Origin: an uncultured Modestobacter sp.
GTDB lineage: Bacteria > Actinomycetota > Actinomycetes > Mycobacteriales > Geodermatophilaceae
Assembly (NCBI RefSeq): GCF_947486615.1
Contig: NZ_CANKUD010000001.1
Location: 372,001 to 436,000, forward strand
Direction of reading: 5' to 3'
Length of the DNA: 64,000 nucleotides
The position numbers and the translations under genes were made by a program. This document shows, piece after piece, positions 1-64,000 of this stretch. The notes beneath the pieces are model-generated. The model had not been told where the DNA came from. It searched no databases and saw only the letters and a list, made by a program, of their open reading frames with translations. The first letter of the stretch is position 1. Every line of letters begins with the position of its first letter.

Positions 1-22
1 GGCCACGGACCTCGCGCAGTGA
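1..22 (+). CDS. nuoK: NuoK C-terminal tail (partial)
   Basis: Reading from base 2, the frame gives ATDLAQ followed by TGA at 20-22. The stop overlaps the GTG start of nuoL in a GTGA arrangement. The gene just before nuoL in nuo operons is normally nuoK, and an end like this fits. Only six residues are visible, so the assignment rests on gene order rather than on the sequence. Confidence 0.55.
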
Positions 23-1950
23 CCGGCCTGCTCTGGACGGCGGCCGCGCTGCCCGCCGCCGTCGGCGCGCTGCTGTGCGTCCTGGGCCGGCGGGCCGACC
101 GGGTCGCGCCCGGCGTCGGCGTCGGGACGGCGGCGGTGGTGCTCGCCGTGTCGGTGCTCGTCGCGCTGGACCGACCGGTCACCGAGGTCCCCTTCCTGCC
201 CGGCGCCGTGTTCGGGCTGGCCGTCGACCCGCTCGCGGCCGTGGTGCTGCCGGCGGTGGCCGCGGTGACCCTGCTGGTGCTGGTCTTCTCCGCCGGCGAC
301 GTCTCCGGCGCCCGGGCCCGGTTCACCGGGCTGATGCTGCTGTTCGCCGCAGCGGTCGTCGTCACCGTCACGGCCAGCACGCTGCCCGCGCTGCTGTTCG
401 CCTGGGAGGTGATGGGCGCGACCTCCTATGCGCTGATCGGCTTCCGGTGGCAGCAGGAACACCGGGTCGGCGCCGGGCTGAACGCGTTCCTGACCACCCG
501 CACCGCCGACCTCGGCCTGTACCTGGCCGCCGGCGCCGCGCTGGCCGGCGGCGCGGGGCTGGCGCTGGACGAGCTCGCGGCGGCCGGCGGGCCGTGGCTG
601 CACGTTGCCGCGGCCGGGGTGCTCGTCGCCGCGCTGGGCAAGGCCGCGCAGCTTCCGTTCACCGCGTGGCTGTCCGCCGCGATGCAGGGTCCGAGCCCGG
701 TCAGCGCGCTGCTGCACTCGGCGGCGATGGTGGCGATGGGCGGGTACCTGCTGCTGCGGATGGCACCGCTGCTGGCCGCCACCGGCTGGGCCGCGACGAC
801 GGCGGCCTGGGTCGGTGCGCTGACCGCGCTGCTGCTCGGCGCGGTGGCCGTCGCCCAGCGCGACCTCAAGCAGCTGCTCGCTGCCTCCACCGCCGCCCAG
901 CTGGGTTTCGTGGTGCTCGGCGCCGGGGTCGGCTCGGTCGCCGGCGGCACTGCGCACCTGGTCGCGCACGCCTCGACCAAGGCGCTGCTGTTCCTGGTGG
1001 CCGGTGCGTGGCTGAGCGCACTGGGCACCAAGCAGCTGGCCGCGCTGCGCGGTGCCGCCCGGCGCTGGCCGCTGGTCGGGGTCTGCGCCGCGGTCGGTGC
1101 GCTGGCGCTGGCCGGCGTGGTCCCGCTGTCGCTGTGGGCGACCAAGGACGCGGTGCTCGCCGGTGCCCGGCACGAGTCCCTGGCGCTTTACGTCGTCGGG
1201 CTGGCGGGTGCGGCGCTCTCCGCGGCGTACGCGGGCAAGGTGCTCTGGCTGGTCTGGCAGCAGCTGCCCGCCGACCCCGGCTACGACACCGAGGAGCAGG
1301 GCACCCGGCGGGTCGGCGTCCTGGAGCAGGCGCCGCTGGTGGTCCTCGCCGCCGGCGCCGCCGTCCTCGGCCTGCTGGCCCTGCCCCCGGTCGGCGACGC
1401 GCTGCGCCGTCTCCTCGGTGAGAGCGGTGCCGCCAGCCCGGCGGTGTGGGAGATGGCCCTCTCCGCGGCGCTGGCCGTCGCCGGGGTCGCGCTGCTGGCG
1501 TCGGGGCGGGTGCGCGGCCTGTCCTGGGGGCCGCTGGGCCGCTGGCTGTCCGGCTGGCTCGGGCTCCCCCGGCTCACCACCGTGCTCGTCGTCCGGCCGG
1601 TGCTCGGGCTCGCCGAGGGGCTGGCCCGGTTCGACGACGCGGTGCTGGCCCGGGTCGTGCGCGGCGCCGGCCGCGGCGCACTGCGCACGGCCGGGACCGC
1701 CGCCCGGTTCGACGACTCCGTGCTCGACCGCGTGGTCCGCGGCTCGGCCAGCACCGGGGTCCGGCTGGCGAACGCGGCCGGCCGGGCTGACGAGGCCGGG
1801 CCGGACGCCGCCGTCCGGTCGCTGGCCGCGGGCACCCGCCGGCTGGGGGCGCTCGCCCGCCGCACCCAGACCGGCTGGGTGCACCAGTACTACGTCCAGG
1901 CCGCCGTGGTGCTCGCCGCCGCGCTGGCCCTCCTGCTGGCCGTGAGGTGA
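19..1950 (+). CDS. nuoL: NADH-quinone oxidoreductase subunit L
   Basis: This is an antiporter-like membrane subunit of respiratory complex I, which couples quinone reduction to proton pumping in the cytoplasmic membrane. At 643 aa it has the usual NuoL length. The Proton_antipo_M core spans about residues 110-390 with the conserved AWEVMGATSYALIGF, LPFTAWLSAAMQGPSPVSAL and LLHSAAMVAMGGYLL stretches, including helix lysines and histidines of the proton path. The long C-terminal amphipathic region carries two similar ARFDD(A/S)VL segments near residues 530-580. The GTG start overlaps the upstream stop by 4 bp and nuoM starts 4 bp after the stop, so the genes are co-transcribed and probably translationally coupled. 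Confidence 0.96.
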   Translation: MTGLLWTAAALPAAVGALLCVLGRRADRVAPGVGVGTAAVVLAVSVLVALDRPVTEVPFLPGAVFGLAVDPLAAVVLPAVAAVTLLVLVFSAGDVSGARARFTGLMLLFAAAVVVTVTASTLPALLFAWEVMGATSYALIGFRWQQEHRVGAGLNAFLTTRTADLGLYLAAGAALAGGAGLALDELAAAGGPWLHVAAAGVLVAALGKAAQLPFTAWLSAAMQGPSPVSALLHSAAMVAMGGYLLLRMAPLLAATGWAATTAAWVGALTALLLGAVAVAQRDLKQLLAASTAAQLGFVVLGAGVGSVAGGTAHLVAHASTKALLFLVAGAWLSALGTKQLAALRGAARRWPLVGVCAAVGALALAGVVPLSLWATKDAVLAGARHESLALYVVGLAGAALSAAYAGKVLWLVWQQLPADPGYDTEEQGTRRVGVLEQAPLVVLAAGAAVLGLLALPPVGDALRRLLGESGAASPAVWEMALSAALAVAGVALLASGRVRGLSWGPLGRWLSGWLGLPRLTTVLVVRPVLGLAEGLARFDDAVLARVVRGAGRGALRTAGTAARFDDSVLDRVVRGSASTGVRLANAAGRADEAGPDAAVRSLAAGTRRLGALARRTQTGWVHQYYVQAAVVLAAALALLLAVR

Positions 1951-1954
1951 GCCC

Positions 1955-3442
1955 GTGCTCAGTCTGATCATCTTCCTGCCCCTGGCGGTGGCGGCCGTGC
2001 TCGCCGTCGTGCCGGTGCCCGACCGGGTGGCCCGCTGGAGCTGGATCGGGGCGACCGTCGCCGACCTGGCGCTGGTCGTCTGGCTCTGTGCGGCCTACGA
2101 GTCCCCGGCCGGGAGCGGGCTGGCGTTCGAGCAGCAGGTGCGCTGGATCCCGACGGTGGACAGCAGTTACCACGTCGGGGTCGACGGACTGTCGCTGCCG
2201 CTGCTGGCGCTGACCGCCGTCGTCTTCGCCGCCTGCGCGGTCTACGGGCTGCGCGAGCAGCACCGGCCGCGGGCGCTGGTCGCGCTGTTCCTGGCGCTGC
2301 AGACCACCTGCCTCGGGCTGTTCGCCGCGCAGGACCTGATCCTGTTCTTCGTCTTCTTCGACCTGTCGATCGTCGGGATGTACGCCGCGATCGCCGGCTG
2401 GGGCACCGGCCGCAACGCCGGCCGGTCGGCGCTGCAGTTCTTCCTGTATACGTTCCTGGGCAGCCTGGCGCTGCTGCTGGGCTTCATCGGGCTGTTCCTC
2501 GCCGCCGACCCGCACACCTTCGACATCCCCACGCTGGTCGCCGCCGCCCCGCTGGCCGACGCACCGGTGGCCGGCGGGTTCGTGCTGGCCGCGCTGCTGG
2601 TCGGGCTGGCGATCAAGACCCCGACCGTCCCGTTCCACACCTGGCTGCCCCCGGCGCACACCGACGCCTCGGCGATCGGGTCGGCGGTGCTGGCCGCGGT
2701 GCTGCTGAAGATGGGCACCTACGGGTTCGTCCGGATCGCCATGCCGGTGCTGCCCGACGCCTGGCAGGCCGCAGCCTGGGTGGTCATCGCGGTCGGCATC
2801 CTCTCCGCCCTCTACGGCGCGCTGGTCGCGCTGGCGCAGACCGACGTCAAGCGGATGATCGCCTACACCTCGATCAACCACATGGGCTACGTGGTGCTCG
2901 CGGTCGGCGCGGCCGGGCTGGCCGGCTCCGGGACGGCGGCGCGCGAGCTCGCGGTGACCGGGGCGGTGACCCAGATGGTCAGCCACGGGCTCACCACCGG
3001 GGCGCTGTTCCTGCTGGCCGGGGTGCTGCACGACCGCACCGGCAGCTACGCGATGCGCGACTTCGGCGGCCTGGCCCGCACCGGGCCGGTGTTCGCCGGG
3101 CTGTTCGGGGTGGCCGCCTTCGCCTCGCTGGGCATCCCGGCGTTCAGCGGCTTCGTCGCCGAGTTCCAGGTGTTCGCCGGCAGCGTCGGGGCCACGGCAT
3201 GGGCGGCGATCGCGCTGCCCGGGATCCTGATCACCGCCGCGCTCTTCCTGCGGGCGGTGCAGCTGATGCTCGCCGGCGCTCCCGGCGGGCGGTCGATCGG
3301 CTTCACCGACGTCCGGGCCGTCGAGGTGGTGCCGGTGGTGACGCTGCTGGCGCTGTCGCTGGCGATCGGCGTCGCACCGTGGCCGCTGCTGGACCTGATC
3401 GCGCCGGCCGCGGAGGCCGTCGTGGGCCTGGTGAGCCGATGA
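1955..3442 (+). CDS. nuoM: NADH-quinone oxidoreductase subunit M
   Basis: Second antiporter-like subunit of complex I, 495 aa, all transmembrane helices. Diagnostic stretches are FVFFDLSIVGMYAAI, IKTPTVPFHTWLPPAHTDAS (the lysine and HTWLP helix break of Mrp/NuoM proteins), YTSINHMGYVVL and the late SLGIPAFSGFVAEFQVF. The GTG start lies 4 bp after the nuoL stop; nuoN begins 13-16 bp after its TGA. Family-level assignment is secure. The order L-M-N is the canonical end of nuo operons. Confidence 0.96.
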   Translation: MLSLIIFLPLAVAAVLAVVPVPDRVARWSWIGATVADLALVVWLCAAYESPAGSGLAFEQQVRWIPTVDSSYHVGVDGLSLPLLALTAVVFAACAVYGLREQHRPRALVALFLALQTTCLGLFAAQDLILFFVFFDLSIVGMYAAIAGWGTGRNAGRSALQFFLYTFLGSLALLLGFIGLFLAADPHTFDIPTLVAAAPLADAPVAGGFVLAALLVGLAIKTPTVPFHTWLPPAHTDASAIGSAVLAAVLLKMGTYGFVRIAMPVLPDAWQAAAWVVIAVGILSALYGALVALAQTDVKRMIAYTSINHMGYVVLAVGAAGLAGSGTAARELAVTGAVTQMVSHGLTTGALFLLAGVLHDRTGSYAMRDFGGLARTGPVFAGLFGVAAFASLGIPAFSGFVAEFQVFAGSVGATAWAAIALPGILITAALFLRAVQLMLAGAPGGRSIGFTDVRAVEVVPVVTLLALSLAIGVAPWPLLDLIAPAAEAVVGLVSR

Positions 3443-3458
3443 GCGGGGCGCGCCGGTG

Positions 3459-4865
3459 ATGCGCCAAGACCCCCTGGCGCTGCTGCCGGAGCTGTTCCTG
3501 CTCGGCGGTGCGGTGGCGACCCTGCTCACCGGCTCGTTCCTCCCCCGGCACCGCCAGTGGGCCGCCCGCCTGGTCGCGGTGGCCGCCCTCCTCGCCGCCG
3601 CCGTGGCCACCGCCCTCGCCTTCCGCCGAGATGGCCGTTCTGGCGGGACGGCGGAGACGGTGTTCGGGGCGTTCGTGCTGGACACCCCCACCTCGGCCAC
3701 CCGGCTGGTGGTGATCGCCTCGCTGCTGCTGGTGATCGGGCTGGGCGTCGAGGAGCTGGCCGGGCAGGTGCGGGAGAGCGAGACGTACGCCCTGCTGCTG
3801 CTCGGTGGCCTGGGCGCGGTCGTGCTGGCCGCCACCGACGACCTGCTGGTGCTCGCCGTCGGCTTCCTGCTCTCCAGCGTCCCGCTCTACGCGCTGGTCG
3901 GGATGTCCCGGGCGGCCGGGGCGGCCGAAGCGGCGCTCAAGACCTACCTGCTCGGCGCCCTGTCCGGGATCTTCCTGCTGCTGGGCGCCACCGTGCTGTA
4001 CGGCATCGCCGGCAGCACCGCCTACCCCGAGCTGGGCGCCGGCCTCGCCGGGGCGCCGGCGGCGGCGGTCGCCGTCGGCGCGGTCGGGGTGCTCGCCGGC
4101 CTGCTGTTCAAGGCCGGCGGGGTGCCGCTGCACTTCTGGGTGCCCGACGCTACCCAGGGGGCGGGCACCGCGGCCGCGGCGTTCCTGACCACCGTGCCGA
4201 AGGTGGGGGCGTTGGTCGCCGCCGTCCGGCTGGTCGACGTGCTGCCGGACTCCCTGCCGTGGCCGCTGCTGCTGGGCGTGCTCGCCGCCGCGACGATGAC
4301 GCTGGGCAACCTGGCCGCGCTGGCCCAGACCGACGCCCGCCGGCTGCTGGGCTGGTCGACGGTCAGCCAGGTCGGCTACCTGCTGATGCCGGTCGCGGTG
4401 GTGGGCGCCGGGGCCGGTGCGGTGCCCGCGCTGCTGACCTACCTGGCCGGCTACGCGGTCACCAACCTCACCGCCTTCGCCGTGCTGGCCGCCCGCCCCG
4501 GTGCCCGCAGCCTCGCCGACTTCCGCGGGCTCGGCCGCCGGCACCCGGCGCTGGCGACCGCGCTGGTGGTCGGCCTGCTCAGCCTGGTCGGCACTCCGCC
4601 GACGGCGGTGTTCATCGGCAAGCTGACGGTGTTCACCGCGGCCTGGGACGGCGGCCTGGCCTGGCTGGTGGTGATCGCCGCGGTCAACACCGTGGTCAGC
4701 CTCTTCTACTACCTGCGCTGGCTGGTCGAGGCCTTCCGGCCCGGGGACGGCGGGAACGGCGATCCGTCGGCTCCCTGGGCCACCGGTGCGGCCGTCGCCG
4801 GGGCGGTCGGCGTCCTGGCCGTGGGGCTGGGCGCCGGTGCGGTCACCGCCTTGGCCGGTGGCTGA
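3459..4865 (+). CDS. nuoN: NADH-quinone oxidoreductase subunit N
   Basis: Third antiporter-like subunit of complex I and last gene of the operon. It has conserved LLFKAGGVPLHFWVPDATQG, LAQTDARRLLGWSTVSQVGY and LVGTPPTAVFIGKLTVF segments. Two starts are possible: the GTG at 3456 and the adjoining ATG at 3459. ATG (MRQDPLALLPELFLL, 468 aa) is chosen because it matches the usual NuoN N-terminus. The protein ends immediately before a tandem repeat and a strong hairpin that presumably end the transcript. Confidence 0.95.
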   Translation: MRQDPLALLPELFLLGGAVATLLTGSFLPRHRQWAARLVAVAALLAAAVATALAFRRDGRSGGTAETVFGAFVLDTPTSATRLVVIASLLLVIGLGVEELAGQVRESETYALLLLGGLGAVVLAATDDLLVLAVGFLLSSVPLYALVGMSRAAGAAEAALKTYLLGALSGIFLLLGATVLYGIAGSTAYPELGAGLAGAPAAAVAVGAVGVLAGLLFKAGGVPLHFWVPDATQGAGTAAAAFLTTVPKVGALVAAVRLVDVLPDSLPWPLLLGVLAAATMTLGNLAALAQTDARRLLGWSTVSQVGYLLMPVAVVGAGAGAVPALLTYLAGYAVTNLTAFAVLAARPGARSLADFRGLGRRHPALATALVVGLLSLVGTPPTAVFIGKLTVFTAAWDGGLAWLVVIAAVNTVVSLFYYLRWLVEAFRPGDGGNGDPSAPWATGAAVAGAVGVLAVGLGAGAVTALAGG

Positions 4866-4875
4866 CCGCGCGGTC

Positions 4876-4980
4876 CCCACCCGCGGTGACCCCACCGGCG
4901 GTGACCCCACCGGCGGTGACCCCACCGGCGGTGACCCCACTGGCAGTGACCCCACTGGCAGTGACCCCACTGGCAGTGAC
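4876..4980 (+). repeat. Seven-copy 15-bp tandem repeat after nuoN
   Basis: Seven head-to-tail 15-mers end in GTGAC. Copy 1 is CCCACCCGCGGTGAC, copies 2-4 are CCCACCGGCGGTGAC and copies 5-7 are CCCACTGGCAGTGAC. The two sub-families are each internally identical, which suggests block duplication. The array begins 11 bp past the nuoN stop and abuts the terminator hairpin. The 15-bp unit keeps a reading frame (GDPTG in one frame), but no start or homology suggests coding. Confidence 0.9.
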
Positions 4981-5018
4981 CGCGCCGGGCCCGGCCGGTC
5001 GGGCCGGGTCCGGCGCGG
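4980..5018. terminator. Bidirectional hairpin between nuoN and the fdh operon
   Basis: A 17-bp inverted repeat (4980-4996 with 5002-5018) has a 5-nt loop GGTCG and a single G:T mismatch. It lies between convergent nuoN (+) and the NrfD-type gene (-), which ends at 5027. There is no T-tract, as is common in high-GC actinobacteria. Confidence 0.75.
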
Positions 5019-5026
5019 TCAGCGGG

Positions 5027-6088
5027 TCATCCCCCCGCGCGCTCCTCGCCCGGTGACGACGCGGCCTCGCGGGCGCGCGCCCGCTCGCGCTGCGGTTCCA
5101 CGGTGTACTTCGGGTCCTTGGCGCTGGTCATCCCGGCGTCGAAGACGCCGAACCGGGTCAGTGCCGAGCCGGCGGCCACCAGCGCACCGCCGGCGACGGC
5201 GCCCCAGCGGCGGCGACCGGTGGCCAGCAGCAGGCCGGTGCCGGCTGCGGTGCTCGCCCGGGCGGTCCGGAGCAGCAGCCCCGCCCGGCCGATCCGGTAG
5301 GGCTCGCTGACCAGCCCGTGGCCGTGCTCCACCCGATGGGTCATCGCGAGCTCCACGGCCGCGCCGGCGATCGCCAGCCGGCGGGCCGGTGCCGCCTCGT
5401 CGACCGGGGTGAACACGGTGCACAGGGCACCGCCGCCGGCCGCCGCGGAGCCGGCGAACAGGTAGGGCAGCTCCCGGTGCGGCTCGTGCCAGGAGGGCAC
5501 CGAGGTGTTGGCCAGCAGTACCGCGGTGTAGGTGGTCATCGGCCCACCGAGCACGGCGGCCACCGCCCCGGTGACCCGGCGCAGCCGGGGGAACCAGCCC
5601 AGCAGCTGGGCACCGGCGGTCGCTGTGGTCAGCGCGCTGAACGGGGCCAGCACCCACGAGCCCACCGACAGCGGCGAGGTCACCTTCAGCACCCGCAGCA
5701 TGTTCAGGAACCGCTCGGGCCGGCCCAGGTCGTGGATCAGGAAGCCGACGCTGGCCAACGCACCACCCGCGGCCACCCGGTGCGCGGCGATCCCGAGCGC
5801 CGGGCGGTGGGTCATGTCGGCGAGCGCGCCGAGCATCGCCGACGTACCGGCCGCGCCGCCGAGGAAGAGGTACGCCGGCACGTCAGGCTGCTTCCACACC
5901 GGCGGCTTGATCACCGGCCGCCCGTAGTAGGAGGTGAACTCCGCCTCCTCCACCATCGACACACCCGGGTCGTCACCCGCCCGCCGTCGGCGCCGGCCCT
6001 CCCGCCGCTGGGCCGGCGCCCCGTCGGCCCGCCGCCAGCCGGCACCGGGCAGAGACACGCCCATCTCGGCGCCCACCTCGGCGCTCAC
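5027..6088 (-). CDS. NrfD/PsrC-type membrane subunit of formate dehydrogenase
   Basis: This is a polytopic quinone-interacting membrane anchor that takes electrons from the FeS subunit. From GTG at 6088 it is 353 aa. A hydrophilic N-terminus of about 55 residues contains FTSYYGRPVIKPPVWK, then comes the PAYLFLGGAAGTSAMLGALAD start of the NrfD domain and about eight hydrophobic helices. The motif HDLGRPERFLNMLRVLKVTS is typical of NrfD proteins. The start is set by a GTGA overlap with the fdhB stop. An NrfD subunit replaces the cytochrome b (FdnI type) of enterobacterial enzymes. Electrons probably go to menaquinone, by inference. Confidence 0.9.
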   Translation of the reverse strand: MSAEVGAEMGVSLPGAGWRRADGAPAQRREGRRRRRAGDDPGVSMVEEAEFTSYYGRPVIKPPVWKQPDVPAYLFLGGAAGTSAMLGALADMTHRPALGIAAHRVAAGGALASVGFLIHDLGRPERFLNMLRVLKVTSPLSVGSWVLAPFSALTTATAGAQLLGWFPRLRRVTGAVAAVLGGPMTTYTAVLLANTSVPSWHEPHRELPYLFAGSAAAGGGALCTVFTPVDEAAPARRLAIAGAAVELAMTHRVEHGHGLVSEPYRIGRAGLLLRTARASTAAGTGLLLATGRRRWGAVAGGALVAAGSALTRFGVFDAGMTSAKDPKYTVEPQRERARAREAASSPGEERAGG

Positions 6089-7122
6089 CGCCGGTGCCCG
6101 GCGAACGCCGACAGCGCCAGCCCGAAGGCCATCGCCGCCCCGGCGGCCGCGTGCCGCCACATCGACGGCAGGTCGCGGGTGGTGACCACCGGGTCCGGCG
6201 GCAGACCGTAGACCTCCGGCTCGTCCAGCAGCAGGAAGAACGCCCCCACCCCGCCGACCCCGTCGGACTCGTCCCGGCCGTAGAGCCGGGCGCCCTCCAC
6301 CCCGTCGGCCTGCAGCGCCGCCAGCCGGGCGTCGGCCCGGGCCTGCAGCTCGTCCAGGTCACCGAACTGGATCGACTCGGTCGGGCACGCGGTCGCGCAG
6401 GCCGGCATCAGCCCGTCGGTCAGCCGGTCGTAGCAGAGGGTGCACTTGAACACCCGGCCGTCGTCCTCGCGCTGGTCGATGACGCCGTAGGGGCAGGCAG
6501 GCACGCAGTAGCCGCAGCCGTTGCAGATGTCCTCCTGCACGACCACCGAGCCGTACTCGGTGCGGAACAGCGACCCGGTCGGGCAGACGTCCAGGCAGCC
6601 GGCGTGCGTGCAGTGCTTGCACACGTCCGACGACATCAGCCAGCGGATCTCCCGGTCACCGGACTGCGTCTGCTGCGGCGCGGTCTGCTCGGCCGTGGTG
6701 GCCGACGCCGGCACCTCCGCGTGCACCACGGGCGGCTCGGCCAGCGGACGTGGCGAGCCGACGTCGCCGGGCCGCCCGACGGTGGGCATCGGCAGGTCCA
6801 CCGCCCGGCTCTGCTCGACGAAGGCCACGTGCCGCCAGCTGTTCGCCCCGAGCATCCCGGTGTTGTCGTAGGACTCACCGGTCAGGCCCAGGACGTCGAC
6901 CCGCCCGTCCGCCCCGTCCATCGGGAGGGTGTTCCACTCCTTGCAGGCGACCTCGCAGGCCTTGCACCCGATGCAGACCGAGGTGTCGGTGAAGAACCCG
7001 ACCCGGGCCGGGTGGTCGGCGTCCGAGGTGCTCTGCCCGACCACGTCCGGCACCGGGCCGAACAGCCGGTTGCCCGGGTCGTCGCCGGTGAAGGCACTGC
7101 TGAGCGAGCTGATCGACGTCAC
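6085..7122 (-). CDS. fdhB: Formate dehydrogenase iron-sulfur subunit
   Basis: Electron-transfer subunit with four ferredoxin-type cysteine groups: CIGCKACEVAC (residues 50-60), CKHCTHAGCLDVC, CNGCGYCVPAC and CTLCYDRLTDGLMPACATAC. This is the 4x[4Fe-4S] pattern of FdnH/FdoH. From GTG at 7122 the protein is 345 aa. A GTGA overlap with the fdhA stop fixes the start. The C-terminus carries one hydrophobic segment (AAAGAAMAFGLALSAFA), a possible membrane tether. A roughly 60-residue Ala/Pro/Gln-rich insertion lies between the first and second cysteine groups. It passes electrons from FdhA to the NrfD-type subunit. Confidence 0.94.
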   Translation of the reverse strand: MTSISSLSSAFTGDDPGNRLFGPVPDVVGQSTSDADHPARVGFFTDTSVCIGCKACEVACKEWNTLPMDGADGRVDVLGLTGESYDNTGMLGANSWRHVAFVEQSRAVDLPMPTVGRPGDVGSPRPLAEPPVVHAEVPASATTAEQTAPQQTQSGDREIRWLMSSDVCKHCTHAGCLDVCPTGSLFRTEYGSVVVQEDICNGCGYCVPACPYGVIDQREDDGRVFKCTLCYDRLTDGLMPACATACPTESIQFGDLDELQARADARLAALQADGVEGARLYGRDESDGVGGVGAFFLLLDEPEVYGLPPDPVVTTRDLPSMWRHAAAGAAMAFGLALSAFAGHRR

Positions 7123-10100
7123 GACTTCTCCTCGATGGGGGCTCGTCCGTTGTGCGGCAGCCGACCGCTGCCCGACCCGGCCCGCTGCCGGTACGCCTCG
7201 ACGTACTCGACGAGGGCCGGGCCGCGGGGGCGCCGTCCGGGCTGCACGTCGCAGGTGGCCACCTTCGACTCCTGGATGTGCACGTTCGGGTCCATGACCA
7301 CCCCGAGCACCTCGTTGGCCGAGTCGCCGGTGGTGAGGCCGTTGGAACCCCAGTGGTAGGGCAGCCCCACCTGGTGCACCTCCCGCCCGGCCACCCGCAG
7401 TGGCCGCATCCGCTCGGTCACCAGCACCCGCGCCTCGATGGCGTTGCGGGCGCTGACGATCGTCGCCCAGCCCAGGTGCTCCAGCCCCCGTTCGGCGGCC
7501 AGCTGCGGGCTCACCTCGCAGAAGAACTCCGGCTGGAGCTCGGTGAGGTAGGGCAGGTTGCGGCTCATCCCGCCGGCCGTGTGGTGCTCGGTGAGCCGGT
7601 AGGTGGTGACGACGTAGGGGAACACCTCGCTCTGCGCCGGGTTGGGCCGGTTCCACGCCCCGCGCAGCTCTTCCCGCGCCGGGTTGGCCTGGCGGGAGTA
7701 GAGCGGGTTGGGCACCGGGGACTCGGCCGGCTCGTAGTGCGAGGGCATCGGGCCGTCGGCCAACCCGGACGGCACGAACAGCCAGGCCTTCCCGTCGTTC
7801 TGCATGATGAACGGATCGGCGCCGCCGATGCCGTCCTCGGCCTGGGCGTCGTCCGGCGGCACGTAGTCCGGGCGCTTGGTCGCCTGGAAGTCCGGCACGT
7901 CCGGGCCGGTCCACCTCCCGGCGTCCTCGTCCCAGTACACGTACGCCTTGCGCTCGCTCCACGGCTTGCCCGCGGGGTCGGCCGAGGCGCGGTTGTACAG
8001 CGTCCGCCGGTTCATCGGCCACGCCCAGCCCCACTCGGGGGCCACCCAGGTCTGCTCGCGGTGCGGCTTGCGCCGGGCGGCCTGGTTGACCTCGTCGGCG
8101 TAGACGCCGGAGTAGATCCAGCAGCCGCACGCGGTGCTGCCGTCGTCGGCCAGCTCGGTGTAGCCGGAGACCGCCGTCCCGTCCGGCCCGGTGCCGCTGA
8201 TCTCCCGGAGCACCGCATCGGCGCTCGGCTCGCGCAGCGGACCGTGCGTGGGGTAGTCCCAGGTGAGGTCCAGCAGCGGGCGGTCCCGCGGGTCGGTGGA
8301 GCCGGCCAGCTTCTCCCGGATGAGCCGGCCCAGGTGGAAGTAGAACCACAGGTCGCTGCGGGCGTCGTCCGGTGGCTCGACGGCCTGGTGGTGCCACTGC
8401 AGCAGCCGCTGGGTGTTGGTGAAGCTGCCGTCCTTCTCCACGTGCGTGGCGGCGGGCATGAAGAAGACCTCGGTGCCGATGTCCTCGGTCCTCAGCTCGC
8501 CGGTCTCCAGCTCGGGACCGTTCTGCCAGAAGGTGGCCGACTCGATCAGCTGGAGGTCCCGGACCACCAGCCATTCCACGTTGGCCAGCCCGAGCCGGGC
8601 CAACTTGCCGTTCGCGTGGCCCACCACCGGGTTCTCCCCGGCCAGGAAGTAGCCCGGGACCTTGCCCTGGATCTGCTGGGCGATGGTCTGGTAGGTGCTG
8701 TGGTTGCCGGTCAGCCGGGGCAGGTGACCGAAGGCGAAGTCGTTCTCCGGCGTCGCCGCGTCACCCCACCAGGCCTTGAGCAGGCTGACCGCGTACTTCT
8801 TCATGTTGCCCCAGTAGCCGACCGATCCGGCCGCCTCGCCGATGAAGTCGTCGAGGTCCCGGTGCTCGCTGGCGTGCGGCATCGGGATGTAGCCGGGCAG
8901 CAGGTTGTACAGCGTCGGGATGTCGGTCGAGCCCTGGATGCTGGCGTGCCCGCGCAGCGCCAGGATGCCCCCGCCGGGGCGGCCCATGTTGCCCAGCAGC
9001 ATCTGCAGCACGCTGGCGGTGCGGATGTACTGCACGCCCACGGTGTGGTGGGTCCAGCCCACCGAGTAGACGAACGCGCTGGTGCGCTCCCGGCCGGAGT
9101 TGGCCGTCAGCGCCTCGGCGATGCGGGTGAAGACCGCCGGCTCCAGCCCGCAGACCTCGTGCACCATCTCCGGGGTGTACCGGGCGTAGTGCCGCTTGAG
9201 CACCTGGAAGACGCACCGCGGGTGCTCCAGCGTCTCGTCCCGCTTCGGCTTGCCGCCCACGGTGATCCCACCGCTGCCGGCCTCCTCCGACCGGCTGACC
9301 TCGTGCGTCTCCTCGTCACCGGCGCCGCGCCCGCCCTCCTCGCGGTTGGTGCCCGGGGCCCCGGAGGCGCCCGGCTGCGGCGACTGCCGCTGGCCGGCGG
9401 CCGCGGTCACCTGGGTGCCCTCGTACTGCCAGCTGGACTCGTCGTAGACGCCCTTCTCCGGGTCGTAGCCGGAGAAGACGCCGTCCAGGTCCTCGGTGTC
9501 GGCGAAGTCCTCCCGCAGGATCGCCGCCGCGTTGGTGTAGTTGACGACGTAGTCGCGGAACTCCTTGCCGTTGCGCAGCACGTGGTTGATCAGGCCGCCG
9601 AGGAAGGCGATGTCGGTGCCGGCCCGGATCGGGGCGTGCACGTCGGCCAGCGCGCTGGTCCGGGTGAACCGCGGGTCGACGTGGATGACCGTCGCCCCGC
9701 GCGCCTTGGCCTCCATCACCCACTGGAAGCCCACCGGGTGCGCCTCGGCCATGTTCGAACCCTCGATGACGATGCAGTCGGAGTTCGCCAGGTCCTGCTG
9801 GAACATCGTGGCGCCGCCACGACCGAACGAGGTCCCGAGACCCGGGACCGTGGAGGAGTGCTATATGCGGGCCTGGTTCTCGACCTGCACGGCGCCCATC
9901 GCCGTGTAGATCTTCTTCATCAGGTAGTTCTCCTCGTTGTCCAGCGTCGCCCCGCCGAGGCTGGCTATGCCCATCGTCCGGTTGACCGTCATGCCGTCGA
10001 CCTCGTCCTGCCAGGTCTCCCGGCGGGTGGCGATCACCCGGTCGGCGATCATGTCCATCGCCGTGTCCAGCTCCAGCGGCTCCCAGTCGGTGCCGTGCGG

Positions 10101-10421
10101 ACGCCGGTAGAGCACCGTGGTCTGCCGGGTCGGGCTGGTGACCAGGTTGCGGCTGGCCGCTCCCTTCGGGCAGAGCCGGCCGCGGCTGATCGGCGAGTCG
10201 GGGTCGCCCTCGATCTGCACGACCTGCTCGTCCTTCACGTACACCCGTTGCCCGCAGCCCACCGCGCAGTAGGGGCAGATGCTCTTGGCCACCCGGTCGG
10301 CGCTGGCGGTGCGGGCCACCAGCGAGTCCGTCTTCGCGCTCCGCACGGCGTCACCCCGGCCGAAGGGGTCACCGTCGGTCAACTGCCGGAACACCGGCCA
10401 GGCGTTCAACCACGTCTTCAT
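7119..10421 (-). CDS. fdhA: Selenocysteine formate dehydrogenase, catalytic subunit (UAG-Sec)
   Basis: Molybdenum/tungsten bis-MGD formate dehydrogenase, FdnG/FdoG type, oxidising formate to CO2. Read through one in-frame TAG (9861-9863), the gene encodes 1100 aa. Without readthrough it is two ORFs, 186 and 913 codons, in the same frame. The N-terminal [4Fe-4S] ligands are C49, C52, C56 and C84. The interrupted stretch reads QARI-[TAG]-HSSTVPGLGTSFGRG, exactly where E. coli FdnG has ARV-Sec-HGPT. Downstream, GSNMAEAHPVGFQWVMEAK is canonical. No twin-arginine signal is seen, so the enzyme probably faces the cytoplasm. Residues of about 337-391 are a low-complexity insertion. ATG 10421 is preceded by AGAAGAGG; the gap to ctaD is 20 bp. 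Confidence 0.92.
9827..9851 (-). promoter_or_regulatory. Bacterial SECIS element of fdhA
   Basis: On the minus strand, directly after the TAG, GGTCCCG-GGTCT-CGGGACC forms a 7-bp GC stem with a 5-nt loop. Three flanking ACG/CGT bases can extend it around a bulge. Counting the U of UAG as 1, the loop GGUCU occupies 22-26, and U17, G23 and U24 fall at the same numbers as the SelB-contacting bases of the E. coli fdhF SECIS. That spacing is the hallmark of a functional bacterial SECIS. Confidence 0.88.
9861..9863 (-). other. UAG selenocysteine codon of fdhA (residue 187)
   Basis: In-frame TAG at the active-site position that is Sec (UGA) in E. coli FdnG/FdhF or Cys in non-seleno homologues. Both flanks are conserved and in frame. 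Going from TGA or TGC/TGT to TAG needs two base changes, which argues against a simple nonsense mutation. UAG-programmed Sec has been reported in Geodermatophilus and Blastococcus (Mukai et al. 2016). The window contains no selA, selB, selD or tRNA-Sec gene to confirm it. Confidence 0.9.
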
Positions 10422-10441
10422 CGCAACCTCTTCTCGGACGG

Positions 10442-12208
10442 TCAGGTCGGGTCGGTGTCGTGTGCGGAGTCCTTGCGCCCTGAGGCGCGCTCGGCCAGCG
10501 GGGCCTGCCGCTTGCGACCCAGCGGCGTGGCGTAGGCCTCGTCGTGCAGCTTCTGCCGGGTCTCCGGGTAGTGGGCGTCGAACGCCGGCCGGTTGGACCT
10601 GATCCGCGGGATCTCCACGAAGTTGTGCCGCGGCGGCGGTGAGGACGTCGCCCACTCCAGTGAGTTGCCGTGGCCCCAGGGGTCGTCGGTCAGCGCCGGC
10701 CGCCCGGACCGCCAGGACCGGCGGACGTTGTAGAGGAACGGGATCATCGACGACCCGAGCACGAACGAACCGATCGACGAGACCGTGTGCATCCAGGTGA
10801 AGTCGCCCCCGGCGTCGATGGCCAGGTAGTCGACGTAGCGGCGTGGCATGCCCTCGTTGCCGAGCCAGTGCTGCACCAGGAACGTGGTGTGGAAGCCGAC
10901 GAAGGTCAGCCAGAAGTGCAGCTTCCCCAGCCGCTCGTCCATCATCCGGCCGGTCATCTTGGGGAACCAGAAGTAGATGCCGGCGAAGGCGGCGAACACG
11001 ATGGTGCCGAACAGCACGTAGTGGAAGTGGGCCACCACGAAGTAGCTGTCGTTGACGTGCCAGTCCAGCGGCGGTGCCGCCAGCAGCACCCCGGTCAGCC
11101 CGCCCAGCAGGAAGGTGACCAGGAAGCCCACCGACCACAGCATCGGGGTCTCGAACGTGAGCTGCCCCCGCCACATCGTGCCGATCCAGTTGAAGAACTT
11201 GATCCCGGTCGGGACGGCGATGAAGTAGCTCAGCAGGCTGAAGAAGGGCAGCAGCACCGCACCGGTGGCGAACATGTGGTGCGCCCAGACGGTCAGCGAC
11301 AGGAAGGTGATCGCGATCGTCGCGCCGACCATGCCCTTGTACCCGAACACCGGCTTGCGGGCGAAGACCGGGACGACCTCGGTGATGATGCCGAAGAAGG
11401 GCAGCGCCACGATGTAGACCTCGGGGTGCCCGAAGAACCAGAACAGGTGCTGCCAGAGCATCGGGCCGCTGTTGGCGGCGGTGAACACCTGTGCGCTCAG
11501 GTGCCGGTCGGCCAGCGCGGCCAGCAGCGCCGCGGTCAGGACCGGGAACGCGAAGAGCACCAGCAGGCTGGTGAACAGCATGTTCCAGGTGAAGATGGGC
11601 ATCCGGAACATGGTCATGCCCGGGGCCCGCAGCGTGACGACGGTCGTGATGAGGTTGACCGAGACCAGGATGGTGCCCAGCCCGCTGACCACCAGGCCGG
11701 CGAACCACAGGTCGCCACCCACGCCGGGGCTGTGCGTCCCGGAGGACAACGGCTGGTAGGCGTACCAACCGAAGTCGGCGGCCCCGCCCGGGGTGAGGAA
11801 CCCGGCCATCACGATCAGCCCGCCGAACAGGAAGAGCCAGTAGGAGAAGGCGTTCAGCCGCGGGAAGGCGACGTCCGGGGCGCCGATCTGCAGCGGCACC
11901 ATCAGGTTCGCGAAGCCGAAGGCCAGCGGAGTGGCGAACAGCAGCAGCATCACCGTGCCGTGCATGGTGACCAGCTGGTTGTACTGCTCGGGTGACAGGA
12001 ACTGCAGCCCGGGCCGGGCCAGCTCGCCGCGCATCAGCAGCGCCATGAGGCCCGCGGCCAGGAAGAAGCCGAACGAGGTGAACAGGTACATCTGGCCGAT
12101 GACCTTGTGGTCGGTCGTGCGCAGCAGCGCCTGGAAGCGAGAGCCCCGGGAGGGCTGCTGCATGGTGTCGGTCGTCAGCCGGATCGGCGTCGGGCGCAGC
12201 GCGGTCAC
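10442..12208 (-). CDS. ctaD: Cytochrome c oxidase subunit I (aa3 type)
   Basis: Catalytic haem-copper subunit of a terminal oxidase, 588 aa, twelve hydrophobic helices. Visible haem/CuB ligand motifs: [27 protein letters not shown] (His-Tyr crosslink), [10 protein letters not shown] (CuB histidines) and [11 protein letters not shown] (haem ligands). GTG 12208 overlaps the stop of a 25-codon leader ORF; an internal ATG at 12163 (MQQPSRG) is an alternative. No ctaC, ctaE or ctaF is nearby, so this is a stand-alone subunit I. Its stop lies only 20 bp before fdhA, suggesting co-transcription with formate dehydrogenase. Confidence 0.94.
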
Positions 12209-12282
12209 CGGGGGCTCCCCCCGGCACGCACGGCGGCCACGCCCAGCCGCTCCTGCCGCCGGCGAGCAGCGTCACAGGCCAC
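12205..12282 (-). CDS. Possible 25-aa leader peptide coupled to ctaD
   Basis: A GTG at 12282 follows a strong GGAGGAGG Shine-Dalgarno by about 4 nt. The [24 protein letters not shown]... ends in a TGA overlapping the ctaD GTG (GTGA). No homology is recognised. The strong SD and the 4-bp overlap suggest it serves to couple or tune ctaD translation. Codon composition is uninformative at this length. Confidence 0.4.
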
Positions 12283-12542
12283 CGGTCCTCCTCCGCGGAC
12301 GATCGTTGCGGTGGGGTGCCTGGGCTGGGCACGAACGCAGCGCCCACGGTAGGGGCTCGGTGCCGATCCCGCCCTTCGCGTCCCGGAGCCGTCACGTCTT
12401 CGCCATGTGCTCGCGCGCCGCCCCGGCATCCCGCATCGGGGACGGCAGGCGACGGCCGGACGGCGCTGCCCACGTCCGGGCCGATCGCGGTCGGCCCACG
12501 GCCGGGTACTGCCGAGGGCCGACCGTCCAGCTGAGCGAGCGG
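12283..12542. other. Intergenic region upstream of the ctaD-fdh operon
   Basis: 260 bp between the aldo/keto reductase stop and the leader ORF of ctaD. It must carry the promoter of the ctaD-fdhABC unit on the minus strand. A TACCGT hexamer (minus strand, near 12345) could be a -10 element, but no convincing -35 accompanies it. I see no gene or repeat here. Confidence 0.4.
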
Positions 12543-13568
12543 TCAGCGGCGACGCAGCGCCGGGTCGGTGAGCGAGGGCGGCTGGTACCCGGCGTCGTCG
12601 GCCCGGACGTCGGTACCCGGCGGGACGATCGCGTCGATCGCGTCCAGCACCTCGTCGGACAGGACGACGTCGGCGGCGGGCAGCTGGCTGGTCAGCTGGT
12701 CCATCGTCCGCGGGCCGATGATCGCCGAGGTGACCCCGGGGTGCCGGATGGTGAAGGCGATCGCCAGCTCCACCAGGCTCAGCCCGTTGTCCTCGGCCAG
12801 CTGGGCCAGCGCGTCGGCGGCGTCCAGCTTGCGCTGGTTGACCGGGTCGGACAGGTCGTAGCGCGACCCCATCCGCCCGGCCCGGCTGCTCTCCGGCGCG
12901 TCCTGGCCCTTGCGCCACTTGCCCGACAGCCAGCCCCCGGCCAGCGGGCTCCACACCAGCGTGCCCATGCCGTACTGCTGGCAGACCGGCAGCACCTCGC
13001 GCTCGATGCCGCGCACCAGCAGCGAGTACGGCGGCTGCTCGGTGACGAACCGGCCGCTGTGCCGCTCACTCGCGGCCCACTGCGCCTGCACGATCTCCGA
13101 GGCCGGGAACGTCGAGGAGCCGAAGTAGCGGATCTTCCCGGCCCGCTGCAGATCGGTCAGCGCGTCGAGGGTCTCCTCGACGTCGGTGTCGGGGCTGGGC
13201 CGGTGGATCTGGTACAGGTCGATCCAGTCGGTCTGCAGCCGGCGCAGGCTGCTCTCCACCTCCTGCACCAGCCAGCGCCGGCTGTTGCCCTGCTGGTTGG
13301 GGTCCTCCCCCATCGCGCCGTGCGCCTTGGTGGCGAGGACGACGTGCTCGCGCCGTCCGCCGGCGAGCGCCTTGCCGACGATCTCCTCGGACTCGCCGGC
13401 CGAGTAGACGTCCGCGGTGTCGACGAAGTTGATCCCCGCGTCCAGCGCGGCGTGCACGATCCGGACGGAGTCCTCGTGGTCGGTGTTGCCCCAGGCGCCG
13501 AACATCATCGCCCCCAGGCAGAGCGGGCTGACCTTCACGCCGGTACGGCCGAGTGTGCGCATCTCCAT
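12543..13568 (-). CDS. Aldo/keto reductase
   Basis: NAD(P)H-dependent oxidoreductase of the AKR superfamily (TIM barrel), about 341 aa from ATG 13568. The N-terminus MEMRTLGRTGVKVSPLCLG is the classic start. The catalytic tetrad is indicated by NFVDTADVYSAGESE (Asp, Tyr), VLATKAHG (Lys) and a His in DLYQIHRPSPDTD. The substrate cannot be read from sequence; the family includes general stress and sugar-aldehyde reductases. A longer ORF extends upstream to 13601 but lacks conserved residues. The gene stands alone, with no visible operon partner. Confidence 0.88.
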   Translation of the reverse strand: MEMRTLGRTGVKVSPLCLGAMMFGAWGNTDHEDSVRIVHAALDAGINFVDTADVYSAGESEEIVGKALAGGRREHVVLATKAHGAMGEDPNQQGNSRRWLVQEVESSLRRLQTDWIDLYQIHRPSPDTDVEETLDALTDLQRAGKIRYFGSSTFPASEIVQAQWAASERHSGRFVTEQPPYSLLVRGIEREVLPVCQQYGMGTLVWSPLAGGWLSGKWRKGQDAPESSRAGRMGSRYDLSDPVNQRKLDAADALAQLAEDNGLSLVELAIAFTIRHPGVTSAIIGPRTMDQLTSQLPAADVVLSDEVLDAIDAIVPPGTDVRADDAGYQPPSLTDPALRRR

Positions 13569-13745
13569 GTCCGGGGCTTGTCCACGGCACGCCCCGCCCA
13601 ACCCTCAGCAGCGGCCCGTCCCGCGGTCCCGCCGGACCGCCCCGGTGGCCAGCCGCCCCAGGACGGCGACCGGTCACCGGACCGTGGTGATCCGCCGGCC
13701 CCCCGCGCACCGCCGCCGACGGCTGCAGGGGCCAGCCAGCCCGGG

Positions 13746-15437
13746 TCAGCCCGGGCGGGCCGCGTGCCCGTGGCTGTGCCGATGGGCCTCGTGGTCGGCC
13801 TCGTGGTCGGCCTCGTGGTCGGCCTCGTGGTCGGCCTCGTCGTGCGCTCGGCCCTTGCCCTGGCCGCCCTCCCGGCCCGGCGCCCTGCCCTCCCGGCGGT
13901 CGTGCCGCCAGTCGAACGCCCCGATGACCAGCGCCGCGAGCGAGGCGGCCACGGCAACGCCGAGCGCCGCCGCGGCCGCCAGCGGGTACCGGTCGTCGGT
14001 GGCGCCGAGCACCAGGTAGAACAGCGCCGGCAGGGCCGCCGTCCCGATGGCACCGCCGAAGCGCTGGAAGGTCTGGAGGGCCCCACCGGCCGAGCCGGCC
14101 ATCGCCACCGGCACGTCGCGCAGCGCGAGGGTGATGTTGGGCGAGATGACGAAGCCACCACCGATCCCACCCAGCAGCAGGGTGGGTGCGATCGCCCAGC
14201 CGGTGACCTCCGGCGGCACGGTGGCGATCACGATCGCCGTCCCGGACAGACCGAGCACGACGCCGGTCAAGCCGGCGACGGTCAGCGCCCGGCCGAACCG
14301 CTCGACCAGCCGGCCGGCCACCACCGCCGCGCTCGCCGAGCCCACCGCGAACGGCGTCACGGCCAGACCGGACTGCAACGGCGACCAGCCCAGCCCGGTC
14401 TGGAAGAACAGCGCGAAGGTGAGCCAGATGCCGCTGAAGCCGAGGAAGTAGACCGTGCCCAGCGCGACCCCGGGCGCGTAGCCGCGGGTGCTGGTGACCA
14501 GCCGCGGGTCGAACACCGGTTCCCCACCGCCCCGGACGACCCGCTGCTGCCAGCGGACGAACGCCACGAGCAGCACGATCCCGATCGGGAAGCACCACCA
14601 CAGCCGCGCGAGGCCACCGGACTCCGCCTGCACCAGCGGCAGCAGCACGGTGAACGCACCGGCACCCAGCAGCAGGACCCCGGGGACGTCGATCCGGCCG
14701 TGCTCCTCCCCCGGCGGACGGCGCGGGATCAGCCGGACGGCGAGGACGAAGGCCAGCACCCCGATCGGCACGTTGACGTAGAAGATCCACCGCCACCCAC
14801 CCGGCCCGGACGCGAGCGCCAGCAACACTCCGCCCAGCACCGGCCCGATCGCGGTGGAGATGCCGACGGTGGCGCCGAAGAACCCGAACGCCCGGCCGCG
14901 TTCGGCGCCGCGGAACAGCTGCTGGATCAGTGCGGAGTTCTGCGGGGCCAGGCAGCCGGCCGCCAGCCCCTGGGCGAGCCGGGCCGCGACGAGCAGCTCC
15001 GCGGACGGCGCAGCACCGGCAGCGGCGCTGCACAGCACGAACGCGACCAGCCCGATCAGGAACATCCGGCGCCGTCCGTAGGCGTCACCCAGCCGCCCGG
15101 CCGGGACGAGAGCCAGACCGAAGGTCAGCGCGTAGCCCGAGACCACCCACTGCACCGTGGCCGGGGAGGTGCCCAGGTCCGACCGCAGCGACGGCAGCGC
15201 GACCGAGACGATGCTGACGTCCAGCAGGGTCATGAACCCGACGACCAGCGTCACCCACAGTGCATGCCAGCGCCGCGGGTCCTGCCCCTCGGGCGCCGGC
15301 GCGCTGTCGGCCGGGGGGTCCTGGTGGGCAGGGGGGCTCTCGGCGGCCAGGACGTCCTCCCGGGACGGCTCGGGGTGCTGGGTCTCAGCGGGCACTGCCC
15401 AGCCCGCCCGCCGACCAACCACGCCGGACGGCGGCAC
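13746..15437 (-). CDS. MFS drug exporter (DHA2/EmrB-QacA type)
   Basis: Proton-coupled multidrug exporter of about 14 helices, 563 aa. Motif A is seen as GRLGDAYGRRRMFLIGL and motif C as GPVLGGVLLALASGPGGWRWIFYVNVPIG. The opening helix FMTLLDVSIVSVALPSL is typical of DHA2 members. A hydrophilic N-terminus of about 55 residues precedes it. GTG 15437 is preceded at 7 nt by GGAG. The C-terminal tail ends in four DHEA repeats and HRHSHGH, an unusual acidic/His-rich extension that could bind divalent metal or simply reflect the DNA repeat. No TetR-type regulator adjoins. Confidence 0.9.
   Translation of the reverse strand: MPPSGVVGRRAGWAVPAETQHPEPSREDVLAAESPPAHQDPPADSAPAPEGQDPRRWHALWVTLVVGFMTLLDVSIVSVALPSLRSDLGTSPATVQWVVSGYALTFGLALVPAGRLGDAYGRRRMFLIGLVAFVLCSAAAGAAPSAELLVAARLAQGLAAGCLAPQNSALIQQLFRGAERGRAFGFFGATVGISTAIGPVLGGVLLALASGPGGWRWIFYVNVPIGVLAFVLAVRLIPRRPPGEEHGRIDVPGVLLLGAGAFTVLLPLVQAESGGLARLWWCFPIGIVLLVAFVRWQQRVVRGGGEPVFDPRLVTSTRGYAPGVALGTVYFLGFSGIWLTFALFFQTGLGWSPLQSGLAVTPFAVGSASAAVVAGRLVERFGRALTVAGLTGVVLGLSGTAIVIATVPPEVTGWAIAPTLLLGGIGGGFVISPNITLALRDVPVAMAGSAGGALQTFQRFGGAIGTAALPALFYLVLGATDDRYPLAAAAALGVAVAASLAALVIGAFDWRHDRREGRAPGREGGQGKGRAHDEADHEADHEADHEADHEAHRHSHGHAARPG
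13785..13844 (-). repeat. 12-bp tandem repeat encoding (DHEA)n
   Basis: Four perfect 12-bp units (plus-strand GGCCTCGTGGTC) at 13785-13832 and a fifth degenerate unit encode the DHEA repeats in the MFS exporter tail. The unit is a multiple of three, so copy number could change without breaking the frame. Confidence 0.85.
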
Positions 15438-15535
15438 CGACCGTCTCCGGGGGTGAGCCCGGGCGGCGGGGGTAGAGGGTCCGGGCGGGCTGCCGAGAAC
15501 CGGGCGGCCCGGCTGTTCGGCAGGAGGCTCCGCCC

Positions 15536-15694
15536 ATGACCTGGATCATCGTCTTCACCGTGCTGGTCGTGATCATCGCCGCCGTGTGGATCGGCAACAC
15601 GATCCGCTGGACCCGGCAGAACAACATGCTCGCCCGGAAGAGCCCTCGACTGTTCGACCCCGGCCACGAGGACCAGCGCCGGCGCAACCGGTAG
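15536..15694 (+). CDS. Small single-span membrane protein, 52 aa
   Basis: ATG 15536 is preceded at 8 nt by AGGAGG. The translation begins MTWIIVFTVLVVIIAAVWIG, one transmembrane helix (residues 3-20), followed by a charged cytoplasmic tail (NTIRWTRQNNMLARKSPRL...RRRNR) ending in TAG. The strong ribosome site, clean hydrophobic/basic layout and lack of an overlapping gene support a real gene. No family is recognised and function is unknown. It points toward the 31-bp repeat array, with the hemerythrin fusion gene convergent. Confidence 0.7.
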   Translation: MTWIIVFTVLVVIIAAVWIGNTIRWTRQNNMLARKSPRLFDPGHEDQRRRNR

Positions 15695-15746
15695 CCCGGC
15701 GTCCCCCACGGCTGCCGCGCCCACCCGTCACGAGGCTCGATCCGGG

Positions 15747-15839
15747 GGCCATGTCGGCCGACATGACCAGAGCCGGCGGCCATGTCGGCCAACCTGACCG
15801 GAGCCGGCGGTCATGTCGGCCAACATGGCCGGAGCCGGC
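15747..15839. repeat. Three tandem 31-bp palindrome-containing repeats
   Basis: Units occupy 15747-15777, 15778-15808 and 15809-15839. Each contains a version of the 16-bp palindrome CATGTCGGCCGACATG (perfect in unit 1) followed by GAGCCGGC. The array lies between convergent genes, a typical place for REP-like elements, and can form stacked hairpins. Confidence 0.8.
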
Positions 15840-15867
15840 GGACACGGACGGGCAGGCGGCCGTGTCC
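15840..15867. terminator. Hairpin at the end of the repeat array
   Basis: GGACACGG (15840-15847) pairs perfectly with CCGTGTCC (15860-15867) around a 12-nt loop. It sits between the 52-aa gene (+) and the convergent hemerythrin-hydrolase gene (-), so it could terminate both. Confidence 0.5.
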
Positions 15868-15886
15868 GCCGGCGTGGCGGGGTGCG

Positions 15887-17452
15887 TCAGGCGGCTTCGC
15901 CGGCGGTGCCGAAGGCCCGCCGGACGTGCCGGGCGGCCTCCTGCTGGGCCTGCTCGGCCTTGTCCAGCACGGCGGCGGCCCCGAAGAACTCGTGCATGAC
16001 GCCCTCGTAGTGCCGGTGCGTGGTCTGCACGCCGGCCGCCTCGAGGTCCTGCGCGAACTGCTGCCCCTGGCTGCGCAGCACGTCCCGCTCGGCGGTGATC
16101 ACCAGCGTCGGCGGCATGACCGCCCGCTGCTCCGGCGTCCAGTCCAGCAGCGCGACCCGCGGGTCGGTGGCCGCCTCGGGCTTGCCCTGGAAGGCGTGCA
16201 TGGCCATCCAGGACAGCAGCGGCCGGTCCAGCGGCCGGGCGTCGGCGGCGTCGGTCATCGAGTCACCGAACTGCTCGCCGGTGGTCAGCGGGTACACGCA
16301 GACCTGCGCGCGAGGCATCGGCTCACCGGCCTGCGCCAGCTGCAGCGAGGTGGCCGCAGCCATGGTGCCGCCGACCGACTCGCCGCCGATGGCCATCCGC
16401 GCCGGGTCCCCGCCCATCTGGGCGGCGTTGAGCACCAGCCAGCGCCAGGCGGTGAGCACGTCGTCGTGCGCGGCCGGGAACACCGCCTCGGGCGCCCGCC
16501 GGTAGTCCGGGGAGACGACGATCGCGCCGGTCTTGTTCGCCATCGCCCGGCAGGAGGCGTCGTAGGTGTCGACGTCGAAGAGCACCCAGCCACCGCCGTG
16601 TACCCACATGAGCACCGGCAGCGGCCCGACGCCCGGCTCGGCCGGGGTGTAGACGCGCAGGGTCTGCTCGCCGCCCGTGCCGTCGGGGATGCGCAGGTCC
16701 TGCACCGAGCCGACCGGTTCCGGGCCCTCGATCCCCCGGTCGGCCAGCACCTTCTTCACCGCGTCGTCCGGGCCGGGCTGCTTGCGGGCCTGGTCGGGGG
16801 TGAGGATCTCGAAGGGCAGCGGGCCGAGCGAGGAGTGCGCGTCGACGATCGCCTGCGCCTGCGGGTCGAGCAGCCCGCTGGCGTCGGTGGCCAGCTCCTT
16901 CTGCTTGCCCGAGACCATGTCCCGCACCTGGTCCAGCGGCTTGGCCAGCATGCCGGCGATCCGCTCGGCGAGGCCCTCGCTGGGGGCGTTCGGGTGCGGC
17001 CGGGTCGGGGCCTGCCGCTTGGCGGCGAGGAACTGCTCGCCGAGCTCGGCCATCCGCGCCGGGCCGGCCTTCGACCGGAACTCCGGCAGCTCCTCGCCCT
17101 CCTCGTCGTCCACGTGGTGCCTGGTGACGCCGATGAGGCTGCTCAGCGCCTCCTCGAACTCCGGCTGGCCGGGCTCGGTGCGGCCCAGGACGACGAGCAG
17201 CTCCTTGATCTGCTGGTGCTCGTGCTCGGCGTCGTCGTGCTCGTCGGTCATCCCGATCTCGGTCCAGATCGGGTAGAGCACGGTCTCCTCGGCGAAGGCG
17301 TGCGCTGCGAGCTCGAAGGACACCTGGTCCACCAGCACACGGCGGTTGCCGCGGCCGGCCTCCAGGTGCTGGAACTGCCGCTCGACGACGGCGTGGTCGT
17401 CGGCGATCAGGTGGTCGATGTCGCCGGGCTGGGTGGGGTAGCTCAGGGCCAC
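15887..17452 (-). CDS. Hemerythrin-like domain fused to an HSL-type alpha/beta hydrolase
   Basis: 521 aa with two modules. Residues about 10-145 form a hemerythrin-like four-helix domain with candidate iron ligands H20, H51, E55, H77/H79 and H112/H113. After a linker, residues 260-505 form a hormone-sensitive-lipase-type hydrolase: oxyanion HGGGW (285-289), nucleophile S359 in GESVG, acid D457 and base H487. All catalytic residues are present, so an esterase activity on small esters is expected. The hemerythrin part may bind O2 or sense oxidant. GTG 17452 is preceded by GAGGAGG. The fusion is unusual; a frameshift-generated join is unlikely because the frame is open throughout. Confidence 0.85.
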   Translation of the reverse strand: MALSYPTQPGDIDHLIADDHAVVERQFQHLEAGRGNRRVLVDQVSFELAAHAFAEETVLYPIWTEIGMTDEHDDAEHEHQQIKELLVVLGRTEPGQPEFEEALSSLIGVTRHHVDDEEGEELPEFRSKAGPARMAELGEQFLAAKRQAPTRPHPNAPSEGLAERIAGMLAKPLDQVRDMVSGKQKELATDASGLLDPQAQAIVDAHSSLGPLPFEILTPDQARKQPGPDDAVKKVLADRGIEGPEPVGSVQDLRIPDGTGGEQTLRVYTPAEPGVGPLPVLMWVHGGGWVLFDVDTYDASCRAMANKTGAIVVSPDYRRAPEAVFPAAHDDVLTAWRWLVLNAAQMGGDPARMAIGGESVGGTMAAATSLQLAQAGEPMPRAQVCVYPLTTGEQFGDSMTDAADARPLDRPLLSWMAMHAFQGKPEAATDPRVALLDWTPEQRAVMPPTLVITAERDVLRSQGQQFAQDLEAAGVQTTHRHYEGVMHEFFGAAAVLDKAEQAQQEAARHVRRAFGTAGEAA

Positions 17453-17786
17453 GGGGCCTCCTCGGTTATCGAGGGCAGGGCGCCTGGTCTCGGCGCCCGT
17501 CGGTTCCGTTGCGCCCTACCCGTCGACCGGGGAGGCACACCCTCCGGCCGGCCATCCGGCGAACGGGGGGCAACGGGTGGCGCGCCGGCGCGTGGCGGCC
17601 TTGATCGCGGTCGCCGACGTGGAGTACGAAGACGCCATCGACCACGACACACCGGGAGGGGTCACGGACTCCGCACCCCGCGCCCGAGCCCTGTCCAGGT
17701 ACCCCGTCCCCACCCCGCGCCCGCCGGTCGGTGGCCGTTCCGGTGCCGGGGTGCGTGCGCGTGCCCGCGCCTGGACCGGGCGGTTG
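17453..17786. other. Divergent intergenic region, no convincing gene
   Basis: 334 bp between the hemerythrin-hydrolase gene (-) and the P450 gene (+). The P450 frame stays open back to a GTG at 17577, but the extra 70 codons (Arg/Ala/Pro-rich) show no P450 homology, so I treat them as non-coding. A weak TTGATC...TACGAA pair with 18-bp spacing starts near 17601 on the plus strand and could be a promoter. Confidence 0.4.
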
Positions 17787-19022
17787 ATGGCCCGGCGGAT
17801 CCAGAAGAAGGGCATCGACCTCTCGACGCTGTCCTTCATCCCGGAGCCCACCAAGGTGCCGCTGCAGCGGACCGGCACCGAGCCGGTGCCCCGGCTGGCC
17901 GAGCTGCGCGCCACCGACCCGGTGCACCGGCTCGAGCTGCCCTTCGACTTCTCGGTCTACCTGATCACCGGCGCCGAGCACGTGCGCACCGTGCTGGCCG
18001 ACCGGGACAGCTGGAGCAACGACATCCGGCACCTGCTGCCCGGCACCGGCGGAGCCAGCGCCGACGACATCGGCGGCCTCGGCTTCACCGACCCGCCGCT
18101 GCACACCCGGCTGCGCAAGATCATCACGCCGGAGTTCACGATGCGCCGGCTGGCCCGCCTCGAGCCGCTGATCGAGGCGCGGGTGCAGCGGCAGCTCGAC
18201 GTGCTGGCCGCCGCCGGGCCGACGGCCGACCTGGCCAAGCTGCTGTCCTTCCCGGTGCCGTTCCAGACCATCTGCGACCTGCTGGGCCTGGAGCTCGACG
18301 ACCGCGACGCCTTCGCCCGGCTCGGGGTGCAGCGCTTCGACATCACCACCGGCGCCGCGGCCGCCTTCGGCGCGGTCTCCGAGCAGCGCGAGTTCCTCTT
18401 CGAGGCGGTGGCCCGCCAGCGCCGGGAGCCCGGCCCCGGGCTGATCGGCCAGATCATCCGCGAGGAGGGCGAGGCCATCTCCGACGTCGACCTCGCCGGC
18501 CTCGCCGACGGGGTGTTCACCGGCGGCTACGAGACCACCGCCGGGATGATCTCGCTGAGCACCATCGTGCTGCTCGGTGACCCGGCCAGCGCGGCGCTGG
18601 TCCGCGACGGTTCCCGCAAGGACGTCGACCGGGTGGTCGAGGAGCTGCTGCGCCACCTGTCGGTGGTCCAGATGGCCTTCCCGCGGTTCGCCCGCCGGGA
18701 CATGGACCTCTTCGGCACCCCGCTGAGGGCCGGGGACGTCGTGCTCGCCTCGCTCAGCGGCGCCAACCGCGACCCGCGGTCCGCCGGCGCCTCCCCCGAC
18801 GACTTCGACCCGGCCCGGGTGCCCACCAGCGGCCACCTGGCCTTCGGGCACGGCATCCACCGGTGCATCGGCGCCGAGCTGGCCCGGATGGAGCTGCGCA
18901 TCGTGCTGCCCGCGCTGCTGCGCCGCTTCCCCGACCTGGCGCTGGCGGTGCCGCCGCAGGAGCTGGCGTTCCGCGAGCTGTCCTTCGTCTACGGCATCGA
19001 CGAGCTGCCGGTCACCTTCTGA
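17787..19022 (+). CDS. Cytochrome P450
   Basis: Bacterial class I haem monooxygenase, 411 aa from ATG 17787. The haem-binding loop is FGHGIHRCIG with the thiolate at C360. The K-helix pair is seen in VEELLRHLS followed by a conserved FARRDMDLFGTPL. The I-helix reads GGYETTAGM, with Glu where most bacterial P450s have Asp or Glu before the Thr pair. It resembles the CYP107/CYP105-like soluble enzymes of actinomycetes; substrate unknown. No ferredoxin or reductase gene adjoins, so redox partners must be encoded elsewhere. A hairpin follows the stop. Confidence 0.9.
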   Translation: MARRIQKKGIDLSTLSFIPEPTKVPLQRTGTEPVPRLAELRATDPVHRLELPFDFSVYLITGAEHVRTVLADRDSWSNDIRHLLPGTGGASADDIGGLGFTDPPLHTRLRKIITPEFTMRRLARLEPLIEARVQRQLDVLAAAGPTADLAKLLSFPVPFQTICDLLGLELDDRDAFARLGVQRFDITTGAAAAFGAVSEQREFLFEAVARQRREPGPGLIGQIIREEGEAISDVDLAGLADGVFTGGYETTAGMISLSTIVLLGDPASAALVRDGSRKDVDRVVEELLRHLSVVQMAFPRFARRDMDLFGTPLRAGDVVLASLSGANRDPRSAGASPDDFDPARVPTSGHLAFGHGIHRCIGAELARMELRIVLPALLRRFPDLALAVPPQELAFRELSFVYGIDELPVTF

Positions 19023-19024
19023 CG

Positions 19025-19057
19025 GCGGTGCGGCTCCCCGGCCGGGGGCCGCACCGC
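19025..19057. terminator. Hairpin between the P450 gene and paoC
   Basis: 14-bp stem (19025-19038 with 19044-19057, one G:T pair) and a 5-nt loop between convergent genes. It probably terminates both directions. Confidence 0.7.
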
Positions 19058-19061
19058 ACGC

Positions 19062-21149
19062 TCAGTCCAGCGCCGGCAGCAGCTTGTCCAGCGTGACCGG
19101 CAGGTGGCGCACCCGCACGCCGGTGGCGGCGTGCACGGCGTTGACCACCGCGGCCGCCGTGCCGACGATGCCGATCTCACCGATCCCCTTGCTGCCCATC
19201 GCGTTCACGTAGGGGTCGTGCTCGTCGATCCAGTGGGCCTCGATCTCGCCGACGTCGGCGTTGACCGTGATGTGGTACTCGGCCAGGTCGTGGTTGGCGA
19301 CCTGCCCGATCCGCGGGTCCCAGGCGCTGGTCTCGTGCAGCGCCATGGACAGGCCCATGGTCATCCCGCCGATCAGCTGGGACCGCGCCGTGCGTGGGTT
19401 GATCACCCGGCCGACCCCGAAGACGCCGAGCAGCCGCGGCACCCGGATCTCCCCGGTGTCGGCGTTGACCCGGGCCTCGACGAACTGGGCGCCGAACGCG
19501 TACGGCGAGTGGGTGTCGTCCTGCGCGGCCTGGTCGACGTCCCCGCTGGCCTCGTCGCCGTCCCGCGGGTCGGCGCCGAACTTGGTGCGGAACTCCCGGG
19601 CCGCGACGACCAGCGCCGAGCCCCAGGTGTTGGTGCCCGAGGAGCCGCCGGCCACCGAGGCGGTCGGGTAGCGGGTGTCGCCGATCCGGACGTCGACGTC
19701 GGCCACGTCGACCCCGAGAGCGTCGGCGGTGATCTGCGGCAGGATCGTCCAGGCGCCGGTGCCGAGGTCCGCGGCGCCGATCTCGGCGACGTACCGGCCG
19801 TCCTCGAACCGTACGTTCGCCGTCGAGGTGGCCTGCCGCATCGTCGGGTAGACCGAGGAGGCGACGCCGGTGCCGACCAGCCAGTCGCCGTCCCGGTGCG
19901 CCCGTCGCCCGGACCAGCCGAACCGCTCGGCGCCCTCGCGCAGGCAGCGCACCAGGTTGCGGCTGGACCACGGCTTCCCGGTCTCCGGGTCGACCTCGGG
20001 CTCGTTGCGCACGCGCAGCTCGACCGGGTCGATGCCCAGCTCCTCGGCCAGCTCGTCCATCGCCACCTCGGGGCCGAACATGCCCGGGCACTCCCCCGGC
20101 GCGCGCATCCACGACGGGATCGGCACGTCCAGCGCGGCCAGCCGGTGGGTGGTCCGCCGGTTGGGCGAGGCGTACATCATCCGGGTGGGCACCCCGGTCT
20201 GCTCCGCGAACTCCTTGATCCGCGACGTCTGCTCGACCACGTCGATGGCGATCGCGGACAGCCGGCCGCGGGAGTCGGCGGCCAGCTGCATCCGCTGGAT
20301 CGTCGGGGTGCGGTAGCCGGCCAGGAAGAACATCTGCTGCCGGGTGAGCGCCAGCTTCACCGGCCGGCCGGGCACCGCGCGGGCGGCCAGCGCGGTGAGC
20401 ATCACGTTGGCGTGCGGCAGCCCCTTCGAGCCGAACCCACCGCCGACGTACGGGCAGACGACCCGCACCTGCTCCTGCTGCAGCCCGAACACCTGGCACA
20501 CCGCGGCCCGGTCGGGGTGCACGCCCTGGGTGGAGTCCCACAGGGTCAGGAACCCGTCGCCGGCCGGGTCCCACAGGCCGGTCGTGGCGTGCGGCTCGAG
20601 CGGGTTGTTGTGGTACATCGCGGTCGAGTAGGTGCGCTCCAGGGTGACCTCCGCGGAGGCCATCGCCGCGGCGACGTCGCCCTCGGCAGTGTCGGTCTCG
20701 TGCCCGGCGTTCACCTGCGCCGGCGCGTAGAGGTCCGGCCGGTCGGCCGACAGCTCCGAGTCGTGCGGCTGCTCGTCGTAGCGGACGGCGATGCCGTCGG
20801 CCACCTCCCGGGCGAGCTCGGAGGTCTCGGCGACCACCACCCCGATCAGCTGCCCGCGGAAGCCGACGTCCTGCCCCTGCAGCACGGCGTACTCCGCGTC
20901 CTCGGTGCTGGCCAGCCGTTCGGCGTTGAACGGGGTGAGCACCGCCAGGACGCCGTCCAGCGCCTCGGCCGCGGCGGTGTCCATCGCGGTGACCCGGCCC
21001 CGGGCGATCGTGGCCGTCACCGGGTGGGCGAAGGCGGGGTGCTCGACCGGGGTCTCGTAGGCGTAGGTCGCGGTGCCGCGGACCTTCGCCTCGCCGTCCC
21101 GGCGGACCAGGTCCTGGCCGATGGCGCGCGGCTGCAGCAGGTCGGTCAT
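19062..21149 (-). CDS. paoC: Molybdenum-binding subunit of aldehyde oxidoreductase (PaoC/XdhA type)
   Basis: Catalytic molybdopterin subunit of the xanthine oxidase family, 695 aa. The usual N-terminal domain (RRDGEAKVRGTATYAYE) is followed by the Mo-cofactor domain with YVGGGFGSKG, RAPGECPGMFGPEVAMDELA and the late GSKGIGEIGIVGTAAAVVNAV containing the catalytic Glu. The length and the GECPG loop resemble E. coli PaoC/YagR. It would oxidise aldehydes or N-heterocycles; the exact substrate is not readable. An ATGA overlap with the FAD subunit sets the start at 21149. No signal peptide is visible on the small subunit, so it is likely cytoplasmic, unlike E. coli PaoABC. Confidence 0.88.
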   Translation of the reverse strand: MTDLLQPRAIGQDLVRRDGEAKVRGTATYAYETPVEHPAFAHPVTATIARGRVTAMDTAAAEALDGVLAVLTPFNAERLASTEDAEYAVLQGQDVGFRGQLIGVVVAETSELAREVADGIAVRYDEQPHDSELSADRPDLYAPAQVNAGHETDTAEGDVAAAMASAEVTLERTYSTAMYHNNPLEPHATTGLWDPAGDGFLTLWDSTQGVHPDRAAVCQVFGLQQEQVRVVCPYVGGGFGSKGLPHANVMLTALAARAVPGRPVKLALTRQQMFFLAGYRTPTIQRMQLAADSRGRLSAIAIDVVEQTSRIKEFAEQTGVPTRMMYASPNRRTTHRLAALDVPIPSWMRAPGECPGMFGPEVAMDELAEELGIDPVELRVRNEPEVDPETGKPWSSRNLVRCLREGAERFGWSGRRAHRDGDWLVGTGVASSVYPTMRQATSTANVRFEDGRYVAEIGAADLGTGAWTILPQITADALGVDVADVDVRIGDTRYPTASVAGGSSGTNTWGSALVVAAREFRTKFGADPRDGDEASGDVDQAAQDDTHSPYAFGAQFVEARVNADTGEIRVPRLLGVFGVGRVINPRTARSQLIGGMTMGLSMALHETSAWDPRIGQVANHDLAEYHITVNADVGEIEAHWIDEHDPYVNAMGSKGIGEIGIVGTAAAVVNAVHAATGVRVRHLPVTLDKLLPALD

Positions 21150-22165
21150 GACTGCTCCTCCGGGAGAAGGCCCCGCACGGTGGCGAGCACGGTGCGGGCC
21201 ACGAGCGGGATCTTGAAGCCGTTGCCGCTGTCGATCCCCGGCTGCGGCTGGGCGGCGGCCAGTTCGGCGGCGACGGCGGCCCGGACGGCGTCCTCGGTCA
21301 GCTGCTGCCCGCGGAGCACCTCCTCGGCCCGGGTGGCCCGCCACGGCTTGTGCGCCACCCCGCCCAGGGCCAGCCGGAGCTCGCCGTCCGGCGTCACGAC
21401 CGCGGCCACCGAGACCAGCGCGAAGGCGTAGGAGGCCCGGTCACGGACCTTGCGGTAGGCCGACCGGGTGCCGGCCGGCAGCGCGGGCAGGTCGATGGCG
21501 GTGATCAGCTCACCGTGCTCGAGCACGGTGTCGCGGGACGGGTCGTCACCCGGCAGCCGGTGCAGCTCGGGAAACGGGACGGTCCGCTCCCCCGCCGGGC
21601 CGAGCACCTGCACCTGTGCGTCGAGCGCGGCCAGCGCGACGGCCATGTCCGAGGGGTGGGTGGCGATGCAGGTCTCCGGGGCGTTCGGGTCCGGCAGCGC
21701 GGCCGGCGTCCCGAGCACGGCGTGGTAGCGGGTGTAGCCCCCGACCGCGCTGCAGCCGCTGCCCGGCTCGCGCTTGTTGCACGGGGTGGTCACGTCCTGG
21801 AAGTAGACACAGCGGGTGCGCTGCAGCGGGTTGCCGGCCGTGGTGGCCATGTTGCGCAGCTGGCCGGTCGCCCCGGCCAGCAGCGCCTGGGCCAGCACCG
21901 GGTACCGCTCCCGCACCCGCGGGTCGGCGGCGACCTGGCTGTTGGTCGAGGCCGCGCCCAGCCGCAGCCCGCCGCCGGGGAGGTCGGTCACTTCGCGGGA
22001 GGTGAGCGTGCGGACGTCGACCACCAGGTCGGGCCGGGCGACGCCGAGGCGGAGGTGGTCGACCAGGTTCGTGCCCCCGCCCAGGAACACGGCGTTCGGC
22101 TCGGCGGCGACGTCCCGCACGGCCTCGGCGACGTCCCCGGGCCGGGCGTAGGCGAACGGCTTCAC
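21146..22165 (-). CDS. paoB: FAD/[4Fe-4S] subunit of aldehyde oxidoreductase (PaoB type)
   Basis: Middle subunit, 339 aa. The FAD-binding loop AVFLGGGTNLVDHLRLG is near the N-terminus, and TAGNPLQRTRC is followed by a Cys-rich segment (CVYFQDVTTPCNKREPGSGC) that holds an extra [4Fe-4S] cluster in PaoB and 4-hydroxybenzoyl-CoA reductase relatives. The C-terminal CO_deh_flav_C domain includes YRKVRDRASYAFALVSVAA. GTGA overlap with paoA and ATGA overlap with paoC indicate a tightly coupled three-gene operon. Confidence 0.9.
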   Translation of the reverse strand: MKPFAYARPGDVAEAVRDVAAEPNAVFLGGGTNLVDHLRLGVARPDLVVDVRTLTSREVTDLPGGGLRLGAASTNSQVAADPRVRERYPVLAQALLAGATGQLRNMATTAGNPLQRTRCVYFQDVTTPCNKREPGSGCSAVGGYTRYHAVLGTPAALPDPNAPETCIATHPSDMAVALAALDAQVQVLGPAGERTVPFPELHRLPGDDPSRDTVLEHGELITAIDLPALPAGTRSAYRKVRDRASYAFALVSVAAVVTPDGELRLALGGVAHKPWRATRAEEVLRGQQLTEDAVRAAVAAELAAAQPQPGIDSGNGFKIPLVARTVLATVRGLLPEEQS

Positions 22166-22671
22166 CGGGCACCGCCGGCCTGCTGCACGGCGGGGGTGAT
22201 GTTCACGTAGGCGGCGCAGCGGCAGAGGTTGCCGCTCATCCGCTCGGCGACCTCGTCATGGGTCATCTCCGGACGGCCGGTGAGGTCCTCGGTGACGTGG
22301 CTGGGCCAGCCGCGCTCGAACTCGTCGATCACGCCGACCGCCGAGCAGACCTGCCCGGGGGTGCAGTAGCCGCACTGGAAGGCGTCCTGCTCGAGGAACG
22401 CCTGCTGCACCGGGTGCAGCTCCCCGGCCGGGGCGAGCCCGTCGGCGGTGGTGACCTCCGCCCCGTCGTGCGCCACGGCCAGCGCCAGGCAGCTCAGCGC
22501 GCGTTCGCCGTCCAGGAGGATCGTGCAGGCGCCGCACTGACCGTGGTCGCAGCCCTTCTTCGGGCTGGTGTTGCCCAGCCGTTCGCGCAGTGCGTCCAGC
22601 AGCGAGGTGCGGGTGTCGACCGTGAGCCGGCGCGCCTCGCCGTCGACCTGGAGGGTGATCTCGGCGTCCAT
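22162..22671 (-). CDS. paoA: [2Fe-2S] subunit of aldehyde oxidoreductase (PaoA type)
   Basis: Small iron-sulfur subunit, 169 aa from ATG 22671. The N-terminal plant-type [2Fe-2S] set is CDHGQCGACTILLDGERALSC and the second cluster set is FQCGYCTPGQ...NLCRCAAYVNI, both complete. No twin-arginine signal precedes the domain. It is first in the minus-strand operon (A-B-C order) and relays electrons between the Mo site and FAD. Its 5' end faces oleA across a 186-bp divergent intergenic region. Confidence 0.93.
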   Translation of the reverse strand: MDAEITLQVDGEARRLTVDTRTSLLDALRERLGNTSPKKGCDHGQCGACTILLDGERALSCLALAVAHDGAEVTTADGLAPAGELHPVQQAFLEQDAFQCGYCTPGQVCSAVGVIDEFERGWPSHVTEDLTGRPEMTHDEVAERMSGNLCRCAAYVNITPAVQQAGGAR

Positions 22672-22857
22672 GGCGCCCGCTTGCCCAGCCGCCGGGACCG
22701 GCGAAACCCGACCCGGCGCGGCGCCCGGGACGCAACGTGACCGACGCCGCACCCCGGTGAACGCCTGGCAGCATGAGGATGGACGGGTCGGGTACTCCCC
22801 GGCCGGACAGGGCGACGCGCATGGAAGAGTCGACCCCCCTCGAGGACTGGACTGCCC

Positions 22858-23883
22858 ATGCTTGGAAACGCCACGCACCGCTTCACCAACACCAGCGTGC
22901 TGACCGTGCAGACGGCCGACGCATCGCAGGTGATCACCTCCGACGCGCTCGACGAACGGCTGGCCGACACCTACAAGCGGGTCGGGCTGCGCCCGGGCCT
23001 GCTGGAACGCCTCGCCGGCATCCAGGAGCGCCGCTGGTGGGCCGACGGGGTCACCTTCGTCGACGGTGCGGCGATGGCCGGTGCCAAGGCGATCAGCGAG
23101 AGCGGGGTCGACCCGGCCGACATCGGCCTGATGGTCAACACCTCGGTGAGCCGCAAGCACCTGGAGCCCTCCACCGCGGTGGCCGTGCACCACGCCCTGG
23201 GCCTGCCGCGCTCGGCGCAGAACTTCGACGTCACCAACGCCTGCCTGGGCTTCGTCAACGGCATGGAGCTGGCGGCCGCGATGATCGACTCGGGGATGGT
23301 GGACCACGCCCTGGTGGTGAACGGCGAGGACGCCCGCACGGTGCAGGAGCGCACCATCGAGCGGCTCAACCAGCCCGACACCACCGCCCGCGACGTGATC
23401 GCCCAGTTCGCCACCCTGACCCTCGGGTCGGGCGCGGTGGCGATGGTGCTCGGCCGCTCCGACCAGCACCCCGAGGGCCACCGGCTGGTCGGCTCGGTCA
23501 GCCGGGCCGGCACCGAGCACCACGAGCTGTGCATCGGCGACAACGACATGATGCGCACCGACCTCAAGGGCCTGCTGGACGCCGGCCTCGAGCTGTCGAT
23601 GGACATGTGGACCGAGGCCGCCGGGGAGTTCGACTGGCAGCGCGGCATGGACCGCTATGTCATCCACCAGGTCTCCAAGGTGCACACCGCGGCGATGTGC
23701 GAGCGGTTCGGCATCGACGAGTCGCGGGTGCCCAAGACCTTCCCGACCCGGGGCAACCTCGGCCCGGCGTCGGTGCCGTTCACCCTCGCCGGCATCCAGG
23801 ACGAGCTCGTGGACGGCGACCGGGTGCTGCTGATGGGCATCGGCTCGGGCCTGAACGCCTCCTGCCTCGAGATCGCCTGGTGA
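22858..23883 (+). CDS. oleA: OleA, thiolase-like acyl-CoA condensing enzyme
   Basis: Performs head-to-head Claisen condensation of two long-chain acyl-CoAs to a beta-keto acid, the first step of long-chain olefin synthesis. 341 aa, FabH-like fold. Nucleophile C129 lies in TNACLGFVNG. E103 (SRKHLEPS) falls exactly 26 residues before it, as E117/C143 do in Xanthomonas OleA, which distinguishes OleA from FabH. H270 (YVIHQVSK) and N300 (RGNLGPASVP) complete the site. The start is preceded by GAGG at about 10 nt. The stop overlaps oleBC by 4 bp. Confidence 0.9.
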   Translation: MLGNATHRFTNTSVLTVQTADASQVITSDALDERLADTYKRVGLRPGLLERLAGIQERRWWADGVTFVDGAAMAGAKAISESGVDPADIGLMVNTSVSRKHLEPSTAVAVHHALGLPRSAQNFDVTNACLGFVNGMELAAAMIDSGMVDHALVVNGEDARTVQERTIERLNQPDTTARDVIAQFATLTLGSGAVAMVLGRSDQHPEGHRLVGSVSRAGTEHHELCIGDNDMMRTDLKGLLDAGLELSMDMWTEAAGEFDWQRGMDRYVIHQVSKVHTAAMCERFGIDESRVPKTFPTRGNLGPASVPFTLAGIQDELVDGDRVLLMGIGSGLNASCLEIAW

Positions 23884-26486
23884 CCGACACCTCCTCCGCA
23901 GCCGGCGACCTGCCGCCCGGCCTCCCCGGGCTCGACCCGGCCTGGTCCCGCCGGGTGACCGTCGCCGACGCCACCGGCACCAAGCACGAGTGGCACGTGC
24001 TGGACAACGGCGTCCGCGAGCCGGTGGGCACGCTGCTCTGCGTCCACGGCAACCCCACCTGGTCCTACCTCTGGCGCCGGCTGCTGGCCGCCGCGCCGCC
24101 CGGCTGGCGGGTCATCGCCCCCGACCAGCTCGGCATGGGCTTCTCCGAGCGGCTGCCCGAGCTGCGGCCGCTGGCGCAGCGGGTCGCCGACCTCGGTGAC
24201 CTGACCGCGGCCCTCGGCGTCACCGGCCCGGTCATCACCGTCGGCCACGACTGGGGCGGGGTCATCTCGCTGGGCTGGGCGCTGGCCCACCGCGAGCAGC
24301 TGCGCGGGGTGGTGCTCGGCAACACCGCGGTGGCCATGCCCCCCGGTGACCTGGGCCCGGCGCTGATCCGGCTGGCGCACGCCCCCGGCGTGCGGCCGGC
24401 CGCCACCGTCGGCACCCCGCTGTTCGTCCGCGCCACGACCGCGCTCTCCTGGCCGCCGCTGCCGGCCGAGGTGCGGGACGCCTTCGCCGCGCCCTACCGG
24501 ACGGCGGAGCGCCGGCGCTCGGTCGGGGACTTCGTCGCCGACATCCCCTTCGCCCCCGGCCACCCCTCCCGCGCCGCCCAGGAGGCGATCGCCGAGGGCA
24601 TCCGCGACCTCGACGTCCCGGCGCTGCTGCTGTGGGGGCCGCGCGACCCGGTGTTCGGCGAGCGCTACCTGGCCGACCTGCGCGAGCGGCTGCCGCAGGC
24701 GCAGCTGCACCGCTACGAGGGCGCCTCGCACCTGCTGCCCGAGGACGCCCCGCAGTACGCCAGGGCCATCGCACAGTGGGTCCTCGACCTCGACAGCGAC
24801 CGCGCCGTGCCCCGGCCGGCCGCGGACGTCCCCGGCCGGCACCCGTGGTCGGCCCTGGCCGACCGGGCAGCAGACGACTCCCCCGCCGTCGTCGAGGTCG
24901 GTGGGTCCACGACCGGGACCGGCACGGACGGAGGCGGCTGGGTCACCGGCGGCATGGTCAGCTGGGCCGGGCTGCACCGGCGGGTGGAGCGGCTCGCGGC
25001 CGGCCTCGCCGCCGCTGGGGTCCGCCCCGGCGACCGGGTCGGGCTGCTGGTCGAGCCCTCGGCCGACCTGACCGCGAGCGTCTACGCCGTGTGGCGGGCC
25101 GGCGGGGTGATCGTCGTCGCCGACAAGGGCCTCGGGCTGGCCGGCATGCGCCGGGCGCTGCGCAGCGCCGGCGTGCGGCACGTCATCGGCGGCGCCCCGG
25201 GGCTCGCCGCCGCCCGGCTCATGGGCCTGCCCGGGTCCCGGATCGCCGCGGGGGTCGACCGGCGAGCCGCCCGCGCGCTCGGCGCCCGGCACACCCTCGC
25301 CGGGCTGGAGCAGCTCGGCGCCACCGCCGCCCCGCCGGTGGAGACCGACGTCGACGCCGACTGCGCCGTGCTCTTCACCTCCGGGGCGACCGGGCCGGCC
25401 AAGGGCGTGGTCTACACCCAGCGCCAGGCCGTGGCCCAGCTCGAGCTGGTGCGCACCGCCTACGGCCTGACTCCCGACGACCGGCTCGTCGCGGCTTTCG
25501 CGCCGTTCGCCCTCCTCGGCCCGGCCCTGAGCATCGGCTCGGTCGTGCCCGACGTCGACGTGACCGCGCCGGGCACGCTCACCGCCTCCAAGCTGGCCGA
25601 CGCGGTCGCCGCGGTCGGCGGCACCGTCGTCTTCGCCTCCCCGGCCGCGCTGCGGCGGGTGGTGGCCACCGCCGGCGAGCTCACCGCGGCCCAGCGGACC
25701 GCGCTGGGTGGGGTGCGACTGCTGATGTCGGCCGGTGCCCCCGTGCCCCTCCTGCTGCTGCAGCAGCTGCGGGAGGTGCTGCCCGCCGCCGAGGCACACA
25801 CCCCCTACGGCATGACCGAGGCGCTGCCGGTCACCGACGTCTCCGCCGCCGAGATCGAGGCCGCGGGCACCGGCAACGGCGTCTGCGTCGGGCGTCCGCT
25901 GCCCGGCGTCGAGGTGCGGGTCAGCCCGCTGACCGGCACCGGCACCGCCGACGGGCCGCTCACCGACGCCCCCGGCACCACCGGCGAGATCGCCGTGCGG
26001 GCCGCGCACGTCAAGGACCGGTACGACGCGCTGTGGGCCACCGAGCGCGCGGCCTCCCGCGAGCCGGGCTGGCACCGCACCGGCGACGTGGGGCACCTGG
26101 ACGGCGCAGGCCGGCTGTGGATCGAGGGCCGGCTCCCACACGTGGTGAGCACCGCCGCCGGGGTGGTGACGCCGGTGGGCGTCGAGCAGCGGGTGGAGCA
26201 GCTGACCGGCGTCTCTGCCGCTGCGGTCGTCGGCGTCGGGCCGGCCGGCACCCAGGCGGTCGTCGTGGTGGTCGTCCCGGTCACCGGGGCGCCGCGGCGT
26301 GGTCACGCCGTCGCCGACCCGGAGCTCGCCGACGTGGTGCGCGCCGCGGCCGGCGTCGAGGTCGCCGCGGTGCTGGTGACCGGCGCGCTGCCGGTCGACA
26401 TCCGGCACCAGTCGAAGGTCGACCGGCGTGCCGTGGCCCGGAAGGCCGCCCGCACGCTGGCCGGCTCGGGGTCGCGCCGGGCATGA
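23880..26486 (+). CDS. oleBC: OleBC fusion: beta-lactone decarboxylase / beta-lactone synthetase
   Basis: 868 aa, two enzymes in one chain. Residues 1-305 are OleB, an alpha/beta hydrolase of the haloalkane-dehalogenase type: HGNPTWS (56-62), nucleophile D124 in VGHDWGG and base H284. This part decarboxylates the beta-lactone to the olefin. Residues of about 320-868 are OleC, an adenylating enzyme (LFTSGATGPAKG at 498-509, YGMTEALP, TGDVGHLDGAGRLWIEGR) that makes the beta-lactone from the beta-hydroxy acid. Fused OleBC is known from actinobacteria such as Micrococcus. GTG 23880 overlaps the oleA stop. Confidence 0.9.
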   Translation: MTDTSSAAGDLPPGLPGLDPAWSRRVTVADATGTKHEWHVLDNGVREPVGTLLCVHGNPTWSYLWRRLLAAAPPGWRVIAPDQLGMGFSERLPELRPLAQRVADLGDLTAALGVTGPVITVGHDWGGVISLGWALAHREQLRGVVLGNTAVAMPPGDLGPALIRLAHAPGVRPAATVGTPLFVRATTALSWPPLPAEVRDAFAAPYRTAERRRSVGDFVADIPFAPGHPSRAAQEAIAEGIRDLDVPALLLWGPRDPVFGERYLADLRERLPQAQLHRYEGASHLLPEDAPQYARAIAQWVLDLDSDRAVPRPAADVPGRHPWSALADRAADDSPAVVEVGGSTTGTGTDGGGWVTGGMVSWAGLHRRVERLAAGLAAAGVRPGDRVGLLVEPSADLTASVYAVWRAGGVIVVADKGLGLAGMRRALRSAGVRHVIGGAPGLAAARLMGLPGSRIAAGVDRRAARALGARHTLAGLEQLGATAAPPVETDVDADCAVLFTSGATGPAKGVVYTQRQAVAQLELVRTAYGLTPDDRLVAAFAPFALLGPALSIGSVVPDVDVTAPGTLTASKLADAVAAVGGTVVFASPAALRRVVATAGELTAAQRTALGGVRLLMSAGAPVPLLLLQQLREVLPAAEAHTPYGMTEALPVTDVSAAEIEAAGTGNGVCVGRPLPGVEVRVSPLTGTGTADGPLTDAPGTTGEIAVRAAHVKDRYDALWATERAASREPGWHRTGDVGHLDGAGRLWIEGRLPHVVSTAAGVVTPVGVEQRVEQLTGVSAAAVVGVGPAGTQAVVVVVVPVTGAPRRGHAVADPELADVVRAAAGVEVAAVLVTGALPVDIRHQSKVDRRAVARKAARTLAGSGSRRA

Positions 26487-26559
26487 GGGCCGGGCGCAGC
26501 AGGGCCGACTGGCCCCGGACCGGCCGCACCTGGCCCGGGCAGACGGGCGTGCTGGGGCG

Positions 26560-27528
26560 ATGAGGGTGCTGGTCACCGGGGCCAGCGGGATGCTCGGCCG
26601 GGCCACGGCCACCGCGCTGCACGCCCGCGGGGACGACGTCACGGTGCTGCAGCGCCGCCCGGCCGGGCTGCCCTGCCGCGAGGTGCTCGGTGACGTCGCC
26701 GACCCCGGCGCCGTCGCCCGGGCCACCGACGGGCAGGACGCCGTCGTGCACCTGGCCGCCAAGGTCGACGTGACCGGCCCGTGGGCGGAGTACGACCGGG
26801 CCAACGTCGAAGGGACCCGCACGCTGGTCGCCGCCTGCCAGCGCGCGGGCGTCGGCCGGCTGGTGCACGTCTCCTCCCCCTCGGTCGCGCACGGCGGGTC
26901 GGCCCTGGTCGGCGTGGGTGCCGGTGCCGCCGACCCGGCGCACGCCCGCGGGCACTACGCCCGGTCCAAGGCGATGGCCGAACTGGCGGCGCTGGCCGCC
27001 GACTCCACGGACCTCGCCGTCCTCGCCGTCCGGCCGCACCTGGTCTGGGGGCCGGGTGACACCCAGCTGGTGGCCCGGATCGTGGCGCGGGCGCGGGCCG
27101 GCCGGCTGCCGGTGATCGGCTCGGGCGCTGCGCTGATCGACACCACCTACGTGGACAACGCCGCCGGCGCACTGGTCGCCGCCGTGGACGCCTGCGGGCC
27201 GGTGCACGGCGAGGCCCTGGTGATCAGCAACGGCGAGCCCCGGCCGGTGGCGGAGGTCATCGCCCGGCTCTGCGCCGCCGCCGGGGTGCCCGCGCCACGG
27301 CGCCGGGTGCCCTTCCCGGTCGCCTGGGGCGTCGGCGCGGTGGTCGACGGTGTCTGGGCGCTCACCGGGCGGCGGGACACCCCCCCGCTCACCCGCTTCC
27401 TGGCCGAGCAGCTGGCCACCGCGCACTGGTTCGACCAGCGCCGCACCCGGGAGGCGCTGGCCTGGACGCCGCAGGTGTCGCTGGACGAGGGCTTCGAGCG
27501 GCTGGCCGGGGCCTACCGGGCCGGCTGA
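26560..27528 (+). CDS. oleD: OleD, NADPH-dependent 2-alkyl-3-ketoalkanoate reductase
   Basis: Extended short-chain dehydrogenase, 322 aa, reducing the OleA product to the beta-hydroxy acid used by OleC. The Rossmann motif is VTGASGMLGRA at the N-terminus; the active-site Ser is in VHVSSPSVAHGG and YxxxK in GHYARSKAMAE. Later VWGPGD and TTYVDNAAGA match 3-beta-HSD/OleD relatives. It lies 73 bp after oleBC in the same direction, completing oleA-BC-D. Confidence 0.88.
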   Translation: MRVLVTGASGMLGRATATALHARGDDVTVLQRRPAGLPCREVLGDVADPGAVARATDGQDAVVHLAAKVDVTGPWAEYDRANVEGTRTLVAACQRAGVGRLVHVSSPSVAHGGSALVGVGAGAADPAHARGHYARSKAMAELAALAADSTDLAVLAVRPHLVWGPGDTQLVARIVARARAGRLPVIGSGAALIDTTYVDNAAGALVAAVDACGPVHGEALVISNGEPRPVAEVIARLCAAAGVPAPRRRVPFPVAWGVGAVVDGVWALTGRRDTPPLTRFLAEQLATAHWFDQRRTREALAWTPQVSLDEGFERLAGAYRAG

Positions 27529-27644
27529 CCGGAGCCGGTCTCGGGCTGCGGAACCGCGGCCCGGCGGCGACCGTGGAGCGGCGGGCAGCTGAACCCGTCG
27601 GCCCTCACCCTGCGAACACGCTGCAGGTGACCGGGAGGAGCAGG

Positions 27645-29579
27645 GTGCAGGACGACGGACGACACGGCCACGGACCCCGCGACGAGCAGCCCCGGGGCGA
27701 CGGTCCGCCCGACGACGCGGGCTTCGCGCGGTTCGTCGTCGACCACCGGCCCGGGCTGCTGCGCACCACCGTGCTGCTCACCGGGGACCGGGCGGACGCC
27801 GAGGAGCTGGTGCAGCGGGCACTGACCCGGGTCCGTCGGTCCTGGGGCCGGGACGACGCCCCGCTGACCACCGCGCGGCGGACCCTGGTGCGCGGCGCCA
27901 CCGGCCGGCTGCGGTCGGCCGGTGCCCCGCAGGTCATCGAGTCGCTGCCCGAGCACGGCGCACCACCGACCCCGGCCGGCGACCCCGAGCTGGAGCAGGC
28001 GCTGCGCGACCTGCCGCCACGAGTCCGCGCGGCCGCGGTGCTGGCCGAGCTGGACGGTCTGGACACCCCCGCCCTGACCGAGGTGCTCGGCGGTTCCGCG
28101 GAACCGGACCGCGTCACCGGGACCGCCCGCCTGCAGGCCGCGCTGCGCGCCGACCCGTACCGCCGCGAGCAGCCGACCGCCACGCCTCAGCTGCACGAGG
28201 AGCTGCGGCGGCTCGCCACCGCCACCGGCCGCTGGCGGCTGGACGCCCCGCAGGCGACCGCCGACGTCGGCCACCGCCGGTCCCGCACCCGCCGGCGGCT
28301 GCTGGCCGCCGCCGCGGTGGCAGCGCTGGCCCTCGCCGGCGCCGTGACCGGCGGGGTCCGGGACGACCCGGACACCTCCGTCGCCGCCCTGCCCGCGGCG
28401 ACCCCCACGTCGGCCGAGGCACCGCCCGCCCCCGCCGGGGCCCGCGCCGTCCCGGTGCTCGCCGGGCCGACCCGGGGCTCGCTGGCCGGGGACGTCGCGT
28501 TCGTCGACGCCGTCCGGCAGGTCGACTGGGGCGCGCTGGAGGCGCCGGCTCCGGCCGACCGGTCGGTGGTGCTGGCCACCGACACCCCGGACGGCCGGGT
28601 GGCGCTGGTCGTCGGCACGGTCGAGGAGGACTTCCGCGGCGTGTGGCTGACCGGTGCTCCCGGTGCGGCCGCCGACCAGCTGACCCCGCGCCTGCCCCGT
28701 CAGCTGGGCCGCACCCGGCCGGTCACCCTGCTGCTCGGCGGCCCGGGACCGGCCAGCCTGGTCGTCGTCGCCGCGCCGGGTGACCGGATCGAGGTCTCCG
28801 AGCGGCTGCTGACCGGGCCGCGCGGCACGGTCGGCCGCGAGTGGTCGGAGGTGCCCGCCGCGGACGGCGTGGCCGTGGTGCCTGCCCGGACCATCGAGGA
28901 CGGCCCGGCGCTCAGCGTGCGGGTGAGCCGGGAGGGCCGGCTGGTGCACCGGGCCGGGGTCGACTGGCTCGGCGACCGGCCCGGCCGCGAGGTGCCGCTG
29001 CCGGTGCTGACCGCGCTGCGGCCGGGCAGTGCGCCGGCCGACCCCCGGGTGCTGGACGCCGCGCTGGTCTCCCTCGCGGTGCCGCTGGGCACCGAGCCGG
29101 CGGCGCTGCGGCCGCAGCTGCTGTGGTCCGGCGAGCTGCCGCCGGGCCGCGGGCCCGGGACGGTGGCCGTCGTGGCCGTGCAGAGCCCCGGCGGGGCCCG
29201 GGTGGTGACCACCTGGGCCGGCAGCGGCGGGACCGCCCTGGCCTGCGGCACCCAGACCCCACCGGGCACCACAGCGCTGGAGACGGTCACCGTGGCCCGG
29301 GTGTGCGAGTTCGACCCGCCCGGTCCCGGGTCGCGGGGCGACTCGGCGTGGCTGGTGGTCAGCGCGCCGCCGACGGTGGCCACCGCGGAGCTGCTGGACT
29401 CCCGCGGCGGAGTGGTCGGCCCGCTGCCGCTGCAGGCCGGCAGCGCGGTGACCCCGCTGCCGGCCGACGCCCGGACGGTGCGCACGCTCCTCCCGAACGG
29501 CTGGGTGGCCGCCGAGACGCCGATCGCGCCACCGGCCCCGGAGACCTTCGGCGACTTCGGCCCGGGCCCGGTGGCCTGA
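27645..29579 (+). CDS. Sigma-70-like domain fused to a transmembrane segment and large ectodomain
   Basis: 644 aa from GTG 27645, set by a GGGAGGAG ribosome site. Residues 27-67 look like region 2 of SigE-family ECF sigma factors (FARFVVDHRPGLLRTTVLLTGD, then DAEELVQRAL). Residues 114-165 resemble a degenerate region 4 (LRDLPPRVRAAAVLAELDG). An Arg-rich stop (RRSRTRRR) precedes one hydrophobic helix at 219-238. The remaining 400 residues are an exported Ala/Gly/Pro/Val-rich region without a recognised fold and with one possible Cys pair. The layout suggests a membrane-anchored regulator or a sigma/anti-sigma-derived sensor. Function unknown. Convergent with the next gene at 9 bp. Confidence 0.75.
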   Translation: MQDDGRHGHGPRDEQPRGDGPPDDAGFARFVVDHRPGLLRTTVLLTGDRADAEELVQRALTRVRRSWGRDDAPLTTARRTLVRGATGRLRSAGAPQVIESLPEHGAPPTPAGDPELEQALRDLPPRVRAAAVLAELDGLDTPALTEVLGGSAEPDRVTGTARLQAALRADPYRREQPTATPQLHEELRRLATATGRWRLDAPQATADVGHRRSRTRRRLLAAAAVAALALAGAVTGGVRDDPDTSVAALPAATPTSAEAPPAPAGARAVPVLAGPTRGSLAGDVAFVDAVRQVDWGALEAPAPADRSVVLATDTPDGRVALVVGTVEEDFRGVWLTGAPGAAADQLTPRLPRQLGRTRPVTLLLGGPGPASLVVVAAPGDRIEVSERLLTGPRGTVGREWSEVPAADGVAVVPARTIEDGPALSVRVSREGRLVHRAGVDWLGDRPGREVPLPVLTALRPGSAPADPRVLDAALVSLAVPLGTEPAALRPQLLWSGELPPGRGPGTVAVVAVQSPGGARVVTTWAGSGGTALACGTQTPPGTTALETVTVARVCEFDPPGPGSRGDSAWLVVSAPPTVATAELLDSRGGVVGPLPLQAGSAVTPLPADARTVRTLLPNGWVAAETPIAPPAPETFGDFGPGPVA

Positions 29580-29588
29580 CCGCTGCGC

Positions 29589-31292
29589 TCAGCCGGCGAG
29601 CAGCCGGTCGCGGACCTCGCGGCGGAGCACCTTGCCGATCTGGGAGCGGGGCAGGTCCTCGACCGCCACGATCCGCCGCGGCACCTTGTAGGCCGCCAGT
29701 GACGCGCGCAGTGCCTCCCGGACGGCGTCCAGGTCCAGCTCCCGCTCCAGCACCACCGCGGCGACGACCTCCTCGCCGCCCCTGCCACCGGGCAGGCCGA
29801 CGACGGCGGCGTCGGTCACTCCGTCGACGGCCTTCAGTGCGTCCTCGACCTCGGAGGGGTAGACGTTGAAGCCGCCGGTGATGATCAGCTCCTTGATCCG
29901 GTCGACGATCCGGACGAAACCGTCGTCGTCGACCTCGACCACGTCGCCGGTGCGGAGCCACCCGCCGGGCAGCAGCACCTCGGCGGTCTCGTCCGGCCGG
30001 CGCCAGTAGCCGGTGAAGACCTGCGGGCCGCGGACCAGCAGCTCGCCGCGCTCCCCCGGCGCCCGCTCGACCGTGGGGTCCTCCGGGTCGACCAGCTTCA
30101 TCTCCGTCGACGGGAACGGCAGGCCGACCGTGCCCGGTCGGCGGGTCGGCCCCACCGGGTTGCCGATCACGATCGGCGAGGCCTCGGTCATCCCGTAGCC
30201 CTCCACCACCAGCCCGCCGGTCACCCGCTCCCACAGCTGCGCGGTCTCCAGCGGCAGCGGCATCGCCCCGGAGATCGCCACCCGGGTGCCGGACAGGTCG
30301 ACGCCGCGCTCCTGCGCCGCGGTCGCCAGCCGCTGGTACATCGGCGGCACGCCGGGGAAGAACGTCGGCGGCCGGCGCTTCGCCGCGGCCAGCACCTGGT
30401 CGACGTCGAAGCGCGGGAAGAGCACCAGCACGGCGCCCAGCCGCACGGCGGCGGCCAGGCAGAGCAGCACGCCGTAGGCGTGGAACAACGGCAGGACGCC
30501 GTAGAAGACCTCCTCGCCGGCCCGCAACTGCGGCACCCAGGCCAGCGACTGCGTTACGTTGGCGACCAGGTTCCGGTGGGTGAGCACCGCGGCCTTCGGG
30601 GCCCCGGTGGTGCCGCCGGTGTACTGCAGCAGCGCCACGTCCTCGTGCGCCGGGCCGGGGTGGGCGTCGTCCAGCGGGGTCGCCCCGGCCACCGCGGCGT
30701 CCCAGGACGTCGTCCCGGGGGCGGGCTTCGTCATCGCCGCCCGGGTGGCGCGGGCCCTGGGGACCGGCAGCCGCAGCGCCAGCCGCTTGACCAGCGGCAG
30801 GGCCCGGCTGAGGTCGACGGCGAGCACCGTGCGCAGCCCGGGGGCGTCGAGCCCCTGGACGACGGGGGCGACCACGTCCCAGACGACCGCCACGGTGGCC
30901 TCGTGGTCGCGGAACTGCTGGCCGATCTCCTCGGCGGTGTACAGCGGGTTGTGCTCGACGACCACCGCACCCAGCCGGAGGACGGCGTTGAACGCCATCA
31001 CGTGCTGCGGGCAGTTGGGCAGCACCAGGGCCACCCGGTCACCGGGGCGCACCCCGAGGTCGTGCAGCACGGTCGCCGCCCGGGCGACGGCGTCGGCGAG
31101 CTCCGTGTAGCTGGTCGTCGCGCCGAAGAACTCCAGCGCCGGCCGGTCGGGGAACCGCTGCGCCGCCGCGGTCAGCAGGTCCGGGACGGTCTCCCGGGGC
31201 ACCTCGACCTCCGCCGGGACGCCCTCGGCGTAGCTCCGCGTCCAGGCCGGTGCCGGCTCAGCCGGCGTCCCGTGATCGGGCTCGGTGACCAT
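29589..31292 (-). CDS. fadD: Long-chain fatty-acid-CoA ligase (FadD type)
   Basis: Activates fatty acids to acyl-CoA with ATP. 567 aa. Motifs: P-loop LLQYTGGTTGAPKAAVLTH, EGYGMTEASP, WLRTGDVVEVDDDGFVRIVDRIKELI (fatty-acyl signature) and the C-terminal lysine in RSQIGKVLRREVRDRL. All are intact. ATG 31292 agrees with the family; an MVTEPDHG tail precedes the core. It lies downstream of the cold-shock gene, but a strong hairpin separates them. It could feed acyl-CoA to the nearby OleA, by inference only. Confidence 0.9.
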   Translation of the reverse strand: MVTEPDHGTPAEPAPAWTRSYAEGVPAEVEVPRETVPDLLTAAAQRFPDRPALEFFGATTSYTELADAVARAATVLHDLGVRPGDRVALVLPNCPQHVMAFNAVLRLGAVVVEHNPLYTAEEIGQQFRDHEATVAVVWDVVAPVVQGLDAPGLRTVLAVDLSRALPLVKRLALRLPVPRARATRAAMTKPAPGTTSWDAAVAGATPLDDAHPGPAHEDVALLQYTGGTTGAPKAAVLTHRNLVANVTQSLAWVPQLRAGEEVFYGVLPLFHAYGVLLCLAAAVRLGAVLVLFPRFDVDQVLAAAKRRPPTFFPGVPPMYQRLATAAQERGVDLSGTRVAISGAMPLPLETAQLWERVTGGLVVEGYGMTEASPIVIGNPVGPTRRPGTVGLPFPSTEMKLVDPEDPTVERAPGERGELLVRGPQVFTGYWRRPDETAEVLLPGGWLRTGDVVEVDDDGFVRIVDRIKELIITGGFNVYPSEVEDALKAVDGVTDAAVVGLPGGRGGEEVVAAVVLERELDLDAVREALRASLAAYKVPRRIVAVEDLPRSQIGKVLRREVRDRLLAG

Positions 31293-31343
31293 CTGCTCCC
31301 TCGTTCGCCGCGACGCACCCGAGGTCGGCGGTGGGCCGTACGT

Positions 31344-31379
31344 CCCGCTGACCGCCGTGGGTGCCCGGCGGTCAGCGGG
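31344..31379 (-). terminator. Hairpin after the four-cold-shock-domain gene
   Basis: 13-bp perfect stem (31344-31356 with 31367-31379) and a 10-nt loop just 3' of the stop at 31386 on the minus strand. It probably ends the cold-shock transcript before fadD. Confidence 0.7.
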
Positions 31380-31385
31380 AGGGTG

Positions 31386-32489
31386 TCAGAGCGGCTGGAC
31401 GGAGTCGGCCTGCATGCCACGGTCGCCGGCGCTGGCGGTGTACTCGACCCGCTGCCCCTCGTCCAGGCTGCGGTAGCCGCCGACGTCGGCGATGGCGGAG
31501 AAGTGCACGAACACGTCGTCGCCGCCCTCGTCGGGCTCGATGAAGCCGAAGCCCTTCTCCGCGTTGAACCAGCGGACGGTGCCCTGGGCGCCGCCACCGC
31601 CGGCCCGGGGCGCACGGGGCGCCCGCGGGGCGCGGTCGTCCCGGCGAGGCCGGTCGTCACGCCGGTCGTCGCGCCGGTCGTCGTACCGGGCCGGGGCGCG
31701 TCCGCCGCCCAGGGGGCGCACCGAGTCGGCCTGCATCCCGCGCTGGCCGGGGCTGGCGGTGTACTCGACCCGCTGCCCCTCGTCCAGGCTCCGGTAGCCA
31801 CCGTCGTCCTCGATGGCGGAGAAGTGCACGAACACGTCGTCGCCGCCCTCGTCGGGCTCGATGAAGCCGAAGCCCTTCTCGGCGTTGAAGAAGCGCACGG
31901 TGCCCTCGGATCCGCCGCCGCTGCGACCGCGCGGCGCCCGGTCGTCCCGGCGTCCGCGCTCCTCACGCTGCGGGGGCCGGCCACCGCCCAGCGGCTGCAC
32001 CGAGTCGGCCTGCATGCCGCGCTGGCCGGGGCTGGCGGTGTACTCGACCCGCTGACCCTCGTCCAGGCTGCGGTAGCCGCCGTCGTCGGCGATGGCGGAG
32101 AAGTGCACGAACACGTCGTCCCCGCCGTCGTCGGGCTCGATGAACCCGAAGCCCTTCTCCGCGTTGAACCAGCGCACCGTGCCCTCGGACCCGCCGCCCC
32201 CGCGGGACGCGCGCGGCGCCCGCACCTGGCGCGGGTCGTCCCGGTGGCCGCGCTCCTCGCGCACCGGGCGGCCACCGCCGCGGCCCAGCGGCTGGATGGA
32301 GTCGGCCTGCATGCCGCGGTCGCCGGAGCTGGCGGTGTACTCGACCCGCTGGCCCTCGTCCAGGCTGCGGAAGCCCCCGTCGTCGGCGATCGCCGAGAAG
32401 TGCGCGAACACGTCCTGCCCGCCGTCGTCGGGCTCGATGAACCCGAAGCCCTTCTCGGCGTTGAACCACTTGACCGTGCCCTGCGGCAT
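31386..32489 (-). CDS. Four-cold-shock-domain protein
   Basis: 367 aa containing four complete cold-shock domains at residues 1-68, 102-167, 195-260 and 302-367. Each has RNP1 (KGFGFIEP) and RNP2 (DVFVHF; DVFAHF in the first). Typical bacterial CSPs are a single domain of about 67 aa. The linkers (33, 27 and 41 residues) are rich in Arg, Asp, Gly and Pro (RDD, RGG-like, APRAPRAPR) and likely disordered, RNA-contacting segments. The domains are about 90% identical to each other, implying recent duplication or gene conversion. A single-stranded nucleic-acid chaperone role is expected. ATG 32489 follows GGAG. Frame is open throughout. Confidence 0.93.
31389..32489 (-). repeat. Four internal ~200-bp direct repeats (cold-shock domains)
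   Basis: DNA segments 32286-32489, 31989-32186, 31710-31907 and 31389-31586 encode near-identical domains and are clearly similar at nucleotide level. Such repeats are prone to recombination and copy-number change, and to mis-assembly in short reads. Confidence 0.88.
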
Positions 32490-32520
32490 CCTTCAGCTCC
32501 TGCACATCTCGACGTCCCAG

Positions 32521-32540
32521 CTGGTACCTACCTGTACCAG
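32521..32540. promoter_or_regulatory. Inverted repeat upstream of the four-CSD gene
   Basis: CTGGTAC (32521-32527) and GTACCAG (32534-32540) form a perfect 7-bp inverted repeat with a 6-bp spacer, 31 bp before the ATG on the minus strand. It could be an operator or a 5'-UTR hairpin. Cold-shock mRNAs are often controlled by leader structure. Confidence 0.45.
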
Positions 32541-32587
32541 GGTCCTCCAGCCTGCCCGCCGGGACGAGTCGGCCTCCCCACCGGGGG

Positions 32588-33361
32588 TCAGCCGCGCCGG
32601 TCGGCGAGGCCCTGTCGATCCCCCAAGAACGGGAACCGGTCGCGGGTGGCGGTGACCCGGGCGGGGTCGACGTCGGCCAGCACGATCGTCTCCACCCCGG
32701 ACGCGGTGGCCAGCAGCTCGCCCATCGGGTCCACTACCCGGCTGTCGCCGGCGTGCTCGGTGCCGTCGCCGGCGGTGCCGACCCGGTTGCAGCCGACCAC
32801 GTAGGCCTGGTTCTCGATCGCCCGGGCCTGCAGCAGCGTCGTCCAGTGGTGCCGCCGCGCGCTGGGCCAGTTCGCCGGCACCAGGTAGACGTCGGTCTCC
32901 GGGGCGGCCGACCAGAAGACGTCGGCGAAGCGCAGGTCGTAGCAGATGAAGGGGGTGATCCGGAGCCCGCCGACCTCGACGGTGACCGGGCCGGTGCCCG
33001 AGCGGAACCGGGTGCGCTCGTCGGCGAACGGGTGGATCTTCCGGTAGCGGTGCGCGGTGCCGTCGGGCCCGGCGAGCACGAAGGTGTTGTGCGGCAGCTC
33101 GCCGGCCACGTCCACCTCCGGGCAGGTGCCGGCCACCCACACGCCGTGCTCGGCGGCCTGGGCGGTGAGGAACTGCGCCGACGGACCGTCCTCGGGCTCA
33201 CCGATGCCCGGGGTCATCGAGAAGCCGGTGGAGAACGTCTCGGTGAGCAGCACGAGCTCCGCACCGGCGCCCACCGCCCGGGCCACCTGCGGCGCGAGCC
33301 GGTCGAAGTTGGCGTCCCGGTCCTCCCACACGATGTCGTGCTGCACCGCGGCGATCCTCAC
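32588..33361 (-). CDS. Carbon-nitrogen hydrolase, omega-amidase-like
   Basis: Nitrilase superfamily, 257 aa. The Glu-Lys-Cys triad is visible in LLTETFSTGF (Glu), YRKIHPF (Lys) and FICYDLRF (Cys). The pattern matches Nit2/YafV omega-amidases, which hydrolyse 2-oxoglutaramate or 2-oxosuccinamate. GTG 33361 overlaps the stop of the aminotransferase gene (GTGA). The pairing with a glutamine-type transaminase supports removal of its keto-acid amide product, as in the YbdL/YafV pair. Confidence 0.85.
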   Translation of the reverse strand: MRIAAVQHDIVWEDRDANFDRLAPQVARAVGAGAELVLLTETFSTGFSMTPGIGEPEDGPSAQFLTAQAAEHGVWVAGTCPEVDVAGELPHNTFVLAGPDGTAHRYRKIHPFADERTRFRSGTGPVTVEVGGLRITPFICYDLRFADVFWSAAPETDVYLVPANWPSARRHHWTTLLQARAIENQAYVVGCNRVGTAGDGTEHAGDSRVVDPMGELLATASGVETIVLADVDPARVTATRDRFPFLGDRQGLADRRG

Positions 33362-34557
33362 TGCATCTCCTCCAGCCGCCGGGCGGCGTCCTCGAGCACG
33401 TGGTCGGTCTTGCAGAAGGCGAAGCGCACCAGGTGCCGGCCCAGGTGCGCGTCCGCCGGGTCGTAGAAGACCACGGCCGGGACGGCGACCACGCCGGCGC
33501 GCGCCGGCAGCGACCGGCAGAACGCCCACCCGTCGCCGTCGGGCTGCACCGGCCGGACGTCGACGGTGGCGAAGTAGCCGGCCTGCGGGCTGACCACCGG
33601 CAGCCCCGCCCCGGCCAGCCCGGTCACCAGCAGGTCGCGGCGCCGCTCCAGGTCGGCGGCGATCCCGGTGAAGAAGGCGTCGGGCAGCCGCAGCCCGGCG
33701 GCGATCGCCGGCTGGAACGGCCCACCGCTGACGTAGGTGAGGTACTGCTTCGCGGTGCGCACGGCGGCGACCAGCGGCGCCGGGCCGCACACCCAGCCGA
33801 TCTTCCAGCCGGTGGTGGAGAACGTCTTGCCGCCGCTGCTGACCACCAGGGTCCGCTCGGCCATGCCCGGCAGTGCGGCCAGCGACCGGTGCTCGGCGCC
33901 GGTGAAGACCAGGTGCTCGTACACCTCGTCGGTGAGCACCAGCAGGTCGGCGGCGGTGGCCACCTCGGCCAGCACCGCCAGCTCGTCGGGGGCGAACACC
34001 TTGCCGGTCGGGTTGTGCGGGGTGTTGAGCAGCAGCAGCCGGGTGCGTGGGGTGACCGCGGCCCGCAGCTCGGCCTCGTCGAAGGTCCACTCCCCGGTGG
34101 TGACCGCACCGGTGGTGGCCGGCGGCCGCAGCGGTACCGGGCGCAGCACCCCGCCGGCCATCGCGACGGCCGCCGCGTAGCTGTCGTACATCGGCTGGAA
34201 CAGCACGACCTCGTCGCCGGGCTCCAGCAGCGCGATCAGCGCGGCGGTGAGCGCCTCGGTGGCGCCGGCGGTCACCAGCACCTGGTCGGCCGGGTCGTAG
34301 GACAGCCCGCGGAAGCGCTGCTGGTGCTCGGCGATCGCGGCGCGCAGCTCGGGGTGGCCCGGGCCGGGCGGGTACTGGTCGTACGGCGTGCCGATCGCCG
34401 CGCGGGCGACGTCGAGCACCTCGGCCGGGCCGGGGGTGTCCGGGAAGCCCTGCCCCAGGTTGACCGCCCCGGTGGCGACGGCCAGCGCGCTCATCTCGGC
34501 GAAGACCGTCGTCCCGAAGCCCTGCAGCCGGGAGGAGAGGTACGGCGCGCGGGTCAT
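33358..34557 (-). CDS. PLP-dependent aminotransferase (YbdL/KAT-like)
   Basis: Class I/II aminotransferase, 399 aa. The PLP lysine lies in VVSSGGKTFSTTGWKIGW, and NTPHNPTGKVF with LTDEVYEHLVF is the cofactor-ring region. Best fit is the methionine/glutamine-preferring YbdL and kynurenine aminotransferase group. A 4-bp ATGA overlap upstream and GTGA overlap downstream make a coupled trio with the NmrA-like gene and the omega-amidase. A role in methionine salvage or amino-acid keto-acid recycling is inferred. Confidence 0.87.
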   Translation of the reverse strand: MTRAPYLSSRLQGFGTTVFAEMSALAVATGAVNLGQGFPDTPGPAEVLDVARAAIGTPYDQYPPGPGHPELRAAIAEHQQRFRGLSYDPADQVLVTAGATEALTAALIALLEPGDEVVLFQPMYDSYAAAVAMAGGVLRPVPLRPPATTGAVTTGEWTFDEAELRAAVTPRTRLLLLNTPHNPTGKVFAPDELAVLAEVATAADLLVLTDEVYEHLVFTGAEHRSLAALPGMAERTLVVSSGGKTFSTTGWKIGWVCGPAPLVAAVRTAKQYLTYVSGGPFQPAIAAGLRLPDAFFTGIAADLERRRDLLVTGLAGAGLPVVSPQAGYFATVDVRPVQPDGDGWAFCRSLPARAGVVAVPAVVFYDPADAHLGRHLVRFAFCKTDHVLEDAARRLEEMQ

Positions 34558-35417
34558 CCGGCCGGGTCCAGCGCGGCGAGCACCGCGGCCAGCGGGGTGG
34601 CCGGCCGGCCCAGCAGGTCGGGGACGGCGGTGCTCACCGGGGCCATCTCCCCCGCGGCGATCGCGGTGTAGGTGGACACCCAGGCGTCGACCAGCCAGCG
34701 GGGCACGCCGTAGGCGGCCCGGCTGGCGTGGGCCTCCTCGAGGGTCTCCGGCTGGTAGCGCACCGGCCGTCCGGTGACCGCGGTGATCGTCCCGGCGACC
34801 TCGTCGAGGGTCAGCGCTGCCGGGCCGGTCAGGTCGTAGGCGGCCCCGGCGTGCGCCGCCGGGTCCTGCAGCACCGTCGCGGCGACGGCCGCGATGTCCG
34901 CCAGGGCGACCACCGACGCCCGGCCCTCCCCCGCGGGCCCGCGGAGCACGCCGTCGTCCCCGACGAGGGCCGGCATGTCGTCGGCGTAGAGCCCGTCGCG
35001 GAGGAACGTCGTGGTCAGGCCCAGCGCCCGGGCGTGCTGCTCGGTCGCCCAGTGGTCACGGGCCAGGGTGAACGTGGCGTCCGGCGCGGCGCCGAGGAAC
35101 GACACGTAGACCAGGTGCCCGACCCCGGCGTCGGCCGCCGCGTCGAGGAAGCTGCGGTGCACCTCCACCCGGTCGGCGGACTCGCTGGCCGAGACCATCA
35201 GCACGGCACCGACGCCACCCAGGGCCTCGCGCACCACCGGCCGGTCGGCGTACGGCGCGACCACCACCGTGGCGTCCGGCAGCTGCGGCGCGCGGGACGG
35301 GTCGCGCACCAGCAGCCGCTGGTGCACCCCGGCGTCGGCGAGCAGCCGGGCGACCCGGCCACCGAGTCGCCCGGTGGACCCGGTCACGGCGATGGGCGGG
35401 AGCTGGGCATCGGTCAT
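34554..35417 (-). CDS. NmrA-like NAD(P)-binding protein
   Basis: Atypical short-chain dehydrogenase of the NmrA/QOR2 type, 287 aa from ATG 35417. The Rossmann motif is IAVTGSTGRLGGRVARLL at the N-terminus. No YxxxK catalytic motif is evident, as expected of NmrA-like redox sensors or quinone reductases. FLRDGLYADDMP and LTGPAALTLDEVAGTI are typical. GGAGAGG lies upstream. Its stop overlaps the aminotransferase start. Confidence 0.82.
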   Translation of the reverse strand: MTDAQLPPIAVTGSTGRLGGRVARLLADAGVHQRLLVRDPSRAPQLPDATVVVAPYADRPVVREALGGVGAVLMVSASESADRVEVHRSFLDAAADAGVGHLVYVSFLGAAPDATFTLARDHWATEQHARALGLTTTFLRDGLYADDMPALVGDDGVLRGPAGEGRASVVALADIAAVAATVLQDPAAHAGAAYDLTGPAALTLDEVAGTITAVTGRPVRYQPETLEEAHASRAAYGVPRWLVDAWVSTYTAIAAGEMAPVSTAVPDLLGRPATPLAAVLAALDPAG

Positions 35418-35450
35418 CAACCGATCCTCTCCGATCAACGCCGGTGCCGC

Positions 35451-35490
35451 CGACCCGACCACGTCGGCCGTGGCTCACGTGGTCGGGTCG
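35451..35490 (-). terminator. Terminator hairpin of the sugar ABC operon
   Basis: 14-bp perfect stem (35451-35464 with 35477-35490) with a 12-nt loop, directly 3' of the stop at 35496 on the minus strand. Confidence 0.75.
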
Positions 35491-35495
35491 ACGGG

Positions 35496-36845
35496 TCAAC
35501 CGGTCGTCACAACGGGCGGGGTCTCCAGCTGGTCGGCCACCTCGGTCCACCGATCGACCAGTTGGCCGTACGCGGTCTTCACCACGACACCGACCGGCAG
35601 CTCCGGGCACTCGTTCTCACCGTTGGTGCCCCAGTTGACCCATCCGGACCGAGGACGCTGGACGATCTGGAAGGCACCGGACGGGGCCGACGTCCACCAG
35701 ACCATCGCCCGACCGGTCACCGAGTGGAACTCGACGGTCTTGTCCGCCGGTCCGGCGAAGATCGTCTGGTGCTCCGTGGTGGAGACGTCCACCGGTTCGG
35801 TGGCTAGCTTCCACCGGCGATCGGGCAGGTCGGCCAGCACGTGCGAGGTCTCCCGCACCCGCCCGAGCCGCTCCCGGATCTCCGCCTCCGGGAGCGCGGC
35901 CTCCCAGGAGCAGAAGAGCCGCCAGTAGAGGTCCCAGTGCGCGGCCTCGATGTCCCCGGTGAGCGCGGCCCGGAACCGACCGAACGTCTCGGTGGTCGAG
36001 GTGGAACCCGCCAGCGTCTCCTCGACCATGTCCGCCAGCTCTTCGGCGTAGGGATCGCCACTGCGGTACCGCGTCCCCCCGAGCGCGGCGTACCGGTCGA
36101 AGACGACGCTCCCCTGCCCGCTCTCGAACTCGTCACCCACGGTGATCTTGTTGGTCACCGACCGGCCGTTGATCACCGTCTGGAAGTCGTCGACCTGGTA
36201 GACCCGCTTGAAGGACGACGAGCCGTACGTGAACACCCAGTCGATGCTGAACCGCTTGCCGCGCAGCTCGGGGAGGAGGCCGTCGGGCACGGTCCCGTGC
36301 ATCCGGTAGTGGTGCTGCACCGGGCCCCGCTCGATGACCTCGACGTCCACCACGGTGTGCTCCGGCGGGTTGACCAAGCCGTTCTCCGGGGTGAAGAACG
36401 GGCCGTAGAAGCCGCCGATCGCGTTGTTGCCAGAGGGCAGTAGGTCCACCCCCTCCGCGATTGAGGCGAAGTGCCGCAACCCCCACTTGGCGTCACCGGT
36501 GCCCTGCGCCGTTCCCCGGCACAACTCGAGGTCGAAGGCGCCGGTGTCGAGCCGGACAACGGCGTCGGCCTCCCGGGGGGGCAGCTCGCTGATCCCGGCC
36601 AGCGGCCCGGTGGCCGGGCCAAGCAGCGTCAGCGTCGTCCGGCCGGTGAAGGTTAGGGCGGTGACGAGCCTGGTGTGCCCGGGTACCGCGTCGGCGTGCA
36701 GCACCTGACAGAGCACCTCGCCGCCCTCCGCGGTGACCGCGGTCCACAGGTCCCCCGCCAGCTCGACCGGAACGGTGAAGACGATCGGCTCGCAGGTCCG
36801 GCGCCCGGGCAGCGGGTCGTGGACGGAGACGACGGGCAAGGTCAC
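35496..36845 (-). CDS. Protein of unknown function in a sugar ABC operon
   Basis: 449 aa from GTG 36845, preceded by GGAGG at 8 nt. I do not recognise a family. It has no signal peptide and no transmembrane segment and is mixed beta-rich. Stretches such as LPSGNNAIGGFYGPFFTPENGLVNPPEH, RGKRFSIDWVFTYGSSSFKRVYQVDD and SGWVNWGTNGENECPEL suggest a beta-sandwich carbohydrate-active or mutarotase-like fold, without a clear catalytic motif. It is the last gene of the LacI-controlled ABC operon (59 bp after the permease), so it probably acts on the imported sugar or derivative. Confidence 0.7.
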   Translation of the reverse strand: MTLPVVSVHDPLPGRRTCEPIVFTVPVELAGDLWTAVTAEGGEVLCQVLHADAVPGHTRLVTALTFTGRTTLTLLGPATGPLAGISELPPREADAVVRLDTGAFDLELCRGTAQGTGDAKWGLRHFASIAEGVDLLPSGNNAIGGFYGPFFTPENGLVNPPEHTVVDVEVIERGPVQHHYRMHGTVPDGLLPELRGKRFSIDWVFTYGSSSFKRVYQVDDFQTVINGRSVTNKITVGDEFESGQGSVVFDRYAALGGTRYRSGDPYAEELADMVEETLAGSTSTTETFGRFRAALTGDIEAAHWDLYWRLFCSWEAALPEAEIRERLGRVRETSHVLADLPDRRWKLATEPVDVSTTEHQTIFAGPADKTVEFHSVTGRAMVWWTSAPSGAFQIVQRPRSGWVNWGTNGENECPELPVGVVVKTAYGQLVDRWTEVADQLETPPVVTTG

Positions 36846-36904
36846 TGCCGGATCCTCCGTGCTGGTCGGTGCTGGCGCGCTGGGCAGGGCGTGGCTGGAG
36901 CCGG

Positions 36905-37963
36905 TCACGCGGTGGCCCGGGTCCGCTGCCGGCGGAGCGGCCGCTGCTTGAGCCCGTCGATCGCAACCGCCAGGATGATCACACCGCCCTTGATGAGCAG
37001 CTGGGTGAAGAACTGGACGTTGAGCAGGATCAGCCCGGTGCTCAGCACGCCGAGGATCACCGACCCGATCAGCGTGCCGTAGAGCCGCCCCCGGCCACCG
37101 GCCAAGCTGGTCCCGCCCAGGACGACGGCGGCGATCGCGTCCAGCTCGTAACCGGTCCCGGCGGTCGGCTGGGCCGAGACGACCCGGGCAGCGAAGATGA
37201 TGCCGGCCAGCCCGGCGCACGCACCCGCGATCACGTACACGCTGGTGATGACCCGGCGCACGTTGATGCCGGCCAGCCGCGCCGCTTCCGCGTTACCCCC
37301 GACGGCGTACACCTGCCGACCGAACCGGGTGCGTTCCAACACGAACCAGATGACCACGTAGACCAGGAGCATCACGATCACCGGCGCCGGGATGCCGAGG
37401 ATGTAGCCGTTACCGATGTCCCGGAACGACAGCGTGTTCGACACGATGGGTTGGCCGTCGGTCATGGTGTACGCCAGCCCGCGGAGCGCGGTCATCGTGC
37501 CAAGCGTGACGATGAAGGCGGCCAGCCCCAGGTAGGCGGTGAGCAACCCGTTGGCCAGACCGGCCAGGCACCCCGCGGCCACCCCGGCCAGGATCGCCAG
37601 CCACGCCGGCCAGCCGCCGGTGGCGGCCAGCACGGAGACCACCCCTGAGACGGCGAGGATCGACCCGACCGACAGGTCGATGCCGGCGGTGAGGATCACC
37701 AACGTCAGGCCCGCGGCCAGGATGGCGTTGATGGAGATCGAGCGGGCGATGTTGAACAGGTTGGAGACGCTGGCGAAGTTCGGCGCGATGACGATCATCA
37801 GCACGACGAGCGCGACCAGCACCACGAGGATCCCGACCCGGTCCCACCACTTGGCCAGGTCGACGCCCCGGCGGGCGACGACCCGCTCCTCCTCGGGTGG
37901 GGACAGCGGCGGCGGGGCTTCCGGGTGCGGCGCGGCGTGACCGCGGACGGTCTGGTCAGACAT
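36905..37963 (-). CDS. Sugar ABC transporter permease (RbsC/FrcC type)
   Basis: 352 aa, about nine to ten helices, BPD_transp_2 family. NSISINAILAAG-like (SISINAILAAGLTLVILTAG), IDLSVGSILAVSG and GGNAEAARLAGINV are the standard family sequences. ATG 37963 follows CAGGAG and overlaps the ATPase stop by 8 bp. It forms the membrane channel of the importer. Confidence 0.92.
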   Translation of the reverse strand: MSDQTVRGHAAPHPEAPPPLSPPEEERVVARRGVDLAKWWDRVGILVVLVALVVLMIVIAPNFASVSNLFNIARSISINAILAAGLTLVILTAGIDLSVGSILAVSGVVSVLAATGGWPAWLAILAGVAAGCLAGLANGLLTAYLGLAAFIVTLGTMTALRGLAYTMTDGQPIVSNTLSFRDIGNGYILGIPAPVIVMLLVYVVIWFVLERTRFGRQVYAVGGNAEAARLAGINVRRVITSVYVIAGACAGLAGIIFAARVVSAQPTAGTGYELDAIAAVVLGGTSLAGGRGRLYGTLIGSVILGVLSTGLILLNVQFFTQLLIKGGVIILAVAIDGLKQRPLRRQRTRATA

Positions 37964-39482
37964 GCTGGGCTCCTGAAGGGCTCGAGGCCGTACCGGTCGC
38001 GTGCGACATGACGGCCTCCTCGGTGGTGGTGGTGGAGTCGAGCTCGGCGACGATCCGGCCTTCGCGCATGACGAGCACCCGGTCGCTGACGCCGATGACC
38101 TCCGGCAGGTCGGAGGAGACGACGAGCACCGCCTTGCCCGCGGCTGCCAGCTGCTCGACGAGCTCGTAGATCTCCCGGCGGGCGCCGACGTCGACACCCC
38201 GGGTCGGTTCGTCGAGGATCACGACGTCGGCGTCCCGCATCAGCCAGCGGCCCAGGACGGCCTTCTGCTGGTTGCCGCCGGACAGCGCAGCGACCGGCAG
38301 CTGCAGGGCGCTCTCCCGGATGCCCAGCTTGCGCATCTGCTCCCGGGCCCCCGCCCGCACAGCGCCCCGGCGGACGACGCTCCAGCGGCTCAGCTCGCGC
38401 AACGAGCTCACCGAGATGTTGTCCTCCACGCTGTGGATGAGGAACAGCGCCTGCGCCTTCCGATCCTCGGGCACCATGGCGATGCCCGCCGCGACCGCCG
38501 CCTGCGGGCTGCGTGCCCTGATCGTCCGGCCTCGTACCTGGACGGTGCCGCCGCGGGCGCTGTCGGCCCCGAAGATCAGCCGGCAGGTCTCCGTGCGACC
38601 GGCACCGATCAGGCCGGACATGCCGACGACCTCGCCGGCCCGGACGGTGAAGCTCACCGGGCCGATGAGCTCACCGTCGGTGAGCCCGTCCACCGACAGC
38701 AGCACCTCGCCGGGGTGGCGGGGTGGGTGGCCGTAGAGGTCGCCCACGTCCCGGCCGACCATCATCCGGACGATGTCGTCGGGAACCACGTCCGCGCGCT
38801 CACGGGTGCCGACGAGCCTGCCGTCCCGGAACACGGTGATCCGGTCGGCGAGCTGCCAGACCTCCTCCATGCGGTGCGAGATGTAGACCAGCCCGACGCC
38901 TCGGCTGCGCATCTCCTCGACCAGGCGGTAGAGCTGCAGGGACTCGCCGCGGGACAGCGCGGCCGTGGGCTCGTCCAGCACGAGGACCCGGGCGTTCTCA
39001 CTGACCGCTCGGGCGATCTCGACCATCTGCTGCATCCCGACCGAGAGCGAGCCCAGCTCACGGCTCGGATCGATGTCCGCGCCGATGTGTTCGAGCTTCT
39101 CCCGCGCCTCCCGCACGGCCGCCCGGCGGTCCAGGCTCCCCCACCGGGTGCGCGGCTCGCGGCCGAGCGCCAGGTTGTCAGCGACGGTCATCGCCGGCAC
39201 GGTGTTCAGCTCCTGGTGGATGATCGCGATGCCGTGCGCGGCAGCGTCCCGCGGCCCGCTGATCTCGACCGGATCGCCGTCGATGGCGATGCGCCCAGCA
39301 TCCCGGGCCACGTTCCCGGACAGGATCTTCATCAGGGTCGACTTGCCGGCACCGTTCTCGCCCATGAGGGCGTGCACCTCGCCTGGGCGCAGGTCGAAGT
39401 CGACGCCGTCGAGGGCCGTCGTCGCCCCGTACCGCTTCGTCACCCCCGTCAGCTCCAGGAGCGGGGGTCGGTCCTGCGTCAT
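37956..39482 (-). CDS. Sugar ABC transporter ATP-binding protein (RbsA/FrcA type)
   Basis: 508 aa with two ABC cassettes. The first has Walker A MGENGAGKST and DEPTAAL with an atypical LSVGMQQ signature. The second has the degenerate Walker A usual in this family (GLIGAGRTE) with a good LSGGNQQK signature and DEPTRGVDVGA. This asymmetry is normal for RbsA/MglA/FrcA. It powers uptake together with the permease and the lipoprotein upstream. Confidence 0.93.
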   Translation of the reverse strand: MTQDRPPLLELTGVTKRYGATTALDGVDFDLRPGEVHALMGENGAGKSTLMKILSGNVARDAGRIAIDGDPVEISGPRDAAAHGIAIIHQELNTVPAMTVADNLALGREPRTRWGSLDRRAAVREAREKLEHIGADIDPSRELGSLSVGMQQMVEIARAVSENARVLVLDEPTAALSRGESLQLYRLVEEMRSRGVGLVYISHRMEEVWQLADRITVFRDGRLVGTRERADVVPDDIVRMMVGRDVGDLYGHPPRHPGEVLLSVDGLTDGELIGPVSFTVRAGEVVGMSGLIGAGRTETCRLIFGADSARGGTVQVRGRTIRARSPQAAVAAGIAMVPEDRKAQALFLIHSVEDNISVSSLRELSRWSVVRRGAVRAGAREQMRKLGIRESALQLPVAALSGGNQQKAVLGRWLMRDADVVILDEPTRGVDVGARREIYELVEQLAAAGKAVLVVSSDLPEVIGVSDRVLVMREGRIVAELDSTTTTEEAVMSHATGTASSPSGAQHV

Positions 39483-39529
39483 CGCTGCGGTCCTCTCCGA
39501 GTCGGGTCCCGGTGCACACCGGGCAGTGC

Positions 39530-39556
39530 GGGGTGGCCCGGCTCCCGGGCCACCCC
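39530..39556 (-). terminator. Intra-operon hairpin between binding-protein and ATPase genes
   Basis: 12-bp perfect stem (39530-39541 with 39545-39556) with a 3-nt loop, in the gap after the binding-protein stop. Such hairpins protect or attenuate transcripts so that the binding protein is made in excess. Confidence 0.6.
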
Positions 39557-39560
39557 CCGG

Positions 39561-40526
39561 TCACCAGCCGGCGTACTCGTCGACGTCGTCCCGGGTGACC
39601 AGCTCAGAGGGGATCAGCACGTGGTCCTCCTCCAGCTCCTCACCGGCGACGAGCTGCTCAGCCAGGTCGATGGCCGTGCGGACCATCTCCCCGGGCGCCT
39701 GGGTCGCGGTGCCGATGAACGGCGAGCCGGCCCGCTGCAGCTCCTCGACGGCCTCCGGGCTGCCGTCCACGCCGGTGACCAGCACGCCGGGCCTGCCGGC
39801 CTGCTCCACGGCGAGCACCGCGCCCAGCGCCGAGGGGTCGTTCATCCCGAAGATGCCCTGGACGTCCGGGGTCGCCGTGAGCATGTCGGTGGTGACCGCG
39901 AGGCCGGAGGCGCGGTCGTTCTCCGAGGACTGCTGGCCGACGATCGAGATGCCGGGGTACTCGCTGGCGACGTTCCGGCAGCCCTCGATCCGGTCGATGA
40001 TCGTCTGGATGGGCGTGCCGTCCACGAGCAGCACGTTCCCCTCGCCGCCCATCTGCTCGAACAGGTAGGTGCAGGACGTCTCGCCGGCCTGCACCGCGTT
40101 CGTCTCCACGACCGCGTCGGCACCCACGGCGGGGGTGTCGACGGCGATGACGATGATCCCGGCCTGCTTGGCCCGCAGGATCGCCGGCTCGATGCCGTCC
40201 TGGTCGACGGCGCTGACGATGACCAGGTCGACGCCCTGCTGGATGAAGGCGTCCATCTGGGTGGTCTGCGTGCCAAGGTCCAGCTGCGCGTCCTGGGTGT
40301 TGGCGGTGAGGCCCTGCTCGTCCGCGACCTCGTCCAGTGCCCGGTCCATCGCCGAGAAGAACGGGTTGGACATGTCCTGCACCAGGAGCCCGACGCTCCG
40401 GATCTCCTCCGGCCCGGCAGCCGTCTCGGTGTCACCGGAGGAGCAGGCGGCGAGCGAGACCGGCAGAGCGAGGGCGCTGAGCGCGGCGAGCGAACGGATC
40501 AGGGGCGTGCGGTTGGTGCTTCCCAC
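39561..40526 (-). CDS. Sugar-binding lipoprotein of the ABC transporter
   Basis: 321 aa from GTG 40526 (GGAGA upstream). Lipobox LPVSLAAC puts the lipid-modified Cys at residue 28, so it is anchored outside the membrane. The mature part is a Peripla_BP_4 fold: LLVQDMSNPFFSAMD, VSAVDQDGIEPAILRAK and IFGMNDPSALGAVLAVE. It resembles ribose/fructose-type binding proteins, and fructose or a related ketohexose is plausible because a PfkB kinase is divergent. The longer frame extending to 40649 lacks a usable signal. Confidence 0.9.
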   Translation of the reverse strand: MGSTNRTPLIRSLAALSALALPVSLAACSSGDTETAAGPEEIRSVGLLVQDMSNPFFSAMDRALDEVADEQGLTANTQDAQLDLGTQTTQMDAFIQQGVDLVIVSAVDQDGIEPAILRAKQAGIIVIAVDTPAVGADAVVETNAVQAGETSCTYLFEQMGGEGNVLLVDGTPIQTIIDRIEGCRNVASEYPGISIVGQQSSENDRASGLAVTTDMLTATPDVQGIFGMNDPSALGAVLAVEQAGRPGVLVTGVDGSPEAVEELQRAGSPFIGTATQAPGEMVRTAIDLAEQLVAGEELEEDHVLIPSELVTRDDVDEYAGW

Positions 40527-40580
40527 GGGATGTCTCCTTCGACAGGGGCGGGGCGTGCAGGTGGAGTGGCATGGCTGGGA

Positions 40581-40600
40581 GCCGCGCCGGACGGCGCGGC
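40581..40600 (-). terminator. Hairpin between lacI-type regulator and binding-protein gene
   Basis: GCCGCGCC (40581-40588) and GGCGCGGC (40593-40600) form a perfect 8-bp stem with a GGAC loop in the 110-bp gap. It could attenuate readthrough from the regulator gene into the transport genes. Confidence 0.5.
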
Positions 40601-40636
40601 AGTGCAGGAGCGGGGGTGGTGGCCGGTCAGCTGCTC

Positions 40637-41686
40637 TCAGCAGCCGCACGAGCGCCGGACGACGAGCTCGAAAGCCACCTCCCGTCGGTCTTCCGCCCGG
40701 TAGGCCGGGGCGATGGACCGGCCGGCCGCCTCAGCGGCGACCTGGGCGTCGATAAGCCGGGTCAGGGTCTGCGCCGCCAGCACACCGATCGACTCGCTGT
40801 GCTCGTCCAGGACGGTGAGTGGCGGGTCCAGCAGGGCAGCCCACGGGAACTCGTCGAAGGCGATCACTGCGACGTCGTCGGGCACCCGCAGCCCGCGCGC
40901 CCGCAGCTCGCGAAGCGCGGCCTGCAGCAGCGGGTTGTTCCCCGCCACCACTGCGCGCGGCGCCGGACCGCCGTCCAGGTGGGCAGAGAGAGCAGCGACC
41001 GCGGAGTCGACGTCGTTCTCGCTCTCGATCACGGTCAGCCGGGCACCGTGTCGTCGCGCAGCGATCCGGAGACCCGCCTCCCGGGGCACCCGGGTCGACC
41101 ACCGCGGCGGGTAGGCCAGCAGCGCCCAGTCGTCGTAGCCGTGTTCGGCCAGGTGGTCACCGACCGCCTGGCTGGCAGCCTCGTTGTCCGTGGTGATGCT
41201 GGGCACCGCCCGCGCCTCTTCGGGTGGCGCGGCATCGACGAAGACCACCGGGACGTCCCAGTCGTGCAACAGGTCCACGTTCCGCTGCTGGAGCGTGAGC
41301 GTGGCGATCACGCCGGCAGTACGTGACTGAATCAGGTTCTGGACCGTGGCGTCCTCGAAAGCCTCGCTGTAGTGGCCCTCGGCGGCGATGTCGGCGACGA
41401 CCGACGTGCGCCCGGAACGGCGCAGCGTCGCCTCGATGCCGCGCATCAACTCGAGGTAGTAGTGGTTGCTGGTGCTCGCGGTGATCACAGCGACGTTGCT
41501 GCGGGTGTTCTTGCGCAGCTGCTGGGCGGCGGCGTTCGGCACGTACCCGACCTCGCGGGCCGCCTTCAGCACCGCTTCCCGGGAAGCGGGCGACACCCCC
41601 TCCCCCGAGCTCAGCGCTCGGGAGACCGTGTAAGTGGACAGACCACTGGCCCGGCTGACGTCCCGCAGGGTGGGCTTGCGACTCAC
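40637..41686 (-). CDS. LacI-family transcriptional repressor
   Basis: 349 aa. The HTH is seen in TLRDVSRASGLSTYTVSRALS, followed by the hinge VPNAAAQQLRKN and a sugar-binding domain with the ending LDPPLTVLDEHSESIGVLAAQ. GTG 41686 is preferred over 41695 because AGGAGG then has 8-nt spacing. The promoter region carries two identical operators, one overlapping its own ribosome site, so it likely represses itself and the divergent kinase. The ligand is presumably the transported sugar. Confidence 0.88.
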   Translation of the reverse strand: MSRKPTLRDVSRASGLSTYTVSRALSSGEGVSPASREAVLKAAREVGYVPNAAAQQLRKNTRSNVAVITASTSNHYYLELMRGIEATLRRSGRTSVVADIAAEGHYSEAFEDATVQNLIQSRTAGVIATLTLQQRNVDLLHDWDVPVVFVDAAPPEEARAVPSITTDNEAASQAVGDHLAEHGYDDWALLAYPPRWSTRVPREAGLRIAARRHGARLTVIESENDVDSAVAALSAHLDGGPAPRAVVAGNNPLLQAALRELRARGLRVPDDVAVIAFDEFPWAALLDPPLTVLDEHSESIGVLAAQTLTRLIDAQVAAEAAGRSIAPAYRAEDRREVAFELVVRRSCGC

Positions 41687-41697
41687 TGCCACCACCT

Positions 41698-41712
41698 CCT
41701 AAACGATTAGGT
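41698..41712. promoter_or_regulatory. LacI-type operator 1
   Basis: CCTAAACGATTAGGT, a near-perfect palindrome (CCTAA-ACGA-TTAGG) with the central CG of LacI-family operators. It overlaps the ribosome site of the lacI-type gene on the minus strand, implying autorepression. Confidence 0.8.
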
Positions 41713-41740
41713 CTTCACGTCGTCGTGGTCCGGGTCTCTT

Positions 41741-41755
41741 CCTAAACGATTAGGT
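41741..41755. promoter_or_regulatory. LacI-type operator 2
   Basis: Second identical CCTAAACGATTAGGT, 43 bp (about four helix turns) from operator 1 and 14 bp before the kinase start. The spacing suits looping or cooperative repression of both divergent promoters. Confidence 0.8.
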
Positions 41756-41769
41756 GGCAAGCTAGGGCG

Positions 41770-42801
41770 GTGTCCACGCCGATGTCAAGCGACTCGTCCA
41801 CACCTCATGCACCGCCGGCCGTCCTCACCGTTCTCGGCGAGCTGGTCGTCGACCTCCTCCCTGACCGGGATGCCGACGCCGGACCGGCGGGAACGACCCC
41901 GCACTTCATCGCCCGCCCCGGGGGCAATGCGCTCAACGTTGCCGTCGCCGCCGCCCGGCTCGGCCAACCCGTCCGGCTGATGGCCCGCTTCGGCCGCGGC
42001 CCGCTGGCCGGCAACCTGCGTCGGCACGCCGAACTCGCCGGGGTCGACCTGGGCGGCGCGGTCAACTCCTCCGACCCGGTCAGCCTCGCCGTCGTCGGTC
42101 TGGCGCCGGACGGGTCGGCCGACTACGGGTTCCACGTCCTCGGTGCGGCCGACTGGCAGTGGACCGAGGACGAACTGGCGGCCGGCTGGTCCCCGGACTC
42201 CCGCGCGGTGCACATCGGCTCGATCTCCAGCTGGACAGCGCCCGGCTGCGAGCCCATCGCGGCGCTGGCCGAGCGGCTGCGGGCCTGTGGCGCGGCGCTG
42301 GTGAGCGTCGACCCGAACATCCGGCCCATGCTCACCGACAGCTTCGGCAACACCCCCGCTGACGTACGTCGCCGGCTGGACCGGTTGGTGGCCGCCAGCG
42401 ACGTGGTCAAGATCAGCGCCGAGGATCTCGCCTGGCTCGAGCCGGACACCACTGACCTGGACGAGGCGGCCTGCCGCTGGGCCGGACGGGGTCCCGCCGT
42501 CGTGCTGCTCACCGACGGCGGCGCGCCCCTGCGGGTGGCCCGCCCGGGGGGGCGCCTGCAGCGGGTGACACCACCGGCGGTGAAGGTCCAGGACACTGTC
42601 GGGGCCGGGGACTCGCTCGCCGCCGGGTTCCTCTCCGGCCTGCTCCGTGCCGGCGTCACCTCCCGCACAGCGCTGGAAGAGCTGCCCGACGACGCGCTGG
42701 CCTCGATCGCGGACGAAGGAGCTCTGGTGGCCGCGCTGGCGTGCACCCGGGTCGGTGCCGACCCGCCGACCCGCGCAGAGCTGGAGGCGGCGCAGAGCTG
42801 A
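41770..42801 (+). CDS. PfkB-family carbohydrate kinase
   Basis: 343 aa, ribokinase fold. The N-terminal RPGGNALNVAVAAARLG and C-terminal DTVGAGDSLAAGFLSGLL (anion hole and catalytic Asp) are intact; fructokinase/2-keto-3-deoxygluconate kinase are the likely activities. GTG 41770 is the frame start; ATG 41782 is an alternative, and there is no clear Shine-Dalgarno for either. It is divergent from the LacI-type gene with operator 2 in front. A second kinase about 60% similar lies at 47546-48502. Confidence 0.88.
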   Translation: MSTPMSSDSSTPHAPPAVLTVLGELVVDLLPDRDADAGPAGTTPHFIARPGGNALNVAVAAARLGQPVRLMARFGRGPLAGNLRRHAELAGVDLGGAVNSSDPVSLAVVGLAPDGSADYGFHVLGAADWQWTEDELAAGWSPDSRAVHIGSISSWTAPGCEPIAALAERLRACGAALVSVDPNIRPMLTDSFGNTPADVRRRLDRLVAASDVVKISAEDLAWLEPDTTDLDEAACRWAGRGPAVVLLTDGGAPLRVARPGGRLQRVTPPAVKVQDTVGAGDSLAAGFLSGLLRAGVTSRTALEELPDDALASIADEGALVAALACTRVGADPPTRAELEAAQS

Positions 42802-42828
42802 CCACCCGCCGCAGGGATCGGCAACCAA

Positions 42829-42860
42829 TGCGGCGAGGTACCGCACAGCGCCTCGCCGCA
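42829..42860. terminator. Hairpin between kinase and alcohol dehydrogenase genes
   Basis: 10-bp stem (42829-42838 with 42851-42860) with a 12-nt loop between convergent genes. Confidence 0.55.
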
Positions 42861-42892
42861 CCCCGTGCCCCTCCGGTGCGCGCCCCCGACGG

Positions 42893-43909
42893 TCAGGGCG
42901 TCAGGAGGGCCTTGATCGCGCGGCGCTCGTCCATCGCCCGGTAGCCCTCGGCGGCCTGGTCGAGGGGCAGCTGCAGGTCGAACACCCGGCCCGGGTCGAT
43001 CTCCCCGCGCCAGACCCGGTCGATCAGGTCGGGCAGGAACCGGCGCACCGGCGCGGGCCCGCCGTGCAGCCGCACCATGGTGGAGAACAGCTGGCGGCCG
43101 GTGATCTCGACGCCGTGCGGAACGCCGACGAAGCCCACCCCACCGCCGGCGCGGGTCGAGCGGATCGCCTGGTCCATCGACTCCCCGGTGCCCACGCACT
43201 CCAGCACGGCGTCCGCGCCCACCCCGTCGGTCAGCTCGCGGACCCGGGCCACGCCCTCCTCGCCGCGCTCGGTGACCACGTCGGTGGCGCCGAACTCGGT
43301 GGCCAGCTGCTGGCGCGGCGCGTGCCGGCTCATCGCGATGATCCGCTCGGCGCCCAGCTGGCGGGCCGAGAGCACACCGAGCAGGCCGACCGCGCCGTCC
43401 CCGACGACGGCGACGGTCATGCCCGGCTGCACCCCGGCGGCGACGGCGGCGAACCAGCCGGTGGCCATGACGTCGGAGAGGGTGAGCAGGCTGGGCAGCA
43501 GCTCCGGGGCCGGTACCTCGGGCGTCGCGACCAGGGTGCCGTCGGCGTGCGGCACCCGCAGCAGCTCGGCCTGCGCGCCGGTGATGCCGACGCGGTCGGT
43601 GCAGGCGCTCTGGTAGCCGACCCGGCAGGCCGGGCAGGTGCCGTCGGAGGCGATGAACGGCACGATCACGAACTGGCCCGGCCGCACGGTGGTGACGTCG
43701 GCACCGACCGCCTCGACGATCCCGCAGTACTCGTGGCCGATCGGCTTGGGCTCGGTGACCTCGTTGATGCCGCGGTAGGACCACAGGTCCGAGCCGCAGA
43801 CGCAGGTCGCCGAGGCCCGGACGACGGCGTCGGTCGGCTCGAGGACCCGGGGGTCGTCGAGCTCCTCGACGCGCACGTCGCCGGGGGCGTGCAGGACTGC
43901 TCCGCGCAT
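42893..43909 (-). CDS. Zinc-dependent alcohol dehydrogenase
   Basis: Medium-chain dehydrogenase, 338 aa. Catalytic-zinc ligands are in CVCGSDLW and GHEYCGIVE (HE). The structural-zinc lobe is reduced (CPACRVGYQSAC). The NAD motif is VAVVGDGAVGLLGV. It resembles threonine/sorbitol-type dehydrogenases; substrate not readable. AAGGAG precedes ATG 43909. Located with sugar genes, a role in polyol or sugar-alcohol oxidation is possible. Confidence 0.88.
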   Translation of the reverse strand: MRGAVLHAPGDVRVEELDDPRVLEPTDAVVRASATCVCGSDLWSYRGINEVTEPKPIGHEYCGIVEAVGADVTTVRPGQFVIVPFIASDGTCPACRVGYQSACTDRVGITGAQAELLRVPHADGTLVATPEVPAPELLPSLLTLSDVMATGWFAAVAAGVQPGMTVAVVGDGAVGLLGVLSARQLGAERIIAMSRHAPRQQLATEFGATDVVTERGEEGVARVRELTDGVGADAVLECVGTGESMDQAIRSTRAGGGVGFVGVPHGVEITGRQLFSTMVRLHGGPAPVRRFLPDLIDRVWRGEIDPGRVFDLQLPLDQAAEGYRAMDERRAIKALLTP

Positions 43910-44063
43910 GGGTGGGGTCTCCTTCTCAGCCGGTGGGTCGCCGTCCCCTTCCCGGAGCCGGGGGCGCGGGAAACGGACGGCGGTGTCAGTGCAGGTCGGC
44001 GTCCGCCGGCCCGGTGCTCCAGCTGCGGAAGCGGACCACCAGACCGGCGCGGGTCGGCGCGGG

Positions 44064-44570
44064 TCAGTACGGGCCCGCCGCGACCGGCACGTCCGCCGGA
44101 AAGGCGGCGACCCGGACCAGCCGGAACGGCTCGTCGTCCACCCGGGCCCGCACGGTGACCGCGTCCCCGGCCCGGCTGGCCCGCACGGTGACCCGCCGTC
44201 CGGCCCAGTCCGGCACCGGCGCGACCGACCAGTCGGAGCGGCCGAGGGTGACCACGGCTCCCAGCTGCGCTGCTCCGTCGGAGAACTCCACCCCGGCCTT
44301 GAGCCAGGTCTCCGCATCGGCCCGCAGCATCAGCCCGGCCTGGTCGAACTGCTGGTCCAGGTCGGCGTGGAAGGTCACCTCGACCGCGCCGTGGAGTGGG
44401 GCGAGCAGCGCGTGGGCGTCGTCGTGCACGAACCCGTAGGAGGTGTGCCGCCAGGCGTCGCTGCCCTCGGCGGCGGTGACCAGCAGGTCGGGCCCGTCCT
44501 CGGTCGCGGAGACCGGCGGAGTCGTCCAGGTGCCGGCACCCCAGGGCTGCTGCACCACGTCGTCGGTCAT
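44064..44570 (-). CDS. DUF1349 (concanavalin-like) protein, apparently cut by TGA
   Basis: 168 aa from ATG 44570 to a TGA at 44064. The DUF1349 domain is clear: DAWRHTSYGFVHDDAHALL, QAGLMLRADAETWLKAGVEFSDG and VRVAAFPADVPVAAGPY. The stop falls where the family continues; in the same frame the DNA goes on as PAPTRAGLVVRFRSW...ADADLH for 25 codons to a TGA at 43986. Full-length relatives end with just such a (A/C)APTRAG segment. Either this is a nonsense mutation or UGA is occasionally read through. A leaderless -10 (TACCGT, 6 nt before ATG) drives it. Confidence 0.78.
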   Translation of the reverse strand: MTDDVVQQPWGAGTWTTPPVSATEDGPDLLVTAAEGSDAWRHTSYGFVHDDAHALLAPLHGAVEVTFHADLDQQFDQAGLMLRADAETWLKAGVEFSDGAAQLGAVVTLGRSDWSVAPVPDWAGRRVTVRASRAGDAVTVRARVDDEPFRLVRVAAFPADVPVAAGPY

Positions 44571-44576
44571 GCCGGC

Positions 44577-44582
44577 ACGGTA
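44577..44582 (-). promoter_or_regulatory. Leaderless -10 of the DUF1349 gene
   Basis: TACCGT on the minus strand, 6 nt before ATG 44570. The start of transcription would coincide with the start codon. Confidence 0.6.
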
Positions 44583-44676
44583 GTGACCTGCCCGGGTGCG
44601 CCCCCGCCGCGGCATCCCGGCCCGCGGACACCACAGCGGGACGCAGCTCGGCGGAGGGCCCGGCGAACCGCTCCCC

Positions 44677-44682
44677 TAGCGT
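44677..44682 (+). promoter_or_regulatory. Leaderless -10 of the Gfo/Idh gene
   Basis: TAGCGT with 7 nt to ATG 44690 and no ribosome site. Divergent from the DUF1349 promoter about 95 bp away. Confidence 0.6.
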
Positions 44683-44689
44683 GGGCGGC

Positions 44690-45757
44690 ATGACCTCGCC
44701 GTTCATCGCCCGACCGGAACTCCTCGACGCCGACCCGCTGGCGGCCACCGGCCGCCCGGTCCGCTGGGGCGTGGTGGCCACCGGGTCGATCGCCGCAAAG
44801 GTCACCGCCGACCTGCTACTGCTCCCCGACGCCGAGCTGCAGGCGGTGAGCTCCCGACGGGCCGACCGGGCGCAGGCCTTCGCCGAGCGGTTCGGCGCCA
44901 CCGCCTGGTACGCCGACGACGCGCAGGGCTCCGGGGTCGACGCGCTGCTGGCCGACCCGGCGGTGGAGGCGGTGTACGTCGCCACCCCGCACGCCCAGCA
45001 CGCCGCCGTCGTCCGGGCCGCGCTGACCGCCGGCAAGTCGGTGCTCTGCGAGAAGCCGCTGACGATCAACGCCCGCGAGGCGACCGAGCTGGTCGAGCTG
45101 GCCCGCGAGCGGGGGCTGTTCCTGATGGAGGCGGTGTGGACCCGCTTCCTGCCGGCCTACCAGCGGGCGCTGGAGATCGCCGCGTCCGGCGAGATCGGCA
45201 CCGTGCAGTGGGTCTCGGCGGAGGTCGGGTTCCCCGCGCCGGCCGACCGGACCGCCCGGATCTGGGCCCCGGCCGACGGCGGCGGCGCCCTGCTGGACCT
45301 CGCCGTCTACCCGCTGCTGTGGGCCTGGGGCACCCTCGGCCTGCCCGACGAGGTGCGCGCGGTGGGCACGCTCAACGCCGAGGGCGTCGACGCGCAGAAC
45401 GCGCTCACCCTGACCTGGGCCTCGGGCGCGCAGGCGCAGCTGACCACCTCGCTGCTGGCCCGCTCACCGCACACCGCGATGATCTGCGGCACCGACGGCT
45501 GGGTGCGCACCGACGGCGCCGACTCGGTCTACCGGCCCACCCGGCTGGACGTGCAGGCCGGCGAGGGTCCCGCACGCACTGAGGAGTTCGGGCTGATCGG
45601 CTCCGGTTACGTGCACGAGCTCCGCGAGGTCACCCGCTGCCTTCAGCAGGGGCTGACCGAGAGCCCGGTGCTGCCGCTGGAGCACTCGCTGGCCACGATG
45701 CGGCTGCTGGACGGCGTCCGCGAGCAGCTGGGCGTGGTCTACCCCAACGACCGCTGA
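44690..45757 (+). CDS. Gfo/Idh/MocA-family oxidoreductase
   Basis: NAD(P)-dependent sugar/cyclitol oxidoreductase, 355 aa. Rossmann start RWGVVATGSIAAKVTADLL; dinucleotide-binding CEKPLTINAREA (EKP motif) and EAVWTRFLPAYQ are diagnostic. The C-terminal beta sheet domain ends LVGVREQLGVVY-like. The last 19 bp overlap the convergent EAL gene. Substrate unknown; a sugar or inositol-type substrate fits the neighbourhood. Confidence 0.88.
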   Translation: MTSPFIARPELLDADPLAATGRPVRWGVVATGSIAAKVTADLLLLPDAELQAVSSRRADRAQAFAERFGATAWYADDAQGSGVDALLADPAVEAVYVATPHAQHAAVVRAALTAGKSVLCEKPLTINAREATELVELARERGLFLMEAVWTRFLPAYQRALEIAASGEIGTVQWVSAEVGFPAPADRTARIWAPADGGGALLDLAVYPLLWAWGTLGLPDEVRAVGTLNAEGVDAQNALTLTWASGAQAQLTTSLLARSPHTAMICGTDGWVRTDGADSVYRPTRLDVQAGEGPARTEEFGLIGSGYVHELREVTRCLQQGLTESPVLPLEHSLATMRLLDGVREQLGVVYPNDR

Positions 45758-47433
45758 GCCGGCACGATCGCTGCGACGGCCGGCCGCTGGAGCCCGGCGA
45801 CGCGGCGCTCGACCTCGTCTGCCACCGCCGGGACGACGGACGCCGGCACCGCCCGCGCCAGCCACCAGCCCTGCGCGAGGTCACACCCCCAGGCGGCGAG
45901 CTGGTGCCACTGCTCGGCGGTCTCCACGCCCTCGGCCACCACGGTCAGGCCGAGGGCGTGGCCGAGGTCGACGGTGCTGCGGACGATCGCCCGGGCGGCC
46001 GGCTCGGTGCCCAGCCCGGCCACGAAGCTGCGGTCGATCTTGAGGGTGTCCACCGGCAGCTTGGACAGGTGGGCCAGCGAGGCGTGGCCGGTGCCGAAGT
46101 CGTCGACCGACAGCCGGACGCCGAGCTGGCGCAGCTGGCCGAGCACGGTCATCGCCCGGTCCGGGTCGTCCATGGCGGCGGTCTCGGTGACCTCCAGCTC
46201 CAGGTCCGCAGGCGACACCCGCTCCTCGCGCAGCGCCGCGGCCACCCGGTCGGGCAGCTCCAGGTCGTGCAGCAGCCGGGCGGAGAGGTTGACCGCCACG
46301 GTCAGCCGCCGGCCCTGCTCCCGCCAGGCCCGGACGTCGGCCAGCGCGCAGCGCAGCACGACGTCGGTGAGCGGGGCGATCAGCCCGGTCTGCTCGGCCA
46401 GCACGATGAACCGGTCGGGCGCCAGCAGACCCAGCTGCGGGTGTGGCCAGCGGACCAGCGCCTCCACCCCGGTCACCCGGCCGTCGGCCAGCCTCACCTT
46501 CGGCTGGTGGTGCACCTCCAGGCCGCCGTCCCGGATGGCGCAGCGCAGCTCGGCGTGCAGGGCCAGCAGGCCCGGGTCGAAGGAGTCCAGCTCCGGTGAG
46601 TAGACGGCCACCCCGGTGGCCTGGCGCTTCGCGGTGCCGCGCGCCACGTCGGCCCGGCGCAGCAGCTCGGCGCTCCCGGCCCCCAGCCCGTGGGCCAGGC
46701 CGGCGCTGAGGTCGACCTCCAGCTGCAGGTCGCGGACGGCGAACGGCCGGCGGAGCGCCGCCACCACCGTGGTCGCGATCCCGTCGGGCGCGTCGGGCAC
46801 CAGCAGGGCGAAGACGTCGCCGCCGGTGCGCGCCGCCACCGCGCCGGCGGGCAGCACTGCCCGGAGCCGGTCGGCCACCGCCACCAGCAGGTGGCTGCCC
46901 ACGTCGTGGCCCAGGGTGTCGTTCACCGCGGTGAACCGGTCGATGTCCAGCAGCAGGACGGCGACGTCGTCCGGGTCGGTGCCCGAGCGCGCCAGTCGGT
47001 CCAGCGCGGCGAGGAAGCCGGTGAGCGTGGCCAGCCCGGTCAGCGGGTCGCGGCCGGCCCGGTCGCGGAGCTGCTCCTCCAGCCGGCGGTGCGCAGCCGC
47101 CTCGGCCTTGAGCTGCCGTCCGCGGCGGGCGCCGAACACCATCATCAGCAGGTGCGAGGCGGCCAGCAGGAACACCAGGTGGTCCAGCGGCACGCCGGCG
47201 GACGCCGACCAGCCGACGATGCTCCGCGGCAGCTCCCAGGCGATGCCCGCGGCCGTGGCCAGCACGGTCAGCACGACGACCACGGCGGCGTCCCGGAGGA
47301 CCTCGCGCCGCAGCTCGCCGGGGACGCCGTCCCCGGTCAGCGGCAGTGGGCCCTCGACCGGCGCGCCGGTCAGCCAGCTGTGCGCCACGGCCCCTCCCCC
47401 GTCCGTCGCCGGTCCTGCTCGATCCGGGGTCAT
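45739..47433 (-). CDS. Membrane GGDEF(degenerate)-EAL protein
   Basis: 564 aa. Two membrane helices (48-66 and 84-101), then a GGDEF-like domain in which the signature is GGDVF (204-208), so cyclase activity is probably lost. The EAL domain (residues 290-550) keeps EALVRW, VNLSAR, LEVTETA, DDFGTGHASL, LKIDRSFV and AEGVET, all needed for c-di-GMP phosphodiesterase. It likely lowers c-di-GMP, with the GGDVF domain as a possible GTP or ligand sensor. It ends in TAG, and its 3' end overlaps the Gfo/Idh gene by 19 bp. Confidence 0.9.
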   Translation of the reverse strand: MTPDRAGPATDGGGAVAHSWLTGAPVEGPLPLTGDGVPGELRREVLRDAAVVVVLTVLATAAGIAWELPRSIVGWSASAGVPLDHLVFLLAASHLLMMVFGARRGRQLKAEAAAHRRLEEQLRDRAGRDPLTGLATLTGFLAALDRLARSGTDPDDVAVLLLDIDRFTAVNDTLGHDVGSHLLVAVADRLRAVLPAGAVAARTGGDVFALLVPDAPDGIATTVVAALRRPFAVRDLQLEVDLSAGLAHGLGAGSAELLRRADVARGTAKRQATGVAVYSPELDSFDPGLLALHAELRCAIRDGGLEVHHQPKVRLADGRVTGVEALVRWPHPQLGLLAPDRFIVLAEQTGLIAPLTDVVLRCALADVRAWREQGRRLTVAVNLSARLLHDLELPDRVAAALREERVSPADLELEVTETAAMDDPDRAMTVLGQLRQLGVRLSVDDFGTGHASLAHLSKLPVDTLKIDRSFVAGLGTEPAARAIVRSTVDLGHALGLTVVAEGVETAEQWHQLAAWGCDLAQGWWLARAVPASVVPAVADEVERRVAGLQRPAVAAIVPAQRSLG

Positions 47434-47533
47434 CGGCAGTCGCCGGGCGGTTGCTGAGCGGCCGGCAGGCAGACCACCCGATCAGGGGAGACGACGCCCT
47501 CCCGGCCGCTGCGACCGGGGCGACCGCCCCGGC

Positions 47534-47539
47534 TACCGT
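47534..47539 (+). promoter_or_regulatory. Leaderless -10 of the second PfkB kinase
   Basis: TACCGT, 6 nt before GTG 47546, and no ribosome site in between. Confidence 0.55.
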
Positions 47540-47545
47540 GTGGCC

Positions 47546-48502
47546 GTGATCACCGTCTGCGGCGAGCTCGTCATCGACCTGATCCCCAGCGGGGACCCGG
47601 CGCCCGGCGCGGCGCCGCAGTACACCGCCTTCCCCGGCGGCAACGCGCTCAACGTGGCGGTCGCCGCGGCCCGGCTGCAGGCCCCCACCTCGCTGATGGC
47701 CCGGGTGGGGCCGGGCCCGTTCGGGGCGGTGCTGCGCGAGCACGCCGCCCGCAACGGGGTGGCCACCGACGCGATGCGCCCGGCCGCGGAGCCGGTCAGC
47801 CTGGCGGTGGTCGAGCTGGCCGCCGACGGCTCGGCCGGTTACTCCTTCCACACCGTCGGCGCCGCCGACTGGCAGTGGACGGCCGAGGAGCTGCAGCGGG
47901 CCTGGCCGGCCGGCACCCGGATCGTGCACGTCGGCTCGATCTCCAGCTGGACCCCGCCGGGCTCGGCCGCGCTGGCCGACCTGGTCGGCCGGGTGCGGGC
48001 CGAGGGGACGGCGCTGGTGAGCTTCGACCCCAACGTCCGGCCCACGCTGATCACCGACCCCGACGCCGTCCGGGAGCAGGTGACCCGGCTGCGGCGCACC
48101 GCCGACGTGGTGAAGGTCAGCGCCGAGGACCTCGACTGGCTGGAGCCCGGCGCCGACCTCGACGAGGCCGCCGTCCGGTGGGCCGCCGAGGGGCCGGCGC
48201 TGGTGGTGGTCACCGACGGCGGCAGCACGCTGCGGGCCGCCCGCCCCGACGGCACGCTGCTGCACCGGACCCCGCCGGCGGTGACCGTGGTCGACACCGT
48301 GGGCGCCGGGGACAGCCTGGCCGCGGGGCTGTTCGCCGGGCTGGTGCGCACCGACGTGCTCACCCGCGACCGGCTGCTCGAGCTGCCCGGCCCCGACCTG
48401 GCCGCCCTGCTGGACGACGCCGCACTGGTCGCCGCGCTCGCCTGCACCCGGCCCGGCGCCGACCCGCCGACGCTGGCCGAGCTCGAGGCCGCCCGCGGCT
48501 GA
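47546..48502 (+). CDS. PfkB-family carbohydrate kinase, second copy
   Basis: 318 aa, PFGGNALNVAVAAARLQ-type start (FPGGNALNVAVAAARLQ) and DTVGAGDSLAAGLFAGLVR near the end. It is strikingly similar to the kinase at 41770-42801 along the whole length (GAADWQWT, VHVGSISSWT, SAEDLDWLEP, ALACTR.GADPPT), evidently a duplicate. It has no LacI-type operator in front, so it is regulated separately. GTG 47546 is the start of homology. Confidence 0.9.
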   Translation: MITVCGELVIDLIPSGDPAPGAAPQYTAFPGGNALNVAVAAARLQAPTSLMARVGPGPFGAVLREHAARNGVATDAMRPAAEPVSLAVVELAADGSAGYSFHTVGAADWQWTAEELQRAWPAGTRIVHVGSISSWTPPGSAALADLVGRVRAEGTALVSFDPNVRPTLITDPDAVREQVTRLRRTADVVKVSAEDLDWLEPGADLDEAAVRWAAEGPALVVVTDGGSTLRAARPDGTLLHRTPPAVTVVDTVGAGDSLAAGLFAGLVRTDVLTRDRLLELPGPDLAALLDDAALVAALACTRPGADPPTLAELEAARG

Positions 48503-48505
48503 ACG

Positions 48506-48547
48506 CACCGCGCCCCCGCTCACCGGTCGGTGAGCGGGGGCGCGGTG
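48506..48547. terminator. Bidirectional terminator between kinase and xylanase genes
   Basis: 19-bp perfect stem (48506-48524 with 48529-48547) with a GGTC loop, just after one stop and before the other. The strongest hairpin in the window. Confidence 0.85.
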
Positions 48548-48557
48548 TGCTGGGACG

Positions 48558-51302
48558 TCAGCGCCGGACGTCGATGGTGACCGATGTCGTGGCGCTCACC
48601 GCCGCCCCGCGGCTGTCGGTCATCGACAGCGTGCAGTCGAACGCGGCGGCGCCGGTCTCCGTGGGGCGGGCCCGCAGGCTGACGTTGCCGTTCTGCCCGG
48701 CCGGGTAGTCGCGGTTGGCGACCTGTCGGGCCGACCCGGGCGCCAGCTCCAGCGTCATCGCCGGACCCGACGTCTGGGTGCAGGCGTACCCGAACGAGTC
48801 GCCCAGCAGCACGCCCGTGCCCCGGTTGCCGAACTGCACCACCAGCTGCACGGTCTGCTTCACGTTGGCCCGCACCACCGGCCCGTTGTTGATCTGCTGG
48901 TACAGCCGGGTCCCGGTCGGCGGTGCGGTGACCACCACGTCGAAGGTGACCGGGTTCGACCGGTTGCCGGCCGAGTCGGTGGCCGTGCAGCTGACCTGGG
49001 TGGTGCCGATCGGGAACACCGTCCAGGGCCGCGGGCTGCAGGTGGGGGTGACCCGCCCGTCCCGGGTGTCCCCGGCCTGCGGCAGCGGGTAGCGCACCAG
49101 CGCACCGGCGGTGCTGGTGGCGGTGGCGCGCACCGGGTCCTGCGCGGCGATCCGCGGCGGGAGCACGTCGGCCGGCCGCGGGGCGAGCTGCGTCGGGTCG
49201 ACGATGCCCCAGTAGGCGGGCATGACCTGCAGGTCGTCGTCGAAGGGCAGCGGCGACTCCCACGGCCGGGCCGCCGGCCAGGTGCGCAGCCAGCTGCGGC
49301 CGTTGCTGATCCCCCAGAAGGTCACCGCCTCGATCGAGTCCGAGTGGCCCCGCAGCATGTCGAACAGGTCCCGGTAGTAGTACCCGAGCTCGGTCTCCGC
49401 GGCGTCCTGGTCGGCCATCGCCGGGGAGTGCTGGGGCACGGTGCCGTTGCTCACGTCGGCACCGTTGTTCTCCTTCGAGTCGCTGACGTCCAGCTCGGTG
49501 ATCGCCTGCAGCAGCGGCGTCCCGGTCCGGGCGCTGAGCTGCTCGACCGCGGTGAGCGAGTCGTCGAGCCACTGCACCGGGCGGGCGAAGTCGACGTGCG
49601 CCTGGTGGCCGACGCCGTCGATCGGCACCCCGCGCTCGACGAGGGCGGAGACCAGCTCCAGGTAGTCGGCCCGCTTGGCCGGCATCTCGGTGTTGTAGTC
49701 GTTGATGAACAGCGCGGTGTCCGGGAAGTACCGGTCGGCCAGCCGGAACGCCTCGTCGACGAAGCCCTCGCCGAGCACCTGGAACCAGCGGCTGTCCCGC
49801 ATGTCGTGCGGGTTGGCGTTGTCGCCGTCGGCGATGACCTCGTTGACCACGTCCATCGCCCAGATCGGGGAGTCCCCGTCGGGGTAGCGGGCGGCGAGGT
49901 GGTCGGCGATGCCCTTGATGTGCGCCTCCATGCGGGCGCGCAGCAGGGCCTGGTCGGCCGGGGCGTTCGTCAGCGGACGGTCGCCGTCGAGGAAGAACCA
50001 GTCCGGGGTCTGCGAGTGCCAGACCAGCACGTGCCCGTAGACGTCGGTGCCGGTGGCGTCGGCGAAGTCCAGCAGCGCGTCCAGGTCGCCGAAGGTGAAG
50101 GTCCCCTCGGTCGGCTGCACCTCGGCCGGCTTGCCGTCGTTCTCCGGGGTCAACGCGTCGAAGTGCCGCTGCACCAGCTGCGCCGGCCGGCCCACGGTCT
50201 CCCGCTGGTCGATCGCCACGCCGACGTGCTCGAACCCGTCCGCGCCGAGGACGTCCGCGAGCCCGGGCACGTCCTGCAGCGGGGTCTCGGCGAACCCGGC
50301 CAGGGCGAAGTCGTCGATCAGGAAGTCCACACCCGCGTCGCCCTCGACGTAGAGCTGGGCCCGGTCGATCGCCGCGCCGAGGGTGTAGGTGCCGCGCAGC
50401 TCGGTCCAGGCGTCGGCGGTGACCACCGCGCTGGCACCGGCGACGTTGTCGTAGTTCATCGCCGTCCCGCGCTCGCGCTGGACGGACACCCGCAGCGAGG
50501 CCGGGGCCTGGCCGGAGGCGAGCTTCGCCCAGACCGAGACCTGCACCGTCTCCCCCAGCGCCAGTCCGTCGGTGACGTCGACGGCCGGGCCGTGCCAGCC
50601 CTGCGTGCGGCCGGTGGTCAGCAGGCTGGTGGTCCCGCCGTGCGCGTCGCTGGTGGTGGTGGCGACCTGCGCCTCGCCACGGCCGGTCCAGCCCCCGGTG
50701 CCGGACTCGAAGTCGGTGGCCAGGTCGGCGCGGGTGCCCGGCTCGACCGGAGCGGCCGGCTCACCGGTGATGGTGACGTCGTCGACGAAGAACGCCTGGG
50801 TGGCGTCGGGGCTCTCCAGGTAGAGCTCCAGGCCGCTGTTGCTGGTGCCGAACTCGTAGGTGCCGGCGACCCGCGTCCAGGCGCTGTCGGAGACGGCGAC
50901 CTGCCAGGCCACCGTGTCGTAGGCGGTGGCGCCGCCGGTGGGGGTGCGCGCCGCGCTCAGCGTGACGACGTCGGTCTCCGGCTCCGGCGTGGTGTCCGCG
51001 AGCCGCACCCACGCCTCGACCTCCCAGCTGCCGGCCGGCAGCAGCGCGGCGGCGTCCAGCCCCGGGCCGTGCCAGGTGTCGGTGCGCCCGGTGACCGCGA
51101 GGCTCTGCGCACCGCTGCGCGCCTGGGCGGTGCTCGGTGCCAGCTGCGCCGTCCCGCGGCCGGCCCAGCCGGCGGTGTCCTGCTCGAAGTCGGCCGTGTG
51201 CACGGTGGCCGGCGCGGCGGTGGCCGCGGGAGCCGCGACCACCCCCGCGGTGGCGACCATGCCGAGCATCGCTGCTCCGGCTCCCAGACGTCGTCGTCCC
51301 AT
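48558..51302 (-). CDS. Secreted GH10 endo-1,4-beta-xylanase with two CBM4/9-like modules
   Basis: 914 aa. Signal peptide (residues 1-29). Two CBM4_9-like modules at about 32-180 and 193-338, each TDFE..TGGW..RG. The GH10 domain spans about 345-710 with acid/base E488 (MDVVNEV) and nucleophile E603 (ITELDVS), plus VLVWHSQTPDWF and AVTFWGISNGRSWL. A HYR-like module follows (710-800, IGTTQVSCTATDSAGN) and an unrecognised C-terminal beta domain. It degrades xylan outside the cell. The start follows a GGGGAC region; no clear Shine-Dalgarno spacing anomalies. Confidence 0.92.
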   Translation of the reverse strand: MGRRRLGAGAAMLGMVATAGVVAAPAATAAPATVHTADFEQDTAGWAGRGTAQLAPSTAQARSGAQSLAVTGRTDTWHGPGLDAAALLPAGSWEVEAWVRLADTTPEPETDVVTLSAARTPTGGATAYDTVAWQVAVSDSAWTRVAGTYEFGTSNSGLELYLESPDATQAFFVDDVTITGEPAAPVEPGTRADLATDFESGTGGWTGRGEAQVATTTSDAHGGTTSLLTTGRTQGWHGPAVDVTDGLALGETVQVSVWAKLASGQAPASLRVSVQRERGTAMNYDNVAGASAVVTADAWTELRGTYTLGAAIDRAQLYVEGDAGVDFLIDDFALAGFAETPLQDVPGLADVLGADGFEHVGVAIDQRETVGRPAQLVQRHFDALTPENDGKPAEVQPTEGTFTFGDLDALLDFADATGTDVYGHVLVWHSQTPDWFFLDGDRPLTNAPADQALLRARMEAHIKGIADHLAARYPDGDSPIWAMDVVNEVIADGDNANPHDMRDSRWFQVLGEGFVDEAFRLADRYFPDTALFINDYNTEMPAKRADYLELVSALVERGVPIDGVGHQAHVDFARPVQWLDDSLTAVEQLSARTGTPLLQAITELDVSDSKENNGADVSNGTVPQHSPAMADQDAAETELGYYYRDLFDMLRGHSDSIEAVTFWGISNGRSWLRTWPAARPWESPLPFDDDLQVMPAYWGIVDPTQLAPRPADVLPPRIAAQDPVRATATSTAGALVRYPLPQAGDTRDGRVTPTCSPRPWTVFPIGTTQVSCTATDSAGNRSNPVTFDVVVTAPPTGTRLYQQINNGPVVRANVKQTVQLVVQFGNRGTGVLLGDSFGYACTQTSGPAMTLELAPGSARQVANRDYPAGQNGNVSLRARPTETGAAAFDCTLSMTDSRGAAVSATTSVTIDVRR

Positions 51303-51466
51303 GTCCCGTGTCCCCTCGGGTTCGGCTCGCGTAGCGGCTCTGCTGCGTGACCAGCGACTTCCGAGAACTATCGGAAGTCGCCCGGAAGAGTGAACCGCAC
51401 CACACCGACCCGGGTCAACGGCGTCTCGGAACTCGCCCGGGCCGCTTCTCGCGAGCCGCCCCGTCC

Positions 51467-51472
51467 TACGCT
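51467..51472 (+). promoter_or_regulatory. Leaderless -10 of the ABM-like gene
   Basis: TACGCT, 6 nt before GTG 51479, with no ribosome site; this supports the short start over the longer ORF beginning at 51347. Confidence 0.55.
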
Positions 51473-51478
51473 GCGCGG

Positions 51479-51808
51479 GTGATCCTCATCGTGGTGAAGT
51501 GGCCGGTCCGCCCCGAGTTCGACGAGCAGTGGCCCGAGCTGGTCGGGGAGTTCACCGCGGCGGTCCGCGCCGAGCCGGGCAACGTCTTCTTCGAGTGGTC
51601 CCGCAGCGTCGACGAGCCGCACACCTGGGTCCTCGTCGAGGGCTTCACCGACGCGCAGGCCGGTGCGGTGCACACCGCCTCCGACCACTTCCGGAAGGCG
51701 ATCTCGGAGATGCCGGACTGGGTGTCGGCGACGCCGTCGATCATGTACGTCGACTCCCCCGACCTGGCCGGCTGGGGCCCGATGGGCGAGGTCCAGCCCC
51801 GCGGCTGA
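51479..51808 (+). CDS. Antibiotic-biosynthesis-monooxygenase-like protein
   Basis: 109 aa, dimeric alpha-beta barrel of the ABM/YgiN type: VILIVVKWPVRPEF, then EPGNVFFEWSRSVDEPHTWVLVEGF and HTASDHFRKAI. Members are small quinol or polyketide monooxygenases or stress proteins. GTG 51479 is chosen from the leaderless -10 and the start of homology. It precedes pdxY in the same direction. Confidence 0.82.
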   Translation: MILIVVKWPVRPEFDEQWPELVGEFTAAVRAEPGNVFFEWSRSVDEPHTWVLVEGFTDAQAGAVHTASDHFRKAISEMPDWVSATPSIMYVDSPDLAGWGPMGEVQPRG

Positions 51809-51843
51809 CCGGCCGGGGCCGGCGGTGTGCGATGTTCTGCCGC

Positions 51844-52695
51844 ATGGTGAACGTCCTGTCGATCCAGTCCCACGTGGCCTACGGGCACGCCGGCAACGCC
51901 TCGGCGGTGTTCCCGCTGCAGCGGCTGGGCGTCGAGGTCTGGCCGGTGCACACCGTCCAGTTCTCCAACCACACCGGCTACGGCGCCTGGACCGGCCGGG
52001 TGTTCGACGGCCAGGCCGTGGACGAGGTCGTGCAGGGCATCGAGGACCGTGGCGTGCTCGGCAGCTGCGACGCGGTGCTCTCCGGCTACCTCGGTTCGGC
52101 CGACATCGGCCACGCGGTGCTCGGCTCGGTGGCCAAGGTGCGCAGCGCCAACCCGGCGGCGGTCTGGGCCTGCGACCCGGTGATCGGCGACGTCGGCCGC
52201 GGGGTGTTCGTGCGGCCGGGCATCCCGGAGTTCATGCGGGAGGTCGCCGTCCCGGCCGCGGACATCGTCACCCCGAACCACTACGAGCTCGACCTGCTCT
52301 CCGAGACCGAGACCCGGTCGCTGGCCTCGGTCAAGGACGCCGTCGCCGCCGTCCAGGCCCTCGGCCCGCGGGTGGTGCTGATCACCTCGCTGGTCGCCGA
52401 GGACACCCCGGACGACGCCGTCGACCTGCTCGCCTCGGAGGGCGGGCGGCACTTCCGGGTGCGCACTCCGCGGCTGGACCTGTCGGTCAACGGCGCCGGC
52501 GACGCGATCGCGGCGCTGTTCCTGGCGCACTGGCTGGGCACCCGCTCGGCCGCCGACGCCCTCGGCCGGGCCGCCGCCTCGGTCTTCGGGCTGCTGCGGA
52601 TGACCGCGGAGGCATCGTCCCGGGAGATCCTGCTGGTCGCCGCGCAGGACGAGTACGTCTCCCCCACGACCACCTTCGACGTCACCGAGGTCTGA
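51844..52695 (+). CDS. pdxY: Pyridoxal kinase
   Basis: Phosphorylates pyridoxal to PLP (vitamin B6 salvage). 283 aa. Motifs: [19 protein letters not shown] at the N-terminus, [24 protein letters not shown] and the phosphate-transfer [15 protein letters not shown]. All intact. ATG 51844 begins at the conserved NVLSIQS. The UPF0303 gene follows after 2 bp, so they share an operon. Confidence 0.92.
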
Positions 52696-52697
52696 CC

Positions 52698-53174
52698 ATG
52701 AGCGACTTCCCCACCCTGGCCGAGCTCTCCGCCCAGGAGGAGGAGCTGCAGCTGCGCAGCTTCACCAACGACGACGCCTGGACCCTCGGCTCCGCCTTGG
52801 TCGCCCGCGCCCGGGCGGCCCGGCTGCCGGTGGCGATCGAGGTCTCCCGGCACTCCCACCAGCTCTTCCACGCCGCGCTGACCGGGGCCACCCCGGACAA
52901 CGACACCTGGATCGCCCGCAAGGCCGCCACCGTGCACCGGTTCGGGCACAGCTCGCTCTACGTCGGCCAGCGCTCCCGCGAGGCCGGGACGACGTTCGAG
53001 GAGCAGTTCGGCCTGGACCCCGAGCGCTACGTCGCCCACGGCGGCGGCTTCCCGGTGCTGGTCCGGGACGTCGGCCCGGTGGGGGTCGTGGTCGTCTCCG
53101 GCCTCCCCCAGGTCGAGGACCACGCGATGGTCGTCACCGCCCTGCGCGAGCTGCTCGTCCAGCAGCTGCGCTGA
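52698..53174 (+). CDS. UPF0303-family protein (HbpS/GlcG-like fold)
   Basis: 158 aa, DUF336/UPF0303 family, with VAIEVSRHSHQLFHAALTGATPDNDTW-like core (residues about 50-75) and FPVLVRDVGPVGVVVVSGLPQVEDH. Homologues are small haem- or cobalamin-related binding or housekeeping proteins; function not settled. ATG is 2 bp after pdxY, indicating co-expression. Confidence 0.85.
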   Translation: MSDFPTLAELSAQEEELQLRSFTNDDAWTLGSALVARARAARLPVAIEVSRHSHQLFHAALTGATPDNDTWIARKAATVHRFGHSSLYVGQRSREAGTTFEEQFGLDPERYVAHGGGFPVLVRDVGPVGVVVVSGLPQVEDHAMVVTALRELLVQQLR

Positions 53175-53220
53175 CCTTCGCTGCCGGGTCCTCCTCCTGA
53201 GGGACCGGCCGGGGCGGAAG

Positions 53221-53238
53221 GTCCTCCGCAGGGAGGAC
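53221..53238. promoter_or_regulatory. Inverted repeat upstream of the ABC/two-component operon
   Basis: GTCCTCC-GCAG-GGAGGAC, 7-bp arms, ending 21 bp before the -10 at 53260, where an activator site would lie. A weaker related GGTCC/GGACC pair is at 53187-53206. Candidate binding site of the NarL-type regulator at 56138. Confidence 0.45.
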
Positions 53239-53259
53239 TACGGCACGGCCCGCCGTCCC

Positions 53260-53265
53260 TAGCGT
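53260..53265 (+). promoter_or_regulatory. Leaderless -10 of the ABC operon
   Basis: TAGCGT, 7 nt before GTG 53273, with no Shine-Dalgarno. Confidence 0.6.
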
Positions 53266-53272
53266 CGACGCC

Positions 53273-54187
53273 GTGATCGAGATCCAGGACGTGAGCAAAC
53301 GGCACGGCGACCGCTGGGCGGTGCGGGAGCTCAGCTGCACCGTGCGGCCCGGGCGGGTGACCGGCTTCCTGGGGCCGAACGGCTCCGGGAAGTCCTCGAC
53401 CCTGCGGATGGTGGTCGGCCTGGACTCCCCGACCAGCGGCCGGGTGCTGGTGGAGGGCCGGCGCTACGCCGAGCACCCGGCGCCGCTGACCCGGGTCGGC
53501 GCGCTGCTCGAGGCGCGCGGCGTGCACCCGGGACGCAGCGCCCGGGCCCACCTGCAGGCGCTCGCGGCGACCCACCGGTTCTCCCGCCGCCGGGTCGAGG
53601 AGGTGCTCGAGCTGGTCGGCCTGACCGAGGTCGCGCACCGACGGTCCGGCGGGTTCTCCCTCGGGATGGGCCAGCGGCTGGGCATCGCCGCCGCGCTGCT
53701 CGGCGACCCGGCCACCGTGCTGCTCGACGAACCGGCCAACGGCCTGGACCCCGACGGCGTCCGCTGGCTGCGCGGCCTGCTGCGGCAGCTGGCCGACGAG
53801 GGCCGCACGGTGCTGGTCTCCAGCCACCTGCTGGCCGAGATGGCCGGCACCGCCGATCACGTGGTGGTGCTCGGCCGGGGCAGGCTGCTGGCCGACGCCC
53901 CGCTGGCGGAGCTGCTCGCGTCGGGCGCCCGCCCGGCCGTGCGGGTGCGCAGCCCGCGGGCCCGGGAACTGCGCGACCTGCTGCACGGCCCGGGCGTCGT
54001 GCTCGGCAGCCCGGCCGAGGACGTGCTGCTGGTCGAGGGCGCCTCCGCCGAGCAGGTCGGCGAGGTCGCCCGGGCGCACGGCGTGCCGGTGCACGAGCTG
54101 GTCACCGAGCAGCCGTCCCTGGAGGAGGCGTTCGCGGCCTTGACCGGGGACGCCGTCGAGTTCGACGCTGGCCGGGTGCGCCGGTGA
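53273..54187 (+). CDS. ABC transporter ATP-binding protein
   Basis: 304 aa. Walker A GPNGSGKSS, signature FSLGMGQR, Walker B VLLDEPANGLD and H-loop SSHLLAEM are intact. C-terminal regulatory extension as in ABC-2 exporters (DrrA/NatA-like). GTG 53273; the next gene overlaps by 4 bp. Likely antibiotic or lipid exporter, substrate unknown. Confidence 0.92.
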   Translation: MIEIQDVSKRHGDRWAVRELSCTVRPGRVTGFLGPNGSGKSSTLRMVVGLDSPTSGRVLVEGRRYAEHPAPLTRVGALLEARGVHPGRSARAHLQALAATHRFSRRRVEEVLELVGLTEVAHRRSGGFSLGMGQRLGIAAALLGDPATVLLDEPANGLDPDGVRWLRGLLRQLADEGRTVLVSSHLLAEMAGTADHVVVLGRGRLLADAPLAELLASGARPAVRVRSPRARELRDLLHGPGVVLGSPAEDVLLVEGASAEQVGEVARAHGVPVHELVTEQPSLEEAFAALTGDAVEFDAGRVRR

Positions 54188-54924
54188 CCGCCCCGGGGCC
54201 CGCTGCCGGAGCGTGGTCCGGCGCCGTCCGTTCGGAGTGGGTCAAGCTGCGCAGCCTGCGCTCCACCGTGACCGCCTACGCCGCGATCGCAGCCGTGCTG
54301 GCCGCACTCTGCGGGCTGTGCCTCACCCTGCCCGGCGGTGGCACCGAGGACCCGGTGTTCGCCGCGCTGCTGCTGGCCGAGCTGCTGGTCGCCGGGGTGG
54401 CGGTGCTGGCCGCCGCGGGTGAGTTCAGCGCCGGCACGGCCCGTTCGACCTTCACCGCCGTCCCCCGGCGCACCCCGGTGCTGGTCGGCAAGCTGCTCGC
54501 GCACGGCGGCGCGCTGCTCGCCGTCCTCGCGGTCGCGGCGGTCGCCGGCGGGACGGCGGCCGCGATCGGGGCGCCGGAGGCGGCCGGCAGCCCGCTGGAC
54601 CCGCTGGTCCTGCGGGCGGTCGGTGGGACGGCGCTGACGCTGCTGGGCGTCGTCGTCCTGGGGGTGTCGGCCGGACTGCTCACCCGCTCCCCCGCCGGCG
54701 GGCTGGCCGCGGTGTTCGCGCTGGTCGTGCTGCCGGTCGTGGTGGTCACCGCGCCGGAGGTCACCGCGTACCTGCCCGGCCGCGCGGCGCAGGGGCTGGT
54801 GTTCACCGGAGCTCCTCCCGAGGCGCACCTGCTGCCCGGCGCGGCCGCCGCCGCGGTGCTGGTGGCCTGGGCCGTCGTGGCGGCGATGGCTGCGGCGACG
54901 GTGCTGCGCCGGCGGGACGTCTGA
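54184..54924 (+). CDS. ABC-2 type permease
   Basis: 246 aa with about six hydrophobic helices. The N-terminal VRSEWVKLRSLRSTVTAYAAI and GEFSAGTARSTFTAVPRR are hallmarks of ABC-2 permeases paired with NatA/DrrA ATPases. GTGA overlap with the ATPase; the kinase follows after 2 bp. Confidence 0.9.
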   Translation: MTAPGPAAGAWSGAVRSEWVKLRSLRSTVTAYAAIAAVLAALCGLCLTLPGGGTEDPVFAALLLAELLVAGVAVLAAAGEFSAGTARSTFTAVPRRTPVLVGKLLAHGGALLAVLAVAAVAGGTAAAIGAPEAAGSPLDPLVLRAVGGTALTLLGVVVLGVSAGLLTRSPAGGLAAVFALVVLPVVVVTAPEVTAYLPGRAAQGLVFTGAPPEAHLLPGAAAAAVLVAWAVVAAMAAATVLRRRDV

Positions 54925-54926
54925 GC

Positions 54927-56141
54927 GTGCACGAGGACGACGCCGCCCCACGCTGGACGGCGGCACCGGGCCGGCACCCGTTGCTGGTCGACGCCGGCCT
55001 GGCCCTGCTGCTCTGGGCGCTCGCCACCACGGCGGTCACCACCACCGCGGAGGTGACCTCACCGCTGGGGAACGGGCTGGGCGCGCTGGTCAACCTGGCG
55101 CTGGTGGCCCCGCTGGTCTGGCGCCGCCGGGCACCCCTGGTGACGCTGGCCGCCGTCCTCGTCCTCGCCCTGGTCGTCGTGTCGACGCTGGGCGCCACCG
55201 GCGGGGAGCTCGCCCTGCTGGTCGCGCTGGCCACCGCGGTCGCCGCCTCGCCCAGCTGGCCGGCGGCGGCCGTGCCCGCCGGGCTGGCGACCGTCGGCGT
55301 CCCGGTGCTGGCCGCCGTGGCCGGCGGGGTGCGCAGCCGCGCGGAACTGGTCGCCGCCGGCGCGGCGCTGGTGGCCGCGGTCGCCGTCGGTGCCGCGGGC
55401 CGGCTGGCCCGGGAGCGGCGGACCGTGCTGGCCGAGCGGGCCGCCGAACGCGCCGCCGAGCGGGCCCGGGCGGAGGCCCGGCGCACCGACGAGGCGATCG
55501 CGGCCGAGCGGGCGCGGATCGCCCGCGAGCTGCACGACGTGGTGGCCCACCAGGTGACCGTGATGGTGTCGCTGGCCGACGGCGCCCAGGTGGCGGTGGC
55601 GCACGCACCGGACCGGGCCCGGGCGGTGATGGCTCAGGTGTCGGCCACCGGCCGGGAGGCGCTCGGGGAGCTGCGCGGCCTGCTGGGTGTGCTGTCCGCC
55701 GGCGACCGGCCGGGCGAGGGGCCCGGCGCGGACTCGGCACCCCAGCCGGGGGTCGAGCAGATCGGTGAGCTGGTGCAGCGGGTGCGCGACGCCGGGCTGG
55801 CCGCCGCCCTGCACGTCGAGGGCCGCCCGCAGGAGCTGGACCCGATGGCGCAGCTGACCCTCTACCGGGTCACCCAGGAGGCGCTGACCAACGCCCTGCG
55901 GCACGCCGGCTCGGCCACCCGGGTCGACGTCCGGCTGTGCCGGGACACCGCCGGCGTCGGCCTGGAGGTCGTCGACGACGGCACCGCCGTCCCCGCGGCC
56001 GACGCCGGGCGCGGGCTGCTGGGCATGCGCCAGCGGGCCGCGCTGCACGGGGGCGAGCTGACCGCCGGCCCGGCCGGGGACCGCGGCTGGCGGGTGGCGC
56101 TGCGCCTGCCGGCGGCCGCACCGGCCGGGGTGCGGTCGTGA
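54927..56141 (+). CDS. Sensor histidine kinase (NarL-pair type)
   Basis: 404 aa. About five membrane helices (20-160), then a HisKA_3 domain with phospho-His H203 in ARIARELHDVVAHQVTVMV, an ATPase domain with QEALTNALRHA and the G2 box GRGLLGMRQRAALHGG. Few extracellular residues, as in intramembrane-sensing kinases. GTGA overlap with the response regulator, and a 2-bp gap after the ABC permease, link it to the exporter. Confidence 0.92.
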   Translation: MHEDDAAPRWTAAPGRHPLLVDAGLALLLWALATTAVTTTAEVTSPLGNGLGALVNLALVAPLVWRRRAPLVTLAAVLVLALVVVSTLGATGGELALLVALATAVAASPSWPAAAVPAGLATVGVPVLAAVAGGVRSRAELVAAGAALVAAVAVGAAGRLARERRTVLAERAAERAAERARAEARRTDEAIAAERARIARELHDVVAHQVTVMVSLADGAQVAVAHAPDRARAVMAQVSATGREALGELRGLLGVLSAGDRPGEGPGADSAPQPGVEQIGELVQRVRDAGLAAALHVEGRPQELDPMAQLTLYRVTQEALTNALRHAGSATRVDVRLCRDTAGVGLEVVDDGTAVPAADAGRGLLGMRQRAALHGGELTAGPAGDRGWRVALRLPAAAPAGVRS

Positions 56142-56800
56142 TCCGCTTGCTGCTCGCCGACGACCAGCCGCTGCTGCGCCAGGGCATGACGCTCGTGCTG
56201 GAGGGCGAGCCCGACCTGACCGTGGTCGGCGAGGCGGCCGACGGCGTGCAGGCGGTCGACCGGGCGGTGCGGCTGCGGCCCGACGTCGTCCTGATGGACG
56301 TGCGGATGCCGCGGATGGACGGCATCGAGGCGACCCGCCGGCTGGCCCGGCTCGCCCCGGACGTGCGGGTGCTCATCCTGACCACCTTCGACCTGGACGA
56401 GCACGCCTTCGCCGGGCTGCGCGCCGGGGCCAGCGGCTTCCTGCTCAAGGACGTGCCGCCCGCCGAGCTGGCCGGCGCGGTCCGTGCGGTCGCCCGCGGG
56501 GACGCCGTGGTCGCGCCGGCGCTGACCCGGCGGCTGCTGGACGCCTACGCGCACCGGCTGCCGGCCGGGCTGCCGGCGCGCGGACCGGATCACCCCGCGC
56601 TGGCCGCGCTCACCGACCGGGAGCGCGAGGTGCTGGGCGAGCTGGCCTCCGGGCTGAGCAACGCCGAGATCGCCGCCCGGCTGGTGCTGTCGGAGTCGAC
56701 GGTGAAGACCCACGTGAGCCGGGTGCTGCACAAGCTGCAGCTGCGCGACCGGGTGCAGGCGGTGGTGGTCGCCTACGAGACGGGCCTGGCGCCCCGCTGA
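56138..56800 (+). CDS. Response regulator, NarL/FixJ type
   Basis: 220 aa. Receiver with D54 in VVLMDVRMPRMDG and the conserved Thr/Lys (TTFD, LLKDVPP). LuxR-type HTH at 150-215 (LTDREREVLGELASGLSNAEIAARLVLSESTVKTHVSRVLHKL). GTG 56138 overlaps the kinase. Probably activates the ABC operon. A strong terminator follows. Confidence 0.93.
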   Translation: MIRLLLADDQPLLRQGMTLVLEGEPDLTVVGEAADGVQAVDRAVRLRPDVVLMDVRMPRMDGIEATRRLARLAPDVRVLILTTFDLDEHAFAGLRAGASGFLLKDVPPAELAGAVRAVARGDAVVAPALTRRLLDAYAHRLPAGLPARGPDHPALAALTDREREVLGELASGLSNAEIAARLVLSESTVKTHVSRVLHKLQLRDRVQAVVVAYETGLAPR

Positions 56801-56808
56801 GCCGGGCA

Positions 56809-56845
56809 GTGGCGTCCCGGTGGCCCGCGGCCACCGGGACGCCAC
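56809..56845. terminator. Bidirectional terminator after the response regulator
   Basis: 17-bp perfect stem (56809-56825 with 56829-56845) with a 3-nt CGC loop between convergent genes. Confidence 0.85.
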
Positions 56846-56854
56846 CGGCCGGGG

Positions 56855-57985
56855 TCAGCCGCCGGACGGGGTGAAGGCGCCCTCGCCGACCCGCACCAGC
56901 TCACCCGAGCCGGCCGGCAGGCCGAGGAAGGAGGCGACGCTCCACGCCGAGGCGTAGAGCTCGCCGCCGTCCACGAGCAGCCCGGTCGGCATGGTCACCT
57001 GGGCGGTGCTGCGCTCGCCGTGCCAGGCGATCCGGGTCACCTCGCCGACGCTGGAGAGGTCGAACTCCGGCCCCGGCTCGCCCTCCGGGAAGCCCTCGGC
57101 CACGTTGGACACGTAGACGGTGCCCCGGCGGTCGACGGCGAGCCCGGTGGGCGCGGTCAGGTCGTCGATCACGTGCACCACGGAACCGTGCGGGGTGAGC
57201 ACGTAGACCCGGCCGGCGCCGGGCACCTCGGCGCCCAGGGTGCTGACGTAGATCAGCCCCCAGGGCCCCTCGGTGATCCCGGTGGGCACCGGGTCGCAGC
57301 CGACGGTGCCGGGGTTGTTCGGCGCCTCCGCGCAGCCGGGCACGTCGGTGACCACCGGCGGGACGAAGAACGTCGACACCTCACCGGTGCGCCGGTCCAC
57401 CGACAGCACCGCGTTGGCGCCGGCGTCGGCGACCAGCACCCGCCTGGGCTGGGCGAGCACCGCGTAGGGGTTGGACAGCGTCTCGACCGGTGCGCCGGCA
57501 TCGTCGAACTGGACCTGCCCGTCTGGGTTCTCGGCCAGCTCGTGGGCCAGCAGGTCGATCGTCTGCAGCACCTCCCCGCCCGGCTCGGCGACCACCAGCG
57601 ACGTCGCACCCTCCGGCGGGGGCGGCGTCTCGGCGCCCGGCGCGGCGTCCTCCATCGGCGGGGCCGGCTCACCGGTGGCCACGAACAGCCGGTTGCGGTC
57701 GAAGTCGCCCCCCTGCGGGCTGACCAGCCCGCTCAGCAGGGTCTGCACCTCACCGGTGCGCCGCGAGACGGCGGAGACCTCGCCGCTGTCGGCCTCGGCC
57801 ACCAGCACCCGGTGGCCGCGGTACCCGGTGAGCTGACGCGGGCCGTCCAGCCCGGTCGCGACGGTGGTGACCCCGGCGTCCCCGCCGTGGCCGTGCCCGC
57901 GGTCGCCGGCCTGCGCCGCCGTCGCGGGTGCCACCACCAACGCGGCGCCGGCAACGGCGACCGCGGTCCTCCTGAAGCGCTTCAT
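56855..57985 (-). CDS. Secreted ScyD/ScyE-family beta-propeller-like protein
   Basis: 376 aa from ATG 57985 (AGGAGG upstream). Cleavable signal (MKRFRRTAVAVAGAALVVAPATAAQA), then an NHL/SMP-30-like repeat region (LVAEADSGEVSAVSRRTGEV, VLVADAGANAVLSVDRRTGE, GLAVDRRGTVYVSNVAEG). It matches the ScyD/ScyE family (named for scytonemin-cluster proteins; function unproven elsewhere). Probably extracellular. Confidence 0.85.
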   Translation of the reverse strand: MKRFRRTAVAVAGAALVVAPATAAQAGDRGHGHGGDAGVTTVATGLDGPRQLTGYRGHRVLVAEADSGEVSAVSRRTGEVQTLLSGLVSPQGGDFDRNRLFVATGEPAPPMEDAAPGAETPPPPEGATSLVVAEPGGEVLQTIDLLAHELAENPDGQVQFDDAGAPVETLSNPYAVLAQPRRVLVADAGANAVLSVDRRTGEVSTFFVPPVVTDVPGCAEAPNNPGTVGCDPVPTGITEGPWGLIYVSTLGAEVPGAGRVYVLTPHGSVVHVIDDLTAPTGLAVDRRGTVYVSNVAEGFPEGEPGPEFDLSSVGEVTRIAWHGERSTAQVTMPTGLLVDGGELYASAWSVASFLGLPAGSGELVRVGEGAFTPSGG

Positions 57986-58141
57986 CGAGCTCCTCCTGGA
58001 CAGTCCCCCGTGGCTGTGAACGTGCTGTGGACGCCGGGGACCTTGCTCGCCTGCACGGCCCCGCTTCAACGGGCTCCTGCCCGGCGAGGGCGTGCCGTTG
58101 CAGCCGGTAGCCGGTCGGACGACGCGCCTCCGCGTGTCACC

Positions 58142-58147
58142 TACCGT
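58142..58147 (+). promoter_or_regulatory. Possible -10 of the pentapeptide gene
   Basis: TACCGT, about 36 bp before GTG 58183. Unlike the leaderless cases, a GGAGGA ribosome site lies between. Confidence 0.4.
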
Positions 58148-58182
58148 GGGGGCGCCCGCCCCGACCTCCGGAGGACCACCTC

Positions 58183-59121
58183 GTGCCAGCCCGCCCCGGG
58201 GACCCGGTGGACCTCGTGCTCACCCCGCGCGACGAGCTGAGCCTGGCCCGCCGCGACCTGACCGCCGACTGCAGCCGCTGCGTGGGGCTGTGCTGCGTGC
58301 TGCCGGCCTTCGCCGCCTCGGCCGACTTCGCCTTCGACAAGCCGGCCGGCACGCCCTGCCGCCACCTGCAGGACGACGCCCGCTGCGGGGTGCACGACCA
58401 GCTGCGCGACCGCGGCATGCCCGGCTGCGTCGTCTTCGACTGCTTCGGCGCCGGCCAGCGGGTCACCCAGCAGACCTTCGGCGGCGCGGACCGGCCCACC
58501 GATGCGGCCGGCCTGGCGGCGCTGTCGGCCGTCTTCCCCGTCATGCGCCAGCTCACCGAGCTGCTCTGGCACCTCACCGAGGCCGAGACGCTGGTGCCCG
58601 CCGGCGACCTGCGCGAGGAGGCCGCCGCAGCCCGGGCCCGCGCCGAGCGGCTCACCCACGGCACGGCCGACGAGCTGAGGGCCCTGGACGCCGCCGGCCT
58701 CCGCCGGGAGGTGGGCGACCTGCTCGGCCGGGTCAGTGAGGTGGTGCGCGCCGGCGTCCCCGGCCGGGCCCGCGACCGGCGCGGGGCGGACCTGGTCGGC
58801 AGGCAGCTGCGCGGCGCCGACCTGCACGGGGTGAGCCTGCGCGGGGCCCTGCTGATCGGGGCCGACCTGCGGGGTGCAGACCTGCGGCGGGCCGACCTGC
58901 TCGGCGCCGACCTGCGGGCGGCGGACCTGCGGGGCGCCGACCTGACCGGCGCGCTGTTCCTCACCGGCCCGCAGCTGACCGCGGCCACCGGTGACGCCGG
59001 CACCCGGCTGCCCGCGGCCCTGACCCGGCCCGCGCACTGGCCGGACACCGTCACGGCGCCGCCCGGCGGGGCCCGTTCGCCGGCCGGCGGCGCCCGGGGG
59101 CGCCGCCCCCGCCGTCGCTGA
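58183..59121 (+). CDS. Cys-cluster (YkgJ-like) domain fused to pentapeptide repeats
   Basis: 312 aa. An N-terminal Cys cluster (C30, C33, C37, C38, C59, C68, C82, C87; CSRCVGLCC and GMPGCVVFDC) resembles the YkgJ/CxxCxxCC zinc- or iron-chelating family. Residues of about 200-262 are pentapeptide repeats (A(D/N)LxG: GADLRGADLRRADLLGADL). Pentapeptide proteins form right-handed quadrilateral beta helices. Function unknown; DNA-gyrase protection is one known role of such repeats. GTG 58183 has GGAGGA at about 8 nt. Confidence 0.82.
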   Translation: MPARPGDPVDLVLTPRDELSLARRDLTADCSRCVGLCCVLPAFAASADFAFDKPAGTPCRHLQDDARCGVHDQLRDRGMPGCVVFDCFGAGQRVTQQTFGGADRPTDAAGLAALSAVFPVMRQLTELLWHLTEAETLVPAGDLREEAAAARARAERLTHGTADELRALDAAGLRREVGDLLGRVSEVVRAGVPGRARDRRGADLVGRQLRGADLHGVSLRGALLIGADLRGADLRRADLLGADLRAADLRGADLTGALFLTGPQLTAATGDAGTRLPAALTRPAHWPDTVTAPPGGARSPAGGARGRRPRRR

Positions 59122-59149
59122 ACCGGGTGCGCCCCGGCACGATCTGCCC

Positions 59150-60187
59150 ATGGGCTACCGCGCGGAGAGCACCCGCTACGACTCGATGACCTACCGGCGC
59201 ACCGGCGCCAGCGGCCTGGACCTGCCGGCCGTCAGCCTCGGCCTGTGGCACAACTTCGGTGACGACGTCCCCTTCGACCGGCAGCGGGACATCCTGCGCC
59301 GGGCCTTCGACCTGGGGATCACCCACTTCGACCTGGCCAACAACTACGGACCGCCCTACGGGTCGGCGGAGACCAACTTCGGCCGGCACCTGCGCGACGA
59401 CTTCCGCCCCTACCGGGACGAGCTGGTCATCTCCACCAAGGCCGGCTACGACATGTGGCCGGGGCCCTACGGCCAGGGCGGCGGCTCCCGCAAGTACGTG
59501 CTGTCCAGCCTGGACCAGTCGCTGCAGCGCATGGGCCTCGAGTACGTCGACGTCTTCTACAGCCACCGCCCCGACCCGACCACGCCGCTGGCCGAGACGA
59601 TGGGCGCGCTGCACACCGCCGTCCAGTCGGGCAAGGCGCTCTACGCCGGCATCTCCTCCTACTCCCCGGCGATGACCGCCGAGGCCGCCGCGATCCTGGC
59701 CGACCTGGGCACCCCGCTGCTGATCCACCAGCCCTCGTACTCGATGCTCAACCGCTGGATCGAGACCGAGGGCCTGCTGGACACCCTCGCCGACGTCGGC
59801 GCCGGCTGCATCGCGTTCTCGCCGCTGGCGCAGGGGATGCTCACCGACAAGTACCTCGGCGGGGTGCCGGAGGGCTCACGCGCGGCGCAGGACAAGTCCC
59901 TGGACGCCGGCATGATCACCGACCAGTACCTGACCCACGCCCGCGCGCTGAACGACATGGCCGCCGCCCGCGGGCAGAGCCTGGCGCAGCTGGCGCTGTC
60001 CTGGGCGCTGCGGGACAGCCGGGTGACCTCCGTGCTGGTCGGGGCCAGCAGCGTGCGGCAGCTGGAGCAGAACGTCGCCGCGCTGGAGCACCTGGACTTC
60101 TCCGCCGACGAGCTGGCCGCGATCGACCAGCACGCCGTCGACGGCGGCATCGACATCTGGCGGGCCGCGCGCGAGGGCACCCTCTGA
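59150..60187 (+). CDS. Aldo/keto reductase (YghZ/KCNAB-like)
   Basis: 345 aa. YRRTGASGLDLPAVSLGLW start; FDLANNYGPPYGSAE (Asp, Tyr), VISTKAGYDMWPGPYG (Lys), and VFYSHRPDPTTP (His). The Gly/Tyr-rich GYDMWPGPYGQGG loop is typical of L-glyceraldehyde-3-phosphate/methylglyoxal reductases (YghZ, Kv-beta). The C-terminal NADP site VLVGASSVRQLEQN is present. Probable detoxifying reductase. Hairpin follows. Confidence 0.9.
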   Translation: MGYRAESTRYDSMTYRRTGASGLDLPAVSLGLWHNFGDDVPFDRQRDILRRAFDLGITHFDLANNYGPPYGSAETNFGRHLRDDFRPYRDELVISTKAGYDMWPGPYGQGGGSRKYVLSSLDQSLQRMGLEYVDVFYSHRPDPTTPLAETMGALHTAVQSGKALYAGISSYSPAMTAEAAAILADLGTPLLIHQPSYSMLNRWIETEGLLDTLADVGAGCIAFSPLAQGMLTDKYLGGVPEGSRAAQDKSLDAGMITDQYLTHARALNDMAAARGQSLAQLALSWALRDSRVTSVLVGASSVRQLEQNVAALEHLDFSADELAAIDQHAVDGGIDIWRAAREGTL

Positions 60188-60197
60188 TCTGCTGAGC

Positions 60198-60229
60198 GGG
60201 CGCCGGTTCGGGCTACCGGACCGGCGCCC
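60198..60229. terminator. Hairpin between AKR and zur genes
   Basis: 10-bp stem (60198-60207 with 60220-60229) with a 12-nt loop, between convergent genes. Confidence 0.65.
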
Positions 60230-60234
60230 CGACC

Positions 60235-60657
60235 TCAGCGCTGGTCAGCGGGCGCGTCGACCGGGGACGGCTCTGCCGGCGCGTGGCAGGCGGCGCAGGT
60301 GCCGAAGATCTCCAGCGTGTGCTTGACGTCGACGAAGCCGTGCTCGCCGGCCACCCGGTCGGCCCAGCGCTCGACGGTCGGCCCCTCGACCTCCTCGGTG
60401 CGGCCGCAGACGCGGCAGACGAGGTGGTGGTGGTGCCGGGTGCTGCACCGGCGGTAGATCGCCTCGCCGGAGTCGGTGCGGATCGAGTCGAGCTCACCGT
60501 CGTCGACCAGGGCCTGCACGGCGCGGTACACCGTCGACAGGCCGATCGAGTCGCCGCCGGCGCGCATCCGGGCGTGCACCTCCTGGGCGCTGGCGAAGCC
60601 CTCGAGCTCCTCGAAGACGGCGTTGACGGCCGTGCGCTGGCGGGTGTTGCGGATCAT
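60235..60657 (-). CDS. zur: Zinc uptake regulator, Fur family
   Basis: 140 aa. Fur HTH (RNTRQRTAVNAVFEELEGFASAQEVHARM, TVYRAVQALVDDGEL). HHHHLVCRVCGRTEEVEG has the metal-binding His and the first CxxC; CAACHAPA is the second CxxC. ATGA overlap with smtB sets ATG 60657, excluding a longer GTG at 60687. The smtB-zur operon is known in mycobacteria (Rv2358-Rv2359). It represses zinc uptake when zinc is replete. Confidence 0.9.
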   Translation of the reverse strand: MIRNTRQRTAVNAVFEELEGFASAQEVHARMRAGGDSIGLSTVYRAVQALVDDGELDSIRTDSGEAIYRRCSTRHHHHLVCRVCGRTEEVEGPTVERWADRVAGEHGFVDVKHTLEIFGTCAACHAPAEPSPVDAPADQR

Positions 60658-61058
60658 CTCGTGCTCATCCCATCGTCTACCGGGCACCCCGCGCCGTCCT
60701 CGACGACGGGCACGGGTCCATCTCCCACGGCCGCGTGCGACACGTGGTCGAGCGCATCGCGCACGATGTGCCCGACGTGCGGGTCGACCAGCGCATAGTG
60801 CACCTCGCGGTGCCGCCGCTCGCCCACCACCAGGCCGGCCCCCCGCAGCACCCGCAGGTGCTGGGACACCAGCGGCTGCGGTGCCCCGAGGTCGTCGACC
60901 AGCTGGTGCACGCAGCGGCTGCCGTGCCGGAGCAGCTGGGCGACGATCGACAGCCGCATCGGGGCCGCGAGCGCGGCCAGCAGGGAGCTGGCCGCCTGCA
61001 CCGTCTCCGGGGCGACCGGCGGTGCCGCGGTCTCCTCGGAGTGGGGTGCGGCGGTCAT
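60654..61058 (-). CDS. smtB: ArsR/SmtB-family metal sensor
   Basis: 134 aa from ATG 61058. Winged HTH: VHQLVDDLGAPQPLVSQHLRVLRGAGLVVGERRHREVHYAL. One Cys (SRCVHQL) and a C-terminal region with DGAGCPVDD could supply ligands; the alpha5 D/H set (DPHVGHIVRDALDH) is the classical zinc site. Next to zur as in mycobacteria. Leaderless promoter upstream. Confidence 0.88.
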   Translation of the reverse strand: MTAAPHSEETAAPPVAPETVQAASSLLAALAAPMRLSIVAQLLRHGSRCVHQLVDDLGAPQPLVSQHLRVLRGAGLVVGERRHREVHYALVDPHVGHIVRDALDHVSHAAVGDGPVPVVEDGAGCPVDDGMSTR

Positions 61059-61064
61059 CACATC

Positions 61065-61094
61065 AGGATAACGGCATGTGAGAACTGTTGTCGA
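61065..61094 (-). promoter_or_regulatory. Promoter of smtB-zur
   Basis: -35 TCGACA (61089-61094) and -10 TATCCT (61065-61070) with 18-bp spacing on the minus strand, 6 nt before ATG 61058, so a leaderless transcript. The region has imperfect palindromic CACAT/ATGTG parts that may be SmtB sites. Confidence 0.65.
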
Positions 61095-61113
61095 CTGTGC
61101 GCCGGTCGAGCGC

Positions 61114-61827
61114 TCACTCGTAGGGCTCCGCCGGCGCCGGTACGGCCCGCACCGACTCGGCGTCGATCGCCGGCTCCGGGTAGCCGACGGCCGGGTCGAC
61201 CAGCGGCGGGGTGGAGGTGCCGATCACCTCGACCCACTCGTCGGGGGCGAACTCCTCTCCACCGCCGGGGACGGCGACCCGGATGGCGGTGGCGTCTGCG
61301 GCGCAGCAGTTGATGTCGAAGCGGGTGACGTACCAGCCACCGGCCGCCCGCGCGGAGACGAAGCCGACCAGCCGGACCCGCCGCCCCTCCAGCGCGCTGG
61401 GCTCCGGCGCCTGCGACCAGACGTGGTAGACGAACAGCGTCATCGTGCGGTGGTCGGCCCCCGCGTCGTCCGGGCCGATCCCCACCGACGACGGTGCCGC
61501 GGGCACCTCGAGCGGGGCGGCCGCCTGCCGGCCGGCCGACCAGGCCCCCAGCGCCGGCGGCGCGACGACCAGCACCACCGCGACCGGGGCGGCCAGCAGC
61601 CAGCCGACCGCCGGGCCGGGGTGCTCGTGGCCCCCGGCCCGGCCGGCGCGGTCCCGGAGCAGGCCGGTCAGCCCCAGCCCGGTCACCACGACGCCCGCCC
61701 CGAGCAGCAGCGGGCGGAACCCGGCCTGCACGTAGTCCAGGTACCGGTCGGTGCCGGCGACCAGCAGCACGGCGACGCCCAGGAGCAGCAGCAGCAGGTG
61801 CTGGGTGGTCCGGTCCGGCCGGGTCAC
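61114..61827 (-). CDS. TIGR03943 family protein (YcgQ-like)
   Basis: 237 aa. Three to four hydrophobic helices at the N-terminus, then a DUF1980-type domain with LEGRRVRLVGFV and WYVTRFDINCCAADA. Partner of UPF0718 permeases. GTG 61827 overlaps the permease stop (GTGA). Membership in a zinc-linked block suggests a role in metal handling. Confidence 0.86.
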   Translation of the reverse strand: MTRPDRTTQHLLLLLLGVAVLLVAGTDRYLDYVQAGFRPLLLGAGVVVTGLGLTGLLRDRAGRAGGHEHPGPAVGWLLAAPVAVVLVVAPPALGAWSAGRQAAAPLEVPAAPSSVGIGPDDAGADHRTMTLFVYHVWSQAPEPSALEGRRVRLVGFVSARAAGGWYVTRFDINCCAADATAIRVAVPGGGEEFAPDEWVEVIGTSTPPLVDPAVGYPEPAIDAESVRAVPAPAEPYE

Positions 61828-62816
61828 AGCAGCACCTCCCCCACCAGCACGGCGACGCCGACGGCGACCACCAGCGTGGCCGGGGCGAACCGCAGCGCGA
61901 AGCCCCGGCCGAAGGTGCCGGCCTGCAGCGCGATCAGCTTGACGTCCACCGCCGGCCCGACGACGAGGAAGACCAGCCGTGCGGTGAGCGAGAAGGAGGT
62001 GAGGCTGGCCGCGACGAACGCGTCGGCCTCCGAGCAGATCGCCAGCACGACGGCCAGGGCGGCCAGCACCAGCACGGCGAGGACCGGCTGCGCGGCGACC
62101 TGCTCCAGCCAGCTGCGCGGCACCAGCACGCCCAGCGTCGCCGCGGCCGCACCGCCGACCACCAGGAAGCCCCCGGCGTGCACCAGGTCGTGCTGCATGG
62201 CGTCGCGGAAGACCGCCGCCCGCCCGGCACCCGGCGCGCTGGGGGCCGGCCGGGCCAGCCGGAACCACTCCGTCCGGCCCACCAGCGTCCAGAGCCAGCC
62301 CATCACCAGGGCGACCCCGAGCGAGGCGGCGAAGCGGGCGGCCACCATCTCCGGCTGGCCGGGGAAGGCGACCGCGGTGGCCACCAGCACCACCGGGTTG
62401 ATCGCCGGGGCGGCGAGCAGGAACGCCAGCGCGGCGGCCGGGGGGACCCCGCGCCGCACCAGGCTGCCGGCGACCGGCACCGACGCGCACTCGCAGCCGG
62501 GCAGCACCACCCCGGCCACGCCGGCCACCGGTACCGCCAGCGCCGGACGGCGGGGCAGCGCCCGGGTGAAGAACGACGCCGGCACCAGCGTGCTGATCGC
62601 CGCCGACAGCGCCACGCCGAGCACCAGGAACGGCAGCGCCTGCAGGCAGACGGCGACGAACACGGTGCTCCAGGCCAGCACGACCGGGGCGTCGAACAGC
62701 CCCGGCGCGGCGAAGTGCAGCACCACCAGCAGCGCCACCACCGCGGCCAGCAGGTCGGTGCTGCGCAGTCCGCTCCGGCCGGCCGGCTCGTCGACGGGCA
62801 GCCGCAGCTGGGTCAC
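61824..62816 (-). CDS. UPF0718 permease (YraQ-type)
   Basis: 330 aa, about eight to nine helices. The family signature PGCECASVPVAGSLVRRGVP and LAAPAINPVVLVATAVAFPG is intact. Substrate unknown; such permeases accompany TIGR03943 proteins and are linked to metal or organic anion transport in several bacteria. GTGA overlap with the downstream gene. Confidence 0.88.
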   Translation of the reverse strand: MTQLRLPVDEPAGRSGLRSTDLLAAVVALLVVLHFAAPGLFDAPVVLAWSTVFVAVCLQALPFLVLGVALSAAISTLVPASFFTRALPRRPALAVPVAGVAGVVLPGCECASVPVAGSLVRRGVPPAAALAFLLAAPAINPVVLVATAVAFPGQPEMVAARFAASLGVALVMGWLWTLVGRTEWFRLARPAPSAPGAGRAAVFRDAMQHDLVHAGGFLVVGGAAAATLGVLVPRSWLEQVAAQPVLAVLVLAALAVVLAICSEADAFVAASLTSFSLTARLVFLVVGPAVDVKLIALQAGTFGRGFALRFAPATLVVAVGVAVLVGEVLL

Positions 62817-62841
62817 CTGACCTCCCGGAGGGGTGGACGAA

Positions 62842-62860
62842 CACGGTTCCCGTTACCGTG
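62842..62860. promoter_or_regulatory. Inverted repeat between permease and PacL-like genes
   Basis: CACGGT and ACCGTG, 6-bp arms with 7-bp spacer, in the divergent 102-bp region. Could be a metal-regulator operator; a TACCGT -10-like hexamer overlaps the right arm. Confidence 0.4.
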
Positions 62861-62918
62861 ACTCGGGTCCACGTTCTCACGGACCCCCCATCCCACTGCA
62901 CGACCGAGGAGCCCGTCC

Positions 62919-63230
62919 ATGGCCGAGTCGAAGAAGAACCGCAGCGCGAGCGCCGGCCGGGTGCTGCGCAAGGCCGTGGGCACCGTGGCCACCGGGGTCG
63001 TCGGCGTCGTCGTCGTCCGCGCCGCCGAGCGCGGGGAGACCGGCAGCCTGCCCCGCCGGCTGGCCGTCGGGGCGACGAAGCTCGGCATCCGCGGCACGCG
63101 CCGCGCCGAGGTGGGCGTGGAGAAGGCCCGCCTCGCCGCTGGTGACGTGCGCGCCCAGGCCTACGCCGACCTCGGCGAGCAGGTCCCCCCGCCGGCCGAC
63201 CGCTCCGGCGGTCACGACCACCAGCACTGA
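62919..63230 (+). CDS. PacL-like metallochaperone (DUF1490)
   Basis: 103 aa. One N-terminal helix (17-34) and a C-terminal HDHQH metal-binding tail (99-103). It matches the DUF1490 family, whose mycobacterial member PacL1 (Rv3269) is a zinc-binding chaperone next to ctpC. The next gene is a CtpC-like ATPase 5 bp away. GAGGAG precedes ATG 62919. Confidence 0.85.
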   Translation: MAESKKNRSASAGRVLRKAVGTVATGVVGVVVVRAAERGETGSLPRRLAVGATKLGIRGTRRAEVGVEKARLAAGDVRAQAYADLGEQVPPPADRSGGHDHQH

Positions 63231-63235
63231 GCCCG

Positions 63236-64000
63236 GTGGAGACGGCGACCGGCACCGCCCGGCTGATCAGCGACGCCGGCGGCCGGCTGCGGATCGCCGT
63301 CCCGGCGCTGACCGGCGCCCCCGCCCGGGCAGTGGCCCTGGAGGACCTGCTGGACGCCGTGCCCGGCGTCCGCACCGCGCACGCCTACCCGGTCACCGGC
63401 CAGGTGCTGGTCTGGCTGGACGCCGACGCCGACGCCGAGACCGACCCGCGGGCCGAGGTGCTCCGGGTGGCCGCCTCCACCGTCGCGCTGCCCGCCGCGG
63501 CCGAGGTCGCCCGCCCGCCGCGGTCGGCCGACGTCGCCAACGGCGAGCTGGTGCGGATCGCCGTCGGCGGTGCCGCGCTGGCGCTGCTGGGCGTGCGCCG
63601 GTACGGGTTCGGCCGCCCGCCGGTGCTCACCGGCCGCAGCCGGCTGGTCGCCACCGCGCTGACGATCTTCACCGGCTACCCGTTCGTGAAGGGCGCCGCC
63701 GGTGCGCTGGCCGGCAAGCGCAGCGCCGGCACCGACGCGCTGGTCACCGCCGCCACCATCGCCAGCCTGCTGCTGCGCGAGAACGTCGTCGCCCTCACCG
63801 TGCTGTGGCTGCTGAACATCGGCGAGTGGCTGCAGTCGGTCACCCTGCGCCGCACCCGCCGCGCGATCTCCGCCCTGCTGGCCGGCACCGAGACCACCGC
63901 CTGGGTGCTCGTCCCCGGCGAGGGCGGCGAGCTCGACGTCGAGCGCCAGGTCGACCTGGCCCGGCTGCGGGTCGGCGACCTGGTGGTGGTGCACGACCAG
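63236..64000 (+). CDS. ctpC: CtpC-like P1B-type ATPase, N-terminal part (runs off the window)
   Basis: 255 codons are visible from GTG 63236 to the window end with no stop. The N-terminus (ARLISDAGGRLRIAVPAL, HAYPVTGQVLVWLDAD) is an HMA-like domain without the usual CxxC. It then matches the CtpC membrane region (GTDALVTAATIASLLLRENVVALTVLWLLNIGEWLQ). In M. tuberculosis CtpC exports zinc or manganese. Catalytic DKTGT would be downstream of the window. Confidence 0.88.
   Translation, partial: METATGTARLISDAGGRLRIAVPALTGAPARAVALEDLLDAVPGVRTAHAYPVTGQVLVWLDADADAETDPRAEVLRVAASTVALPAAAEVARPPRSADVANGELVRIAVGGAALALLGVRRYGFGRPPVLTGRSRLVATALTIFTGYPFVKGAAGALAGKRSAGTDALVTAATIASLLLRENVVALTVLWLLNIGEWLQSVTLRRTRRAISALLAGTETTAWVLVPGEGGELDVERQVDLARLRVGDLVVVHDQ

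Follow-up and report, generated by a model that had tools for sequence, protein, structure and literature searches.

The UAG triplet at codon 187 of an actinobacterial formate dehydrogenase (FDH) gene, fdhA, is very probably read as selenocysteine (Sec). The gene lies in a 64-kb window, the whole stretch of DNA analyzed here (G000:C1:372001-436000), which belongs to the genome of a soil bacterium, 4.70 Mb in size and 99.98% complete (G000). Alignment of the codon with the Sec site of other FDHs, a tRNA-Sec(CUA), the genes selA, selB, and selD, further genes interrupted by TAG, and a conserved hairpin behind the codon all argue for this sequence-based assignment, which an earlier note on this DNA had proposed and which these findings support. 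In the explanation we favor, at a probability of about 0.96, fdhA would encode a selenocysteine FDH made by means of tRNA-Sec(CUA), SelA, SelB, SelD, and the hairpin, the Sec codon having moved from UGA to UAG once within the Geodermatophilaceae. Several lines support UAG as the codon for selenocysteine across most of this bacterial family, beyond an oddity confined to a few strains.

The fdhA Gene and Its In-Frame TAG

The features of the locus are as follows.

7119..10421, minus strand: fdhA, FdnG-type formate dehydrogenase catalytic subunit, 1,100 residues with the TAG read through (NF041513, TIGR01553, PF00384, PF04879, PF01568)
9861..9863, minus strand: proposed selenocysteine codon, TAG, codon 187 of fdhA (aligned with the X (Sec) of 1kqf_A and 1h0h_A)
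9831..9849, minus strand: proposed SECIS hairpin, GGUCCCG-GGUCU-CGGGACC, 11 bases past the UAG (the six inner pairs kept in 47 aligned sites)
6085..7122, minus strand: fdhB, encoding the iron-sulfur subunit, with a hand-assigned GTG start (TIGR01582, PF13247)
5027..5956, minus strand: membrane anchor of the NrfD type, with a hand-assigned ATG start (PF03916, 42.2 bits, cut-off 25.8)

Plus-strand bases 9861-9863 read CTA, giving TAG on the minus strand. Within the frame from 10421 to 7119 (minus strand), which opens with ATG and closes with TGA, this TAG at residue 187 is the sole internal stop, flanked as NQARI-TAG-HSSTVPGLGTSFGRG. The product scores 1961.9 bits against NF041513 (cut-off 1400) and 951.1 bits against TIGR01553 (cut-off 814.2) and carries the Pfam domains PF00384, PF04879, and PF01568; with family cut-offs exceeded and the proposed Sec codon at the aligned active site, it classes as an FdnG/FdoG-type formate dehydrogenase. 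Frame and profile matches bear out the earlier description of a 1,100-codon FdnG-type gene with a single in-frame TAG at residue 187, and the further claim that UAG stands exactly at the Sec position of E. coli FdnG holds in the phmmer alignment to 1kqf_A, where residue 187 falls on the X (Sec), as it does in 1h0h_A. In 9qm0_A, a protein named as selenocysteine-containing, a C is written at the position that phmmer aligns to residue 187. The Sec codon of E. coli FdnG is UGA. That protein, also a molybdenum enzyme, carries its Sec where the TAG of the window aligns, within QARV-X-HGPT as against QARI-TAG-HSST; unlike it, the window product has about 55 residues (335-388) that lie between two aligned blocks and are without counterpart.

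Downstream of fdhA sit fdhB and the gene for the NrfD-type anchor. The former matches PF13247, and its longer frame scores 164.5 bits against TIGR01582, below the cut-off of 334.7; the longer frame of the latter has no NCBIfam match. A rough selection of ORFs in the window (n = 37) ends in 35 TGA and two TAG stops, in agreement with the two TAG stops counted earlier.

Selenocysteine Machinery and Further UAG Genes

The earlier note had proposed searching the genome for a tRNA-Sec(CUA), for selA, selB, and selD, and for further in-frame UAG genes with a hairpin, and all of these are found. The tRNA-Sec gene lies at G000:C8:168236-168327 (RF01852, 67.7 bits) with the anticodon cta; all 91 positions of the model are aligned, and the variable arm is long. 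On account of the anticodon, ARAGORN calls it tRNA-Pyl. This label and the splitting of such genes that would result from tools assuming UGA are practical consequences of the recoding. ARAGORN finds no tRNA within the 64-kb window itself. Family searches place selD at G000:C8:167246-168154, adjoining the tRNA-Sec on the opposite strand, and selA at G000:C8:176116-177384; selB, identified by reading the ORF list, follows immediately after selA. The sel genes thus share contig C8, and the FDH of the window is on contig C1. The source genome thereby combines a CUA tRNA-Sec, an in-frame UAG at a Sec site, selA, selB, and selD, and a candidate SECIS hairpin, the features of a UAG-Sec system.

The roughly 8 kb between tRNA-Sec and selA (L003:501-8039, G000:C8) resemble, on reading, a sugar-utilization operon with a regulator, an ABC transporter, and a glycosidase; in another genome, G003, selA begins 55 bases after the tRNA. 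A second RF01852 match in the source genome (C5:43372, 49.7 bits, cut-off 47) was set aside as a better fit to the ordinary tRNA model, as was L007; L006 reached no threshold.

Two other genes of the source genome carry an in-frame TAG. The second FDH, at C5:79834-83181, is 72% identical to the first and has TAG at the Sec site and the same hairpin. The other, an AhpC-like gene on contig C6, reads GDW-TAG-PYCC; it is present in 27 of 96 family genomes, with TAG at that site in all 27, and, by eye, the codon in these AhpC-like genes is followed by a hairpin whose loop is of the GGUCC type. Two members of this set, in G052 (C79, L264) and G019 (C14, L265), lack a single base about 14 bases past the TAG, which breaks the frame. 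The two genomes are from different genera, and in both the base is absent from the identical position, immediately ahead of the hairpin. An AhpC/TlpA-type match with an in-frame TGA (L126, G000:C8:88410-88661) was rejected as a Sec gene and read as a probably damaged one, since its TGA reads as a tryptophan position before the motif cysteine.

The decoding that we infer from these components would begin with the charging of tRNA-Sec(CUA) with serine. SelA would convert the seryl-tRNA-Sec(CUA) using selenophosphate from SelD, SelB would bring the charged tRNA to the ribosome and bind the hairpin beginning 11 bases after the UAG, and selenocysteine would be inserted at the UAG, placing selenium in the protein. 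At gene ends, UAG would remain a terminator.

The Proposed SECIS Hairpin

Reading of the FDH Sec sites gave 112 in total (54 TAG, 58 TGA), some genomes being represented both by a named locus and by a G locus. For the alignment, 47 of these sites were hand-picked for distinctness (18 TAG and 29 TGA). All 282 cells of the six-pair stem (columns 16-21/27-32) are paired, compared with 30.1-66.3% in slid controls. Stem cells changed on both sides number 20, against a shuffled mean of 4.8, a count that none of 500 shuffles equals; 19 of the 20 double changes come from one pair, columns 18/30, where both partners are third codon positions and five pair types occur. In the window, the closing pair passes from C-G to G-C via CCC to CCG and CTG to CTC, both of which are synonymous. 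Folding energy is less distinctive: over 50 nt, the hairpin is indistinct from shuffles (z -0.71), in 36 nt it forms on its own and reaches z -1.74 with 12 of 200 shuffles equally good, and the TGA relative L022 gives z +1.11. The conserved hairpin is accordingly offered as a proposed SECIS supported by covariation at synonymous positions, not by 50-nt folding energy. That most of the covariation stems from one pair, that three of the six pairs are invariant across the 47 sites, and that the 50-nt energy is ordinary all weigh against the favored explanation.

Distribution in the Geodermatophilaceae

Among the best 80 of at least 590 named FDH loci, those that were read, TAG occupies the Sec site in 22 of 22 Geodermatophilaceae and TGA in 58 of 58 others. 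The 22 TAG records bear the names Blastococcus, Modestobacter, Goekera, Geodermatophilus, Klenkia, or Trujillonella, and within the same 80 loci the closest relatives of the FDH of the source genome are from Blastococcus. At an E value of 1e-100, an FDH match is present in 86 of 96 family genomes; residue 187 is covered in 84 of these 86, and each covering match contains, by hand count, exactly one TAG. Its position at the Sec site was verified by sequence in the window, L129-L158, L236, and 11 of 15 further stretches. The other four stretches are without the Sec-site motif: one, from G072, was taken at the tRNA and not at the FDH; one, from G084, reaches a contig end, the FDH match beginning at residue 204; and two are the FDH copies of G040 (L341 and L342, on C4 and C12). 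In these copies, the frame is shifted and the alignment passes directly to residue 203, from 179 in the first and from 170 in the second, which leaves both without codon and hairpin; the first copy also holds one TAG further along. The gaps could reflect either a deletion or an assembly fault. These copies, in a genome with a CUA tRNA-Sec, count against the favored explanation, as do the two of 27 AhpC-like frames broken after the TAG. Klenkia-type FDHs were also considered as split genes, an idea that was rejected as the paired matches each lie within one open frame.

A tRNA-Sec(CUA) is present in 87 of the 96 family genomes, including all 86 with an FDH match; in one batch of 65 CUA genes, the anticodon was identified by pattern in 58 and by eye in seven. 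Seven genomes (G005, G008, G010, G016, G018, G026, and G031, in genera g6, g8, and g10) have UCA alone. In the remaining two, both incomplete, tRNA-Sec was not recognized: G033 has two weak matches, one of them a tRNA-Ser by ARAGORN, and G024 has one weak match.

At E 1e-100, the UCA genera g6, g8, and g10 yielded no FDH, and the TGA side of the switch within the family consequently rests on one weak candidate gene. This is an AhpC-type frame of G010 (L336, C104) that reads SSFT-TGA-PGT, followed by an AGCGCC-GGTCC-GGCGCT hairpin. Its AhpC-type match scores 24.3 bits, below the Pfam cut-off of 26, and the read-through frame matches no Pfam family; no other match of the AhpC search across ten genomes had an internal stop. 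We take it to resemble deiodinase-like selenoproteins. Judging from anticodon and reading frame, the UCA genera may use TGA for Sec, with the G010 frame a candidate UGA selenoprotein.

Alternative Readings of the UAG

A nonsense mutation or sequencing error in a dying gene could explain an in-frame TAG, TAG being a stop codon that ends two of the 37 roughly chosen window ORFs, and broken FDH copies do occur in G040. Set against this are the single TAG in each site-covering match of 84 of 84 family genomes, the 1,100 codons that are otherwise open, and a hairpin kept with paired synonymous changes, which together make such an accident almost certainly the wrong account. The CUA anticodon and the tRNA-Pyl label of ARAGORN could instead suggest pyrrolysine. 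The variable arm of tRNA-Pyl is given as three nucleotides in a passage of PMC7609411, whereas the tRNA of the source genome fits RF01852 over 91 positions and has a long arm; selA, selB, and selD lie near it, and the site of codon 187 is a Sec site in other organisms. Pyrrolysine at this codon is therefore scarcely credible.

Read-through of the UAG could also deliver chiefly serine, cysteine, or some residue other than selenocysteine, for example under selenium shortage. According to a passage of PMC13188914, serine comes first on tRNA-Sec, and incomplete conversion would thus be possible. The retention of selA and selD speaks against this, as does the fact that 112 of 112 Sec sites are TAG or TGA, with no cysteine or serine codon, a count biased by the choice of sites through a flanking motif from Sec-type relatives. 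Predominant insertion of another amino acid is very unlikely, and selenocysteine remains the preferred reading of codon 187.

Probable Origin of the Codon Switch

An FDH tree (FastTree) of 80 rows, 29 TAG and 51 TGA with the TGA loci L081-L087 omitted, places the TAG rows on one side of a branch with a support of 99, both paralogues of the source genome among them. A SelA tree of 22 rows comprises ten CUA, eight UCA, and four outgroup rows, the UCA rows being labeled by genus and including G024, in which no tRNA-Sec was recognized. Its ten CUA rows form one clade (100/100), outside which the eight UCA rows fall into two groups, the g6 group being nearest (89/86); the four outgroup rows are not grouped on a single side, and the branch of one is very long. 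Together, the two trees fit one switch after g6, g8, and g10 split off, which suggests that the change from UGA to UAG happened once within the Geodermatophilaceae. In the course of events that we infer, the Sec codon would have moved a single time inside the family, tRNA anticodon and selenoprotein genes changing together. The sister genera with a UCA anticodon give the switch a direction, and the move of a recoded codon between two stop codons is thereby open to study in living relatives.

The earlier note had called this gene an independent-looking instance of UAG-Sec. This was overstated: the FDH is closest to that of Blastococcus, in a family with published UAG-Sec, and the trees fit a single switch.

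A Genome with Two tRNA-Sec

One genome, G015, has a tRNA-Sec(CUA) on contig C11 and a tRNA-Sec(UCA) on C17, the latter with the highest RF01852 score listed (81.8 bits). It also has a TAG FDH, whose locus (L148) is identical to L018, Geodermatophilus sp. LHW52908, in 6,321 of 6,321 bases. Two features lie close together on C17 (G015:C17:1169-2157).

L159:1169-1263: tRNA-Sec(UCA) (RF01852)
L159:1579-2157: CMD-domain frame, NRCFY-TGA-MESH (PF02627, 28.2 bits, cut-off 23)

The TGA of the CMD gene aligns with the second cysteine of a CxxC motif, CEYC, in a plasmid relative (L266). A seven-pair hairpin with the loop GUU starts 10 bases past the TGA, its stability no greater than that of shuffles (z 0.22). 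Among 66 CMD matches in 18 genomes, this gene alone has an internal stop. Since a single base separates TGA from a cysteine codon, a nonsense mutation is a serious alternative. Relatives were not found on viral contigs, and there were no matches in 394 class genomes at E 1e-25, a threshold at which this is little informative; the plasmid search returned 327 records, all below 60% identity, of which L266 was the one aligned.

Along C17, the G+C content amounts to 0.61-0.68 over the initial 6 kb, to about 0.70-0.73 as far as 18 kb, and to 0.70-0.82 beyond, and the contig bears frames that were recognized by eye as transposase-like. A foreign contig is unlikely, since C17 continues into sequence common to five of 25 other congeners (89-91% identity over about 180-210 bases). 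Tentatively, and at somewhat less than even odds, one UGA to UAG swap after the three early genera split off may have been followed in G015 by the later gain of a UGA-type cassette, tRNA-Sec(UCA) plus a CMD gene with TGA. If so, a single SelA and a single SelB would serve both Sec codons within one cell.

Relation to Known Systems

UAG-Sec decoding in the Geodermatophilaceae was reportedly described by Mukai et al. in 2016. Passages of a later paper describe it, with tRNA-Sec(CUA), in FDH, UGSC, and AhpC genes of three genomes (PMC5330540; Santesmasses et al., 2017). With UAG-Sec of this family in print, the fdhA of the window adds one more case to a system already described. The system of those passages and the present one share the family, the tRNA-Sec(CUA), TAG at the FDH Sec site, and an AhpC gene with Sec-TAG and hairpin; they differ in that three genomes are covered there versus 96 here, which include UCA genera and one two-tRNA genome. 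In the passages available from it, a 2026 review (PMC13188914) gives UAG-Sec only for engineered systems. A literature search, with subscription journals mostly outside its coverage, found no other paper on Geodermatophilaceae UAG-Sec; within the same coverage, it likewise turned up nothing on the UCA genera, on the grouping of the UAG side as one clade, or on the genome with both tRNAs.

Canonical UGA-Sec FDHs of other actinobacteria belong to the same protein family and have the same hairpin loop, but use TGA as the Sec codon in the 58 non-family loci among the best 80 of at least 590. Other actinobacteria also have plasmid blocks of the order fdh-nrfD-selD-tRNA-selA-selB, unlike the source genome, whose sel genes on C8 are apart from the FDH on C1. 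Plasmids of Tsukamurella and Arthrobacter (L339, L340) unite fdh, nrfD, selD, selA, and selB in one block, with a tRNA-Sec-like match, absent from the annotation, between selD and selA, and the Arthrobacter plasmid is typed as conjugative.
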